Below are positions 1-64,000 of a stretch of DNA of 64,000 nucleotides, in pieces (position 1 is the first letter of the stretch; the number at the start of each line of letters is the position of its first letter). Below the pieces are notes generated by a model that did not search any database, was not told where the DNA came from, and saw only the letters and a program-made list of their open reading frames with translations. Source of the DNA: Candidatus Mediterraneibacter faecavium (GTDB lineage Bacteria > Bacillota > Clostridia > Lachnospirales > Lachnospiraceae). Made by a program: the position numbers and the translations under genes. The DNA is taken from assembly GCA_019119995.1 (NCBI GenBank), contig DWVY01000051.1:1-64000 (forward strand), written 5' to 3'.

Positions 1-232
1 TCCGAATACACCTCGTTCTCCATGTTAGTGATGTTAAAATGCGAGTTCCAATGGACGAGCATTTTGATATCGCGTTACATGGATTCGAGGGGATGAGGTA
101 GAGCGGGTCGGCACAGTGTTGTAGTATTCTCTTTTTCTGCGTCCCGTATTCAATCCTGATAGTTACTCTTACTGTTGTAGTGGCATCTGCTAAACAAACA
201 TGAAGAGATTGGAACTTAGTCGACAAAGTCCA

Positions 233-436
233 TCATTGCAGCCCGTTTTTACCATTCTTCCTGCGTATCTCTTCTATCTGTTCATCATTAAGTCCGCTGG
301 CAGCCTTTATGACATCAAGGTCTCCTCCTGCATTTAAAAAGGCAAGTATCATTTCTTCTCGTCCTCGGGTATGTCCTTTGAAATCCGCTTCTTTCAGCTC
401 ATCAGCAAATAATTCATTTAATGCATCGCACAACAT
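233..436 (-). CDS. Small hypothetical protein resembling the C-terminal tail of Rpn/PD-(D/E)XK-type proteins; possible remnant
   Basis: ORF; start moved to MLCDALNELF, preceded by GGAGGTGG; 'GREEMILAFLNAGGDLDVIKAASGLNDEQIEEIRRK' looks like an Rpn-type tail. Confidence 0.4.
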   Translation of the reverse strand: MLCDALNELFADELKEADFKGHTRGREEMILAFLNAGGDLDVIKAASGLNDEQIEEIRRKNGKNGLQ

Positions 437-485
437 TTTGCTCCACCTCCATCTGTTCCTAGTTTGCACGTGTAATAAATTAATT

Positions 486-1499
486 TTACGTGATCTTCCG
501 TCCTCCCGGTATCTTCCGTATTACCCACACGCACGCAAACGACGCCAGTGCGATCACAACGATCAGCCCGGGCACTGCGATCCATGCTGTCAGATCCCAC
601 GGTTCCATATATTTCTTATAATTATCGAGGAACAGGATATGGATCAGATATATCCCGAACGAGCACCCGCAGAACAGGTCGATCACTTTTCTTGCGCGTT
701 CGCCCGGTCTGACATGAGTGTTTCCAAGCCGGAGCATAAACAGGAAAAAGCAGACTGCCGCGACAGCTACAAATGGGCTGATATACGTCAGCGCATCCTC
801 ATAATGGTCGCCGGTCACCGCCGTAACTCCCCATGTGATCCCGAACGTTGCAGCCATGCTGAGCACGCAGATTACAGCCAGCGCTCTCTGGCTGATCCGG
901 ATATGACGTCTGTATTTGTAGAGATAATATCCCACAAACACGTACCATACATAGATCCTGTCGCCGATCAGCGGCAGGTCATAATATGCCTCTCCGCCCA
1001 TGAGCCACAGCACATAGTTAAACAGTACCGCGCCCGTCGTCACGATAAGGAATACCTTTTCCAGCTTCAGGCTCATATTTCTGCACATCACCTGAAAGAA
1101 CGGCAGCACGAGGTAAATGGGGATCATGGCGTACAGATACCACAGATGCGCCTCAGCCGGGACATAGAGTATCTCTTTTAAGTCAAATGAAGATCCCATG
1201 TAATAGATATTCCAGAAATAGTAAACTGCGCTCCATACAACAAGCGCGGTGACGAAACGCACGATCCTGTGTATATGTTTCTCGACCGGCTCGTCCCGCC
1301 CCAGAAGCAGGGCTCCGGATATCATGAAGAAGCAGGGCACGCTCAGCCTTGCCACTGTATCGATCACAAGAGAAAAGAGATATTCCCCCTGCGGGATCCT
1401 GCCGTAAGCCCGGCAGAAATAGTTGCTCACATGGATCGCGATCACGAGGATGAACGAGATCATCCGGACCAGTTCAAGATTATAATTCTTTTCTTTCAT
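486..1499 (-). CDS. Acyltransferase 3 family membrane protein
   Basis: 337 aa, multi-TM, N-terminal 'NLELVRMISFILVIAIHVSNYF' typical of Acyl_transf_3. Confidence 0.8.
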   Translation of the reverse strand: MKEKNYNLELVRMISFILVIAIHVSNYFCRAYGRIPQGEYLFSLVIDTVARLSVPCFFMISGALLLGRDEPVEKHIHRIVRFVTALVVWSAVYYFWNIYYMGSSFDLKEILYVPAEAHLWYLYAMIPIYLVLPFFQVMCRNMSLKLEKVFLIVTTGAVLFNYVLWLMGGEAYYDLPLIGDRIYVWYVFVGYYLYKYRRHIRISQRALAVICVLSMAATFGITWGVTAVTGDHYEDALTYISPFVAVAAVCFFLFMLRLGNTHVRPGERARKVIDLFCGCSFGIYLIHILFLDNYKKYMEPWDLTAWIAVPGLIVVIALASFACVWVIRKIPGGRKIT

Positions 1500-1567
1500 A
1501 GTGTCTGTACCCCTCTCATGTACTTCGATATGTATCTGCTCATATATTATTTCCTGCTGTCCCTGTC

Positions 1568-2797
1568 CTATATTTTGTCCTGCATTTTGTTCTGTGCCCT
1601 TTTCGGCATCAGGCTTGCTTTCATGACAGAACCTTCCCCGAACTTCCGGTTCAGTTCGTCCATGGCTTTCTTCAGCCGTTTGTGCTTCTCATCGGGCTCT
1701 TTTGGCATCTCAATATCAAAGATCGACAGCTGCTCCGGCGCGGCTTCATCAGTAAGCTTGGAAGTTCGGATCCCGAGCAGGCGCACCGGCTCCCCGCTCC
1801 ATATTTCAAGGAACAGGCTGCACGCAGTCTCTTTTAGTATCTCCGGATCATTGCTCGGCTTATCAAGCTGTATCTGGTGGGACGTCGTACTGAAATCATA
1901 ATATTTGATCTCCATGCTGACCATCCCGGCTTTCTTCCCTGCTTTCTTGAGCCTGCCGCCCACGCTCTGCGCAAGCCGCTCAAATACCGGCCGGATTTCC
2001 TCCATCGTCGCCGCGTCTTCACTGAGCGTTGTGGAATTTCCGATCCCTTTCGCCTCGTCCGGCTCCGACTGGACGACCGAAGTTCCGATGCCGTTGGCAA
2101 ATTCCCACAGCATCTTCCCGTGGCTCTTGAGATGAAGCATGATCAGTTTCGGATCTGAGCGCGCAAGGTCTCCTATCGTATTGATTTCCAGCTTTTTCAG
2201 CACTTCCACACTGGATTTACCCGCCATGTAGAGCTCTCCTATGGGCAGGGGCCACATTTTTTCCTTTATCTCCTCCGGATAAAGCGTGTGGATCCGGTCC
2301 GGCTTTTCAAAGTCCGACGCCATCTTCGCCAGAAGTTTATTCGTAGAAATCCCGATATTCACGGTAAATCCGAAGCGCTCCTTTATCCCGTCTTTTATCT
2401 CCACAGCCCCGTCCACCGGAGAATTCCACCGGTCTGCGATCCCCGTGAAATCCATATAGCATTCATCTACACTGACCTGTTCGATCTCTTTCGTAAATGT
2501 CCGAAGATGCTCCATCAGTCTCCTGCTCTTCTCCCTGTACATCTTATGATCCGGGGGATACATTGCAAGATTCGGGCACTTACGAAAGGCATTCGCAACA
2601 GGTTCCCCCGTGCGGATGCCATATCGTTTCGCCGCAGGGGATTTCGCAAGCACCACGCCATGACGGGATTTCTGATCCCCGCCGATGATCGCCGGTATCT
2701 CGCGCAGATCCACTGCGGCTCCGTTTTTCAGTTGTTCTACTGCAGTCCAGCTAAGATATGCTGAGTTTACATCGATATGAAAAATGATAGGCGCCAT
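1568..2797 (-). CDS. dinB: DNA polymerase IV (Y family)
   Basis: 'IIFHIDVNSAYLSWTA', 'SVDECYMDFTG', 'GISTNKLLAKMASDFEKPD'. Confidence 0.93.
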   Translation of the reverse strand: MAPIIFHIDVNSAYLSWTAVEQLKNGAAVDLREIPAIIGGDQKSRHGVVLAKSPAAKRYGIRTGEPVANAFRKCPNLAMYPPDHKMYREKSRRLMEHLRTFTKEIEQVSVDECYMDFTGIADRWNSPVDGAVEIKDGIKERFGFTVNIGISTNKLLAKMASDFEKPDRIHTLYPEEIKEKMWPLPIGELYMAGKSSVEVLKKLEINTIGDLARSDPKLIMLHLKSHGKMLWEFANGIGTSVVQSEPDEAKGIGNSTTLSEDAATMEEIRPVFERLAQSVGGRLKKAGKKAGMVSMEIKYYDFSTTSHQIQLDKPSNDPEILKETACSLFLEIWSGEPVRLLGIRTSKLTDEAAPEQLSIFDIEMPKEPDEKHKRLKKAMDELNRKFGEGSVMKASLMPKRAQNKMQDKI

Positions 2798-2926
2798 ACA
2801 GCCATCTTCCTTTCACGCCGGCTGCAGCGCCGGATGCCGTCCCCCGTTTTCATGGCTGCATCGTCAGACATCCCCGCTTTCACAGCAGCAAGTCTCCTGA
2901 CATCATCCTCGCGGGCATTTTCCGGA

Positions 2927-5530
2927 TTACTCTGCGGCGACGATCTGGCCTTTCACCTCAGCCGTCAGTTTCCCGTCTTTTGCATCGATCAGGATCGTGT
3001 CTTCCCTGCCTACATTTCCGGCAAGGATCAGTCTTGCCGCCAGCGTTTCTACATTCTTCTGCAGATATCTCTTCAGCGGCCTTGCTCCGTACATCGGGTC
3101 GTAACCGCCTTCTACTACGAAGTCTTTCGCCGCATCTGTCAGTTCGATCGTCAGCTCTTTCTCCGCCAGACGTTTGTTGACATCTGCTATCAGTAAGTCA
3201 ATAATGGCACGGATATTCTGTTTCGTCAATGGTTTGAACATAATTATTTCATCCAGACGGTTCAGGAACTCCGGTCTGAAATGGGCTTTCAGGTCGTTCA
3301 TGACCATCTCCTGGCTCTGCGTGTCTATGGAGCCGTCGTCATGGATGCCTTCCAGCAGATAACCTGCACCGATATTGGACGTCATGATCAGGATCGTATT
3401 CTTGAAGTCCACAGTCCTTCCCTGAGAGTCTGTGATCCGTCCGTCGTCAAGCACCTGGAGCAGTACGTTAAATACATCCGGATGGGCTTTCTCGACCTCG
3501 TCGAACAGTACGACGGAGTACGGTTTTCTCCTGACTGCCTCCGTGAGCTGCCCGCCTTCATCGTATCCGACATATCCCGGAGGCGCTCCGATCAGACGGG
3601 ACACGGAATATTTCTCCATGTATTCGCTCATATCGATACGCACCATATTGTTCTCATCATCGAACAGGCTCTGCGCCAATGCTTTGGCAAGCTCTGTCTT
3701 ACCGACTCCGGTAGGTCCTAAGAACAGGAACGAACCGATCGGTTTGCTCGGATCCTTGATCCCTGCTTTGGAACGGATGATCGCTTCTGTCACAAGTTCA
3801 ACGCCTTCATCCTGCCCGACCACACGTTTGTGCAGCTCATCTGCAAGATGGAGCGTCTTGTTCCTCTCGCTCTCGTTCAGTTTCGCCACCGGTATTCCCG
3901 TCCAGCGTGAAACAATACGTGCGATCTCGTCGTCCGTAACAGCCTCATGGACAAGGGAAAGATCCTTTGCTTTTACCTTTTCTTCCTCTTCCTCCAGTTG
4001 TTTCTGAAGCTGAGGCAGCTGTCCATACTGCAGTTCGGCGGCTTTGTTCAGGTCATACTCTCTCTGTGCTTTCTGAATGTCCTTGTTGACCTGCTCGATC
4101 TCCTCGCGGATCTTCTGGACCCGCTCCACGGATTTCTTCTCATTCTCCCACTGGACTTTCTTGCCGGCGTACTGTTCTTTCAGATCCGCCAGTTCTTCCT
4201 GCAGATGTTCCAGACGCTCCTTGCTCAGACGGTCTTCCTCTTTCTTAAGCGCCGACTCCTCGATCTCAAGCTGCATGACCTTACGCCTCAGCTCATCCAG
4301 TTCCGTCGGCATGGAGTCAAGCTCCGTCTTTATAAGAGCGCACGCCTCGTCCACAAGGTCGATTGCCTTATCCGGCAGGAAACGGTCGGAGATATAACGG
4401 TTCGAAAGTGTCGCAGCCGCGACAAGCGCGCTGTCCGTGATCTTTACTCCGTGGAATACTTCGTACCGCTCTTTCAGACCACGCAGGATGGAGATTGCAT
4501 CCTCCACTGTCGGCTCGTCTACCATGACCGGTTGGAACCGGCGTTCCAGAGCCGCGTCTTTCTCAATATATTCACGGTATTCATCCAAAGTCGTTGCGCC
4601 GATACAGTGCAGCTCGCCTCTCGCCAGCATAGGCTTTAACATATTGCCGGCGTCCATGGCGCCGTCCGTCTTGCCTGCGCCGACGATCGTGTGCAGCTCA
4701 TCGATAAACAGGATGATCTTGCCGTCGCTGTTCTTCACTTCCTCGAGGACCGCTTTCAGACGTTCCTCAAACTCGCCCCGGTATTTTGCTCCGGCTACAA
4801 GCGCTCCCATATCAAGGGAAAAGATCGTCTTCTCTTTCAGCCCCTCCGGCACGTCTCCGCTGACGATACGCTGGGCCAGTCCTTCCACGACCGCCGTTTT
4901 GCCGACGCCGGGCTCTCCGATGAGCACAGGGTTGTTCTTTGTCTTACGGGAAAGGATGCGGATCACGTTGCGGATCTCCTCGTCACGGCCGATGACCGGA
5001 TCAAGCTTCTGGTCGCGGGCGCGCTCCACAAGATCCTGCCCGTACTTATTCAATGTATCATAGGTAGCTTCCGGATTGTCGCTGGTCACCCGCTGGTTGC
5101 CCCGCACGGTCGAGAGCGCGTGCAGGAATCCCTCGCGGCTGATGCCGTACTCCCGGAAAAGCTGTTTCATATCTCTACTTGCATATTTTAACAGGGCAAG
5201 AAACAGATGCTCGACGGACACATACTCGTCCCCCATCTGTTTCGCCTCATCCTCTGCATGGATGAGGACGTTGTTGAGATCCTGGCCCACGTAAGCCTGG
5301 CCGCCCTGGACTTTCGGCCGCTTACCGATCATCTGCTCCACACTGTTGATGAAGAGCTGTCCCTGGATACTCATTTTTTCAAGCAATTTTAAGATCAGAC
5401 TGTCGTCCTGCGTCAGCAGCGCATAGAGCAGATGCTCCTGCGCCAACTCCTGATTGCCGTTGTCCGCGGCGATCTTCTCGCAGTTCTGCACAGCCTGCAG
5501 TGAATTCTGTGTAAATTTATTGATATTCAT
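2927..5530 (-). CDS. clpB: ATP-dependent chaperone ClpB
   Basis: 867 aa; two AAA+ modules ([33 protein letters not shown]), coiled-coil middle domain, '[13 protein letters not shown]'. Confidence 0.97.
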
Positions 5531-5596
5531 AGTACTTCCCTCCTTCAGGCAGACACTACTTGTTTTCGTGTTCTAGTAGTAATATAGCAATAGTTG

Positions 5597-5623
5597 TTAG
5601 CACTGTCAAGACTCGAGTGCTAA
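5597..5623. promoter_or_regulatory. CIRCE (HrcA operator) upstream of clpB
   Basis: TTAGCACTG-TCAAGACTC-GAGTGCTAA; matches TTAGCACTC-N9-GAGTGCTAA with one mismatch. Confidence 0.93.
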
Positions 5624-5720
5624 TTTATTTTTTCTTTATAAATGTTTTTCCCTGACATTCAAACCATAGAAATTGAACTTCAGGATTCCAACAAAATATT
5701 TTGAACTTTTGTTAATTGTA

Positions 5721-5749
5721 TTGAACTTTTACATTCTTCATGTTATAGT
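5721..5749 (+). promoter_or_regulatory. Putative sigma-A promoter for the HTH-aminotransferase gene
   Basis: TTGAAC-N17-TATAGT upstream of the ATG at 5802. Confidence 0.5.
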
Positions 5750-5801
5750 ACCTTCAGTGCAAATTGAACTTCTTATTTTTAAATTCAAGGAGATAACGAT
5801 A

Positions 5802-7406
5802 ATGTCTAAAGAAATATTCGCAGAGCGCCTTAGAATTTCCATGGCGCAGCAGGGGAAAAAGCAGGTGGATCTGATCCGCGCAGCTTCCGCCTACGGCGTT
5901 AAGCTCGGCAAGAGCCATATCAGCCAATACGTCAGCGGCAAGACGCTTCCAAGACCTGATATCCTGCATTTCCTGGCAGACACGCTTCAGGTCGATGCCG
6001 GCTGGCTGAGGGGTGATGAACCAGAAGATACAGATGCGCGCATTGCCGACAATACTGACAATACCGCCGCACAACAGGCCGCTGCCGGCGGATCAGTCCG
6101 GGCGCAGACTGCTGCCAGCGGTTCGGATCCGGCACAGAGTATCCATATAAATTATAGAAATAATACTGTTACGGGGGACAGAAAAATGAGAACTTTTAAG
6201 AAATCTTCAAAACTTGACAATGTCTTATACGATGTAAGAGGGCCGGTCGTAGATGAAGCCGCACGGATGGAGGAATCCGGCACGCAGATCCTGAAATTGA
6301 ACATCGGCAATCCCGCACCGTTCGGATTCCGCACGCCGGATGAAGTGATCTACGATATGCGGCAGCAATTGACGGAGTGCGAGGGCTATTCCAATGCACA
6401 GGGTCTTTTTTCCGCAAGAAAAGCGATCATGCAGTACGCGCAGATCAAAGGCATTCCGAACATCGCAATCGAGGATATCTACACCGGAAACGGCGTTAGC
6501 GAACTGATCAATATCTGTATGTCCGCACTATTGGACGACGGGGATGAGATCCTGATCCCGTCTCCTGATTATCCGCTGTGGACCGCCTGCGCGACACTTG
6601 CCGGCGGAAAGGCTGTGCATTATATCTGCGACGAGCAGTCGGAATGGTATCCGGATATTGACGACATCCGCAGAAAGATCACCGACCGGACGAAGGCAAT
6701 TGTTATCATCAACCCGAACAATCCGACCGGAGCGCTGTATCCGAAAGAAGTGCTTCAGAAGATTGTCGATGTCGCAAGAGAGCATCAGCTCATCATCTTT
6801 TCCGATGAGATCTACGACCGGCTGGTAATGGATGAGGAAGAACACATTTCCATCGCTTCCCTTGCGCCGGATCTCTTCTGCATTACATTCAGCGGCCTGT
6901 CCAAGTCCCACATGATCGCAGGATTCCGCATCGGCTGGATGATCCTAAGCGGGAACAAGAAAGTCGCGAAAGATTACATTGAGGGGCTTAAGATGCTCTC
7001 CAATATGCGCCTCTGTTCGAATGTCCCTGCGCAGTCTATCGTCCAGACAGCACTGGGCGGCCATCAGAGCGTGCGCGGCTATATCGAACCAGGCGGACGT
7101 ATCCGCGAACAGAGGGATTATATTTACAAGGCACTGACCGATATCCCCGGCATCAGCGCCGTAAAGCCTAAAGCAGCGTTCTACATCTTCCCGAAGATCG
7201 ATATAAAGAGGTTCAATATCACAAACGACGAACAGTTTGCCCTTGATCTGCTCCGGGATAAGAAGATCCTCCTGATCCACGGCGGCGGCTTCAACTGGGA
7301 ACAGCCGGATCATTTCCGAGTAGTCTATCTGCCCCGGATCGAGGTGTTGAAAGAGGCAATGGGGAAGATCGCGGATTTCTTCAGTTACTATAAACAGCAG
7401 CTATAA
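5802..7406 (+). CDS. Fusion: N-terminal XRE/Cro-type HTH + AlaA-like class I/II aminotransferase
   Basis: 'MSKEIFAERLRISMAQQGKKQVDLI...KSHISQYVSGKTLPRPDILHFLADTLQV' HTH, then 'SSKLDNVLYDVRGPVVDEAARMEESGTQILKLNIGNPAPFGF' and 'FSGLSKSHMIAGFRIGWM' (PLP Lys motif). Confidence 0.9.
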   Translation: MSKEIFAERLRISMAQQGKKQVDLIRAASAYGVKLGKSHISQYVSGKTLPRPDILHFLADTLQVDAGWLRGDEPEDTDARIADNTDNTAAQQAAAGGSVRAQTAASGSDPAQSIHINYRNNTVTGDRKMRTFKKSSKLDNVLYDVRGPVVDEAARMEESGTQILKLNIGNPAPFGFRTPDEVIYDMRQQLTECEGYSNAQGLFSARKAIMQYAQIKGIPNIAIEDIYTGNGVSELINICMSALLDDGDEILIPSPDYPLWTACATLAGGKAVHYICDEQSEWYPDIDDIRRKITDRTKAIVIINPNNPTGALYPKEVLQKIVDVAREHQLIIFSDEIYDRLVMDEEEHISIASLAPDLFCITFSGLSKSHMIAGFRIGWMILSGNKKVAKDYIEGLKMLSNMRLCSNVPAQSIVQTALGGHQSVRGYIEPGGRIREQRDYIYKALTDIPGISAVKPKAAFYIFPKIDIKRFNITNDEQFALDLLRDKKILLIHGGGFNWEQPDHFRVVYLPRIEVLKEAMGKIADFFSYYKQQL

Positions 7407-7428
7407 GCGAGATCCTTGAATAAAATCC

Positions 7429-7465
7429 AGGGTCTGCCGCACCATTAACCGGTATGGCAGACCCT
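7429..7465. terminator. Bidirectional hairpin between convergent genes
   Basis: AGGGTCTGCC ... GGCAGACCCT. Confidence 0.7.
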
Positions 7466-7486
7466 CTATCTATTCCACTGAAACTG

Positions 7487-8923
7487 TCACTGCTCCAGTA
7501 TTTCTTTTATCATCTTTGTCACAGCCGCCGGGTCGGCTTTTCCTTTCAGCGCCCTCATGCTCTGTCCCATGAGCGCTCCGAAAGCTTTCTGCTTGCCGCC
7601 CTTATAATCTGCGACCGCCTGCGGATTGTCCGCAAGGACTTTCTCTACCGCTTCTTTGATGGCTCCCTCATCGTTCACGGTCTTAAGTCCGTTCTCTTCC
7701 ACATATTTCTCCGGATCTACATCATCGGTAAAGATCTGTTCGAATACCTTTCTTGCGACAGCGGCGCTGATGGTTCCTGCATCTGTCATATCAATGAGCT
7801 TCGCCAGATGCTCCGGGGAGAACTTCAGGCCTTCCGGTTCCATTCCTTTCTCTTTCATCAGGCGGAACACATCTCCCATGATCCAGTTTGCCGCTTTCTT
7901 CGGTTTTCCGCACAGCTCGACCGTTGCCTCGAAGAGATCCGCCACTTTCTTGGACTCTGTGATAAGCTCCGCATCGTATTCCGGAATATCGAATTCCGCC
8001 TTGTATCTCTCCAGCTTCTCGGGACGAAGTTCCGGCTGGCGCGCTTTGATCTTCTCGATCCACTCGTCGCTTATCACGATCGGCACGAGATCCGGCTCTG
8101 GGAAATAACGGTAATCCTGCGCGTCCTCCTTGGAACGCATCGCATAAGAATGTTCCTTATTATCATCCCATCTTCTTGTCTCCTGGATAACTTCTTTCCC
8201 TTCTTCAAGGAGTTCAATCTGTCTCTGGCGCTCCCCTTCAATGGCATGGGCGATAGCCTTGAACGAGTTCAGGTTCTTCATCTCTGTTCTCGTACCGAAA
8301 GTATCCGATCCAGCCTCACGGACAGACAGGTTCACATCCGCCCTCATGGAACCTTCCTGGAGCTTACAGTCTGACACTCCCAGATACTGCGCGGTCATGC
8401 GCAGTTTTTCCAGATATGCGATCACTTCGTCAGCAGAGCGCATATCCGGTTCGGAGACGATCTCCACAAGGGGCACTCCGCTCCGGTTGTAATCTACAAG
8501 GGAAGTGTCGTCCCACTCGTCGTGGACCAGTTTCCCCGCATCCTCTTCCATATGCATCTCATGGATCCGTACTTTCCTCTTTCCTGTCTGTGTATCGATC
8601 TCCACATATCCGTCTCTAGCGATCGGGAGATAGAGCTGGGATATCTGATAGTTCTGCGGGTTGTCCGGATAGAAATAATTCTTCCGGTCGAACTTGCACA
8701 CCTGTGTGATCTTACAGTTCGTGGCAAGCCCGAGCGCCATAGCATACTCCACCACCTGTTTGTTGAGCACCGGAAGTGATCCGGGCATCCCTGTACACAC
8801 CGGGCATGTATGGGTATTCGGCGCGCTTCCGAACTCTGTGCTGCATCCGCAGAAGATCTTCGTCTTTGTCGCCAGCTCGATATGCACCTCAAGTCCGATG
8901 ACTGTCTCATACTGTTTTGCCAT
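7487..8923 (-). CDS. gatB: Asp-tRNA(Asn)/Glu-tRNA(Gln) amidotransferase subunit B
   Basis: 'YETVIGLEVHIELATKTKIFCGCSTEFG', 'GSMRADVNLSVR'. Confidence 0.97.
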   Translation of the reverse strand: MAKQYETVIGLEVHIELATKTKIFCGCSTEFGSAPNTHTCPVCTGMPGSLPVLNKQVVEYAMALGLATNCKITQVCKFDRKNYFYPDNPQNYQISQLYLPIARDGYVEIDTQTGKRKVRIHEMHMEEDAGKLVHDEWDDTSLVDYNRSGVPLVEIVSEPDMRSADEVIAYLEKLRMTAQYLGVSDCKLQEGSMRADVNLSVREAGSDTFGTRTEMKNLNSFKAIAHAIEGERQRQIELLEEGKEVIQETRRWDDNKEHSYAMRSKEDAQDYRYFPEPDLVPIVISDEWIEKIKARQPELRPEKLERYKAEFDIPEYDAELITESKKVADLFEATVELCGKPKKAANWIMGDVFRLMKEKGMEPEGLKFSPEHLAKLIDMTDAGTISAAVARKVFEQIFTDDVDPEKYVEENGLKTVNDEGAIKEAVEKVLADNPQAVADYKGGKQKAFGALMGQSMRALKGKADPAAVTKMIKEILEQ

Positions 8924-8925
8924 GA

Positions 8926-10395
8926 CTAGCGCACCTCCTTTGCCATTGTCTCATACTGTTTTCCGGTAGCACATTCATAAGTATATGCCGCCCGGATCAG
9001 TGTTTTCTCCTCAAATGCATTTCCGATCAGCTGCATTCCGATCGGAAGGCCGTTCTTATCTTTCCCGACCGGAACTGTCATTCCCGGAAGTCCGGCAAGA
9101 TTTACTGAGATCGTATAAATATCTCCCAGATACATCTTAAGCGGATCGCTCAGGCTCTCGCCAAGCCGGGGAGCTGTCGTCGGCGCCGCCGGTCCCAGGA
9201 TGATATCGTAATACTCAAACGCCTTGTCGAATTCCTTTTTGATCAGCGCTTTTGTCCGGAGGGCTTTCAAGTAGTACGCGTCATAATACCCGGAGCTGAG
9301 CACGAATGAGCCGAGCATGATGCGGCGTTTTACTTCCGGGCCGAACCCCTCGGAACGGGTCTTCTTGTACATGTTGTGAAGCCCCTCGTATTCTTTCGTC
9401 CGATAGCCGTATTTCACGCCGTCGAAGCGTTCCAGGTTCGAGCTTGCCTCCGCGGAAGCGATCGTATAATATGCCGGAATCGCATATTTCACAAGTCGCA
9501 GATCAAACGTCTCGACGACCGCCCCGTTTTCTTCCAGTACTTTCGCCGCCCGCAGGACCGCCTTTCTCACTTCCGGATCAAGGCCGTCTCCCATATAGTC
9601 TTTCGGTATGCCGATCTTCAGACCTTTTGCATTATTCTCCAGAGCGCTCGTAAAATCATAATCGTCTCTGTCTATGGATGTACTGTCTTTCGGGTCGTGG
9701 GATGCGATCGCCTCGAGAAATGCCGCGCAGTCAGACACGTCTTTCGCAACCGGTCCGATCTGATCCAGTGAAGATCCGTAAGCGATCAGTCCGTATCTGG
9801 AAACTGTTCCATAGGTCGGCTTCAGACCGACCACGCCGCAGAAGGAACTGGGTTGCCGGATAGAACCGCCCGTATCCGACCCGAGCGCGCCGAAGCATTC
9901 GCCCGCCGCCACCGCCGCGCAGGAACCGCCGGAAGAGCCGCCCGGCACATGCGCTGTGTTGTGCGGATTTCTCGTCGGTCCGTAGTACGAAGTCTCGGTG
10001 GTGCTCCCCATGGCGAATTCATCCATGTTTGTCTTCCCGATGATCACTGCCCCGGCTTTCTTTAAATTCTCTACCGCCTCTGCAGTATATGTGGGTTTAA
10101 AATTCGAGAGTATCTTAGAGCTGCATGTCGTAAGCTGTCCTTTGATACACATGTTGTCCTTGACCGCAACCGGCACGCCTGCCAGCGGTCCGGTCAGCTC
10201 GCCTGCGTCGATCTTCTTCTGGACCTCTTCCGCCTGTGCAAGTGCTCCGGCCTCGTCCAGCGTCACGTAACTGTTGACCACCGGCTCTGCTTCCTTTGCA
10301 CGGTCGAGCGCCGCCTGGACAGCTTCCCTCACCGTGATCTCGCCGGCTTTTATCTTTTTTCCCAGCTCAAGGGCTGTAAGTTCTAATATTTCCAT
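8926..10395 (-). CDS. gatA: Asp-tRNA(Asn)/Glu-tRNA(Gln) amidotransferase subunit A
   Basis: Amidase signature 'GSSGGSCAAVAAGECFGALGSDTGGSIRQPSSFCGVVGLKPTYG'. Confidence 0.97.
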   Translation of the reverse strand: MEILELTALELGKKIKAGEITVREAVQAALDRAKEAEPVVNSYVTLDEAGALAQAEEVQKKIDAGELTGPLAGVPVAVKDNMCIKGQLTTCSSKILSNFKPTYTAEAVENLKKAGAVIIGKTNMDEFAMGSTTETSYYGPTRNPHNTAHVPGGSSGGSCAAVAAGECFGALGSDTGGSIRQPSSFCGVVGLKPTYGTVSRYGLIAYGSSLDQIGPVAKDVSDCAAFLEAIASHDPKDSTSIDRDDYDFTSALENNAKGLKIGIPKDYMGDGLDPEVRKAVLRAAKVLEENGAVVETFDLRLVKYAIPAYYTIASAEASSNLERFDGVKYGYRTKEYEGLHNMYKKTRSEGFGPEVKRRIMLGSFVLSSGYYDAYYLKALRTKALIKKEFDKAFEYYDIILGPAAPTTAPRLGESLSDPLKMYLGDIYTISVNLAGLPGMTVPVGKDKNGLPIGMQLIGNAFEEKTLIRAAYTYECATGKQYETMAKEVR

Positions 10396-10427
10396 GATCT
10401 ATGCCGCCTTTCTGTCATGATGTGTTC

Positions 10428-10721
10428 TCAGCCGATCGTTCTCGGCACTTCAAAGGTGTCCTCTTTTCTCTGCGGTGCGTTCGCCAGAGTCTCTTCCCTG
10501 CCGTCGCCGTTTGTCACCACATCCTCGCGGAATACATTATTTACCGGAAATACATGGGACATCGGCTCGATCCCCGATGTGTCCAGTTCATTCAGTGTAT
10601 CAATGTAATCCAGCATCTTCTCCATGTCAGCTTTCGCAGCCTCTTTTTCTGTATCTGATAACTCGAGCTTTGCCAGGATCCCGACATACTCGATGGTTTC
10701 GTCTGATATCTTGTTTGCCAT
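10428..10721 (-). CDS. gatC: Asp-tRNA(Asn)/Glu-tRNA(Gln) amidotransferase subunit C
   Basis: 'ISDETIEYVGILAKLELSDTEKE...MLDYIDTLNELDTSGIEPMSH'; start moved to MANKISD. Confidence 0.93.
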   Translation of the reverse strand: MANKISDETIEYVGILAKLELSDTEKEAAKADMEKMLDYIDTLNELDTSGIEPMSHVFPVNNVFREDVVTNGDGREETLANAPQRKEDTFEVPRTIG

Positions 10722-10824
10722 GACTGTCTCTCCTTTCTCCGATCCGCCGGCAGCTCTGATCCGCCGCCTCAAGATCTGTTTGCACTGATCGGCTGTATAT
10801 TCATCCCTCTGTACGCATACCGCC

Positions 10825-12156
10825 TTATGGTTCCAGTCTGCTCATATCTCTCGGGAACAGTGTCGTCTCGCGGACATTATCGTCGCCTGTCAGTTTCATT
10901 GTCAGACGTTCCAGCCCGATCCCCAGTCCGCCGTGAGGCGGCATGCCGTATTTGAACGTACTCAGATACTGCTCCATTCCTTCTTCCGTCATGCCGCGCT
11001 GTTCCATCTTGGCAAGCAGACTCTCGTAATCGTGGATACGCTGTCCTCCCGTCGTGATCTCCATTCCGCGGAACAGAAGGTCAAAGCTCAGCGTATAAGT
11101 CGGATCCGCCGGATCGTCCATCGCATAGAACGGGCGCTTCCTCGACGGATAGTGTGTGACGAACACGAAATCCGCATCCCATTTTTCTTTCGCGTATCTG
11201 CTGATCAGCACTTCCTCTTCCGGCTCCAGATCATACGGGCTTCTGATCTTGCGTCCGTATTCCTCTGATACAAGTTTCTTTATCTCATCGAAACGCACTG
11301 CCGGGATATCTTCTGTCTTCGGGATCTCGATCCCGAGTATCCGGATCTCGTCCGCATAGTCTTTTTCAAGGAGTTTCATCGTATACTGGAGATATCCGGT
11401 CTCCATCGCCATCACATCCTCGAACCCGTCGATATATCCCATCTCAAAATCAAGGCTCGTATATTCGTTCAGATGACGCTTTGTATTATGTTTCTCCGCA
11501 CGGAATACCGGGGCTGTCTCGAATACTCTGTCAAATACCCCGACCATCATCTGTTTGTAGAACTGGGGGCTCTGCTGCAGGATTGCCGGCCGGTGGAAAT
11601 AATCCAGACGGAACAGGTTCGCACCGCCCTCCGCACTCTTAGCTCCGATCTTCGGCGTGTGGATCTCTGTAAAGCCTTCGCCGTAAAGGAAATCGCGGAA
11701 TCCTCTTACAAGTCCTTCCTGGATCCGGAATCTTGCCCTCTCCCTTAAGTTTCTCAGAGAGATCGGACGGTAGTTGAGCTTTGCCTCAAGCGAAGTGTTC
11801 AGCTTCCACTTTGCGATCGGCAGAGGCATGGGCGCCGCCGGTTCGCTTAAGATGCGGATCCCTCTCAGACGGATCTCGATGCCGTGGGGCGCTTTCTCCG
11901 ATCCCGCCACGATACCTGTAACTTCTACCGTGGCAGCCTCTTTGACATCCTTGAGATCAAAGCCCGACACGCCTTTCTCATACACACACTGCACAAGGCC
12001 GCCGCGTTTTCTGAGGATCACGAAAGCCACCGTACCCATGTCACGGATCGTGTGGACAGCTCCGTTTACCTTAACCGTCTGACCTTTCATCTCTTCCATA
12101 AGCAGGTCTGCAAGTTCCAGAGTTTCTGATTTCTTTACACCTTTTACCAGTTCCAT
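10825..12156 (-). CDS. aspS: Aspartyl-tRNA synthetase, archaeal-type, likely non-discriminating
   Basis: 'ILQQSPQFYKQMMVGVFDRVFETAPVFRAEKHNTKRHLNEYTSLDFEM', 'GLGIGLERL'; start moved to MELVKG; clustered with gatCAB. Confidence 0.9.
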   Translation of the reverse strand: MELVKGVKKSETLELADLLMEEMKGQTVKVNGAVHTIRDMGTVAFVILRKRGGLVQCVYEKGVSGFDLKDVKEAATVEVTGIVAGSEKAPHGIEIRLRGIRILSEPAAPMPLPIAKWKLNTSLEAKLNYRPISLRNLRERARFRIQEGLVRGFRDFLYGEGFTEIHTPKIGAKSAEGGANLFRLDYFHRPAILQQSPQFYKQMMVGVFDRVFETAPVFRAEKHNTKRHLNEYTSLDFEMGYIDGFEDVMAMETGYLQYTMKLLEKDYADEIRILGIEIPKTEDIPAVRFDEIKKLVSEEYGRKIRSPYDLEPEEEVLISRYAKEKWDADFVFVTHYPSRKRPFYAMDDPADPTYTLSFDLLFRGMEITTGGQRIHDYESLLAKMEQRGMTEEGMEQYLSTFKYGMPPHGGLGIGLERLTMKLTGDDNVRETTLFPRDMSRLEP

Positions 12157-12179
12157 TTTTCTTTCTCCTTTCAGATGCC

Positions 12180-12540
12180 GTATCCCGGAGAAATAAAAAA
12201 GCCCCGGGATACTTAAGTATCCCGGGACGGAAATTATCAAGATAAAATCCGCGGTACCACCCGCATTGAACCCCCGCACTAAAACTCGACCTTCGCCTCC
12301 GGCTCGTTCTCGTTAAGTACTTTTGGTTCCCCTCTATGCATGTAACGTATGCCTTACGTACCGCCCTACTTTGTGCCAGGTTTCCTGCCCTGCATCTGTT
12401 CAGACGGTCAGCTCCCAAGTGTTCCCTTAGTCTCCTCCGCTGTCCGGCGCTCTCAGTCGGTGACGCCAACTTCCTGTCAGTTTCTGGATACCAGAGTCTT
12501 GTTCATTGCCTTTGTCTATTTTAACACTTTAGTCTGTTAA
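12180..12540 (-). promoter_or_regulatory. T-box leader upstream of aspS-gatCAB
   Basis: On the minus strand: GCGGGTGGTACCGCGG (T-box core), followed by terminator CCCGGGATACTTAAGTATCCCGGGGCTTTTTT. Confidence 0.92.
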
Positions 12541-12600
12541 AATATGTTTTCAATAATAGCACACCGATTTTCAAATTGCAAGCACTTTTTTGTAAAATCA

Positions 12601-12705
12601 CAGTTCAATCACAGTTCAAATAGCAGTTCAATGAGCAAAACTGCGGCGTCAGCCGCGATAAGCACGCAGTGCAGTTTTGCGAATGGCGCGGGCCAAACTG
12701 TTACT
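12601..12705. repeat. Copy 1 of a dispersed palindrome-containing intergenic repeat
   Basis: 54-nt block 12652-12705 is 48/54 identical to 49855-49908; IR GCAAAACTGC/GCAGTTTTGC; three phased CAGTTCAA motifs. Confidence 0.7.
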
Positions 12706-13927
12706 CCTCCAATTCTTCTCTCACGACTTCCAACGCTTTATCCAGCTGGTTATCGGCCTCCGGATTATTTTCGTCATACTCATACTCTACTTCCACATCC
12801 GGCTCTACACCTGTTCCGTTGATGCTCCTGCCACTCGGTGTATAATACTCGGCAATAGTCACTTTCAAGCAGGTGCCGTCCCCCAGATCCATGAGCTGCT
12901 GCACTACGCCTTTCCCGTATGTCGTCATGCCGACGATCGTTCCCGTGCCGTAATCCTGTATCGCTCCGCTGAATATTTCCGAGGCGCTTGCACTGTACTG
13001 ATTGACGAGAACAGCCAGAGGCTTTGTAAATTCATGCTTTCCATCGCAGCTGATCTCCTCGGTATTGCCGTACTTATCTTTTGTGGATACGATCGTCCCC
13101 TCCGGCAGAAGGAGTTTCAGCATATCCGTTACGGTTGTCAGATTGCCGCCCGGATTTCCTCTCAGATCGATAACGAGCCCCTGCATGCCCTGTGACTCCA
13201 ACTCCTCAAGCGCCGCCTCAAACTGGTCATATGTCACGCTGTCAAACTCGCTTACCGCTATATAGCCGATCTGACCGTCTTTCATCTCACTGCTGACTGT
13301 CTGCACTTCAATGATGTCACGTGTAGCCGTCAGTTCTACTTCTTCTCCGTCCCGCAGCACACAGAGGGTCACGTCTGTCCCCTGTTCTCCTTTGATCCAG
13401 GATACCACCGTTTCAAGATCCTGTCCGGATACAGAGCGGCCGTCAACCTCATATATGACATCTCCCTGCTTCATTCCCGCCTTATCCGCCGGTGAATCCT
13501 CATACACATTGCTCACCGTGATCTCACCGCTGTCCAGACTTTGGGACATTGTAGCGCCGATCCCCGAGAATTCGCCGTTTGTAGACTCATAGAGGGCTTT
13601 TGTCTCTTCTTCATCGTAATACTCCGTATATGGGTCGCCCAATGCCTCTGCATATCCGGAATATATGCCGTCGATCAACGCATCTTCATCAATGTCATCC
13701 TCATACAGATAACATCCCTCGATCAGGCTGTTGATCCGATCCAGCTTTTCATTTACATCTGCTTCGGACACCGTACTCGCTGCCGTATAATCCCCATTAC
13801 GTATGGCGGAAAGCACTTTCCACGTTCCTGCCGCGCCGCAGATAATGAGAGCAGTGACCAGCGCGCCTGTCAGGACGCCCGCACCGAATCTCCCTCTTTC
13901 GTTCCCGTTCTCCTTGTTCCGATCCAT
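12701..13927 (-). CDS. S41 family C-terminal processing peptidase (PDZ domain)
   Basis: 'GIGATMSQSLDSGEITVSNVYEDSPADKAGMKQGDVIYEVDG', 'LVNQYSASASEIFSGAIQDYGTGTIVGMTTYGKGVVQ'. Confidence 0.93.
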   Translation of the reverse strand: MDRNKENGNERGRFGAGVLTGALVTALIICGAAGTWKVLSAIRNGDYTAASTVSEADVNEKLDRINSLIEGCYLYEDDIDEDALIDGIYSGYAEALGDPYTEYYDEEETKALYESTNGEFSGIGATMSQSLDSGEITVSNVYEDSPADKAGMKQGDVIYEVDGRSVSGQDLETVVSWIKGEQGTDVTLCVLRDGEEVELTATRDIIEVQTVSSEMKDGQIGYIAVSEFDSVTYDQFEAALEELESQGMQGLVIDLRGNPGGNLTTVTDMLKLLLPEGTIVSTKDKYGNTEEISCDGKHEFTKPLAVLVNQYSASASEIFSGAIQDYGTGTIVGMTTYGKGVVQQLMDLGDGTCLKVTIAEYYTPSGRSINGTGVEPDVEVEYEYDENNPEADNQLDKALEVVREELEE

Positions 13928-14115
13928 CTTTTCTCCACGCCTCCGATATTTACTTGCTGTATAAAATTCTGTTCTCTGTCTGTTTTATCCGTTTCTCCGG
14001 ACTTTTACCAGAAAAAGGACAAAGCGGAACTCTTTTTCCACTTTGTCCTCCCTTACTCTTACCTGTATATCATATCCGTATACTTCCGGCATGGACATTT
14101 GATATGTCCATGATC

Positions 14116-15058
14116 TTATACTTTCAGATGCTTGCGCACTGTGAAGAAACTTCCCAGGAAACCGATCCCGATACCCATGGCAAGCCCGATCGGAAGCAGG
14201 ATCTGATAAACTGTTCCAACCGGCAGGAAATCTATGATATTCTGCAGGATCTGGAATTTCGTCATAATATACTCTACCGCTCTGTCATACAGGAAGTACA
14301 GCAGTGTCAGCGGGATCGCAGCGCCGAACACACCGATGATCAGACCCTCAATCACGAACGGCGACCGGACCACAAAGTCCTTGGCGCCGATGTATTTCAT
14401 GATCGCGATCTCCTCCTTGCGGACCGTGATACCCATTGTAACCGTATTGCTGATCAGGAAGATCGACACGCCGAGCAGTATGATAATGATCGCAATTGAC
14501 ACGATCGCTACCAGCGTATTCACACTGGAAAGTGTATTTGCGACTACATCTGACTTATTAACATCACGTACTCCGTCCAGATTCTCCGCAAAATCTACCA
14601 GTTCATTCTGTGTTTCAGAAAGAGAACGGCTTCGCGCCACCAGACTCTGGTCGTCATTATCCATAGTCTCCATATATACTTCATAGTTATCAGAACTTGC
14701 AAGCGGATTGTCGTCCTTGAATCCCTCCGCCAGCTCCGGATTGTCGCCGAAGTATTCTTTCTGGAACTCTTCCCACGCCTCGTCTGCCGAGACATACTTT
14801 ACCTCTGCCACGCCTTCATGGTTTTCGAGCTGTTCTCCGATCTCTTCTTTCTGCTCATCTGTTGCGTCCTCATCAAAGAATACCGTGATGGCGACGCCTT
14901 CCTCTGCAGTCCTTATGATATACTGAAAGTTTACAAGAATCGAGAAAAATAATCCAAACAGGAAGATACAAGCTGACATCGTCGCAATGGATGCGAGTGA
15001 AAACATCTTGTTCCTCCAGATATTCTTGATACCCTGTTTTCCTACGTATCCAATTGTA

Positions 15059-15069
<11 letters not shown>
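14116..15069 (-). CDS. ftsX: Cell division ABC transporter permease FtsX
   Basis: 317 aa, 4 TM; 'GKQGIKNIWRNKMFSLASIATMSACIFLFG'; next to ftsE. Confidence 0.93.
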
Positions 15070-15745
<676 letters not shown>

Positions 15746-15793
15746 ATGTTCCTCCTAATTATTCATACCCCTGCCCTTGCATCATATACAGTC

Positions 15794-16885
15794 TCAGAAC
15801 TCCAAAGACTCCATATAATTCATATATTTTACGACCATCAGCGCGATCTTGAATGTGATAGCATCCTCGAAAACGCGAAGATCCAGACCGGTGCTCTTCT
15901 GGAGCTTATCCAGTCTGTATACAAGAGTATTTCTGTGAATATAAAGCTGCCTGGACGTTTCTGATACATTAAGACTGTTTTCAAAGAATTTATTGATCGT
16001 CGTCAATGTCTCCTCATCAAAATCGTCCGGAGATTTCCCCTCGAAAATCTCTTTGATGAACATCTTGCACAGCGGGATCGGCAGCTGATAGATCAGACGT
16101 CCGATGCCCAGGGTGGTAAATGCCACGATATCCTTTTCGTCGAAGAATATCTTTCCGACGTCGAGCGCGAGCTTGGCTTCTTTGTAAGACTTGGACACTT
16201 CCTTGATGTCGCCTACGATCGTTCCGTACGCGATGCGGATCTGCTCCTCTCCTCCCTCGTTGCGGAGCGTATCCAGCATCTCCTGTGCCATTTTCTCGAG
16301 TTCTTTATTGCCGTCTTTCTCACTGAGCTCCTTTACCACGATGATATTCTTCTCGTCAACCGCAGTGATAAAGTCTTTGGACTTTCCGCCCAGCAGGCCC
16401 CTTACATTTTCGAGCGCAGCATTATCCCTCTCGTGCGATGTCTCAATAATAAAGATAACACGTTTTACTTCTGTGTCAATATGTAATTTTTTCGCACGGT
16501 TATAAATGTCTACTAAAAGCAGGTTGTCGAGGAGCAGGTTTTTGATGAAGTTATCCTTGTCAAACCGCTCTTTATATGCTACCAGCAGGCTCTGGATCTG
16601 AAACGCCGCGATCTTGCCGAGCATGTACACGTCCTCGGTGTCCCCGTCCGCGAGGAGCACATACTCAAGCCTCTGTTCATCAAAGATCTTGAAAAACTGA
16701 CACCCCTGGATCACCTGACTGTCTGCGGGGGATTCCACGAATGAAAGCACCGCGTCGCTGCGGTCCTGCGGACTGTCAAATGTAGCCGCAAGCTCTTTCC
16801 CCTCCGTGTCAAGGACACAGAAATCCACTCTCGCAATCCCTTTCAGGCCATCGATCGTATTTTGTAGTATCTGATTTGAAATCAT
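15794..16885 (-). CDS. PucR/CdaR-type transcriptional regulator (C-terminal HTH_30)
   Basis: 'NVSETSRQLYIHRNTLVYRLDKLQKSTGLDLRVFEDAITFKIAL'; start moved to MISNQILQ. Confidence 0.82.
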   Translation of the reverse strand: MISNQILQNTIDGLKGIARVDFCVLDTEGKELAATFDSPQDRSDAVLSFVESPADSQVIQGCQFFKIFDEQRLEYVLLADGDTEDVYMLGKIAAFQIQSLLVAYKERFDKDNFIKNLLLDNLLLVDIYNRAKKLHIDTEVKRVIFIIETSHERDNAALENVRGLLGGKSKDFITAVDEKNIIVVKELSEKDGNKELEKMAQEMLDTLRNEGGEEQIRIAYGTIVGDIKEVSKSYKEAKLALDVGKIFFDEKDIVAFTTLGIGRLIYQLPIPLCKMFIKEIFEGKSPDDFDEETLTTINKFFENSLNVSETSRQLYIHRNTLVYRLDKLQKSTGLDLRVFEDAITFKIALMVVKYMNYMESLEF

Positions 16886-17055
16886 AGCTCTTCCTCCACT
16901 CCTCCAGAAAACATGTACACTTTTCACAAAATTTGAGCAAAAAAAATATTCAAATTCACATATTCACGTACTATATTAATGCAAAACACCAAAAAAATAA
17001 AGAGGAAATCCATCTTTTTTATGCATTTCCTCAAATGTTTTACAAAAAATTCATA

Positions 17056-17730
17056 TTATCTTTCTTTCTGCTGCTTTTCCACCTGTCTGCGGAACATTGT
17101 TTTCCGGAAGAAATGTCTGATCTGCTGCAAAACCTTTCTGTCATCATAGCTTCTCGAAAGCATCGGGCCGCATCCGAACCAGAGCCTTGTATTGAGCAGA
17201 GTCTTGTTTCTGCTGATAAAGCTTTCCTGATATGGCGAGGAGAGGACCGACAGGACACAGTCTGTCTCCGTACCGTTGATATCGTTTACAACTTCTTCCT
17301 CCCTGCTGTCTGCTGGATCCAGACAGGCATGGCCGCTTATGCGGATCCCTCTGTTATAGTGCCGGATCGCATTTTCCGCCCGGGAAAGCTCCTCTTCCGT
17401 GTCCGCCAGAAGATAGATCCTCTTCTGATTCTTCTGAAGGTATTTCATAAACATTTTCAGAAATATTCTGTTTTCAGTTTCTTTCAGTTTTACTCTGTCA
17501 TGGATCTCCGCCGCCTCAAGTATCTCGGCCTCCCCGGGAAGTACCAGTTTAAACTCTTTTGCCCGGGCTGTCCACGTTTCGTCCTCCTGATTGTTCATCA
17601 GAGAATCCATGGTCATTATTTCTATTGTATCAACCGGGTCATCTTCCATGAACCGCATAGCCTGAAGCATCGTCTCTTTCGCTGTCAGACAGTCCATCCG
17701 GATCCCCAGGACTTCTATCTTATCTTCCAT
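17056..17730 (-). CDS. Divergent WecG/TagA/CpsF-like protein
   Basis: 'MEDKIEVLGIRMDCLTAKETM...', 'IYLLADTEEE', 'DCVLSVLSSPYQESFISRNKTLLNTRLWFGCG' follow the TagA-family layout without its hallmark DG. Confidence 0.55.
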   Translation of the reverse strand: MEDKIEVLGIRMDCLTAKETMLQAMRFMEDDPVDTIEIMTMDSLMNNQEDETWTARAKEFKLVLPGEAEILEAAEIHDRVKLKETENRIFLKMFMKYLQKNQKRIYLLADTEEELSRAENAIRHYNRGIRISGHACLDPADSREEEVVNDINGTETDCVLSVLSSPYQESFISRNKTLLNTRLWFGCGPMLSRSYDDRKVLQQIRHFFRKTMFRRQVEKQQKER

Positions 17731-17820
17731 AGCTGTATCACCTATCGTCTCCCCAGTTGTACAATTTTATCAAATCTACACTTTTTTGTAAAGTTTTACC
17801 GATTTTGTTTTATTGTTTTT

Positions 17821-18009
17821 TTATTGTTTCTCCCTCTTCTTCTTTGTCACCATGCCCCCGATGCGCCCGGTTTCTTTTGATGTAAGAGACTTCCAGCCTT
17901 CCGATAACACTCTGTCCAGAAGTCCCAGTTCTTCTGCCACTTCATACTTCATTTTCTCCTCAGGCTCCAGGTTGTTAAGATCGATCTTTTTCTCTTTCTT
18001 CTTTGACAC
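17821..18009 (-). CDS. Small acid-soluble spore protein, alpha/beta-type-like
   Basis: 'YEVAEELGLLDRVLSEGWKSLTSKETGRIGGMVTKKKREK'. Confidence 0.85.
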   Translation of the reverse strand: MSKKKEKKIDLNNLEPEEKMKYEVAEELGLLDRVLSEGWKSLTSKETGRIGGMVTKKKREKQ

Positions 18010-18120
18010 AGTACCCCTTCTTTCCGCTTTTTCAGGAGTATTGCCGAATTTCTGCCAGAATATTCACGGCAAATGTCCGCTCATGCAAGCATAGCGTCCA
18101 CCCGCCGGATTTGTCACACA

Positions 18121-18156
18121 AAAGTACCGGACGCTCTGAAGAACGCCCGGTACTTT
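18121..18156 (-). terminator. Hairpin downstream of PspC-like gene
   Basis: AAAGTACCGG ... CCGGTACTTT. Confidence 0.6.
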
Positions 18157-18178
18157 ATGATAGTTCACTCTGTTTTTC

Positions 18179-18385
18179 CTACATCATCGGACTGTCCGGT
18201 ATGATGATCGCAGCTATGATATACCCCAGTATCCCGCTGCCCGACAATCCAAACAGTACAAACAACAGCCGGATCAGCGTAGGATCGATATTAAAATACT
18301 CCGCAATTCCTCCGCACACTCCACACAACATCCTGCTTTCTCTTGAACGATACAATCTTTTTCCCTGCATGGTCTGAATCCTCAC
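18179..18385 (-). CDS. PspC domain protein
   Basis: 'KRLYRSRESRMLCGVCGGIAEYFNIDPTLIRLLFVLFGL'. Confidence 0.92.
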   Translation of the reverse strand: MRIQTMQGKRLYRSRESRMLCGVCGGIAEYFNIDPTLIRLLFVLFGLSGSGILGYIIAAIIIPDSPMM

Positions 18386-18427
18386 TTTCTCTGATTTAAT
18401 CGCATCTTCTATTTTTCACGATCGGCT

Positions 18428-19348
18428 TTATTCAAATATGATCTCCATCCTGCCTATCCTGCACTCCGCATCTATCATGCAGCTGCTGCCGTTATCTATC
18501 TTCATCTGATTACGAAGGCCGCTGTAAGCTTCATCACCCACGATAAGTTCTCCCGCTGAGCAGGACAGTTCATAATTATAAGTTTCCATCTCTCCCGGCA
18601 GGGTAAAGAGAACTTCCCCGACATCGCAGTTAAGATCTGCGTTTTGCACTACTTCACCCTGTAGTGTGACCTGTCCGGCTCCGCAGTCCGCCTCAAGCAC
18701 ATCTGCATAGAAACCTTCCGCAATGATCTGGCCAGCTCCCACGTCAAGAGAGATCTCTTCCGCCGAAATGCCTTCCATCTCAAGCATTCCCGCTCCTACG
18801 TCAGCAGAAAAGCATTTATAATGTGTCCCACGCGGGATACTGATATACAGCATTTCTGCAGCGGCAGTATTCCACTTCAGGCCGCGATGTCCGTCCGTCT
18901 CCAGTTCCAGCTCTCCTCCATCCTGAGAAACTGCGATGTCTCCCCGGATCTCAGGGCTGAGCTGTGATGTATCCACAATGACCGCGTCACTATCGGAAGG
19001 TGATACGATCACACTCAGATAGGACAGATCCAGTGATATTTCAGTAATCCCGTCATAGGCCGTGATCATATTTCCGTCCGGTTCCCCCGGAACATATCCG
19101 TCGTCAGGATCTCCGCTGTCCGCTATAATATCCGGGATCTCTTCCAATCCATCCCGAACATTCTGAGCGCTTTCTTCTGTCTCCACGATCCTGCCGAACC
19201 GCTGCAGCCACTCATGCACCGGTCCCGATTCATCCGTATTACTCAGCATTCTAAGCCCGCCCAGCGCGACACCTGCCACCGTCATCACAATACCCACTGC
19301 CGCCATGACCGCGCATACGATCCAGAACACTTTCCATCCTGATTTCAT
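18428..19348 (-). CDS. DUF4097 family beta-strand repeat protein
   Basis: N-terminal TM, then repeats such as 'ISLDVGAGQIIAEGFYADVLEADCGAGQVTLQGEVVQNADLNCDVG'. Confidence 0.8.
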   Translation of the reverse strand: MKSGWKVFWIVCAVMAAVGIVMTVAGVALGGLRMLSNTDESGPVHEWLQRFGRIVETEESAQNVRDGLEEIPDIIADSGDPDDGYVPGEPDGNMITAYDGITEISLDLSYLSVIVSPSDSDAVIVDTSQLSPEIRGDIAVSQDGGELELETDGHRGLKWNTAAAEMLYISIPRGTHYKCFSADVGAGMLEMEGISAEEISLDVGAGQIIAEGFYADVLEADCGAGQVTLQGEVVQNADLNCDVGEVLFTLPGEMETYNYELSCSAGELIVGDEAYSGLRNQMKIDNGSSCMIDAECRIGRMEIIFE

Positions 19349-19351
19349 CCC

Positions 19352-20080
19352 TTACACCGCCTTTCCGTAAAACGGTCTTCTGCACAGGTTTACAAATCCC
19401 CTGAGCATTGCCGGATACACTATGATACAGAGCTTCACTGTCCCGACTGTAGCGGCCATTCCGAGCACAAACAGAAGGATCCCGATCCCTGCTGCCACAA
19501 GCGCCGCCGACGGGACTGCAGCCACAGCAACGAGCCCGACAATGACCGTACAGCCTCCCGCGATCATGATCGATACCGCCGTGATCACAAGAGCTGCAAA
19601 GAAACATACCACAGCCGCTGCGATACCGAAAACTGCAAGGGCGATCCCCAGCGTCACCGGCCACAGGACGACCGCGATCGCGATGATCAGGATGATCTCC
19701 AGCGTATTGCTGGTCCACGGTCTGCTTTTGCCTGCACCGCCGTCCGCACTTCCTGCGCCGTTCCCCGATCTGTCCCGTCCGGATCCTGCTCCGGGACCTG
19801 CCTGACCGCCGATGTTTCCGTCAGCAGAGCGCTGTCCGTATTTCTCCATATAGTCCTTGCGTTCATAATCCGCTTCGTTAAATTGTGTCCCGTAATAGTC
19901 CGCCTTGATCGACTCGGCCACTTTCTCCGGGCTTCCCAGCTCCCGGATCACATCCGCCTCGTTCGCCTCGCCGGCATCCGCGAAATAATCTGCATAATAC
20001 TGAACCGCCGCCTGCCGCTCTTCTTCCGGCATATCGGCGAGCAGCCGTTCAAGTTCAGCCATAAATCCCATACGGTTCAT
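19352..20080 (-). CDS. DUF1700 (HAAS) domain membrane protein
   Basis: 'MNRMGFMAELERLLADMPEEERQAAVQYYADYFADAGEANEADVIRELGSPEKVAESI'. Confidence 0.85.
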   Translation of the reverse strand: MNRMGFMAELERLLADMPEEERQAAVQYYADYFADAGEANEADVIRELGSPEKVAESIKADYYGTQFNEADYERKDYMEKYGQRSADGNIGGQAGPGAGSGRDRSGNGAGSADGGAGKSRPWTSNTLEIILIIAIAVVLWPVTLGIALAVFGIAAAVVCFFAALVITAVSIMIAGGCTVIVGLVAVAAVPSAALVAAGIGILLFVLGMAATVGTVKLCIIVYPAMLRGFVNLCRRPFYGKAV

Positions 20081-20400
20081 GCAGTCACACCTCCCTCAAA
20101 TATCTCGTTGATCTTCTGGATATAAGTCTTCCACTCTGACTTATACAGCCGAAGCTGCGCCATCCCTCTGGATGTCACCTTGTAATATCTCCTGTTTCTG
20201 CCGTCAAACTGCCTGTCATACACTTCCAGACACTCATCTTTCTGCAGGCGCCGCAGAACCGGATACAATGTCGATTCCGACACGTCTATGACTCTGCGCA
20301 CATCCTGAGTGATCTTATAGCCGTATGTCCCCTCGTCCTCCCGGGAGACAACGGCAAGTACGATCGCGTCCAGAAGCGCCGCACCTGTATTAAATACCAT
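20077..20400 (-). CDS. PadR family transcriptional regulator
   Basis: 'GTYGYKITQDVRRVIDVSESTLYPVLRRLQKDECLEVYDRQFDGRNRRYYKVTSRG'. Confidence 0.93.
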   Translation of the reverse strand: MVFNTGAALLDAIVLAVVSREDEGTYGYKITQDVRRVIDVSESTLYPVLRRLQKDECLEVYDRQFDGRNRRYYKVTSRGMAQLRLYKSEWKTYIQKINEIFEGGVTA

Positions 20401-20560
20401 GCAACCACCCTTCCTGGAACCGGGCTGATCTTTCCATCACGCCTCTGTTCTTTTCTTGACCCCATAATACTATGTCGTTTTCTATATTATATTTTGTATA
20501 ATATTAGTTGTCAATATAATATTGCTTAAGTTATATAGAATGATTTCTAAAGATTCCCTA

Positions 20561-20627
20561 AAGAATACGGCGGATAGCTGCGGGCATATGTTCCATCCAT
20601 ATGCCCGCAGCTATCCGCCGTATTCTT
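20561..20627. repeat. Perfect 30-bp inverted repeat, 7-nt loop
   Basis: AAGAATACGGCGGATAGCTGCGGGCATATG-ttccatc-CATATGCCCGCAGCTATCCGCCGTATTCTT. Confidence 0.95.
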
Positions 20628-20660
20628 ATACAAAACAGTTTTCCAGATTTTAACTTATGA

Positions 20661-21863
20661 CTAGAACAGCTTATCAAACCGCTCCATTGCTTCTCTTGTC
20701 TTCTCATGGGTTCCGAATGACGTCAGACGGAAATGATTCTTTCCGTTCACGCCGAACCCTGCCCCCGGCGTTCCGACTACCTGGATATTTTCAAGCAGAT
20801 GATCAAAGAGTTCCCATGACTCCATTCCGTTCGGGCACTTGAACCAGATATAAGGCGAGTTTACTCCGCCGGTGAACGGAATATTCTTCTTGCGGAGCGT
20901 CTCCGCGATCACGCGGGCATTTTCCATATAGTAAGAAATATTTTCCATACACTCGTTCATGCCCTGCTCTGTAAATACCTGCGCAGCCGCATACTGGATG
21001 ATATACGGTGTGCCGTTGAATTTCGTGGACTGTCTTCTGTTCCACATATCATGCAGGCTCAGTTCTTTTCCGTCCGAAGTGCCAAATACCAGTTCTTTCG
21101 GCACAACCGTATAGGAGAAACGTGTTCCCGTAAATCCGGCTGTCTTAGACAGTGAGCAGAACTCGATCGCACACTTTTTCGCCCCTTCCACCGCATAAAT
21201 GCTGCGCGGCAGTTCCGGCTCGGATACGAATGCTTCATAAGCAGAGTCAAAAAGGATCACAGCTTTATTTGCAAGCGCATAGTCCACCCACGCTTTTAAC
21301 TGCTCTTTGTTATAACATGCTCCGGTCGGATTGTTCGGAGAACACAGGTAAATGATATCCGCTTTTACACTGTCATCCGGCATCGGAAGGAAATTATTCT
21401 CCTCCGTTCCGTTCATATAGACGATCTGCTTTCCGTCCATTGTGTTTGTATCCACATAGACCGGATAGACCGGATCCGGCACAAGGATCACATTGTCCTT
21501 TGCAAAAAGCTCTGTAATATTTCCTGTATCGCTCTTCGCGCCATCAGAGATAAACACATCATCCGCGTCAACTTCCACGCCATTTCTTGCATAATAGTCT
21601 GCAACGGCCCTGCGCACGAATTCATATCCCTGCTCCGGTCCGTATCCTTTAAATGTCTCAGACACAGCCTGCTCGTCCACCGCTTTGTGAAGTGCATCGA
21701 TTGCGCTCTTAGTGAGCGGACGGGTCACGTCTCCGATCCCAAGGCGGATGATATTTTCCGCTTTGTCGGGATGATTTTCCTCGTATACCTTTACTCTGCG
21801 CGCGATCTCCGCGAAAAGATAGCTGTCCTGTACGTTCAGATAATTTTCATTTAATTTTGGCAT
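20661..21863 (-). CDS. dapL: LL-diaminopimelate aminotransferase
   Basis: 'KLNENYLNVQDSYLFAEIARRV', 'EFCSLSKTAGFTGTRFSYTVVPKEL'; start moved to MPKLNEN. Confidence 0.93.
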   Translation of the reverse strand: MPKLNENYLNVQDSYLFAEIARRVKVYEENHPDKAENIIRLGIGDVTRPLTKSAIDALHKAVDEQAVSETFKGYGPEQGYEFVRRAVADYYARNGVEVDADDVFISDGAKSDTGNITELFAKDNVILVPDPVYPVYVDTNTMDGKQIVYMNGTEENNFLPMPDDSVKADIIYLCSPNNPTGACYNKEQLKAWVDYALANKAVILFDSAYEAFVSEPELPRSIYAVEGAKKCAIEFCSLSKTAGFTGTRFSYTVVPKELVFGTSDGKELSLHDMWNRRQSTKFNGTPYIIQYAAAQVFTEQGMNECMENISYYMENARVIAETLRKKNIPFTGGVNSPYIWFKCPNGMESWELFDHLLENIQVVGTPGAGFGVNGKNHFRLTSFGTHEKTREAMERFDKLF

Positions 21864-22013
21864 CTTGATCTTCCTTTCCATCTTTACATCAGAAAAAAGC
21901 GGGATGGTTCCGGCATGCCGCCCCATTGCGGCAGGACGGGACTCAGGAGCCCGCTCTTATGATCTGCATCACTATATTAGCAGAAAACACCTGCTTTGAA
22001 AAGTGTTCTTTCC

Positions 22014-22601
22014 CTATTTTGGCTGCTCCCGGAACTGGATCTCCCCGGTTTCTGCGTTCATTCCGTCCACGATCGCCAGCGACTCGAGCTGATAACCAAG
22101 GTTGCGGATGATACGGCCGCCGGACTGGAATCCTTTTTCGATCGCGATCCCGATCCCTTCCACTGTTGCCCCGGAAGACTGGACGATCTGGATCAGCCCC
22201 TGAAGAGCGCACCCGTTTGCCAGAAAGTCATCGATGATCAGCACGTGGTCTTCAGGCGACAGGAATTTCTGCGCCACGATCACATGATTGATGCATTTAT
22301 GCGTAAAAGATTCAACCTCTGCGACGTACATATCGCCGTCCAGGTTGATACTCTGTGATTTCTTCGCAAATACGACAGGCACATCAAAATGCCGGGCGGC
22401 AATACATGCGATCCCGATCCCCGAAGCCTCGATCGTCAGGATCTTGTTGATCGGCTTGTCCGCAAATCTGCGCTTGAACTCAGCCCCCATCTGATCCAGC
22501 AGTTTGATATCCATCTGATGGTTCAGGAAGCTGTCCACCTTCAGTACGTTTCCTTCTTTTACTACACCGTCTTTTACGATTCGTTCCTCCAGAAAATTCA
22601 T
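22014..22601 (-). CDS. xpt: Xanthine phosphoribosyltransferase
   Basis: '[31 protein letters not shown]', PRPP loop '[13 protein letters not shown]'. Confidence 0.95.
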
Positions 22602-22604
22602 CTC

Positions 22605-23267
22605 TTACTCCTTCTCCTCTGTACTGTTATTATCTGTACTGTTCCCACTGTCTTCAAATATAAGGAATACCCTCCGCAATATGTAGGAATTGATCCATGC
22701 GATCAGCGATCCTCCGATCAGGAACCAGAGCGGGATCGCAAACATCAGCGTCGCCGTATTCCACAGCGATGCGATCACCGCGGCCACTGCCACCGCGACC
22801 ATCAGGATCGTATACGGGAGCCTTCCGACCGTAAGGATCAGCGCATTGCGGAGCGTAGCGCGCGTCGTATTCTCGTAGCGCGCTGTCAGCGGGAACACAT
22901 AGATCATGACCGACAAAAGGATAAATCCCACCAGAAGGAATATAGCCCTCATCACAAATCCCGCCGTTCCGGGCAGCGCCCCTGCCACTCTGTAATCGAT
23001 CCAGCAGACGATCCCCAGCAGGAGCAAGATGAGCCATATGACCGTACTCTGCTTAAAATTGGACTTGAACGCCTTGAAAAATCCTCTGAAAATGTATCCC
23101 TCTTCGTTTCTTACCATTTTCAGCATGATCGTGTACAGCGCTGTCGTAGATGCGCCGATCGTTATGATCGGGATGCAGCAGATCAGCCACAGGACATTGA
23201 GGCAGACCATATCGCATATCTTATTCAGCGCTCTCACGATCACATTGTCCGTAATATTAAATCTCAT
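22605..23267 (-). CDS. DUF624 (YesL-like) membrane protein
   Basis: 'NKICDMVCLNVLWLICCIPIITIGASTTALYTIMLKMVRNEEGYIFRGFFKAFKSNFKQ'. Confidence 0.88.
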   Translation of the reverse strand: MRFNITDNVIVRALNKICDMVCLNVLWLICCIPIITIGASTTALYTIMLKMVRNEEGYIFRGFFKAFKSNFKQSTVIWLILLLLGIVCWIDYRVAGALPGTAGFVMRAIFLLVGFILLSVMIYVFPLTARYENTTRATLRNALILTVGRLPYTILMVAVAVAAVIASLWNTATLMFAIPLWFLIGGSLIAWINSYILRRVFLIFEDSGNSTDNNSTEEKE

Positions 23268-23441
23268 AACTATCTCCTGTCTTTCCTGATTGATTTCTTA
23301 CAGTATAGCACAGCAAAAAAAATGATACAATCTGAAGATGCAGCACTTCGACGATCCGGATCGTCTCTGATATCCCTGTCCCTTGCTATCTCTGCCTTAC
23401 TGACCTATAATCAGGATATAAATATATGAACGGAGGACGAC

Positions 23442-24611
23442 ATGCTCGAAGTATCTCTCGCCGAAAAACTGATCGAACAGATCACCAGATATACGGATTA
23501 CAATGTAAATATCATGAACGGAGACGGGATCATCATTGCCAGCCGGGATCCGGACCGCATCAGCGCCTATCACGAACCCGCCTGGCGGATCCTGCACGGG
23601 AAAGAGGACATCATCACTGTAGATTCTGACAGCGACTATCCGGGCGTCAGCCGCGGGATCAATATGGCGATCGAAATAGACGGCAGGCGTGCGGGAGTCG
23701 TCGGAGTTACCGGTGACCCTGACGAGATCCGTCCCATAGCACTCATCATCAAAATGTCTATTGAGACGATGATCCGATACGAGGATCAGAAAATGCGCAT
23801 GCTGCGCCGCCGGACAAAAGAAGAATGTCTGTTGGAGATGATCCTCACAGATGAAGCTCCGGATCCCGGCAGACTGCGCGGACTTATGAAAGAGCTCGGC
23901 TATCGCACAGATGTTCCGCGGACAGCTGTCCTCTGCCGGACCGTCAAGTCCGGCAGACAGGCTGTGCTCTCTCTTATGAAAAGCAGTCCCCTGTACCGGA
24001 AAGACGACATCCTGCTGCTCCCCGGGGAAGAATATATCCTGCTCTTCAAATCCGGCATATCCGCCCCGTCCCCCGGGCAGCATACAGCTATTTTGAAAGA
24101 GCATCAGCTCCTGGCCGGAGAATACCTGCAGTGGATCAGCGATCATCTTTCTCCCAGGGATATGGTCTGTTCCTTTTATGCGGGCACTCTCCAGAACACC
24201 CCTCTTCAGTATCACGCCGCCTATATGCACTGCAAATGGCTGGAAAAGCACACGGACGGTCCGGGGCGCATCGTCTCGTTCTATGACCATATCGGTGAAT
24301 ACACCGCTCAATGCATCCCTTTCCGGGAACTGCAGCAGATCTACAGTGTATACGGAGATGCCATGCCGGAAGAACTCCGCGCCCGCTGTCTGGAGATCGC
24401 GGGCAGCCTGATCGACAGCGATTTCAATATAGCTGCCGCTGCCAGGAAGACTTACATGCATAAGAATACGTTCACCTATCAATATAACAAACTGTGCGGA
24501 CAGCTCGGGATCGATCCGCGGTCGTCTTCTCTGGATAAATGGTTTATGACATTCCTTTATTACTATCTAAAGCGTGCCGCAGCCCCAGAGTCCAGGGAGC
24601 AGCATAAGTGA
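23442..24611 (+). CDS. CdaR-type sugar-diacid regulator
   Basis: 'LAEKLIEQITRYTDYNVNIMNGDGIIIASRDPDRISAYHEPAWRIL' sugar-diacid recognition domain; C-terminal 'AAARKTYMHKNTFTYQYNKL'. Confidence 0.88.
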   Translation: MLEVSLAEKLIEQITRYTDYNVNIMNGDGIIIASRDPDRISAYHEPAWRILHGKEDIITVDSDSDYPGVSRGINMAIEIDGRRAGVVGVTGDPDEIRPIALIIKMSIETMIRYEDQKMRMLRRRTKEECLLEMILTDEAPDPGRLRGLMKELGYRTDVPRTAVLCRTVKSGRQAVLSLMKSSPLYRKDDILLLPGEEYILLFKSGISAPSPGQHTAILKEHQLLAGEYLQWISDHLSPRDMVCSFYAGTLQNTPLQYHAAYMHCKWLEKHTDGPGRIVSFYDHIGEYTAQCIPFRELQQIYSVYGDAMPEELRARCLEIAGSLIDSDFNIAAAARKTYMHKNTFTYQYNKLCGQLGIDPRSSSLDKWFMTFLYYYLKRAAAPESREQHK

Positions 24612-24779
24612 CCCTGTACTTTCGCGCCGGTATCTGCGGATTTGTTCCCGGGACACAAGATTTAACCTGTTTTTTGTACATGCGGGGCATGAATTAAAAA
24701 TTTCCCTCTGCTAAAATATACGTAGGCATCATAACCGGAGCTTCTGCTCCTGACCATATTTATAAGAGGTGAGATCTAT

Positions 24780-25949
24780 ATGAAATTCTTATTTGCATCA
24801 GATTCTTTCAAAGGAACCCTTTCTTCCAGGCGGACTGCCGAGCTTCTTACACAGGCTGCCAGAGAGGTTTTCCCAGCCTGCGAGTGCAGGTCCGTAGAAG
24901 TCGCTGACGGCGGCGAGGGGACGACCGACGCGGTCCTGTCTGCTGTCAGCGGAGAAAGGGTCACTCTGCCCGTGCACGGGCCTTTGGGAGAAATAACTGA
25001 AAGTTACTACGGGATACTGGATGACAGGAAAGCCATTATGGAAATGGCATCCGCCTCGGGACTTCCTCTCGTCCCCGGCTCCCTCCGCGATCCCCGCCGG
25101 ACTTCGTCCTACGGCACCGGCGAAATGATCGCCGATGCCCTGGAAAAAGGCTGCCGCGACATCTCCATCGCGATCGGCGGCTCTGCCACGAATGACGGCG
25201 GGATGGGCTGCATGCGTGCCCTGGGCGTCAGATTTCTCGATAAAGACGGGAATGAACTGGCAGGATGCGGCCAGGATCTCATAAATGTAAAGACGATCGA
25301 TACGGTCGGCATCCACCCGCTCGTAAAAGGCGCTTCCTTTACCGTGATGTGCGACGTCACGAATCCGCTGTGCGGAAAAGACGGCGCTACATATACTTTT
25401 GGAAAGCAAAAAGGCGGGACGCCGGAAATACTGGATGAACTCGAAGAAGGGATGCAGAATTACCGGGATATCATCCGGAACCAGTTCGGGATCAACATGG
25501 ATGAAATCGCGGGCGCCGGAGCAGCCGGCGGCCTTGGCGCTGCGCTTATGGTATTTCTCAACGGGAAACTGAAATCCGGTATTGAGACCGTACTTGACCT
25601 CGTAGATTTTGACCGGAAGCTTGACGGAGTTTCTCTTGTAGTAACCGGAGAAGGTTCGACGGACTGGCAGTCTGTATTCGGGAAAGTCATGCAGGGCGTG
25701 GGCATGCGCTGCAAAACGCACGATATCCCTGCCGTCGCCATCGTAGGAAGCATGGGCAAAGGCGCAGAAGATATTTTCGGATATGGGATCGATTCGATCC
25801 TTACGACTGTAAACGGGATCATGCCGCTTGAAGAAGCGCTGGAACGTGCGGACGAGCTGTACCTCGGAGCGGCAAGGCGGATGTTCCGCATGCTGAAAGC
25901 CGGAATGGTCCTAAAACCGGAAGAAACCTATGATCGTCACCGCCTTTGA
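24780..25949 (+). CDS. Glycerate kinase (GarK/GlxK family)
   Basis: 'MKFLFASDSFKGTLSSRRTAELLTQAAREVFP', 'VADGGEGTTDAVL', 'IAIGGSATNDGGMGCMRALG'. Confidence 0.95.
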   Translation: MKFLFASDSFKGTLSSRRTAELLTQAAREVFPACECRSVEVADGGEGTTDAVLSAVSGERVTLPVHGPLGEITESYYGILDDRKAIMEMASASGLPLVPGSLRDPRRTSSYGTGEMIADALEKGCRDISIAIGGSATNDGGMGCMRALGVRFLDKDGNELAGCGQDLINVKTIDTVGIHPLVKGASFTVMCDVTNPLCGKDGATYTFGKQKGGTPEILDELEEGMQNYRDIIRNQFGINMDEIAGAGAAGGLGAALMVFLNGKLKSGIETVLDLVDFDRKLDGVSLVVTGEGSTDWQSVFGKVMQGVGMRCKTHDIPAVAIVGSMGKGAEDIFGYGIDSILTTVNGIMPLEEALERADELYLGAARRMFRMLKAGMVLKPEETYDRHRL

Positions 25950-25957
25950 CAGAAAGA

Positions 25958-25991
25958 AATGCCGGGCGTCTTTTCCGACCGCCCGGCATTT
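25958..25991. terminator. Hairpin after glycerate kinase
   Basis: AAATGCCGGGCG ... CGCCCGGCATTT. Confidence 0.75.
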
Positions 25992-26011
25992 GCTGATCAT
26001 AAAAAAAAGAA

Positions 26012-26082
26012 AGCGGGTGATGAGAATCGAACTCACGTATCCAGCTTGGAAGGCTGGTGTTCTACCATTGAACTACACCCGC
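26012..26082 (-). tRNA. tRNA-Gly (anticodon TCC)
   Basis: Minus strand GCGGGTGTAGTTCAATGGTAGAACACCAGCCTTCCAAGCTGGATACGTGAGTTCGATTCTCATCACCCGCT folds as a cloverleaf. Confidence 0.95.
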
Positions 26083-26215
26083 GTCATCTCTGACACAATC
26101 GGTATCTTATCATACAATCTCATAAAATGCAAGAACTTTTTTTAATTTTATGCGCCGATTTATGTGGCAAAGATCTAAAAAAGCTCTAAACTCCCCGGAT
26201 TTTTGCGGATCTTAT

Positions 26216-26264
26216 GACAGTTCAGCCCGCAGTGCTGTTAAGAACACCGGCGGGCTGAACTGTC
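26216..26264. repeat. Perfect 15-bp inverted repeat
   Basis: GACAGTTCAGCCCGC-N19-GCGGGCTGAACTGTC. Confidence 0.9.
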
Positions 26265-26290
26265 TGGACTTTATTTACTGTATTGCTTCT

Positions 26291-28825
26291 TTACTGTATT
26301 ACTTCTTTATACGGAGCGTGTTTTTTCAGCGCTTCTGTCATACGGGCCATTTCGCTGAGATCTCCGATCAGGATCACGCCGGACAGCCGGTTATTCAGGA
26401 AATAGTATTTCCTGTACTGTCCTTTGCCCATGTCTCTGAATTCCACAGTCTTATACAGCAGGTTCGGATTCTTGCCGTTATCTCCCGCCGCAAAGAGAGC
26501 TGTGTTCATGCCATGGAAGGTAAGCGCCGCCTCGACCGGCTCGTACTCCAGCGTCTCGCCCGCCGCATTTGCTCCGGCGATCCTTCCCTGTTCTACTGCC
26601 TCCGGCCAGATCGCATAATCAGCGCCTTCATATTCCGCGCAGTCTCCGCACGCATAGACTCCCGGTATGCTGGTCGCCATATGGGCGTCCACTTTCACAG
26701 CCCGTCCGATATCCAGACCGATGGACTGCGCCAGATCCGTCTTCGCCCTGACGCCCGCAGATACAATGACCATGTCCGCCGGTATCGTCTCGCCGCCTCC
26801 GATGCGCACGCCGCTTACGTGGCCCTCTCCTTCAATAGCCGCCACCGTAACGCCTGTCCGGATCGCCACGTCATGCTTCGCCGCGATCTCCTTAAGGATC
26901 TCCGCCGATCCGCTGTCGAGCTGGCGTCCCATGAGCACCGGAGCCACCTCCAGAACCGTTACGTTAAGCCCTGCCTTCTTCAGTTCCCACGCGGCCTCCA
27001 GACCGAGCACGCCGCCTCCGATCACCACTGCATTTTCGGCAGTCTGCATGAGGCTCTCTACTTTCTCCACATCACTCAGACGGCGGATGGCAACCACTTC
27101 CGGAAGGCCGTGTCCCTCCATCGGCGGGATGAAGCATTCGCTTCCCAACGCATAGATCAGACGCGTAAACTGAATCTTTTCTCCGCTGTCCAGAAGGACT
27201 TCTTTTGCATCCATATCAACGGAAGCCACCTGTTTGCCGAGCATCTGGTATACACGGTTCTCCTCATACCATTCCGGTCTTTCGATGGCGATCTGCTCTG
27301 CACTCAATCCTGCAACGATGGATTTCGTCAGCATCGGACGGTTATAGGACGGATACGGCTCATTGGAGATCATCACAATGGAGCCTGTCTTATCCCTCTC
27401 GCGGATCGCTTTCGCCGCATTGAATCCCGCCGCTCCGTTTCCGAGGATCACATAGTATTCCTGTGTATCGTTTGTATAACCGGTGTCTTCTACTTCCACC
27501 GGCACAAAGTTCTCTTTTCCGACGCCGCACACCGGGCAGATTTCCAGGGAAGCGTCAAATATCTCGCCGCAGACAAGGCATTTGACAAGGCTTCTTGCGC
27601 CTTTCTTCTTCGGCTTCACCGGCTCTTTATTCTGAACGACGCATCCGAACTGATATCCGTACTCATACGCGCTCACCAGATCCGCCTCCGACGGTTTGAA
27701 CCGCACGCGGAATCCTTCGGATACTTTCATCTTTAACTGCTTTAATCTCTGCGTGATATTCGGGACGCCCTCGCCGCTCCAGCCGTAGCTTCCGAACGCG
27801 CCTGCGTATTTTCCCCCGTGTGTCGCCGGGAACATGCCCAAAGTCAGATCCCAGATCGGCTTTAACGCCTCCCCCACGATCGTAGGCGTGCCGAGAAGGA
27901 TCCCGTCTGCGAAGAGAAGTTCTTCATTTACCTTCGCCGCATCTGCCTCCACCATATCGTAAGAGCGCACGTCGATATCGCCGCTGTCCTTTACACCCTC
28001 GGCGATCTTTTCCGCAAGCATCCCTGTATAACCGTAGGCGCTTACATAAGGTATAATGACTGTCTTCTTCGGATTCGGGTTCACAACAGTCGACCACTCT
28101 CTGTACTGCTTCATCACAGACTTGATGCGGTCGCCCACAAGCACCGGCCCGTGCCCTGTACAGATCATGGATATATCCATGTTTTCCACCCGGTCAAGAG
28201 CCTTGAGCATAAACGGCTTGAACGGTCCTATAATACAGTCATAGTAGTATTTCAGTGCTTTCTGATAATCCTCTTCGTTTTTAATCTCTGTAGAAACAAC
28301 TTCCGGAAGACAGTAGTGGGAACCGAACGAATCGCATGTCACAAGGATCTGTTCTTCCTCAATGAATGTGTACATTGTATCCGGCCAGTGCAGATTCGGC
28401 ACAAACATAAACCTAAGCGTCCGGTTTCCGATCGTCATCTTTTCCTCATCCCGCGCGGCGATCCCGACGAAATCACGGTTCACGATCTCTTTCAGGAAGC
28501 CCAGCGCACAGCCTGTGGCTATGATCTTCATCTGCGGGCTGTAATCAAGCAGCCTCTCCACGCTTCCCGCGTGATCTGGCTCGGTATGGCTGACGACAAG
28601 ATAGTCGATCTTGTGTACATCGGTCACTTCCTGAAGTTTCTCCAGATATTCGTCACAGAACTTCGCCTTTGCCGTCTCGAAAAGGACGGTCTTGTCTCCC
28701 GCTTTCATCACATAAGAGTTATAGGTCGTTCCAAACTCTGTGTACATGATGATGTCGAATACTCTCAGCTTGTCATCGATAATGCCTGTCCAATAGAAAT
28801 TGTCTCTCAGTTTTATACTTTTCAT
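26291..28825 (-). CDS. Fused flavodiiron protein: metallo-beta-lactamase/diiron + flavodoxin + rubredoxin-like + NADH:rubredoxin oxidoreductase-like (class F FDP)
   Basis: 'VVSHTEPDHAGSVERLL' diiron motif; flavodoxin 'IIPYVSAYGYTGMLAEKIAEG'; 'CLVCGEIFDASLEICPVCG'; FAD domain 'YVILGNGAAGFNAAKAIRERD'. Confidence 0.95.
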   Translation of the reverse strand: MKSIKLRDNFYWTGIIDDKLRVFDIIMYTEFGTTYNSYVMKAGDKTVLFETAKAKFCDEYLEKLQEVTDVHKIDYLVVSHTEPDHAGSVERLLDYSPQMKIIATGCALGFLKEIVNRDFVGIAARDEEKMTIGNRTLRFMFVPNLHWPDTMYTFIEEEQILVTCDSFGSHYCLPEVVSTEIKNEEDYQKALKYYYDCIIGPFKPFMLKALDRVENMDISMICTGHGPVLVGDRIKSVMKQYREWSTVVNPNPKKTVIIPYVSAYGYTGMLAEKIAEGVKDSGDIDVRSYDMVEADAAKVNEELLFADGILLGTPTIVGEALKPIWDLTLGMFPATHGGKYAGAFGSYGWSGEGVPNITQRLKQLKMKVSEGFRVRFKPSEADLVSAYEYGYQFGCVVQNKEPVKPKKKGARSLVKCLVCGEIFDASLEICPVCGVGKENFVPVEVEDTGYTNDTQEYYVILGNGAAGFNAAKAIRERDKTGSIVMISNEPYPSYNRPMLTKSIVAGLSAEQIAIERPEWYEENRVYQMLGKQVASVDMDAKEVLLDSGEKIQFTRLIYALGSECFIPPMEGHGLPEVVAIRRLSDVEKVESLMQTAENAVVIGGGVLGLEAAWELKKAGLNVTVLEVAPVLMGRQLDSGSAEILKEIAAKHDVAIRTGVTVAAIEGEGHVSGVRIGGGETIPADMVIVSAGVRAKTDLAQSIGLDIGRAVKVDAHMATSIPGVYACGDCAEYEGADYAIWPEAVEQGRIAGANAAGETLEYEPVEAALTFHGMNTALFAAGDNGKNPNLLYKTVEFRDMGKGQYRKYYFLNNRLSGVILIGDLSEMARMTEALKKHAPYKEVIQ

Positions 28826-28914
28826 GTCTGCCTCCTTATCCTTCTTATATTTTTAGAATATTTATATACTTTTATCCACTTTGCCCCGCATCTTTCTGAT
28901 GTCTGTATGTTTGG

Positions 28915-29550
28915 CTAAACGCCGGCTTTCTTACAGATATCCTCCAGGCAGCACCTATCACAGTTCGGTTTTGTCCGGGCCGTGCACACGTCTCTTCCGT
29001 GATAAACAAGCCGGTGGCAGAAGTCGCTGCCCTCTTCCGGCGGGATGATCTTCCAGAGCGCCATCTCAACCTTTTTCGGGTCTTTGATGCCGTCCACCAG
29101 CCCGATCCGGTTGACAAGGCGGATACAGTGGGTATCTGTCACGATCGCCGGTTTCCCGAACACATCGCCCATGATGAGATTCGCGCTCTTTCTCCCCACG
29201 CCGGGAAGTTTCATCAGATCGTCAAAATCATCCGGCACTTTTCCTCCGTATTCGTCCCGGATCATCTTCATGCACGCGCTGATATCTCTCGCCTTGCTCC
29301 TGCCGAGCCCGCAGGGACGCACGATCTCCTCAATGTCATTTACATCCGCGTCCGCCAGTGCATTTACATCGGGGTATTTTTCATACAGTCCCTCCACCAC
29401 TACATTTACGCGGGCGTCCGTACACTGTGCGGCGAGCCGGACGCTCACCAGGAGTTTCCACGCCTGATCGTAATCCAGTGTACAGCCCGCGTCCGGATAT
29501 TCCTGTTTCAGCCGTTCGATCACTTCTAATGCGCGCTGTTTCTTTGTCAT
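28915..29550 (-). CDS. nth: Endonuclease III
   Basis: HhH 'LMKLPGVGRKSANLIMGDVFGKPAIVTDTHCIRL', FeS 'CTARTKPNCDRCCLEDIC'; start moved to MTKKQRA. Confidence 0.94.
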   Translation of the reverse strand: MTKKQRALEVIERLKQEYPDAGCTLDYDQAWKLLVSVRLAAQCTDARVNVVVEGLYEKYPDVNALADADVNDIEEIVRPCGLGRSKARDISACMKMIRDEYGGKVPDDFDDLMKLPGVGRKSANLIMGDVFGKPAIVTDTHCIRLVNRIGLVDGIKDPKKVEMALWKIIPPEEGSDFCHRLVYHGRDVCTARTKPNCDRCCLEDICKKAGV

Positions 29551-29588
29551 TTGTCTCGTTCCTTTCTCTCCGTCTGCATCTTTACAGA

Positions 29589-30590
29589 TCATTTCAAATT
29601 ATCCAGTGTTCTTTTGAGCTCCTCAAGTACATCGGCAAATTTTTCCGATGCCGCGGTAGGATTTCTCTTAAGCTGGCTGGCAATATGCAGATAAATCCTG
29701 TCTGTACGTGAACTCATCCTGTGAAGTTCCGCCACGATAACCTTCTTGAGCTCCGAAAGTTCTTCGCGCCTTTTCTCTCCGATCAGGGAATCCGCTTTTG
29801 CGGGAATCTCCATTTTCATCAGATATTCCACACGCTCTGTCAGTTCCTCAAGCTGAAGCTGTCTCTGCGCCCGCTTCATCCCGATCCGCTCCAGGTATGC
29901 AGCCTTTCGGGAACGGCTCTTCTCTGCTGCTTCTTCTACGCGCGCTCTGTAGTCCTCCACGAGCTTTTCAGAACGGATCTTGTAATCTGCAATAAGCCCG
30001 TCGGATGCCGTTTTGAGCTTCTCCTGCATCTTCTTTATCTGCTCTTTGCTCTCTTCAAGCTGTATGAGGACACGCTTCAGATCCATAGCCTCGTTGAACG
30101 ACTGTGTCAGGTCCACCGACATGATCACAGTGAGCACAAGCGCAGCCCCGTCTGTAATAACCAGGGGGATATCCAGAACTGCCCGCTCGACAGGAACATG
30201 TATCACGCGTACGAGGAGCACCGAAAAAGCTCCCCAGCAGAGGGATGAACTCGCACAGATATATCCGTTCAGATTCAGTTTCTGCCGGCTGTAATCCCAG
30301 TATCTTACATGGAAGAGCTTTTCCATTGCCGCGCCCGTGATATATTCCAGCACAGTCGCAGCGAGCATTCCGAAGAGAAAGATCAGCCACGGATTCTCTC
30401 TTACTCCGATCGTGCTGATGAGGATCACAAGAGCTCCCGAACCGTAGATCGGAAGCATCGGTCCGTGCAGGAAACCGCGGTTTACCCATTGACGCTTCCT
30501 CGCTGATACATAGCAGCTCTCCCATATCCATCCGATAAAGCTGTAGATAAAGAAGAACAGAAGCCATTGGGTCAGATGATACGTATGCAT
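29589..30590 (-). CDS. Putative ABC transporter permease (CmpB-type) membrane protein
   Basis: 'LFFFIYSFIGWIWESCYVSARKRQWVNRGFLHGPMLPIYGSGAL'. Confidence 0.85.
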   Translation of the reverse strand: MHTYHLTQWLLFFFIYSFIGWIWESCYVSARKRQWVNRGFLHGPMLPIYGSGALVILISTIGVRENPWLIFLFGMLAATVLEYITGAAMEKLFHVRYWDYSRQKLNLNGYICASSSLCWGAFSVLLVRVIHVPVERAVLDIPLVITDGAALVLTVIMSVDLTQSFNEAMDLKRVLIQLEESKEQIKKMQEKLKTASDGLIADYKIRSEKLVEDYRARVEEAAEKSRSRKAAYLERIGMKRAQRQLQLEELTERVEYLMKMEIPAKADSLIGEKRREELSELKKVIVAELHRMSSRTDRIYLHIASQLKRNPTAASEKFADVLEELKRTLDNLK

Positions 30591-30621
30591 CGCTTATCCT
30601 TTCCTGTCAGTATATCTGCTG

Positions 30622-31071
30622 TTATGCCTCTTCTTTTTCTTCGATCGCAGTGATCATACCCACTCTGCGCTGATGGCGTCCGCCCTCAAATTCTGTATCC
30701 AGCCAGGTTTCCACCATCATCTTCGCCAGCTCGGCCCCCACAACTCTTGCGCCAAATGCAAGGATATTACAGTCATTATGGGCGCGCGCCATCTTTGCCG
30801 TAAACGGCTCGCTGCATACTGCCGCGCGGATCCCTTTTACTTTATTCGCCGCAAGGGAAATGCCAAGTCCTGTGCCGCAGATCAGGATCCCCTGCTCTAC
30901 CTCGCCTGCCGCCACTGCCCGCGCCACTTTCTCCCCGTATACCGGGTAATCGCAGCTCTCCGGGGAATTTGTCCCGTAATCGACAACTTCGTGTCCCTTT
31001 TCTTTCAGAAAATCTACGATCTCTGCCTTCAGTTCCAAAGCGGAATGATCGTTTCCTATGCCTATCTTCAT
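30622..31071 (-). CDS. rpiB: Ribose-5-phosphate isomerase B
   Basis: 'MKIGIGNDHSALELKAEIVDFLKEKGHEVVDYG', 'GILICGTGLGISLAANKVKGIRAA'. Confidence 0.95.
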   Translation of the reverse strand: MKIGIGNDHSALELKAEIVDFLKEKGHEVVDYGTNSPESCDYPVYGEKVARAVAAGEVEQGILICGTGLGISLAANKVKGIRAAVCSEPFTAKMARAHNDCNILAFGARVVGAELAKMMVETWLDTEFEGGRHQRRVGMITAIEEKEEA

Positions 31072-31183
31072 AATATGCCTTCCTCTCTTCAACAGTTTTT
31101 ATACGTTTCCTGCAGCTTTCTGTATATTTTACCTGTTAATCATAACAAATTCGAACTGCAAGCGCAAGAAAAGAGCACTGAAT

Positions 31184-31232
31184 AAAAAAGACATATGCTT
31201 CGAAGATTTTCACTCTTCTGCATATGTCTTTT
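31184..31232. terminator. Bidirectional hairpin downstream of DnaJ-like gene
   Basis: AAAAGACATATGC ... GCATATGTCTTTT. Confidence 0.65.
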
Positions 31233-31245
31233 CCTCAGGATTATT

Positions 31246-32274
31246 TTATGCGCTCCTTACTTTACCGGCACACACCGCTTCGAATTCCCTCAGCTTCTGT
31301 TTTGCTGCCGGACTCAGATGCTGCGGGACGTCCACTTCCACAGTCACATACTGGTCGCCGTGTACGGACGGATCTTTCATCGAGACGATCCCTTTGCCTC
31401 TCAGACGGATCTTTGACCCTGACTGGGTGCCTTCTCTGATCTTGCAGATGACATTGCCGTACAATGTCCGGACAACTGCCTCGCCGCCCAGCGCCGCTGT
31501 CGTAAACGGGACTCTCACAGTCGTATATACGTCCATGCCCTTTCTCTCGTATCCCGGTTTTCCGGCTACGGTTACTTTCAGCAGCAGATCGCCTGCCTCG
31601 CCGCCGTTTATCCCCGGCATGCCTTTGCCCTTCAGGCGGATCGACTTACCGGTATCGATCCCCGCAGGGATATGCACCTGAAGCGACTGGACGCCGCCGT
31701 TTTGATCTGACGGATCCTGCAGACGGATGATCTTGTCACAGCCAAATGCCGCTTCGTCGAATCCGACCGTCACCTCAGCCCTGACATCGCTGCCCTTCTG
31801 CCGGAAAGCGCCGCCGGATCTGCCGCCGCCAAACCCGCTGCTGTTAAAACCGCCGAATCCGCCGTAAGACGACCGCTCTGTCCGGTCCGTCCCGTGGTGA
31901 AAGATATCGCCGAAGATGTCCCCGAAGATATCGTCCATATTGCCGCCCTCGAAATGATACTCCTGATAGCCGCCCTGCGGGCCGCCGTATGTTCTCCAGA
32001 AGCCTCCGCCCGGGCCGCCGTTCCCGGCTCCCGCGCCCGCCGTCTGGTCGAACGCCGCATGGCCGAACTGATCGTACATTTTTCTCTTTTCTTTATCACT
32101 CAGGACTGTGTAAGCCTCTGTAACTTCTTTAAACTTCTGTTCTGCATCTGCATCGCCCGCATTGGTATCCGGGTGATATTTCTTTGCAAGTTTTCGATAA
32201 GCTTTTTTAATCTGTGCTTCATCTGCATTTCTGCCGACCCCGAGCACTTCATAGTAATCTCTCTTCTCTGACAT
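31246..32274 (-). CDS. DnaJ-class chaperone (CbpA-like, no zinc fingers)
   Basis: J domain '[33 protein letters not shown]' + Gly/Phe region + DnaJ_C; no CxxCxGxG repeats. Confidence 0.92.
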
Positions 32275-32471
32275 TGTGACCACCCTCCCGCATCATAGCT
32301 TCTATTCTCTATACTAAGAGCATCCGCATAGAGAAAACTCCATGCGGATATCATTGACATTTTCATTGTTCTATTTGTAATATAACAGCTATTTTGCGAA
32401 ATGTCAAGGGCAGCCGGATTCTTATACGAGCATAAATCCGTTGCCTAGCATCAGACGGCTGAACCGTTCCT

Positions 32472-34625
32472 CTAAATTCCCCGCATCGTGAGCTGGATCC
32501 GTTTTTTCTTCAGATCCACACTCATCACTTTCACGTCGACGATATCTCCCACACTTACCACTTCCAACGGATGTTTGATATACCGGTCCGTGATCTGGGA
32601 GATATGCACAAGGCCGTCCTGATGGACTCCGATATCCACAAACACGCCGAAGTCGATCACATTTCTCACTGTTCCTTTGAGGATCATGCCTTCTTTTAAA
32701 TCTTTCATCTCAAGGACATCTGTGCGCAGGATCGGTTTGGGCATCTCATCGCGGGGATCTCTTGCCGGTTTCTCCAGCTCTTTGACAATATCGCGCAGAG
32801 TGATCTCACCGATCCCCAGTTCTTCGGCAAGCTTCTTATAGTCCTTGATCGTAAGCGACAGTCCGTTCAGACGATGTCCGGCGACATCTTCCGGGGTAAA
32901 GCTCTGTTTCTTAAGCAGCTTCTCCGCCGCATCATAGGATTCCGGATGCACGCCTGTCATGTCGAGCGGGTTCTTCCCGCCCTGTATCCTCATAAATCCG
33001 GCGCACTGCTCGTATGCTTTCGGCCCCAGTTTCGGCACTTTCAGAAGTTCCCTGCGGTCTGTAAAGCGCCCGTTCTCCTCCCGGTACGTCACGATATTCT
33101 TCGCGATCGTGCTGCTGATCCCGGAGATATAGGAAAGCAGAGGTGCGGACGCAGTGTTCAGATCCACTCCGACTTTGTTTACGCAGTCTTCTACCACGCC
33201 GCTTAAGGACTCTCCCAACTTCTTCTGGTTCATGTCGTGCTGGTACTGGCCCACGCCGATAGATTTCGGGTCGATCTTCACCAGTTCTGCCAGCGGATCC
33301 TGGAGCCTCCGCGCGATCGACGCCGCGCTTCTCTGTCCCACGTCGAAGTTCGGAAACTCCTCGCTCGCCAGCTTGCTCGCGGAATACACCGACGCGCCGG
33401 CCTCATTTACGATCACATACTGGACTTTCTCCTCCGGGATCTCTTTGAGCAGCTCCACGATAAACTGCTCCGACTCCCGCGACGCGGTGCCGTTCCCCAG
33501 GGAGATAAGAGAAATATGATATTTCGGTATGATCTTCTTGAGCAGGTCCTTGCTGGCTTTGATCTTCTGCGGCGTCGTCGGCGCAGTCGGATAAATGACT
33601 GTCGTCCCGATCACTTTTCCTGTCGGATCCACTACCGCCAGCTTGCATCCGGTACGGAACGCAGGATCCCAGCCGAGCACCACTTTTCCGGCGATCGGCG
33701 GCTGCATCAGGAGCTGATGCAGGTTCTTGCCGAACACTTCGATCGCTCCGTCCTCCGCCTTCTCTGTCAGCTCATTCCGGATCTCGCGTTCGATCGCCGG
33801 GGCGATCAGACGGTGATAGCTGTCCTCCACTGTCTCTTTCAGGACCGGAACTGTATAAGGATTGTCCTTATGTATGGTCTTCTTCTCCAGATAGCGCAAG
33901 ATATCCTCTTCCGGCGCTTCCACTTTCACTGTCAGGAACTTTTCTTTCTCTCCTCTGTTCAGCGCGAGTATCCTGTGTCCCGCAAGCTTTGACACAGGCT
34001 CTTCAAATTCATAGTACATCTCATACACAGATTCTGCCTCAGGGTCTTTCGCAGCGGAAGTAACCTTTCCTTTTTTCATCGTCGTCTTACGTATCCAGCT
34101 CCTGTAATCTGCATTGTCCGAAATGGATTCGGCAATGATATCTTTCGCCCCTGCGATCGCATCCGCCGCACTCTTGACATCCTTTTCTTCCGAAACGTAC
34201 TGCTGCGCTGTATGTTCCAACGGCTCCTTCGCATTCTGCAGCATGATAAAAGCAGCCAGAGGCTCCAGCCCTTTCTCCTTCGCGATCGTCGCCCGGGTCC
34301 TTCTCTTCGGACGGTACGGGCGGTACAGGTCTTCCACCGTCACCTGAGTCTCCGCCGCCAGGATCTGCTGTCTGAGTTCCTCCGTCAGTTTCCCCTGCTC
34401 TTCAATACTGGAAATGACCTGCGCCTTCTTCTCCTCGAGGTTCCGCAGATATACCAGACGCTCATGCAGCTTTCTCAGCTGCTCATCGTTTAATGATCCT
34501 GTGACTTCCTTTCTGTATCTCGAGATAAAAGGGATCGTGTTGCCCTCGTCGATCAGTTTCACCGCGGCATCGACCTGCCAGCGCTTTACACCAAGTTCTT
34601 CAGTAAGTTTCTGATTAATGTCCAT
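32472..34625 (-). CDS. tex: Tex family RNA-binding transcriptional accessory protein
   Basis: 'GTVRNVIDFGVFVDIGVHQDGLVHISQI' S1 domain; YqgF-like and HhH domains. Confidence 0.95.
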   Translation of the reverse strand: MDINQKLTEELGVKRWQVDAAVKLIDEGNTIPFISRYRKEVTGSLNDEQLRKLHERLVYLRNLEEKKAQVISSIEEQGKLTEELRQQILAAETQVTVEDLYRPYRPKRRTRATIAKEKGLEPLAAFIMLQNAKEPLEHTAQQYVSEEKDVKSAADAIAGAKDIIAESISDNADYRSWIRKTTMKKGKVTSAAKDPEAESVYEMYYEFEEPVSKLAGHRILALNRGEKEKFLTVKVEAPEEDILRYLEKKTIHKDNPYTVPVLKETVEDSYHRLIAPAIEREIRNELTEKAEDGAIEVFGKNLHQLLMQPPIAGKVVLGWDPAFRTGCKLAVVDPTGKVIGTTVIYPTAPTTPQKIKASKDLLKKIIPKYHISLISLGNGTASRESEQFIVELLKEIPEEKVQYVIVNEAGASVYSASKLASEEFPNFDVGQRSAASIARRLQDPLAELVKIDPKSIGVGQYQHDMNQKKLGESLSGVVEDCVNKVGVDLNTASAPLLSYISGISSTIAKNIVTYREENGRFTDRRELLKVPKLGPKAYEQCAGFMRIQGGKNPLDMTGVHPESYDAAEKLLKKQSFTPEDVAGHRLNGLSLTIKDYKKLAEELGIGEITLRDIVKELEKPARDPRDEMPKPILRTDVLEMKDLKEGMILKGTVRNVIDFGVFVDIGVHQDGLVHISQITDRYIKHPLEVVSVGDIVDVKVMSVDLKKKRIQLTMRGI

Positions 34626-34780
34626 GTATCAATTGTCCTCTCTGTCGTTTTTCATCTCATTCTATCATAAAAAAGACCACTGTGTTGACATTTCTGCCTG
34701 TTTTCGTCAAAATATCCGTAGCATCATATCATTTACTGATATCGGACTTTGCACCATATTTTAACAGACAGGAGAAACTT

Positions 34781-35671
34781 ATGGAACGGACGATCACCTA
34801 TCACATAGACAGCGCCGCCGCGGGGCTTCGCATCGAACAGTACCTGCGCCGCCGCGGCTATTCCTATCAGAATCTGACGCAGCTTAAGAAAATGCACGAG
34901 AGTATTCTCCTGAACGGAGTCTGGAGCTATATGCGCGCATCTGTACAAGACGGTGACATCCTGACGGTCCATATCCAGGAGCCGGAATCTTCGCCGCATA
35001 TACCGCCGGTCAGCCTCCCTCTTGACATCGTCTATGAGGACGAGGACATCGTCGTAGTAAACAAACCTGCGGGAATGCCCATTCACCCGTCTCTTAACAA
35101 CTATGAGAACTCGCTTGCCAACGGGCTCATGTACTACTATCAGGAACAGGGAAAGCCCTTCATCTTCCGGTGCACGAACCGGTTGGACCGGGACACTTCC
35201 GGGCTGACCGTAGTCGCCAAGCATATGGTAAGCTCCAGCATACTCTCCGGCATGGGTGTACGCCACGAGATCACACGGGAATATCTCGCTGTTGTCCGCG
35301 GAGTACTCAAGCCGTCCGAGGGAACGATCGACGCCCCCATCGGAAGGACAGGCAGTTCCATGATCGAGCGGAAGATCGACTTTGAAAACGGCGAACGTGC
35401 AGTCACTCATTACCGCGCTATAAAAGAGCAAAACGGGCACAGCCTCGTCTCCCTTATACTGGAGACAGGCCGCACCCATCAGATCCGTGTCCATATGAAA
35501 TATATCGGTCGTCCGCTTGTCGGTGATTATCTGTACAATCCCGATATGGAATATATCACCCGGCAGGCGCTGCATTCATACCGTCTGGCATTCGCCCATC
35601 CCATCACAGAAGAGAAGATGGAATTCACAGCGCCGCTGCCTGAGGATATGCGCAGAATCCTAACCGGTTAG
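34781..35671 (+). CDS. RluA family 23S rRNA pseudouridine synthase
   Basis: 'CTNRLDRDTSGLTVVAKH', 'LETGRTHQIRVHMKYIGRPLVGDYLY'; start by GGAG RBS. Confidence 0.93.
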   Translation: MERTITYHIDSAAAGLRIEQYLRRRGYSYQNLTQLKKMHESILLNGVWSYMRASVQDGDILTVHIQEPESSPHIPPVSLPLDIVYEDEDIVVVNKPAGMPIHPSLNNYENSLANGLMYYYQEQGKPFIFRCTNRLDRDTSGLTVVAKHMVSSSILSGMGVRHEITREYLAVVRGVLKPSEGTIDAPIGRTGSSMIERKIDFENGERAVTHYRAIKEQNGHSLVSLILETGRTHQIRVHMKYIGRPLVGDYLYNPDMEYITRQALHSYRLAFAHPITEEKMEFTAPLPEDMRRILTG

Positions 35672-35748
35672 CGCCGTCTAAGGATAGATGTAAATCCCGA
35701 CCAGGCAGCGGCGCCGCATTGATTGACGGCGCCGCCTGCAGAACTTAT

Positions 35749-36513
35749 TTACACACTCAGCTTCTTCTCCGCCAGCACTCCGGAAACGCCGAACAGCGCC
35801 AGACACACAATAACATAATAAATAACATCCCATACAGACCACCCCAGCGCTTCCACTCTGTTCGCCGCCTCGACAAACGGGATCATGCACATCAGATCGT
35901 ACACTCTCGCAACCGCGAAATCGATGACAAAAAACAGGAGCACTGCCAGCAGTCCCACAAATCTCGACTTGATAAGCACGGTCCTCGCAAGGATCACCGC
36001 AAGGAAGCCGGTCATGATCACAAGCGTCCACACAAGGAACATCAGAAATGCCATCGATATCAGATCTCCCCAGTCCAGGCCGCCCTGCACGAACGACTTG
36101 GACATTGTCCGTATCATCTCAAGAAACTCTGAAAGACCTCCGATCGTCAGCACCGCTCCCGCCGTACTTACCGCTACAGCCGCGCAGGATACGCCGAACA
36201 CGATCAGCATCTGCAGGATCGCCGAAATAAACTTTGCCCCGAGGATCTCCCATATCGATCTGGGGAGCATCCAGAGCATATAGCTCTGCTTCGTCCTCAG
36301 ATCCCTGTTGAACACAAGGATCCCCTCAATTCCTGTGTAGAACAAAACAAACACAGCGCCTAACATCATCGCGGCAATACTTATCCCCGCAAGCCCTCCG
36401 CTGTTGAATGCGATTCCCGCCCAGAAGCAGACAAGCGCGACTGCCAGCGCAATAAAGATCACCATTCTGGATGTTCTCTGTTTTCTCAGTTCATATTTGA
36501 TCAGTTTACCCAT
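35749..36513 (-). CDS. ABC-2 type transporter permease
   Basis: Multi-TM, downstream of ABC ATPase and GntR regulator; start moved to MGKLIKYELRKQ. Confidence 0.75.
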   Translation of the reverse strand: MGKLIKYELRKQRTSRMVIFIALAVALVCFWAGIAFNSGGLAGISIAAMMLGAVFVLFYTGIEGILVFNRDLRTKQSYMLWMLPRSIWEILGAKFISAILQMLIVFGVSCAAVAVSTAGAVLTIGGLSEFLEMIRTMSKSFVQGGLDWGDLISMAFLMFLVWTLVIMTGFLAVILARTVLIKSRFVGLLAVLLFFVIDFAVARVYDLMCMIPFVEAANRVEALGWSVWDVIYYVIVCLALFGVSGVLAEKKLSV

Positions 36514-36553
36514 GATTTCTATTCCTCCCTGTTCATCCGATTCTCTATACACA

Positions 36554-37249
36554 TTACAGAATATCCGTATACAGCTCTGTCAGAGACCTGCCGCTCTTCA
36601 TCCGTTCAGACTCCAGATTCACCTTATCCGCCAGATGTCCGTCCTTGATAAAAATCGCGTACTCGATAAAGCTTTCCACTTCTTCCAACAGATGCGTCGA
36701 GATCACAAATGTATTCTCTCCGTTCGCCTCTTCAAGTATGAGTCCGATGATCTCTTCCCTCGCCTTATAGTCGATCCCGTTCAGGGGCTCGTCGAGAAGA
36801 TACAGTTCCGCGTTTCTTGACAAAGTAGCCGCAAGCTTCAGCTTCGCGCTCATGCCGCTGGAAAGATTTCTCACCTTCATCCCCGGTTCCAGTCCCATCG
36901 CGCTGACCGTCTCTGTATATTTCCTGCGGTCAAAATCTTCGAAAAACGCCTCATAGTATTCGCCCACATCAGATACTTTCATGAAATCATAGAAGAACGG
37001 CTCCGTAGCCATATATGCGATCTTCGCCTTATCCCGCCACCCGATGGGATGTCCTTCATAGAGTATCTCGCCGCGGCCCGGCTTTGTAAGACCTGCCACC
37101 ATCTTCATCCATGTCGTCTTGCCGCTTCCGTTCTCGCCGAGCAGTCCGTAGATCTTCCCCTTATCCAGATTCAGCGTCAGATCGGCAACCGCCTCTTTTG
37201 ATCCAAACCATTTTGTCAGTTCCCTGCACTCAAGCATCATTTTCTCCAT
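36554..37249 (-). CDS. ABC transporter ATP-binding protein
   Basis: Walker A 'GENGSGKTTWMKMVAGL', signature 'LSSGMSAKLKLAATLSRNAELYLLDEPLNGID'. Confidence 0.93.
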   Translation of the reverse strand: MEKMMLECRELTKWFGSKEAVADLTLNLDKGKIYGLLGENGSGKTTWMKMVAGLTKPGRGEILYEGHPIGWRDKAKIAYMATEPFFYDFMKVSDVGEYYEAFFEDFDRRKYTETVSAMGLEPGMKVRNLSSGMSAKLKLAATLSRNAELYLLDEPLNGIDYKAREEIIGLILEEANGENTFVISTHLLEEVESFIEYAIFIKDGHLADKVNLESERMKSGRSLTELYTDIL

Positions 37250-37601
37250 CCTCCTTATAATCTGCGATCTGATTGATAATGTCGTCTTTCTTGTAGCCGA
37301 GCCCGCTCATCTCATGCATAAAGTTTTTAAGCAGCTCTGACGCCATTTCCTTTTTTAAATCCTGAAACATATTCTCCTCCTCCGACACGAAAGTCCCGAT
37401 CCCGCGTCTTGTAAAACACCAGCCCTGCATTTCCATCTCCCGGTAGATACGCGCCGCCGTATTCTGGTTGACCTTATATTCCACAGCCAGATCACGGCTG
37501 GACGGCATCTTCTCCCCGGGCTTCAGTTCTCCCTTCACCATCTTCTTCTTCAGTTCATTGATGACCTGAAGATAGATCGGAGCGCCTGTATTGTATTCCA
37601 T
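37230..37601 (-). CDS. GntR family (YtrA subfamily) regulator
   Basis: 'PIYLQVINELKKKMVKGELKPGEKMPSSRDLAVEYKVNQNTAARIYREMEMQGWCFTRRGIGTFV'. Confidence 0.92.
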   Translation of the reverse strand: MEYNTGAPIYLQVINELKKKMVKGELKPGEKMPSSRDLAVEYKVNQNTAARIYREMEMQGWCFTRRGIGTFVSEEENMFQDLKKEMASELLKNFMHEMSGLGYKKDDIINQIADYKEDGENDA

Positions 37602-37795
37602 GACATACCTCCTCTGTTCATCCGGCTCCACAGATATGGTTTCATCCATACGCCTCATGTGCCAGTGATATAGTTAGATAGTACACTAGTATTTTAGTTT
37701 TGTCAACATATATTTCAAAGTAAACTTATAAAAGCGGCTATGAACAAAAATGTCATAACCGCTCTTCAAGATCAGAAAATATTAAATTTCACTTT

Positions 37796-39367
37796 CTATT
37801 TCCTGCAGCTTTCTATCTTGCAGGTATGCACTTGCGTCTTTTTATCATAATTAATTCCGACCAGCAGCAGGTTTCCTTTATATTCTTCCAGACTGCGGCA
37901 ATACTCTTTCTCCTTGATCTGTTTGATCGCGCCTTCTGCACTTTTATCCCACTTTAATTCAACCACCAGCGCAGGTTTATCCATAAAGCGTTTTCTCGGA
38001 ACATAGACAAGATCTGCAAATCCTTTTCCGCCGGGAAATTCCCGATGTACTGTGTAAAAATTCCGCGCCGCATAAAGCGCGAGAGAAATCGTATAGCTAA
38101 GTGCATTCTCGTCATTATACTGTAGATGGGACGTTTCAAAATGAGCCCGCCGTATTCCCTCTGCGACCTGCTTTTCTCTTCCCTGCCAGACAGCCTGCAA
38201 TGTATCCGCCGAGTTTTTCAGCGCTTTGGAAACTTCACCCCAGTCAGATACAGCAACGGCGCTTACATATTCGGAACGGATCTCCTCATTTGGAATAAAA
38301 ACTGTCTTATCCGCATAATAATATCCCAGATATCCCAGATGGATCAGAAGTGTAAGCACATCATCTTCCGTCCGGAAAGTTGTCATATCATTTGTAAAAC
38401 TTCTTGTATTTACCGGCACCGTTTCCCCGGCGATCATGCTCAGGATATCGTCCCGAAGCCCTTCGAAGTTCATGTCAATATAGAGCTGTAATGCCTCAAA
38501 AGTCTCCGTCTGGCTCCAGTAATTCCCAAGTTTGCCGAGCCTCATGCAGCTCACGACCGATTTCGGACTGTATATGGACTTTATTTCTTCAAAAGAATAG
38601 CCGTCATACCAGTTCTTGATCTCATTAATATCCATCTGATATTTCCGGCAGAGCGCTTCTACTTCTTTCTCCGTAAATCCCACATATTCAGCCAATGGAC
38701 CGGGATCGATCATAGAGAACTCATCAAACATGTTCAGCGCACTGTGGGTTCCATATTTCTTTATGGGAAGGATTCCCGTCATATAGGCAAGATAAATATA
38801 TTCTTTGTCCTTGAGCAGATCACGCAGAAAATCAAGATAAGTCTCCTGCGCAGCCTTATCGTGCTTAAACTCCCGGAAAATGCAGTCCCATTCATCAATG
38901 ATAACCACAAAGGGGCATCCGCCTTCTGCAAAAATATCCTGCATCGTTTCCGCCAGATCATTTTCATCATATAATTCCGCATCCGGATACTGCTTCTTCA
39001 GTTCACGGATCACTTTGCTTTCCACTCTCTCCAGCAATTCCTGCACATCCGAACTTCTGCTCAGGAATTCCTGCATGTTCAGAAAGATGGTATCATATTT
39101 ATTCAAATGCTCCTCAAAACTTTTATCACAGGCAATCTCCAACCCGGAAAACAGTTCCCTGGAATCGCAGCCTTTGCTGTAATAAGCCGTGAGCATATCG
39201 GCTGCCATGGACTTCCCAAAGCGCCTCGGTCTGCTGACGCATACGCAGGACTGCAGCGTATTGACAACACTGTTTGTATATTTTATTAAGCCTGTTTTAT
39301 CCACATAAATATCCGAATTCACTGCTCTTCTGAATTTATTGTTCCCCGGATTCAGATAGATACCCAT
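37796..39367 (-). CDS. AAA-ATPase-like + PD-(D/E)XK nuclease-like protein (DUF1703 architecture)
   Basis: 'YVDKTGLIKYTNSVVNTLQSCVCVSRPRRFGKSMAADMLTAYYS'; C-terminal 'GFADLVYVPRKRFMDKPALVVELKWDKSAEGAIKQIKEKEY'. Confidence 0.9.
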   Translation of the reverse strand: MGIYLNPGNNKFRRAVNSDIYVDKTGLIKYTNSVVNTLQSCVCVSRPRRFGKSMAADMLTAYYSKGCDSRELFSGLEIACDKSFEEHLNKYDTIFLNMQEFLSRSSDVQELLERVESKVIRELKKQYPDAELYDENDLAETMQDIFAEGGCPFVVIIDEWDCIFREFKHDKAAQETYLDFLRDLLKDKEYIYLAYMTGILPIKKYGTHSALNMFDEFSMIDPGPLAEYVGFTEKEVEALCRKYQMDINEIKNWYDGYSFEEIKSIYSPKSVVSCMRLGKLGNYWSQTETFEALQLYIDMNFEGLRDDILSMIAGETVPVNTRSFTNDMTTFRTEDDVLTLLIHLGYLGYYYADKTVFIPNEEIRSEYVSAVAVSDWGEVSKALKNSADTLQAVWQGREKQVAEGIRRAHFETSHLQYNDENALSYTISLALYAARNFYTVHREFPGGKGFADLVYVPRKRFMDKPALVVELKWDKSAEGAIKQIKEKEYCRSLEEYKGNLLLVGINYDKKTQVHTCKIESCRK

Positions 39368-39538
39368 AAGCCAGCCGTCCTTTCTTCGATTTTTACGATG
39401 CCGATAAGCAATAACAATTTTATTCTATATTAACACAGCAATGTCATTTAGTTAAGTTTTTTTCAATAAAATCATTGACATTAATCCAAAACTATACTAT
39501 AATAAGTTCTGCTGTGAACGAGACAGCATATAACAGAT

Positions 39539-39612
39539 GTGCGATTAGCTCAGCTGGATAGAGCGTCTGGCTACGGACCAGAAGGTCGGGAGTTCGAATC
39601 TTCTATCGCACG
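39539..39612 (+). tRNA. tRNA-Arg (anticodon ACG)
   Basis: GTGCGATTAGCTCAGCTGGATAGAGCGTCTGGCTACGGACCAGAAGGTCGGGAGTTCGAATCTTCTATCGCACG. Confidence 0.96.
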
Positions 39613-39711
39613 TAGAAAAGAGTATTCCTTGTGGAATGCTCTTTTTGTTTTTCATGTAAATGTCCGCTCCGGCAGGATTGGCGATCTTTTTCCTGGTATC
39701 CCCAGCAAAAC

Positions 39712-39734
39712 AGGCAGGGCGAAAAGCCCTGCCT
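39712..39734. terminator. Rho-independent-like hairpin
   Basis: AGGCAGGGC-gaaaa-GCCCTGCCT followed by ATATATTTTT. Confidence 0.75.
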
Positions 39735-39768
39735 GATATATTTTTCCGCCAATCTCTCTGCCGGTTCT

Positions 39769-40857
39769 TTATTCTTCCGTATATTTCGCCGACTGCATCT
39801 TAATCAGTTCCTCGTCGTCAAAGTAATTGATCTTCATCGCAGCCTTCACATCCCTAAGCGTCTCAGCGGCTACTTTCTCCGCCTTCTCGCTTCCTTTTCT
39901 GAGGATCTCATACACAGCCGGGATATCCTTCTGCCATTCTTTCCTGCGGCTGCGGATCGGCTCCAGTTCCGCCTGGAGCACATTGTTCAGGAACCGCTTC
40001 ACTTTCATATCGCCGAGGCCGCCCCTCTTATAGTGGTCTTTGAGCTCGTCAAGATCATTGTACTCCGGAAGGAACTCCGGGAAATACTCCGGCCTGCAGA
40101 ATGCATCCAGATACGTAAACACTGTGTTTCCTTCCAGTTTGCCCGGATCCTCGATACGGATATGGGTCGGATCTGTAAACATGCTGAAGACTTTCTTCTT
40201 GATCTCCTCCGGCTCCTCCGACAGATAGATGCAGTTCCCGAGGGACTTGCTCATCTTCGCCTTTCCGTCGATCCCCGGAAGGCGCATGCACGCCTCGTTG
40301 TCCGGAAGAAGGATCTGCGGCTCCACAAGAGTCTCTCCGTAGACCGAATTGAACTTGTGCACGATCTCTTTCGTCTGCTCCAGCATCGGCATCTGATCCT
40401 CGCCCACAGGCACGACCGTCGCCTTAAACGCCGTGATGTCAGCCGCCTGGCTGATCGGATAGGTAAAGAATCCCACCGGGATGCTCGCCTCGAAATTGCG
40501 CATCTTGATCTCGGTCTTTACCGTAGGATTGCGCTGCAGCCTTGACACAGTCACCAGGTTCATATAGTAGAACGACAGCTCGCACAGCTCCGGGATCTGG
40601 GACTGGATCAGCAGCGTCGATTTCTCCGGGTCAAGTCCGCAGGCAAGGTAGTCCAGAGCCACCTCGATGATGTTCTGGCGCACCTTCTCCGGATTGTCCG
40701 CATTGTCGGTCAGCGCCTGCGCATCCGCTATCATGATAAATATATCGTCAAAATCTCCTGTATTCTGAAGCTCTACCCGACGTCTCAGGGAACCCACGTA
40801 ATGTCCGACGTGGAGTTTCCCCGTAGGACGGTCTCCGGTAAGCATAATCTTCTTCAT
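39769..40857 (-). CDS. trpS: Tryptophanyl-tRNA synthetase
   Basis: '[19 protein letters not shown]', '[17 protein letters not shown]'. Confidence 0.95.
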
Positions 40858-40926
40858 CCTTTTTCCTCCTGATCCTATTACTTATTGCCGGCAGGAACGC
40901 CGGCATCTCTCTTTTTCTTTCCTCTG

Positions 40927-41613
40927 TCACAGCACCGGCCTCTTCTGGCTCTTCTGTCCCGCGAACTTCGGGACACGGCGTCTCTGCGGCGCATATACAA
41001 ACTGATACAGAACGCATGCCATCACGCCCGCCCCGAGCACATCCAGGACCGAATGCTGCTTCAGGAACATCGTCGCGAGTATAATCAGCCCTGCCAGCAC
41101 ATAGGCGCCGGCGCATATCCCCTTATGCTTTCTGAGCGCCCCGCTCTCTCCTACAGCGATGCACACGCTCAGAGAATTGAACACATGAAGGCTCGGGAAC
41201 ACATTCGTACATGTATCCGCCCGGTAAAGCGTTCTCACCATATCCACGAAAATATTATCCCGTTCAAAGACAACCGGACGCAGATCCTGTCCGTTCGGGA
41301 ATATGGTACATATGATGAGAAATACAGTCATCCCCGTAAACATGAATTTGGCCAGTCTGTAAAATCCCGGCACATCTGTAAAGAAAAAATACAGAAACGC
41401 CGCGACGATAAACACAAACCACAGCAGATACGGGATGATAAAATATTCGATGAACGGAATATGCTCATCCAGTCTGATCTGGATCACATGGTAATGTGTG
41501 GTCACATGTTTCTCAAGAAACAGAAACCACGGCATATAAATAAAGATATATAGAAACACCCATGCATGCCTGTATTTCTTAACCAGTCCTGCAAATCTAT
41601 TTTTCAGCTTCAT
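40927..41613 (-). CDS. PAP2 superfamily phosphatase
   Basis: 'NVFPSLHVFNSLSVCIAVGE', 'MFLKQHSVLDVLGAGVM'. Confidence 0.85.
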   Translation of the reverse strand: MKLKNRFAGLVKKYRHAWVFLYIFIYMPWFLFLEKHVTTHYHVIQIRLDEHIPFIEYFIIPYLLWFVFIVAAFLYFFFTDVPGFYRLAKFMFTGMTVFLIICTIFPNGQDLRPVVFERDNIFVDMVRTLYRADTCTNVFPSLHVFNSLSVCIAVGESGALRKHKGICAGAYVLAGLIILATMFLKQHSVLDVLGAGVMACVLYQFVYAPQRRRVPKFAGQKSQKRPVL

Positions 41614-41786
41614 AGCGATGCCCCTTTGAATACAGTTTTGCCTGTTTTTACTTCCCCGGTCAGTTTATCATATCCTCTCAATCGCATCGATTATAGCACG
41701 ATTTAAAACCGTCAACAACTGTCTTCACAAAACATTTATTAAATCTTTCGATTTCAGGACAGGGCACAGCCGTAACAGATCATGCT

Positions 41787-42707
41787 TTATCCCGTGATCA
41801 CCCGAAGACTTTCTCTCATAAACGACGCCCTGACTTCTTTCCTTAGAAATCCCGGTTCTCCGTCCGTGTGCAGCGGAAGCGGTTTCTCTGTTCTGACCTG
41901 TATTTCTTTACACCTTATGAGCGTAACACCTTTAAATCCCGTATGTTTACCCCAGAACGCCAGCGGCAGCAGACACAGGATCTTCACCACGGGGAGACCG
42001 TGTACGATAATCACATCCATCTCACCGTCCGCCGGAGACGCCTCCGGACAGAACTTAAATCCGCCGCCCTCATAAGGCAGGTTCATAAATGCTGCAAAAT
42101 ACGCTCTCTCAAATGTCCGGACCGTGCCGTCTGCAAGTGTCACTGTCATTTCCGCCGGCCGGTCTTTTTTCAGCCGGTCCAGAGCCACCACCGCATAACT
42201 CAGTTTTCCCAATCCAATGCGGTTCAGCAGTACTTTCCATTTTGAGACACACACTTCATGACAGACCGCAGCGTCAAACCCGATCCCGGCGCTCACGGCG
42301 AAGCGCCTTTGCCGGCCTGCTGCACACAGTACTCCTACATCCATATATATGATCTTCTGAGGGGCAAGTATGATATCCAGCGCTTTCTCAGGATCTTTCG
42401 GGATCTTCAAGCCCCGTGCGAAATCATTGCTCGACCCGATCGGAATGTATCCGAGAGTCACTTTCCCCGGTTCTCTGATCCCGTTGACCACTTCATTCAC
42501 GGTGCCGTCTCCTCCCAGGACCACGATCCTGTGCTCCTGCCCGTCCGCTGTGATCCGTCCGGCGATCTTCCGCGCATGATTCCTGCTCTTTGTCATGTAG
42601 CAGCAATAATCCACACGCTTTTTCTTAAGTTCCGGTTCGATCATCCTCCATATCATCTCGCCCATCCCCGTGCGGGCTTTCGGGTTTACAATAAAATGAT
42701 ATTCCAT
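41787..42707 (-). CDS. Diacylglycerol/lipid kinase family protein
   Basis: 'HFIVNPKARTG', 'VVLGGDGTVNEVVNGI', 'LGYIPIGSSNDFARGLKIP'. Confidence 0.93.
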   Translation of the reverse strand: MEYHFIVNPKARTGMGEMIWRMIEPELKKKRVDYCCYMTKSRNHARKIAGRITADGQEHRIVVLGGDGTVNEVVNGIREPGKVTLGYIPIGSSNDFARGLKIPKDPEKALDIILAPQKIIYMDVGVLCAAGRQRRFAVSAGIGFDAAVCHEVCVSKWKVLLNRIGLGKLSYAVVALDRLKKDRPAEMTVTLADGTVRTFERAYFAAFMNLPYEGGGFKFCPEASPADGEMDVIIVHGLPVVKILCLLPLAFWGKHTGFKGVTLIRCKEIQVRTEKPLPLHTDGEPGFLRKEVRASFMRESLRVITG

Positions 42708-42718
42708 CTCCGCCGACC

Positions 42719-43327
42719 TTACCCCCTGCAAAGTGCTGCATCCAGATATTTGCCGAGTGACCTTGCCATGTTCCCTTCAAAATCAGCCTCGCCGTGCTTT
42801 ACACACCACTCAAAGACATTTCCGATCACGATCATCCTGATATCTGTCGTAAATTCCTCAATGCTCTCATTCAGGCTCACGATCCCTGCCTGTTCGGCCT
42901 TTTCCACATAGTTCTGCACTGTCACGATGGGATAGGGCCGCTCCATACGGATCGCCGCATTGAGCGCCTGATTCTTCGTATCGTAGTATTCCGACATGAA
43001 TTCCACGCCCAGCTCCCGGCAGTATTTCACATAGTTCATATACACCTGGATGATCCCTTCTTTCACTCCGTCCACACTGTCCGGCAGTTCCAGAAGATCC
43101 GGGTCGATCTTCGGCTGATCCTCGATATAGTAAGACAGCAGATCGTCTTTTGTCTTGAAATGATGATAGAAACTGCCGTTGGAGACTCCCGCCTCCTCGC
43201 AGATATTCTTAATAGACAGCTCCTCGTACCCTTTTTTCTGCAGGATCCGCTTTGCCGCCTGGAATATCTTCTCTTTCGTCTCCCGCGATTTCTGCTGCTG
43301 TCTGGAAATAGATGCTTTTTCACTCAT
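42719..43327 (-). CDS. TetR/AcrR family regulator
   Basis: 'TKEKIFQAAKRILQKKGYEELSIKNICEEAGVSNGSFYHHFKTKDDLL'. Confidence 0.94.
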   Translation of the reverse strand: MSEKASISRQQQKSRETKEKIFQAAKRILQKKGYEELSIKNICEEAGVSNGSFYHHFKTKDDLLSYYIEDQPKIDPDLLELPDSVDGVKEGIIQVYMNYVKYCRELGVEFMSEYYDTKNQALNAAIRMERPYPIVTVQNYVEKAEQAGIVSLNESIEEFTTDIRMIVIGNVFEWCVKHGEADFEGNMARSLGKYLDAALCRG

Positions 43328-43436
43328 TTTGTGATACTCTCCTGTTTTTTGTACGAGTCCATTGTACCACATGCGCCTACCCGTTTCAAGAAAACAGAGC
43401 GGACTCGGTAACTGTTACATCCTGTCCGGGCTGACG

Positions 43437-45179
43437 CTATTTTGGCATATACGCCTCAAATGCAGCAGGCATCGGATATTCTTCCTGAAGCTGCCGTATC
43501 CCTGCGAAAATGATGCCGTTTTTCTTCCGCTCCTCAGCCGTCATATTTTTCTCAAGCTCATCCACCAGGATCTCATATCCGGTCATATGCCACTCTACAT
43601 GACTGAATATATGCTTTGCATTTCCCAGTCTTCTGATGCGGATCGGCGTCAGCCCCAGCGATTTTCCGTACTCGACCACCTCGTCATGCTCCATATGCCC
43701 TTCCCTGTTCGGGAACTCGTACATCCCTGCCAGCAGACCTTTTGCCGGGCGTTTCCTGATCGCCGCCTTCTCCGCATCCCGGAAAAGCAGCACGGTCCGG
43801 TTCTCGATCCGGCGATCCTTCGCTTTCGTCTTCACCGGGAATTCCATCTCCCGCCCCTGCTCATGCGCCAGACAGAGATCATTTACAGGACACACATCAC
43901 ACCGGGGCCCGCCGTTCGGCAGACAGACAACAGCCCCCAGCTCGATCAGGCTCTGGTTGAAATCGTCTGCCGCATCTCCCGGGATCACTTCCTCGATCTC
44001 TTTTTCGATCTTCGCCTTGGTCCCGGCTTTCGCGATATCCGAATCATCCGCCGTGATCCGGCTTACAACACGCAGCACATTTCCATCCACGGCAGGTTTC
44101 GGGATATTGTAGACAAAGGAGCTGATCGCGCCTGCCGTATAACTGCCGATCCCTTTCAGCGAACGGATCTCGTCATATGTCTCAGGGAACTTTCCGTCAT
44201 ATTCATCCATGATCTGGCAGGCTGCATATTTCAGGTTCCTCGCCCGGTTATAATATCCCAGTCCTTCCCATAATTTCAGAAGGCGGTCTTCCGGGACTTC
44301 CGCCAGCGCCTTTACATCCGGCAGTTCTCTCAGGAAACGTTCATAATACGGCTTTACCGCCTCCACTCTTGTCTGTTGGAGCATGATCTCGGATATCCAC
44401 ACCCGGTAAGCGTCCATCCGCTCTCTCCACGGCAGATCCCGCTTATTCTCCCGGAACCATCCCACAAGCGGTTTCGCCGCTTCTTTCAGCCTCGGGCTTT
44501 CCAACACCACGTCCACCGGCCTTCGGATCATGATACTGTCCGGCGTCACTTTGCAGTCATAGGCAAGGATCTTCACCCCTGCTGCCGCAGCCTTTTTCAA
44601 TGCTTCCGCAAACGCCGGATGGGTATCCGTATTCGGCGTGAAATACCTGACATTCTCCATCTGGATCACAAAGAATACATAGGTCTCATACCCTTCTTTC
44701 TTCGCCCGGATCAGCTCTTCCAGATGCTTTACCGCCCGGTCGCTGGGCGCATCCGGGAACCGGCACACACCGTCTTCCTCCAGTGTGACGCCCTTTACTT
44801 CAATGAATATCCTGCGATCCCCGGCTTCCACATACAGGTCGAATCTGGAATTCCCATACGTCGTCTCCGGACGGACCAGCCGCACATCACGAAAGAGATT
44901 CCCGTCTTCGATCCACTCCTGAACCACTTTATTCGGGATCTGGGAATCCATGTTGATCAGACGCTCTCCTTTCTCCACCGCGATCAGATCCCACTTTGTC
45001 TTCCTTGCAGGATTGCCGCTCTCCTGTATATAGACCGGCGCGCCGGGAACAAGCAGCTCCGCGCACCGCCCTGTATTCTTCACATGTACCGTCTCTTTCT
45101 GTCCGTTTAGCTGCGCATATGCGATAAAACGGTTCGGCCGCTCTATAAAGACTGCCTTTTGCATCCGTTCATAATTCAT
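43437..45179 (-). CDS. Fusion: N-terminal SfsA + C-terminal MutY A/G-specific adenine glycosylase
   Basis: SfsA 'HVKNTGRCAELLVPG...GNSRFDLYVEAGDRRIFIEVKGVTLEEDGVCRFPDAPSDRAVKHLEELI'; MutY 'WFRENKRDLPWRERMDAYRVWISEIMLQQTRVEAV', 'LKGIGSYTAGAISSFVYNIPKPAVDGNVLRV', FeS Cys cluster. Confidence 0.95.
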   Translation of the reverse strand: MNYERMQKAVFIERPNRFIAYAQLNGQKETVHVKNTGRCAELLVPGAPVYIQESGNPARKTKWDLIAVEKGERLINMDSQIPNKVVQEWIEDGNLFRDVRLVRPETTYGNSRFDLYVEAGDRRIFIEVKGVTLEEDGVCRFPDAPSDRAVKHLEELIRAKKEGYETYVFFVIQMENVRYFTPNTDTHPAFAEALKKAAAAGVKILAYDCKVTPDSIMIRRPVDVVLESPRLKEAAKPLVGWFRENKRDLPWRERMDAYRVWISEIMLQQTRVEAVKPYYERFLRELPDVKALAEVPEDRLLKLWEGLGYYNRARNLKYAACQIMDEYDGKFPETYDEIRSLKGIGSYTAGAISSFVYNIPKPAVDGNVLRVVSRITADDSDIAKAGTKAKIEKEIEEVIPGDAADDFNQSLIELGAVVCLPNGGPRCDVCPVNDLCLAHEQGREMEFPVKTKAKDRRIENRTVLLFRDAEKAAIRKRPAKGLLAGMYEFPNREGHMEHDEVVEYGKSLGLTPIRIRRLGNAKHIFSHVEWHMTGYEILVDELEKNMTAEERKKNGIIFAGIRQLQEEYPMPAAFEAYMPK

Positions 45180-45236
45180 GTATATTCACTCTCCCTGCCG
45201 ATAAAATGATGTCAGGGCATCCTGACATCATAAACG

Positions 45237-45316
45237 AACGCCGGAATCATTCCGGATCACACGCGGCATACGCTTTTTCCCGTATACCGCCGTAATGCCA
45301 TCATAATTCCGGCGTT
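45237..45316 (-). other. Candidate structured RNA or nested palindrome upstream of sfsA-mutY
   Basis: Outer 11-bp stem AACGCCGGAAT/ATTCCGGCGTT; inner 10-bp hairpin that pairs fully (one G-U) only in the minus-strand RNA. Confidence 0.5.
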
Positions 45317-45399
45317 GTCTGCTGTCAATGTAAAATAATGCCGGGGCAGAAGCCCCCGATATGATGCGTGGTGTCCGCGGACAGTTCCGTGCCGCGCAC

Positions 45400-46224
45400 T
45401 CACAGGATCTTGGACAGGAACTCTTTCAGCCTCTCATCCTTCGGATGTTCGAAGAACTCCTCCGGCGGAGCCTCCTCAAGGATCTGTCCGTCGTCCATAA
45501 AGATCACCCGCGAAGCCACCTCCCTAGCAAAGCCCATCTCATGTGTGACGACAACCATCGTCATTCCGTCTTTCGCCAGTTCCTTCATCAGGTCGAGCAC
45601 CTCGCCGACCATCTCCGGATCCAGCGCCGATGTAGGTTCGTCGAAAAGGATCACGTCCGGGTTCATTGCAAGAGACCGGATGATCGCGACTCTCTGCTTC
45701 TGACCGCCTGAGAGCGTGGACGGATAGACATCCGCCTTGTCGTCCAGCCCGATCCTCTTTAAGAGATCCATCGCCTGCTTCTTCGCCTCGCTTTTGATCT
45801 GCTCCTTCGTCGTCGTGATCGGGATCAGGTCTTCCTTCCGGCTGCGGAATACATTTTTCAGACGGATCATGCGGTTCTTCCGCTTCGCTTTCTTCAGGTC
45901 CTGGCACCGCAGATAAGCCGGGGCCAGCATCACGTTCTGGAGCACCGTCTTATTGTTAAACAGATTGAAATGCTGGAACACCATCCCCATATGGCGGCGG
46001 TGTACATTGATGTCGACCTTCATGTCGGCAATGTCAACGCCTTTAAATATAATGCTGCCCGACGTCGGATCCTCCATACAGTTCAGACACCGGAGAAATG
46101 TACTCTTGCCGGAACCTGACGGGCCGAGCACCGCGACGATATCGCCTTTGTTGATGGTGATGTTGATTCCTTTGAGGACCTCAAGCCCTCCGAAGCTTTT
46201 CCTAAGATTAATTACGTCTATCAC
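45400..46224 (-). CDS. Polar amino acid ABC transporter ATPase (GlnQ-like)
   Basis: '[23 protein letters not shown]', '[40 protein letters not shown]'. Confidence 0.94.
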
Positions 46225-46918
46225 TCTTCCTCAGGCTCCTTTCCAGTAATTTGACCAACAGTGAGATCACCAGCACAAGTACGATATAGATCGCCGCCAT
46301 TACCAGATACGGCACCATAAAGTCATAGCTGTTTGATCCGATATAGTTAAACGCCACATAGAGATCCGCAGCAGCGACAAAGCTGACGACCGACGTCTCT
46401 TTCACCAGTGTAATAAACTCGTTTCCCAGAGTCGGAAGGATATTCTTGACCGCCTGCGGGATCACGATCTTTGTCATGCTTGTGCTGAAGCTTAAGCCCA
46501 CCGCGCGCCCCGCTTCCATCTGTCCGATGTCCACCGACTGGATACCGCTCCGCATGATCTCCGATATGTAAGCGCCGCTGTTGAGTCCGAATACGATCAT
46601 TGATATCTGTACGCCGTCCAGGTTTACCCCGATCAGCGGCAGGATAACATAGTAGCCGACAAGCAACTGCACCACCATAGGCGTTCCCCTGAACAGCGCC
46701 ACATAAAAGCTGCAGATGCCATTGAGCACTCTCGGAAGCCGTCTGTACTTCGGGATCACCCTCACGGTCGCGATCAATGTTCCGATCACGATACCGACGA
46801 TCAGTCCGGTAACCGCGATCAGGAGCGTATTCTGAAGACCTTCCACCACTCTCGTATAACCGTTCTGGGCAATAAACACTTCTACAAATTTGTCTATTCT
46901 CTGACTAAAATTACTCAT
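46208..46918 (-). CDS. Polar amino acid ABC transporter permease
   Basis: '[20 protein letters not shown]', '[29 protein letters not shown]'. Confidence 0.94.
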
Positions 46919-46937
46919 TGCTTTCCCTTCTCAAAAG

Positions 46938-46989
46938 AAGGAAAATGCCTGCATCCCGGTCAGCCGTCAATGATGCCTGTATTTTCCTT
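46938..46989 (-). terminator. Intercistronic stem-loop between the SBP and permease genes
   Basis: AAGGAAAAT ... ATTTTCCTT. Confidence 0.45.
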
Positions 46990-47046
46990 CCTGCTTAAGT
47001 CCTTTTCTCTATTTTACTGCCTGTCCTGTACCGTCAGACGCCGCGC

Positions 47047-47940
47047 CTACTGCATCTCATTGATGGACTCTGTGATAGCCGCTGCCGGAGCCGCGTCGAT
47101 GATCACGTAATCGATATTTCCGTTCAGCATATCCTGTACTGCCAGAGAACCGTTCTTATATGTCTTGCAGGTTACGTTAAGTCCCGGGAATCCGAGGTCA
47201 TCGCTGCCTTCTATATAGCTGTTTCCTGTCGTACCCTGCTGGCATCCGATCTGTACGGAAGAATCGAGCTCGCCAAGAGCCGCCGCGATCGTATCAGCGT
47301 CCGTCATGTCGTCAAATGTCGTATCATCGCTCGGCACGATCAGTCTCTGTGACGCCTGATAATATGTGTCGGAGAATGTCACGTACTCTTTTCTGTCTTC
47401 GCTGACTGTGAGCCCTGCCATTGCGATATCACATTTCTGCTGTCCGACTGACAGACATACCGCGTCAAAATCCATATTCTGGATCACAAGCTCCTGTCCC
47501 AGCTCCTCTGCGAGCAGAGCCGCGATCTCCATGTCGATCCCCACATAGTTCTCACCTTCCATATACTCAAAAGGCTCAAACGCCGCATTGGTCGCAACTA
47601 CGAGCTGATCCTTTGATGTATCCAGCTCTGCGGACTCTACCGGTGTCGGCTCTCCGCCGCCGAAGTATTTATCAAAGATCTCATCCAGCGTTCCGTCTTC
47701 CTGGATCTTGGCGATAAATGCATTTACCTGCTCCAGAAGTTCCGGCTGAGACTTGTCAACACCGAAGGCATACTCTTCATTTGTAAGATCCACATCAATT
47801 ACTTTTGCTGTCTTCGCGCTGCCCGCATCAGAATCCGAACCGCTTCCGCCGTTGTCACTGCCGCTGTCGCTTCCGCCGCATCCTGCGAGCATTCCGACAG
47901 TCAGGGCTGCTGTTAAGACTGCTGCCAATAACTTTTTCAT
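47047..47940 (-). CDS. Amino acid ABC transporter substrate-binding lipoprotein with circularly permuted domain order
   Basis: Lipobox LAGC; N-terminal 'EEYAFGVDKSQPELLEQVNAFIAKIQEDGTLDEIFDKYFG' (normally C-terminal) precedes 'DQLVVATNAAFEPFEYMEGENYVGIDMEIA' (normally N-terminal). Confidence 0.9.
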   Translation of the reverse strand: MKKLLAAVLTAALTVGMLAGCGGSDSGSDNGGSGSDSDAGSAKTAKVIDVDLTNEEYAFGVDKSQPELLEQVNAFIAKIQEDGTLDEIFDKYFGGGEPTPVESAELDTSKDQLVVATNAAFEPFEYMEGENYVGIDMEIAALLAEELGQELVIQNMDFDAVCLSVGQQKCDIAMAGLTVSEDRKEYVTFSDTYYQASQRLIVPSDDTTFDDMTDADTIAAALGELDSSVQIGCQQGTTGNSYIEGSDDLGFPGLNVTCKTYKNGSLAVQDMLNGNIDYVIIDAAPAAAITESINEMQ

Positions 47941-48010
47941 GTTTACATTCCTCCATTTGGTCTTTAATTTGCATAATCATACAGATTATCCTACTAATTT
48001 TAGCATGTTC

Positions 48011-48060
48011 TGCATAAATTTCAAGTCTCACATTGAAAGTTTATGCAACCAATTTATGCA
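48011..48060. promoter_or_regulatory. Putative operator region upstream of amino-acid ABC operon
   Basis: TGCATAAATTTCAA-gtctcaca-TTGAAAGTTTATGCA, plus a further TTTATGCA at 48053. Confidence 0.5.
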
Positions 48061-48121
48061 GGACAGGTAACCGTCCAGTCTGCGCAGCCCGCAAAAACAG
48101 CACGCCTGTACGGACATAGCT

Positions 48122-48949
48122 TCAGGCGAGCAGTGCCTGGATCCCGAAAAAGAGGAATACGATCACGCCCAGCACGATCCTGTAATAACCGAATACCTTG
48201 AAGTCATTCTTCCTGATATAGCTCATCAGGAACTTGATCGCTACAATAGATACTGCAAACGAGACGACCATTCCGACAAGCAGCACAGCCGCCTGCATAG
48301 CTGTAAAATTAAATCCGAACTTGACCAGCTTGAGCAGGCTTGCCCCGAACATGACCGGGATCGCCAGAAAGAACGTGTATTCCGCAGCCACACTTCTGGA
48401 TACTCCGATCATAAGGGCGCCCACGATCGTCGCGCCGGACCTGGAAGTTCCCGGGATCAGCGCCAGCATCTGGAATACTCCGATAATAAGGATCATCGGA
48501 ACCGTCAGCTGGGAGAACTTTGTAACCTGCGGCGTCTTGTCTTTCTGATAATTCTCCACCACGATAAACAAAACACCGTATATGATCAGCGTCAGCGCCA
48601 CTACATACCAGTGATATAGCTTCTTGTCGATCCAGTCGTTAAACAGCAGTCCGACCACTCCCGCCGGCACGCATCCTATGACCACCTTGATCCAGATCTG
48701 CCATGTCATCATCTTCTGCTTCTGTGTCTTCTTCGGCGAGAACGGATTCAGCTTGTGGAAATAAATCACTACTACCGCCAGGATCGCACCGAGCTGGATC
48801 ACCACCTGGAACATTTCAAAGAACGCATCTCCCTGATCCAGTTTCAGCAGCTCCTCCATTATAATAAGATGACCGGTACTGCTGATCGGAAGCCATTCTG
48901 TGATTCCTTCTACGATACCGAATATGATCGCTTTTAATATATCCAACAT
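48122..48949 (-). CDS. uppP: Undecaprenyl-diphosphate phosphatase
   Basis: 'FGIVEGITEWLPISSTGHLII', 'LIPGTSRSGATIVGALMIGVSR'; start moved to MLDILKA. Confidence 0.96.
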   Translation of the reverse strand: MLDILKAIIFGIVEGITEWLPISSTGHLIIMEELLKLDQGDAFFEMFQVVIQLGAILAVVVIYFHKLNPFSPKKTQKQKMMTWQIWIKVVIGCVPAGVVGLLFNDWIDKKLYHWYVVALTLIIYGVLFIVVENYQKDKTPQVTKFSQLTVPMILIIGVFQMLALIPGTSRSGATIVGALMIGVSRSVAAEYTFFLAIPVMFGASLLKLVKFGFNFTAMQAAVLLVGMVVSFAVSIVAIKFLMSYIRKNDFKVFGYYRIVLGVIVFLFFGIQALLA

Positions 48950-48983
48950 TTCTTCTTCCTCCTTATCAATATACAATATGTTT

Positions 48984-49814
48984 TTATATCAGAACGTATT
49001 TCTCTATCACATCCGCCACACCGTCTTCTTCATTAGACAGTGTGATATAGTCTGCCGCTTCTTTCACCTTTTCTTCGCCATTCGCCATAGCGACTCCGAA
49101 ACCGGCTTCTCTCAGCATGACAATATCGTTGTCCCCGTCGCCGCAGGCCATGATCTCCTCACGACTGATCCCGAGCATACGCCCCAGGTTCACAAGCCCT
49201 TTGCCTTTATTGACTCCCCCGGCATTGACCTCGATATTGTATCTTAAGGAACCGACAAGCTCCAGTCCCCCTACTGCCTCCAATTCCTTCCAGGCAAGCT
49301 CTCGCTCATCCATATCCGCGAAAAGGGCCTGCACTTTATCAAGTCCTCTATTCTCCTTTTTCACCAGTGCGCCAATATCCTCAACGGGTATCCTGGTCTT
49401 TCTCATGTATTCACACATGCTGGGATTTCTGTGATACCGCTCCACAAAAGCCATCTGATCTGCAGGCGCATACCCCTGCCCGTCAAAATAGACCTCCTGT
49501 AGAGTATCATATTTCCCGCAGATTTCCAATACCTTTTGCGCCAACTGCGGAGAAAGCAGATGTTCCTCGATCACGCGGTCCTCCACTGTATCTATGATCC
49601 TCGCTCCATTTGACGTAAGGGCGTAACGCATCCCCGGGAACTTTCTAAGTTCTTCAGGGATCCCCATCCATGGACGCCCTGTCGCGACAAGGACGACAAC
49701 TCCCCGGGCAAGCGCTTTGCTGATCGCATCTTTTGTACGCTCTGTAAGTTCTTTCTTCTCTGTAAGAACAGTACCATCCAGATCCAGCCCGATCATCTTT
49801 ATCTTATGTTCCAT
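48984..49814 (-). CDS. Cof-type HAD-IIB family hydrolase
   Basis: 'MIGLDLDGTVLTEKKELTERTKDAISKA', 'NKGKGLVNLGRMLGISREEIMACGDGDNDIVMLREAGFGVAMANG'. Confidence 0.94.
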   Translation of the reverse strand: MEHKIKMIGLDLDGTVLTEKKELTERTKDAISKALARGVVVLVATGRPWMGIPEELRKFPGMRYALTSNGARIIDTVEDRVIEEHLLSPQLAQKVLEICGKYDTLQEVYFDGQGYAPADQMAFVERYHRNPSMCEYMRKTRIPVEDIGALVKKENRGLDKVQALFADMDERELAWKELEAVGGLELVGSLRYNIEVNAGGVNKGKGLVNLGRMLGISREEIMACGDGDNDIVMLREAGFGVAMANGEEKVKEAADYITLSNEEDGVADVIEKYVLI

Positions 49815-49845
49815 AGTGCACTCCGATCCTGCTTATATTTTACGC

Positions 49846-49908
49846 AACAGTTCAGCCGCAATAAGCACGAAGTGCGGTTTTCCGAATGGCGCGGGCTGAA
49901 CTGTTACT
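49846..49908. repeat. Copy 2 of the dispersed palindrome-containing intergenic repeat
   Basis: 12-bp arms AACAGTTCAGCC/GGCTGAACTGTT; block 49855-49908 matches 12652-12705 at 48/54 positions. Confidence 0.75.
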
Positions 49909-50014
49909 ATTTTACATTTATTTTATTCTATCAGAGTTTGCCAAATAACGCAATTTGTAGTATAATAATTACTCGCAACTGAATATCGCAGAAATTAAGA
50001 AAGGATCTTACCAT

Positions 50015-51157
50015 ATGAAATTCTACAAAAAACGATGGATACAGACCGGTATTTCCCTGATCTGTTCTCTCGCAATTGTACTTTCGGTTTTTCCTGTTTT
50101 AGCGGATAACGAAGAGATTCAAAGTCTGGAAAGCCAGTCTTCTTCTCTCGAAAGTGAACTTCAGGGCATCAACGAAGATATCCTTGCCCTGAGCGACGAA
50201 ATTTCCACTACCGAAATGCAGGTAGAGATGCTCAACGGCGAGATCGCCCGTACTTCCGACGAGCTTGATGCGGCAAAGGCAAATGAGGAAAAGCAGTACG
50301 AAGACATGAAGACTCGTATCAAATATATGTACGAGCACGGAAATGCAACACTGTTGGAGCTGCTCTTTTCCGCCGAAAATATGTCAGACTTTCTGAATAA
50401 AGCAGATTTTATCGAGAACCTCAGCGAATATGACCGTAACGCTCTGGAGGACCTGAAGGATATTCACCAGCAGATCGAAGATGAACAGAAGACTCTGCAG
50501 ACCCAGCAGGCTTCACTCACCGATCTTCAGGAACAGCTCCAGTCCCAGCAGACAGAACTGCAGGCGAAAGCCGATGCTACTTCCACGGATCTTGCCGATG
50601 TGCAGGCCAGGCTGCAGCAGGCGAAAGAGGAAGAAGCAGCGCGTATTGCAGCTGAGGAGGCCGCGCGTAAAAAGGCTGAAGAAGAAGCGGCCAGAGAAGC
50701 AGCCGCATCAGCCAATAATAATTCCGGCAGCGGAAGTTCCGGCGGCGGGAACTCCGGCGGCGGATATGATGACTCTGTTATAAACGGCGGCGGGATCAGC
50801 GCATCCACAGATGAGGTCACACTGCTCGCAGCGATCATCCAATGTGAAGCTTATCAGACTTACGACGCTTTGCTCGCAGTAGCAACTGTCATCATGAACC
50901 GTGTAGAAAGTCCCCGCTTCCCGAATTCGATCAGCGGAGTGATCTATGCAAGCGGACAGTTTGAACCGGTGTGGACAGGCCGTCTTGAAAACGTGCTGAA
51001 CAGCGGGCCTACAAGTCTTTCCATGCAGGTCGCCCAAGATGCGATCAACGGCGCACGGCTTGCTGCGGTTTCTGATTGTTATTACTTCCTGTACGCACCG
51101 TATACCGACAGAGACGGCGTTGTAATAGGAGATAACGTATTCTTCCAGTCGTGGTAG
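50015..51157 (+). CDS. Secreted coiled-coil (PcsB-like N-terminus) + SleB/Hydrolase_2 cell-wall hydrolase
   Basis: Signal peptide; 'IQSLESQSSSLESELQGINEDILALSDEI...' coiled coil; Ser/Gly linker; 'EVTLLAAIIQCEAYQTYDALLAVATVIMNRVESPRFPNSISGVIYASGQFEP'. Confidence 0.88.
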   Translation: MKFYKKRWIQTGISLICSLAIVLSVFPVLADNEEIQSLESQSSSLESELQGINEDILALSDEISTTEMQVEMLNGEIARTSDELDAAKANEEKQYEDMKTRIKYMYEHGNATLLELLFSAENMSDFLNKADFIENLSEYDRNALEDLKDIHQQIEDEQKTLQTQQASLTDLQEQLQSQQTELQAKADATSTDLADVQARLQQAKEEEAARIAAEEAARKKAEEEAAREAAASANNNSGSGSSGGGNSGGGYDDSVINGGGISASTDEVTLLAAIIQCEAYQTYDALLAVATVIMNRVESPRFPNSISGVIYASGQFEPVWTGRLENVLNSGPTSLSMQVAQDAINGARLAAVSDCYYFLYAPYTDRDGVVIGDNVFFQSW

Positions 51158-51201
51158 AGGAATTCGTATTTATCTGAGAGACATTTTTCAGTAAAATATC
51201 C

Positions 51202-51250
51202 GAAAATCACCCGGATACAGTGGATTGACTCACATATCCGGGTGATTTTC
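51202..51250. terminator. Bidirectional terminator between convergent genes
   Basis: Perfect 16-bp GAAAATCACCCGGATA ... TATCCGGGTGATTTTC. Confidence 0.85.
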
Positions 51251-51319
51251 TGCGTTCATCTGATTAGAAGTGTCTCCCGGCGGATACTTTATTAGTACGG
51301 AAAACACGAAATTTTCTCC

Positions 51320-52075
51320 TTACTGGTAATCGATCACATCGATCCATCTCATGAGAAATTCTTTCTCCAGTTCATTGTCTTTTGTAAGCTGTGCCGCAGC
51401 CACGATCGGAAGCCACTGCTGTACATACTGTCTTGCAGTATCGCTCTTCCTGCAGAACATGTTGAGATACAGATCTGCCATTTCCTGATCTTTCAGTGCA
51501 AACAAAAGATATGTCATAGCTGCGTCTGCACTTGCGTTGCCCTGTGTTGCATGCGACCAGTCAATTACCGACATTTTTCCGTTCTCACTTACGATCACAT
51601 TACTGGGGTTAAAATCTCCGTGGCACACCTTTTTATGTTTCGGCATACTCTCCAGTCGTGACAACAGCTCATATCTGGTCGTTGCATCAAGGATCTTCAG
51701 ACTGTTGATCTGGCGCGTCAGCTTGTCCTTCATCCCCGTAAGAAGCGGCGATGTCATGCTGTGCACCTGAAGCTGCAGGTCGACGAAATCACTCATATAT
51801 TTATCCAGATTGCTTCTGTCAGACTGCATCATCTCTTCCAGAGTCTTCCCTTCTCTGTACTCGATCTCGATCGCCCATTTCCCTTCAAGCAGGTTCACTC
51901 CCTTTACTTTCGGGATGTCAAGCCCTGTCTCTTCTATCCGGGCTGTCAGAAGCGCTTCATTAAAAATATCTGCTTTCGGATGAGTCTGTGCAAACACTTT
52001 TACAACACTGTCATCACACTTATATACTGTTTTGTACCGACGCTTTACAATGATGTTTTTTTCTTCAAGCTTCAT
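51320..52075 (-). CDS. Aminoglycoside phosphotransferase (APH)-family kinase-like protein
   Basis: 'KHKKVCHGDFNPSNVIVSENGKMSVIDWSHATQGNASADAAMTYL'. Confidence 0.85.
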   Translation of the reverse strand: MKLEEKNIIVKRRYKTVYKCDDSVVKVFAQTHPKADIFNEALLTARIEETGLDIPKVKGVNLLEGKWAIEIEYREGKTLEEMMQSDRSNLDKYMSDFVDLQLQVHSMTSPLLTGMKDKLTRQINSLKILDATTRYELLSRLESMPKHKKVCHGDFNPSNVIVSENGKMSVIDWSHATQGNASADAAMTYLLFALKDQEMADLYLNMFCRKSDTARQYVQQWLPIVAAAQLTKDNELEKEFLMRWIDVIDYQ

Positions 52076-52157
52076 AACTAAAGCCCTCCTTATCGAACTG
52101 TTTTCTGATGTAGTTATTATACCTCAGATAAGAGGTCGAAAAAAGAGGGCTCATAAA

Positions 52158-53387
52158 CTATTTATCAGTTTCTTCTCTCACAATCTCAACTGCTCTTTTT
52201 ACTTTATCCAGATTTCCGTGCAGAGTATAAATATCTCTGAATATAAATTCCGTTTTGCAGTCTTTTGTCAGCTCTGCGGTATGCCTGATATATTTTCTGA
52301 ATGCATCTTCATCAAACTCTTTCTGAACACCGATGAAATTCGGTGACGGTTTCCTCGAATAGATCACCTTGCCGCCTGACAGTCTCTCAGACATAAACTC
52401 CTCATTACACCATGGAGAAATAGATACTTTCCGAAGATGCGGATACTTAGATATATCCTGATCCCAATACATTTCTACCGGTTCACAGCACCCATAGTAG
52501 ACAAGACCGAATTCTTCCGCCATACGGCTGAAATACGGTGCAATGAATTCATGATACATTTCCGGGGAGATACCTACACTCTCCTGACTATTCAGATGTC
52601 CCCAGAGATGTCTGGACAGCACTTTTCCTGCAAAGTCCTTTCCCGGCAGTTCTTTCGTAAAGCAATAACTTCCGCTTCCCATATAATCATTTCCGTTGTT
52701 CAGAAACAGAACGCCCTGCTCCTCCTGCCATCGTAGAAAACGCACCATTTCTTTTACAAGTCTGTCCATCAATTCATGGAATTCATCTTCTTCTGTTTTC
52801 ATCGAACAGAACATATTCTCCATTCCCATCAGATTAACAATTTTTTCTGTCAAAGCAAAAGCCCAATGATTTACGGAATTGTACAGTCTCACCTGAAGGA
52901 TATCCCCAAGCGTTTCCTCCGCCACTGCCTTTTTCCTCATAGTTTCTTCTTTATCATAGATAAATACTGAGTCCTTAAGAATTCCCATATCGTCTTCCAA
53001 AAATTCCAGTACTGGTTCAATATGAAATCCTGCGCCCTCAGACGCAAATACTTTTTTAACCGGCACATCAAAGAGACGCAACTCTACCTGAACATCGACT
53101 TTAAAATCCGCTGTGACTACTTTATCATCCTGGAACAGCCTTTCTGGAAGTAATGTCTTCAATATCTGCTTCTCTATCCATTTCCCGTCTTCACTTGTAC
53201 ACTTTAGAGGCGGCATGATCTCGTCCAGAAATGTCTCTTCCTCCATTACTACCATAGGTCTCTCGCCTTGCAGAGAATTATGGAGATACCACAGCCGCTC
53301 TCTTTCTTTCATAACGGGATCTTCAGACAATTCCCTCTGTTGTTTTGCCAGCTCGCGCAAGTATTGTTTCTCTTGTTCTGTAATCAT
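52158..53387 (-). CDS. Uroporphyrinogen decarboxylase (URO-D)/MtaA-like superfamily protein of unknown function
   Basis: 'FLRWQEEQGVLFLNNGNDYMGSGSYCF', 'EFIAPYFSRMAEEFGLVYYGCCEPVEMYWDQDISKYPHLRKVSISPWCNEEFMSERLSGGKVIYSRKPSP'; start after AAGGGAG. Confidence 0.7.
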   Translation of the reverse strand: MITEQEKQYLRELAKQQRELSEDPVMKERERLWYLHNSLQGERPMVVMEEETFLDEIMPPLKCTSEDGKWIEKQILKTLLPERLFQDDKVVTADFKVDVQVELRLFDVPVKKVFASEGAGFHIEPVLEFLEDDMGILKDSVFIYDKEETMRKKAVAEETLGDILQVRLYNSVNHWAFALTEKIVNLMGMENMFCSMKTEEDEFHELMDRLVKEMVRFLRWQEEQGVLFLNNGNDYMGSGSYCFTKELPGKDFAGKVLSRHLWGHLNSQESVGISPEMYHEFIAPYFSRMAEEFGLVYYGCCEPVEMYWDQDISKYPHLRKVSISPWCNEEFMSERLSGGKVIYSRKPSPNFIGVQKEFDEDAFRKYIRHTAELTKDCKTEFIFRDIYTLHGNLDKVKRAVEIVREETDK

Positions 53388-53401
53388 CTCTTTTTCTCCC
53401 T

Positions 53402-53791
53402 TCAAAAATACTGTTTCTTTTTCATGGCAGGAACCACCTCTGCCAAAACCAAAAGATTACTTGTTTCAGCCCAGCAGCTTCCATTAAATACACCGCCGAT
53501 GCATCTTTCGCTTTCCCAGTCTGATATGTTCACCCGCTCACAGATGAATCCCTGCGGCAGCTTTTCCGGTTCTGCCCTGAGAGAATCATCATTCAGCAGA
53601 CTTGCATCTTTCGGCACATCCCATGAATAAATCGGTCTGTTTTCTGTAGACATATATTGACTGACCGTAAGCGTGACATCTTTCGCAAGTTCCAGATACG
53701 TATCTTTCACATCTTCATTCGCTATAATAGTAATCTCATTCTCATGCTCTTCTGCGACAGAAAAATATCGATCCGATTTTAATTTAAGCAT
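53402..53791 (-). CDS. Hypothetical protein (129 aa) in the GH36/URO-D-like operon
   Basis: ORF tightly spaced between GH36-like and URO-D-like genes; no family recognised. Confidence 0.65.
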   Translation of the reverse strand: MLKLKSDRYFSVAEEHENEITIIANEDVKDTYLELAKDVTLTVSQYMSTENRPIYSWDVPKDASLLNDDSLRAEPEKLPQGFICERVNISDWESERCIGGVFNGSCWAETSNLLVLAEVVPAMKKKQYF

Positions 53792-53802
53792 AATTTACCT
53801 CT

Positions 53803-55953
53803 TTACTCCTCTTCGCCTCCGGAAGAATGTTCCACCAAATGAACGGCTGCTGCCTCCCATGATTTTTCCGGTATGATTTCAATCTTTCTATTATCTGCAG
53901 ATATCTTTACATCAGCCCCGATGCGTCCTGCCATCTTCCAGTTTCCCTCAGGGAGCTCTCCGATGAGCGGCCCCTTCGGATTTTCAAAACTATGATAAAC
54001 GATCAGCACCTCTCCATTGGATCCGTATCGCACCAATACCTGACACCCTTTCAGGTAATGATGATTATTTGTGCTTTCTCTGAACAGCCTGCTTCTTCCG
54101 CATTTTATTATGTTTTTCACACTTTCATAAAACACTGCGGCTTTCCGGACCTCCAGCCACTGTTCTTCGTTTAATTTTCCGATTTCGCCGGAGAGACAAA
54201 AGCGTCCCAGCATTGCCGATGCCAGCCGATACTGGACTTCCTGAACGGACAGCTCCGGTGAGATCACTGCCCATATCTGGCTTTGTCTCGGTAATATCAA
54301 TTGATGCAGATCAACTGCAATATAGGGGATCTCCCGGCATTCATGCGCGTCGGAGAAAGAGCTCATGGCCGTTATCCCCATCATTCTGGGCTCCAGTCTG
54401 TGTCCGCCAGAAGCACAGTTTTCAATGACCAGTTCCGGAAGTTCCTTTCTCATCAATTCAAAGAACTGATACACACCTTCCATCTGTGCTCTCAAACCTT
54501 CACCCGGACTTTCTGCTCCGTCACATCCGCATCCGATGGAACCGTTATAGTCTACTTTCAGATAAAAGAGTTCATTTTTACGAAGGAAATCTATCACCTT
54601 TTCCTTCAGATAAGTGATCACTTCACTTTTTCTAAAATCCCAGAATCTGCGGTTTTTCCCTGTTTGTATAATTTCACCGTTTCGGTATAAATGCATTGCA
54701 TCATAGATACCGCTATGGACTTTTGCGCCTTCTGTTGTCACTTCAAATTCCATCCAGATTCCCAGATGGAATCCTGCTTCTCTCACCTGCCTTGACAGTG
54801 CAAGCAGCCCGTGCGGGAACTTCTGCGGATCATATTCCCAGTCTCCGTTGCTTCCCTGAGGGTCATGATCCTCAACTTCTTTCTTGCTCCATCCCGCATC
54901 GATCACCAGATAACGAACCGGCATATCTTTCAATTTATATGTCAGATCGACCATCTTATCGTGCGTCGGTTCTCCCCAGGTATAGCACCACTCATTGAAT
55001 ATGATCGGGAGTTCCCTTTCGCACACCGGCTGTTCATCCACATATTTCTGAAACATGTCCGTAATGTTCTGACATACATCCCAGAATCCCTCTTTGCTCA
55101 CACTGACATATGCTTTCGGGGCCGTAAAGCTTTCACCGTCTTTGATCTGTTTCCACCAATTTCCGAACTCACAGTCCGCGATTCCTCCTGACAGAGAATA
55201 ACAATCCCCGTCTTTAGAAAGCTCCATCTGCCAGGAAGAATTGCTCCCCAGCTGAGCCGCCCAGTATACATGATATTCTGTATCTTCCACGCATCCAAAC
55301 GGGAACCATCTCTTCACCGGATGACTTCCCAGCACTCCATACCTCTCACTTTCCGGGAAAGCACGCACCCAGGTTTCTTCCAGATTCAGATCTTCTATTG
55401 TATCTTCGGTATGCTTTCCTTCCATGCTCCAGCCGCCTCTAAATCTATGCAGCTTCAGCTTATAAGGGGCGCTATCCTTTTGAAACGGGCTCAGATTATC
55501 AAGGGAAAACGAAGTAAGCATATCCAGCTCAACAGAGCGCCCTGTATGGTTAATAAAGGTTGTTTCTATCTCAACCCCGGATCCGCCATGCGCGTAATCA
55601 ACCGCATGCTCAATCTGATACCCTTCATCCGCTTCCATTAATGTAACAATGCGGACACCAGTCTCCGTCTTTACAACATCCTGTTTGACATAATGAAGTT
55701 TTTCCGTAGATTTCCCGTATTTCAGAGTATTTCCCGCTCCGTTTCCCTGCGGGTGATGGCGCAGGGAAAGATGGCACAGGCTTCCAATATCCCATGCATT
55801 ACAGCTGTTCTTTCCCGCATACATCATTTTCCGGCGTTCTTCGTAATGATCCTGCATGCCGCCCGGAAGCAGCACCATACAAATATGGCCGGTACTTTCG
55901 TCCAGAAGATACCTCAGAACGAACTTCCCGAGTGTATGATCAATCTTTTTCAT
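53803..55953 (-). CDS. GH36-like alpha-galactosidase family enzyme
   Basis: 'RYLVIDAGWSKKEVEDHDPQGSNGDWEYDPQKFPHGLLALSRQVREAGFHLGIWMEFEV', 'YLKVDYNGSIG', 'IENCASGGHRLEPRMM'. Confidence 0.88.
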   Translation of the reverse strand: MKKIDHTLGKFVLRYLLDESTGHICMVLLPGGMQDHYEERRKMMYAGKNSCNAWDIGSLCHLSLRHHPQGNGAGNTLKYGKSTEKLHYVKQDVVKTETGVRIVTLMEADEGYQIEHAVDYAHGGSGVEIETTFINHTGRSVELDMLTSFSLDNLSPFQKDSAPYKLKLHRFRGGWSMEGKHTEDTIEDLNLEETWVRAFPESERYGVLGSHPVKRWFPFGCVEDTEYHVYWAAQLGSNSSWQMELSKDGDCYSLSGGIADCEFGNWWKQIKDGESFTAPKAYVSVSKEGFWDVCQNITDMFQKYVDEQPVCERELPIIFNEWCYTWGEPTHDKMVDLTYKLKDMPVRYLVIDAGWSKKEVEDHDPQGSNGDWEYDPQKFPHGLLALSRQVREAGFHLGIWMEFEVTTEGAKVHSGIYDAMHLYRNGEIIQTGKNRRFWDFRKSEVITYLKEKVIDFLRKNELFYLKVDYNGSIGCGCDGAESPGEGLRAQMEGVYQFFELMRKELPELVIENCASGGHRLEPRMMGITAMSSFSDAHECREIPYIAVDLHQLILPRQSQIWAVISPELSVQEVQYRLASAMLGRFCLSGEIGKLNEEQWLEVRKAAVFYESVKNIIKCGRSRLFRESTNNHHYLKGCQVLVRYGSNGEVLIVYHSFENPKGPLIGELPEGNWKMAGRIGADVKISADNRKIEIIPEKSWEAAAVHLVEHSSGGEEE

Positions 55954-55983
55954 GCACTTTCCTCCACATACCGTTCTTCAAAA

Positions 55984-56814
55984 TCAGCCTTTTACTGCTC
56001 CTGCGGTTCCGCTTACGATATATTTCTGTGCTACTATATAAATGATCATGATAGGCGCAACAGTCAGTACGATATCTGCGAATACCATATTCCAGTCATT
56101 GAAGTGCTCACCGAAGAAGTTATAAATACTGTTTGTCATTCCCAGTTTTTCACTGTCGCTCAAGAGATACAGCGGTGTAACGAAATCGTTCCACGCTCCC
56201 ATAAAGTTCAGCACAACTCCGGTGATAGTTGCCGGCTTCAAAAGCGGGAATACCACCTTGAAAAACAGCTGAAATGGTCCGCATCCGTCGATCAGCGCCG
56301 CCTCATCAAGTTCTCTCGGGATATTATCAAAAAATCCATAGTAAAGGAATACAAGGAAAGCGATTCCGCATGCTGCAAAATCTAAGATCATTCCGATATA
56401 TGTATTCTCAAGGTGTAAGAACTTCAAGGTAAATAACGTTGTAACATAATTGACCGGTGCAATCAGCCCCATAAAGAAATACAGATAAATCACACGGTGA
56501 GATTTTGTAGGTCTCCTGCTCAATGCATATGCCGCCATAGAAGATACAAGGACTGCAATAGCAGAAGAAACTGTTGCCATTAGCATACTATTAAAAAAAG
56601 CACGCACCAGATTCGCAGATTGGATCACGTCGATATAATTGCTCCACTGAATCGTAGTCGGCAGTGCAAAGCTTAACATCTGAGACTCTTCTACTGTTTT
56701 CAATGAATTCACTACAATGAAATAAATCGGAAGCAGTATGATAAGGCTGCATAATGCAACAACCAAAAACTTCAATATCTTTTTTACCCGTTTTATTACT
56801 CTTGCTCTACTCAT
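55984..56814 (-). CDS. CUT1 sugar ABC transporter permease (MalG-like)
   Basis: 'FDNIPRELDEAALIDGCGPFQLFFKVVFPLLKPATITGVVLNFMGAWNDFVTPLYL'. Confidence 0.95.
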   Translation of the reverse strand: MSRARVIKRVKKILKFLVVALCSLIILLPIYFIVVNSLKTVEESQMLSFALPTTIQWSNYIDVIQSANLVRAFFNSMLMATVSSAIAVLVSSMAAYALSRRPTKSHRVIYLYFFMGLIAPVNYVTTLFTLKFLHLENTYIGMILDFAACGIAFLVFLYYGFFDNIPRELDEAALIDGCGPFQLFFKVVFPLLKPATITGVVLNFMGAWNDFVTPLYLLSDSEKLGMTNSIYNFFGEHFNDWNMVFADIVLTVAPIMIIYIVAQKYIVSGTAGAVKG

Positions 56815-57685
56815 TGTTCTCCTTTCCAGTCAGTAATCTCTGCATAATGACAGCGATCACTACTGTAACAACAAAAATCACAACATTCAGTGCATTTGCC
56901 ATTCCATACCGGCCCATACCGAATTCTTTAAACACCTGTGTATTGATCAGCTCGGTCAGCCCTCCCGGTCCGCCTCCGGTCAAAGCGAAGACAATATCAA
57001 ATGTACGCAGTCCGTGAATTGTATTTAAGACAATTACTGTCATCAATGAAGGTCGTAAGAACGGAAGCGTAATTTTCCAAAACTGTTTCCATTTAGTTGC
57101 TCCATCAATCGATGAAGCTTCGTAATATTCTTCCGGTATCATCTGCATACCTGCAAGCAGGATCATCATATTCCACCCCGCCATTCTCCATATCTCCACC
57201 GCCATCGTGGAACCGAGTGCAGTATTTGGATCTGAAAGCCATGAATGAGTCAGCGCCCCCAGACCGACAGCTTCTAAAACCGCATTGAACGGTCCTTCCG
57301 GTTTCAGTACGGAAATAAATGAAATACCGATAATGACCGGCGCCAGAGCATATGGTGTAAAGAAGATCGTTCTAAAAACATTCTGGCTCCTCAATCCCTT
57401 AAAGAGCAGCAGGGCAAGTCCCAGTCCCAAAACCGTCTTAAATATCACCGTAACAAATGTAAATTCCAATGTATGGATAATACTTCCCAGATACTGACCG
57501 CCTTTTGAAGTGAAAATATCAACAAAGTTCTGTAAGCCTATAAAATGGATATCCGGCTTTGCCACATTCCAGTCAGTCAGTGAAATGACCATTCCGGCTA
57601 CCGAAGGGATCACGAATAATATTGTGTACAAAACAAATGCCGGAATAATAAATCGCTTACCATATAGTTTTTTCTTGTATTTCAT
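56807..57685 (-). CDS. CUT1 sugar ABC transporter permease (MalF-like)
   Basis: 'PEEYYEASSIDGATKWKQFWKITLPFLRPSLMTVIVLNTIHGLRTFDIVFALTGGGPGG'. Confidence 0.95.
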   Translation of the reverse strand: MKYKKKLYGKRFIIPAFVLYTILFVIPSVAGMVISLTDWNVAKPDIHFIGLQNFVDIFTSKGGQYLGSIIHTLEFTFVTVIFKTVLGLGLALLLFKGLRSQNVFRTIFFTPYALAPVIIGISFISVLKPEGPFNAVLEAVGLGALTHSWLSDPNTALGSTMAVEIWRMAGWNMMILLAGMQMIPEEYYEASSIDGATKWKQFWKITLPFLRPSLMTVIVLNTIHGLRTFDIVFALTGGGPGGLTELINTQVFKEFGMGRYGMANALNVVIFVVTVVIAVIMQRLLTGKENNE

Positions 57686-57716
57686 AATAGCTCTCCTTGT
57701 GCCTATATTTTAAAAT

Positions 57717-57745
57717 AGGAGAACGCCCGAAATTGGCGTTCTCCT
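57717..57745 (-). terminator. Intercistronic stem-loop downstream of the sugar SBP gene
   Basis: AGGAGAACGCC-cgaaatt-GGCGTTCTCCT. Confidence 0.7.
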
Positions 57746-57774
57746 ACAGGCCGATAAGACATATTCTATACTAT

Positions 57775-59073
57775 TTAAAAGTTCGGCTGTCTTATATCAT
57801 CAATTCCTGATAATACATCATCTGCACTGGTTCCACCTACGAACATAGCCTGAATCAGATTTCCTACTTGTGTTGCATCCCAGTATGAGATACCATCTTC
57901 TGCGGTCAGTCCGGAAGCAGAAGCATTGTTCATTACTTCCTCATATACTGCCGGAACATTTCCCGGAATGTCTGTGAAGGAGCACGGACCTAAGTCAAGA
58001 CGTGCGTCGTAATATGTCTGAAGATTTTCCGGCTGGGACAGGAAATCAAGATACTCTTTTACTGCATCTTCTACTTTTGTATCCTTGTTAACACAGCGTC
58101 CGATTCCTCCTGCAGATACACCGAATGTAGTGTTGTCCGCCAGCGGGATCGGGAACATTCCCCATGAATCTGCTGTCATCTCCGGATTTGCCGCCTCAAC
58201 TTCTGCCGGGAATGTTGTGTATACAAGTCCCATCGCATAGTCGCCGGAAGCCATCTTGGAAACCATATCTTCCCATGTATTTGACATAACATCGTCTCCG
58301 AAGTATCCTGCTTCATTCATCTCCACAAGCTGATCCAGTGCTGTCTTAAGATCTTCCTGACCTGCAAAAGTCTGGCTGTTATCATTCAGGCCGTCATAGT
58401 AATTTCCTGTATCTGTCTCTACCTTTGTCGTCATCTCTCCAAGCCATGTGGACCAGTGCCACTGAGCTGCACCCGGCTGGTAGATCGGTGTTTTACCGAT
58501 TGCAAGGATCTTGTCGCATGCATCTTTAAAGCTTGCATAATCTGTAGGCACTTCTGTAATTCCTGCTTCTTCGAACATCGCCTTGTTGTACAGGAGCCCC
58601 CATCCGTCTACGCTCCATGTCTGGAACTGAACTGTCTTGCCGTTGTATGTTGTACCTTCTTTAGCCCAGTCATTATACCGGCTTACCCATTCCTGGTCAG
58701 ACAGGTCCATCATATACTTATCCGGCTGATATCTTGTAAGTGTGATACCGGAACGTACATAGAAAATATCTGCCGCTTCTCCAACTGCCAGTTTTGAATT
58801 CAGAACATTTTCATACTGATCATCCGGGCTGAGCTGCCACTCGATCTTATTTCCTGTTTCTTCCTCAAACTTCTGGGCAAGCTCTTTATCAACATCCTTT
58901 ACCCAGCTGGTTGAAGCCGCAACTGTGATCGTCTGTCCGCCCGAGTCACCTCCGGATTCTCCTCCATTTCCTTCATCGCCGCTTCCGCTGCTCCCGCATC
59001 CCGCTACGCCCACAGTCAACATTGCCATCATTGTTGCAAGTGCTGTAAGTCTTAACACTTTTTTCTTTTTCAT
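57775..59073 (-). CDS. CUT1 sugar ABC transporter substrate-binding lipoprotein
   Basis: Lipobox 'VGVAGCGSS'; 'ITVAASTSWVKDVDKELAQKFEEETGNKIEWQ'; start moved to MKKKKVLRL. Confidence 0.93.
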   Translation of the reverse strand: MKKKKVLRLTALATMMAMLTVGVAGCGSSGSGDEGNGGESGGDSGGQTITVAASTSWVKDVDKELAQKFEEETGNKIEWQLSPDDQYENVLNSKLAVGEAADIFYVRSGITLTRYQPDKYMMDLSDQEWVSRYNDWAKEGTTYNGKTVQFQTWSVDGWGLLYNKAMFEEAGITEVPTDYASFKDACDKILAIGKTPIYQPGAAQWHWSTWLGEMTTKVETDTGNYYDGLNDNSQTFAGQEDLKTALDQLVEMNEAGYFGDDVMSNTWEDMVSKMASGDYAMGLVYTTFPAEVEAANPEMTADSWGMFPIPLADNTTFGVSAGGIGRCVNKDTKVEDAVKEYLDFLSQPENLQTYYDARLDLGPCSFTDIPGNVPAVYEEVMNNASASGLTAEDGISYWDATQVGNLIQAMFVGGTSADDVLSGIDDIRQPNF

Positions 59074-59270
59074 GTTTCTTCCTCCTTGTTTCGTTTTCTG
59101 ATAGCTCAATTATACTCCATCATTTTGGCCAATTCTTTAGATAATTTTTTTCTGTTTTTGTGCACATTTTGTTCACATATTTTTTACACATTGCTTTTTC
59201 ATACATTTTGAACTATAATTTTAAAATGTTATGATTACTTTTTTCTTATTATTCAGGGCGGGGGATGACT

Positions 59271-61109
59271 ATGAATTCGCTTCATCACAAATTGTTTTTT
59301 CGCTATGCTGCTTTGATTTTTCCTCTTATAGCAGTATTTATGATAGTGCTTTACATAATCCTCGGCAACACGCTGCGCGAAAATGCTTCAAGCGAACTTC
59401 AGGCAGATTGCGACAATATATCCACCTTACTTGGAACAGAATTAGAAAAAATAGATACCCTGTCCCAGAATGTTGTCAGTTCATCACAGGTGCGTTCTCT
59501 GTTTCTCGAGGATCTGTATTCGTATAATTCGGATTCCTATACAAACAGACACGATTTTTCTTCTGCATTATTTGATATTATAAAGCTGTCATTCAGCAAT
59601 CTCAGCCTTAACATAGTCGACACAGACGGGCGCCATGTCTATGTTGGCAGCATAAGTTCATTTCAGCGAAGAGATTCCTCTGAAATTTATGAGCTCCCAT
59701 GGTTTCAGGATACACTGGAGCTGTATGGGAAAAAGGTTATACTTCCTCCTCGTGTCCCAGAACTCAACCCTCAGGACGGAGCTGTCATCTCCCTTTGCCG
59801 CGCCTTTTCACCGGAATCAACCGCAAAGGAAACCGCTGTACTTGAAATGCAGGTTCAATATTCGTATCTGACCCAGAAGATCGAAGATGCGATCCATGAT
59901 CAAACGGGTGAAAAACAGGTCTATATTTACAATTCGGATGGTGAACGCATTTATCCTTATGAGATTACTGCATCAGAGAATTTGGAAGATTTTATGCAGA
60001 ATGCACTTTCAGAATCCGGGAGCTCAGATTATCCTCGTTCTTATTCTCCTGAATCAGGTGCTCCTATGCTGATTGCCTGGCAGACTTCTGATTCGGCTGA
60101 CTGGACCATTTTTGTAACAGCGTCAGAGAAAGCGTTATTTTCCTCTTTTTATGAATATCGCTCTCTGCTTATAATGATAGCCTTTATTGTCCTTCTCTTG
60201 CTGCTTTTTATCACCTATCAGATTGCATCGCATATTGCTGCACCTCTGCAGAAACTGGAGGAGACCGCGCGCTCTATAACGATTGATAATCTAACAGATC
60301 CTCTGCCGGAATACAAGAGCGGCTTTAAGGAGATGGACTCTCTTTTCTACTCATTTGAACAGATGCAGACGAATCTAAAAAATTCACTGCAGGAAAACAT
60401 AAATGCTCATGCAATGGCAAATGACGCCAAAATGATCGCGCTTCAGTCACAGATGAATCCTCACTTTCTGTATAATACGCTGGCATCTATCAGTATACTT
60501 GCAGAAGACGGTGAAAACGAGAAGGTAATCAACACATGTACAGACCTTTCCTCTCTGCTGCGCTATTGTTCTTCAAATAAATCCATGACTGTAGATATAC
60601 GACAGGAAGTAGACAATCTGATTGCCTACATTCACTTGATCAAAATAAAATATGAGGAAAGAATCCAGTTTCACATCCAGATTCACGACGATCTCATGTC
60701 ACTGCAGGTGCCCAAACTGATTCTGCAGCCACTTGTGGAAAACTGTGTAAAGTATGCCCTTACATGTGATCCACCCTGGATCATAACTATTGACGGATTC
60801 CTCAATAGTGGCAAATGGACTCTTCGTGTACGTGATAACGGAGCCGGATTCTCGCACGAGTATCTGAGTTCATTCTATGAAAAGATCAAAAAAATGAATC
60901 CGGAAAATCCCCTCCCAGACCTGTCCATTAATGGCATGGGACTTTTAAATCTTTATATCCGGTTATACCTCAAATATAAAACTGACTTAATTTTTGATCT
61001 GAGGAATCTGGATGAAGGCGGTGCACAGGTTATGATCGGCGGACCTTTACAGGAATGCGAAGGAGAGAACAGCAATGGACATGAAAAAAATCCGAGTACT
61101 CATCGTTGA
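59271..61109 (+). CDS. YesM-type sensor histidine kinase
   Basis: Two TM, HAMP; 'ALQSQMNPHFLYNTLASISILAEDGENEKV' His_kinase; 'LQPLVENCVKYAL'. Confidence 0.94.
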   Translation: MNSLHHKLFFRYAALIFPLIAVFMIVLYIILGNTLRENASSELQADCDNISTLLGTELEKIDTLSQNVVSSSQVRSLFLEDLYSYNSDSYTNRHDFSSALFDIIKLSFSNLSLNIVDTDGRHVYVGSISSFQRRDSSEIYELPWFQDTLELYGKKVILPPRVPELNPQDGAVISLCRAFSPESTAKETAVLEMQVQYSYLTQKIEDAIHDQTGEKQVYIYNSDGERIYPYEITASENLEDFMQNALSESGSSDYPRSYSPESGAPMLIAWQTSDSADWTIFVTASEKALFSSFYEYRSLLIMIAFIVLLLLLFITYQIASHIAAPLQKLEETARSITIDNLTDPLPEYKSGFKEMDSLFYSFEQMQTNLKNSLQENINAHAMANDAKMIALQSQMNPHFLYNTLASISILAEDGENEKVINTCTDLSSLLRYCSSNKSMTVDIRQEVDNLIAYIHLIKIKYEERIQFHIQIHDDLMSLQVPKLILQPLVENCVKYALTCDPPWIITIDGFLNSGKWTLRVRDNGAGFSHEYLSSFYEKIKKMNPENPLPDLSINGMGLLNLYIRLYLKYKTDLIFDLRNLDEGGAQVMIGGPLQECEGENSNGHEKNPSTHR

Positions 61110-62598
61110 GGATGAAATTCTTCTTTTAAAAAACATATGTAAAAAGATAACTCAGGTGTCTTCAGATTTTATTGTAGTCGGTGAAGCATTTAACGGAAAA
61201 GAGGCCTTAGAAATCATCGAAAATACCCATCCGGATATTGTATTTACCGATATTCGTATGCCCGTAATGGACGGAATCGAACTTGCCCGGATACTTTATA
61301 CAGAATATCCGAATATACTCACTGTGATCGTCAGCGGTTACGATGATTTTGAATACGCGCGGACACTTCTTGCTTATCATGTGCAGGATTACCTGCTGAA
61401 GCCACTTGCACAGGATGAACTCGAAGCTCTTTTACAGCGTCTCAAGAATATTGTATATAAGAACAGGCTGATGCATTACGGGCAGCTGTTTCAGTCTCTT
61501 ATACTAGGACAGTCCGTCTCGCCCTCATATTCACCTTACATAGAAGATTTATCGGCGCGGGGAATCTATATGTTTGCGGTCTGTCTGGGAAATCTGTATC
61601 TTCGCACACCAGATTATTTTCTTCAGCCCGAGCAGAAAAAGTTTGTCAAGAAACAGTGGGATATCCTCGCAGAGGAGCTCCACTTTGACTCATGGTATTT
61701 TCCGCAGGAGGAAAGTAATTCTTTTCTGATCATCACACGCCGCACAGATATGCCTGTACGCAAGCAGGCTTTCCTTCTCCATCGCAAGCTGATCGATCAG
61801 ATGGCTCCCTCCGCCATCACCATTTGTTACTGCGATGTTGATGACATAACACAATCATCCTTTTACTATCACGAAATATGGAAAAGATTAAAGTCTTCCT
61901 TGATCATCGGATATTCTACTGTCTTTGATATAGATGAAACCCGGTCTTTTCCGACAGTTCTTCCTAAAGAAGAGGCAAAACTTTTCCAAACTATGCTGAC
62001 ATCTAACAATCAGGAAGGCCTTCGTAAATTCCTTCTGGATCTGTTCCAGACCTGGGAAACCGAAAAATATCCTCAGGATTGTATTGATAAGATACTCCTG
62101 CAGATCCTGACATTACTCCAGCGCAGTCTTTTTTCCTCAGAGGAAGATTACTCTTCCATATATAGGAATATTTTCTATATACTTGAAACAGAAGCATCTC
62201 TGTCTTCTTCTTCAGGGGAAATTGTTCTTGAGCTTCTCAGCTGGATCAACCGCAATCACAGTGTACCTTCTGAGATCGAGAACGTGATCGAAGAGTTGGA
62301 TACCTTTATCCATACTCATTATACCGAAGACTTAAATATTTCTGAGCTCGCAGAAAGATATCATTTTAATCATTCTTATCTGACAAAAGTATTTAAGAAA
62401 CAAAAGGGAGAATCACCCCTTCAACTGATAAACTCCCTTCGAATCAAAGATGCTAAAAAAATGCTGTTAAATCAGGCTCTGTCAGTCCGGGAGATCAGTG
62501 AAATGCTCGGCTTCTCAAGCCAGCATTATTTCAGCCGGATCTTTAAAAGTTATACCGGCCAGACACCGTTGGAATATCGAGCCTCCAATATACGATAG
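61075..62598 (+). CDS. YesN-type response regulator with AraC HTH
   Basis: REC 'RVLIVEDEILLLKNICKKI...DIVFTDIRMPVMDGIEL'; C-terminal AraC HTH 'ISELAERYHFNHSYLTKVFKKQKGESPLQLINSLRIKDAKKML'. Confidence 0.95.
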   Translation: MDMKKIRVLIVEDEILLLKNICKKITQVSSDFIVVGEAFNGKEALEIIENTHPDIVFTDIRMPVMDGIELARILYTEYPNILTVIVSGYDDFEYARTLLAYHVQDYLLKPLAQDELEALLQRLKNIVYKNRLMHYGQLFQSLILGQSVSPSYSPYIEDLSARGIYMFAVCLGNLYLRTPDYFLQPEQKKFVKKQWDILAEELHFDSWYFPQEESNSFLIITRRTDMPVRKQAFLLHRKLIDQMAPSAITICYCDVDDITQSSFYYHEIWKRLKSSLIIGYSTVFDIDETRSFPTVLPKEEAKLFQTMLTSNNQEGLRKFLLDLFQTWETEKYPQDCIDKILLQILTLLQRSLFSSEEDYSSIYRNIFYILETEASLSSSSGEIVLELLSWINRNHSVPSEIENVIEELDTFIHTHYTEDLNISELAERYHFNHSYLTKVFKKQKGESPLQLINSLRIKDAKKMLLNQALSVREISEMLGFSSQHYFSRIFKSYTGQTPLEYRASNIR

Positions 62599-62608
62599 TC
62601 CACATCAA

Positions 62609-62649
62609 AGGGCTGCCCTCACGCTTTCATTTATCTTCAGGGCAGCCCT
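62609..62649 (+). terminator. Terminator after the yesN-like gene
   Basis: AGGGCTGCCCT ... AGGGCAGCCCT followed by GTTCTGTTTTT. Confidence 0.85.
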
Positions 62650-62692
62650 GTTCTGTTTTTCAACTTTTACTCTTCTGTAATTTCATTTACTG

Positions 62693-63013
62693 TCAATGTC
62701 CCGATGTCGCTTTCAGCCCCACAATTCCGACCAATAACAGTGACACAAAAAAAATCCTTGCGGCCGTCACCGGCTCTTTAAACAGCACGATCCCAACTAT
62801 GACTGCTCCCAGAGCTCCTATTCCAGTCCAGACTGCGTAAGCCGTTCCCAGAGGCAGAGTCCTGGTCGCCTGCGACAGAAAAAGGAAACTGAATATCATC
62901 CCGACTATCGTCAGTATTGTGTACTTTATTTCCGTAAACCCGTTTGAATACTTCATACGGGTGGACCAAAAAACTTCCAGACCGCCTGCGATCACTAAAA
63001 ATGCCCATTCCAT
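62693..63013 (-). CDS. SMR family transporter (SugE/Gdx-like)
   Basis: 'MEWAFLVIAGGLEVFWSTRMKYSNGFT', 'LPLGTAYAVWTGIGALGAVIVGIVLFKEP'. Confidence 0.9.
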   Translation of the reverse strand: MEWAFLVIAGGLEVFWSTRMKYSNGFTEIKYTILTIVGMIFSFLFLSQATRTLPLGTAYAVWTGIGALGAVIVGIVLFKEPVTAARIFFVSLLLVGIVGLKATSGH

Positions 63014-63044
63014 AATATGTAACCTCTCTTTCATCCTTCTGTGC

Positions 63045-63098
63045 AAAAAGAAAAGCGCCGAATCTGTATCTCCTATGGCCTATCGATACAGATTCAAC
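63045..63098 (-). terminator. Terminator between rplQ and the SMR gene
   Basis: Minus strand: GCGTTGAATCTGTATC ... GATACAGATTCGGCGC + TTTTCTTTTT. Confidence 0.8.
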
Positions 63099-63146
63099 GC
63101 TTTACATTTACCCGGCGGTAAATGATTGATCTTACATTTTATTTAA

Positions 63147-63683
63147 TTATACAAGCTCGATGAGAACTTCCATAGCAGCGTCACCTTTACGCTGGCCAAT
63201 CTTGATGATTCTTGTGTAACCACCGTTGCGGTCTGCGTATTTCGGTGCGATCTCTGTGAAGAGTTTCTCTACTACGTCAACTTTCTTTGTGCCTGCTTTC
63301 TTGCCTGCAGCCTTTGCCGGAACTTCTGTAACCGGGCAGAGAACTTTCATCATCTCACGTCTTGCGTGGAGACGGCTCGGCTGATCTTTTTTAATCTTCT
63401 TCTCTACTTCGTCGTAAACTGTTACTTTCTTTCCGTCAACAACTTCTTTCACTCTCTTGCCGTCTTTGTCCTTGCGGGCAACCTTAGCTGTTACAGTTAC
63501 TTCATCAAAGTTGTCTTTCTCTTTTACTGCCATTGCGATAAGTTTCTCAGCAACTTTGCGGATCTCTTTCGCTTTAGCTTCTGTTGTAACGATCTTTCCA
63601 TTGTTGAGCAGAGCAGTTACCTGGTTTCTGATCAACGCTTTTCTCTGACTGGATGTTCTGCCGAGTTTTCTATACTTTGCCAT
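63147..63683 (-). CDS. rplQ: 50S ribosomal protein L17 (extended form)
   Basis: '[46 protein letters not shown]', '[26 protein letters not shown]'. Confidence 0.96.
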
Positions 63684-63808
63684 TTCTAATTTCCTCCACT
63701 ATTAAGCACTTGGTTATGCTCTTCGGTCTTATTAATCAAATGCCCCTGCCGTGCTCTTCGGTCTTACCGGCAGAGATATATTTCAATGTTTCTTTCAGGG
63801 TTTCAGGA

Positions 63809-64000
63809 TTACTCGTCGCCCTGGTTAAGCTCAAGGTTGAGCTCTTTGAGCTTCGCAAGAACTTCCTCAAGGGATTTACGTCCGAGATTGCGGACTTTCA
63901 TCATGTCCTCAGGGGTCTTGTTCGTAAGCTCTTCTACCGTATTGATTCCGGCTCTTTTCAGACAATTGTAGGAACGTACGGAAAGCTCGAGCTCATCGAT
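63809..64000 (-). CDS. rpoA: RNA polymerase alpha subunit, C-terminal end (truncated by window edge)
   Basis: Minus-strand translation '[63 protein letters not shown]'. Confidence 0.96.

Follow-up and report, generated by a model that had tools for sequence, protein, structure and literature searches.

The window, that is, the whole stretch of 64,000 nucleotides analysed here, carries on its minus strand a single unbroken ATG-to-stop frame (43437..45179) in which SfsA and MutY are joined in one protein of 580 amino acids. The frame starts with the ATG at 45179 and, after 580 codons, ends with the stop at 43437-43439; its placement on the minus strand, where all the features of the gene described below also lie, was absent from the original prediction and is established here. 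The SfsA half (residues 1-226) is complete and consists of an N-terminal OB-fold domain (residues 11-76, 44952..45149; SfsA_N, PF17746, E 3.9e-24) followed by a PD-(D/E)XK (RE) domain (residues 79-213, 44541..44945; PF03749, E 4.3e-50, together with a fold match). In particular, the PD-(D/E)XK residues D114, E127 and K129 form the catalytic core D114 ... E127-V-K129 (44793..44840), the FPDA...R..KH motif of the SfsA family is present, and the string RFDLYVEAGDRRIFIEVKGVTLEE, quoted in the original prediction, is found in this half. A linker of five residues, ESPRL (residues 227-231, 44487..44501), then leads into the MutY half. This comprises the HhH-GPD catalytic domain (residues 261-395, 43995..44399; PF00730) with the catalytic Glu and Asp, E264 and D365, as well as Y347 and N367, an HHH match at residues 325-354, the four 4Fe-4S cysteines C419, C427, C430 and C436 (43872..43925), and a C-terminal NUDIX-like 8-oxoG-recognition domain (residues 461-577, 43449..43799; NUDIX_4, PF14815, E 1.1e-23) with the FSH loop F525-S526-H527. 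All these Pfam matches are above the cut-off, and the NCBIfam models sfsA (residues 2-220; TIGR00230, 182 bits against a cut-off of 126.45) and mutY (residues 235-493; TIGR01084, 317.5 bits against 286.5) both exceed their equivalog cut-offs. Thus, the claim that a complete SfsA and a complete MutY share one 580-residue frame is borne out by the Pfam and NCBIfam matches and by the individual residues.

Upstream of the gene, a probable ribosome-binding site, AGGGAG, is read 11 nt before the ATG (45191..45196), and a consensus scan predicts a promoter-like TTGACA-17-TATGAT element with 11 of 12 matches (45300..45328), which suggests that the fusion gene has a promoter of its own. No Rfam match was found over the gene. 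The junction in the window offers neither an ATG start nor a ribosome-binding site; an ATG with a strong SD occurs at 5 of 61 fused junctions only, whereas most unfused mutY genes next to sfsA have one. Judged from the sequence, it is therefore unlikely that translation restarts at the junction, although a weak GTG or TTG start is possible, and separate translation of MutY from an internal start, which the original prediction had named as a finding that would speak against it, receives no support from the junction scan.

The fusion contains the sole SfsA detected in the draft genome and, among four HhH-GPD genes, is the only one assigned to MutY. The remaining three comprise a probable Nth, encoded by a stand-alone gene in the window (29038-29445, minus strand, ~14 kb away), an OGG1-type protein that carries OGG_N, and one more HhH-GPD gene. 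Among named organisms, the closest relatives are Mediterraneibacter, including M. catenae, M. glycyrrhizinilyticus and [Ruminococcus] torques, which places the window in Lachnospiraceae and most probably in Mediterraneibacter. MutM/Fpg is absent from 12 of the 13 genomes of the genus, that of the window among them (entry G000:C12:29628-30026; L004:1414-2286), and since an OGG1-type protein (OGG_N plus HhH-GPD) is present, removal of 8-oxoG in this genome may use OGG1. A reading of the gene as part of a defence system was rejected, as PADLOC matched the MutY half alone to a 'nicking endonuclease' model, which is taken as a misnomer for the HhH family.

The same architecture recurs in relatives. 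In a family sample of 250 Lachnospiraceae genera, where MutY coordinates came from 150 genomes and the counts of fused and adjacent genes are thus lower bounds, SfsA and MutY are fused in one frame and in the same order in at least 28 genera, while an unfused sfsA lies directly upstream of mutY on the same strand in at least 15 further genera. The identical junction is found in dozens of genomes, including single-contig assemblies (G035, G085, G191 and G232 among them), so that chance, a frameshift or an assembly error near the junction, which had been looked for as a possible refutation, can be ruled out and the fusion is real. The search for combined SfsA and HhH-GPD domains proposed with the original prediction returned a recurrent arrangement within Lachnospiraceae and no fusion in the rest of the same-phylum sample. 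Indeed, the full-length matches in the order and phylum samples all fall within the family, none was found on plasmids, and outside the family, the phylum-sample genomes in which SfsA and MutY were each listed at E <= 1e-50 contained no adjacent sfsA-mutY pair. The wider locus (window 40500-48976) is partly common to many fused and adjacent relatives. It contains a DAG kinase, confirmed by Pfam in the window, and a PAP2-like gene, and the loci of relatives contain GDPD-like and glycosyltransferase-like genes, named by reading of the sequence; no further repair gene was recognised in this interval.

Across the Lachnospiraceae sample, SfsA was detected in 125 and MutY in 183 of the 250 genera. 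As many as 78 of the 183 genera with MutY are without SfsA and 20 of the 125 with SfsA are without MutY; each protein often occurs alone and neither, therefore, needs the other. In parallel, SfsA is commoner in genera that carry MutY (Fisher p 1.8e-4, a value that ignores the kinship of the genera), and the two co-occur more often than expected in good genomes too (Fisher p 8e-4, from a table partly derived from listed totals and likewise ignoring kinship).

The unfused relatives point to how the fusion may have arisen. In several loci (L053, L056, L059 and L107-L111), sfsA and mutY lie in the same frame with a few codons and at least one stop between them, and in others (L145-L147) the unfused genes overlap by a few bases; the in-frame pairs separated by a stop appear to represent the precursor state. 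A sfsA-mutY operon would thus give rise to the fusion by loss of the stop codon, a step that the unfused relatives support. The fused lineage also carries a mark beside the SfsA active site, FPDAP-S-xR-A-xKH, with S146 and A149 in the window (44733..44744), which is present in 42 of 46 fused proteins; T and G stand at these positions in 20 of 22 adjacent genes and in most unlinked ones. The deviating adjacent genes are L098 and L104, both of which the SfsA tree places next to the fused clade, the unlinked L174 is an exception among unlinked SfsA, and the fused exceptions are L042, L126 and L125 with T/G and L113 with T/A. The linker is nearly constant at five residues in the clade of the window and ranges from 3 to 51 residues in the other fusions. 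The longest belongs to L125 (3764-5770), which has a low-complexity linker of 51 residues and, close to the C-terminus of its MutY, a disordered insert; given its linker length and the missing S/A signature, it is likely to be a second, apparently independent fusion. As for one origin of all fusions, a single fused clade is marginally rejected in the MutY tree (AU p 0.047, a borderline value) and not rejected in the SfsA tree (AU p 0.46). The simplest account is one main, marked fusion lineage, some members of which later split or reverted, and a separate second fusion in L125.

Both halves of the protein are under strong purifying selection. In SfsA alignments that cover 46 fused proteins, 22 encoded next to mutY and 21 others, E105, S111, R112, D114, E127, K129, F141-A144, R148 and H152 are invariant throughout, and the FPDA...R..KH motif is wholly invariant in fused SfsA. 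Likewise, E264, Y347, D365, N367 and all four cysteines are invariant across 88 MutY sequences, and in the FSH loop F and H are conserved in every sequence that includes the C-terminal end of MutY. Compared with congeners, the SfsA half shows a dN/dS of 0.07-0.14 and the MutY half, where computable, one of 0.06-0.10; between the more distant pairs, synonymous sites are almost saturated. The invariant active sites and the low dN/dS indicate that the SfsA and MutY halves are both maintained as working proteins.

AlphaFold, with the 46 fused sequences as input, returned a confident model (mean pLDDT 92.1, pTM 0.85, with pLDDT 95-97 over the junction), in which the short-linker fusion is predicted to be a rigid two-domain protein whose tether places SfsA beside the MutY N-terminus. 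The model of L125 reaches a pTM of 0.58, a drop partly due to its disordered residues, and its linker is not resolved; since no fixed arrangement is seen with the 51-residue linker, no interface independent of the linker is predicted.

We consider that these observations are best accommodated, with a probability of about 0.5, by a coupled two-enzyme repair protein in which MutY makes an abasic site and SfsA engages the same DNA. As deduced from the intact residues of the family, the MutY half would find 8-oxoG:A, flip and excise the adenine and thus leave an abasic site opposite 8-oxoG, while the SfsA half, tethered about five residues away, would engage the same duplex. There, SfsA would most likely act on a phosphodiester of the strand that bears the adenine, processing or cutting it close to the abasic site, or else hold this site and hand it over. 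Three steps of the scheme are inferred: the nuclease activity of SfsA, the action of MutY on A:8-oxoG in this protein and the meeting of both halves on one DNA. In favour of coupling are the single frame, the conserved order, the maintained active sites, the tight tether, the co-occurrence of SfsA and MutY and the match of both modelled halves to solved DNA-bound folds, and the second fusion in L125 speaks for a tether that is at least tolerated, if not favoured. Against a coupled or essential role are the presence of the AP endonucleases Xth and Nfo in 13 of 13 genomes of the genus, the frequent separation of the genes, the confinement of fusion and adjacency to one family in the phylum sample, and the L125 model, which predicts no interface independent of the linker. 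The original prediction of a coupled role is therefore upheld in part: the conserved fusion, the intact catalytic sites, the tether of about five residues and the position of sfsA upstream of mutY in unfused relatives agree with it, while its proposal that SfsA works on the abasic site or at a later step is a conjecture; there is no missing AP-endonuclease step for SfsA to fill, and neither gene needs the other. In particular, SfsA as a substitute for a missing AP endonuclease is ruled out for the genus. A narrower version, in which SfsA would be the dedicated strand-processing nuclease of Lachnospiraceae MutY repair, with one polypeptide excising the adenine and then cutting or trimming the same strand, is less likely than not.

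It is a distinct possibility, even if not the one we prefer, that the fusion derives from an operon and has no mechanistic coupling, the genes having been co-transcribed until a stop was lost and the enzymes keeping unrelated jobs in one chain. Adjacent pairs with one in-frame stop or an overlap of a few bases would make such a loss easy, and the frequent occurrence of each gene alone, the presence of AP endonucleases and the varied neighbours of SfsA in other Clostridia, where inspection by eye picked out no repair gene, fit this explanation; however, order and adjacency are kept across many genera, the five-residue linker is nearly constant in the main clade, a second fusion at least seems to have arisen independently and nothing points to restarted translation. 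That SfsA is only an extra DNA-binding clamp, its OB fold and RE-like surface raising the affinity or search efficiency of MutY while the nuclease site stays idle in repair, is improbable: it accords with reported DNA binding (PMC1189080) and the solved complex 4dav, with the predicted short rigid tether beside the MutY N-terminus and with the common substitution adjoining the active site in the fused lineage, but an idle site would not require the invariance of D114, E127, K129 and the FPDA...R..KH motif in fused forms.

SfsA occurs widely among bacteria and archaea, its structures have been solved, one of them with DNA, and it is described mainly as a sugar-fermentation factor; we know of no settled function. 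Its covalent link to a well-understood glycosylase, repeated in tens of genera, thus provides a concrete place where the function of SfsA can be tested in a single-protein assay. If the two activities are coupled, the fusion would unite glycosylase and endonuclease in one enzyme against oxidative damage, based on the PD-(D/E)XK fold and not on an AP lyase, and strand processing, if true, would give SfsA a direct role in DNA repair. In the literature examined, the nuclease activity of SfsA is a prediction for which no biochemical proof was found, while its DNA binding is documented and Vsr is the best fold template for its nuclease domain (PMC1189080). A search of the open-access library yielded no paper that describes a SfsA-MutY fusion. 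By every feature that the analysis could test, the two parts fall into known families, and the fusion is a new combination of known parts that public databases presumably show as a domain architecture.

Compared with MutY (TIGR01084; Geobacillus structures 1rrs, 6u7t and 9bs2), the fusion has all the catalytic, FeS and FSH-loop residues and its modelled MutY half matches solved MutY-DNA complexes with a Foldseek TM of 0.88; it differs in bearing a 226-residue SfsA at the N-terminus. Compared with the SfsA family (TIGR00230/PF03749, COG1489; 4dap from E. coli, 4da2/4dav from P. furiosus), it has the OB fold, the PD-(D/E)XK domain and all the conserved residues, with TM values by target of 0.91 against 4dap and 0.88 against 4dav, but its SfsA is not free-standing, and most of the fused lineage carries S146/A149, in contrast to T/G in most others. 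Finally, the Vsr-type mismatch endonucleases, which are PD-(D/E)XK relatives, nick at a mismatch and offer a plausible functional analogy for SfsA; the likeness is one of fold template and analogy, and SfsA differs from Vsr in having a standard D...ExK site and in being joined to a glycosylase.
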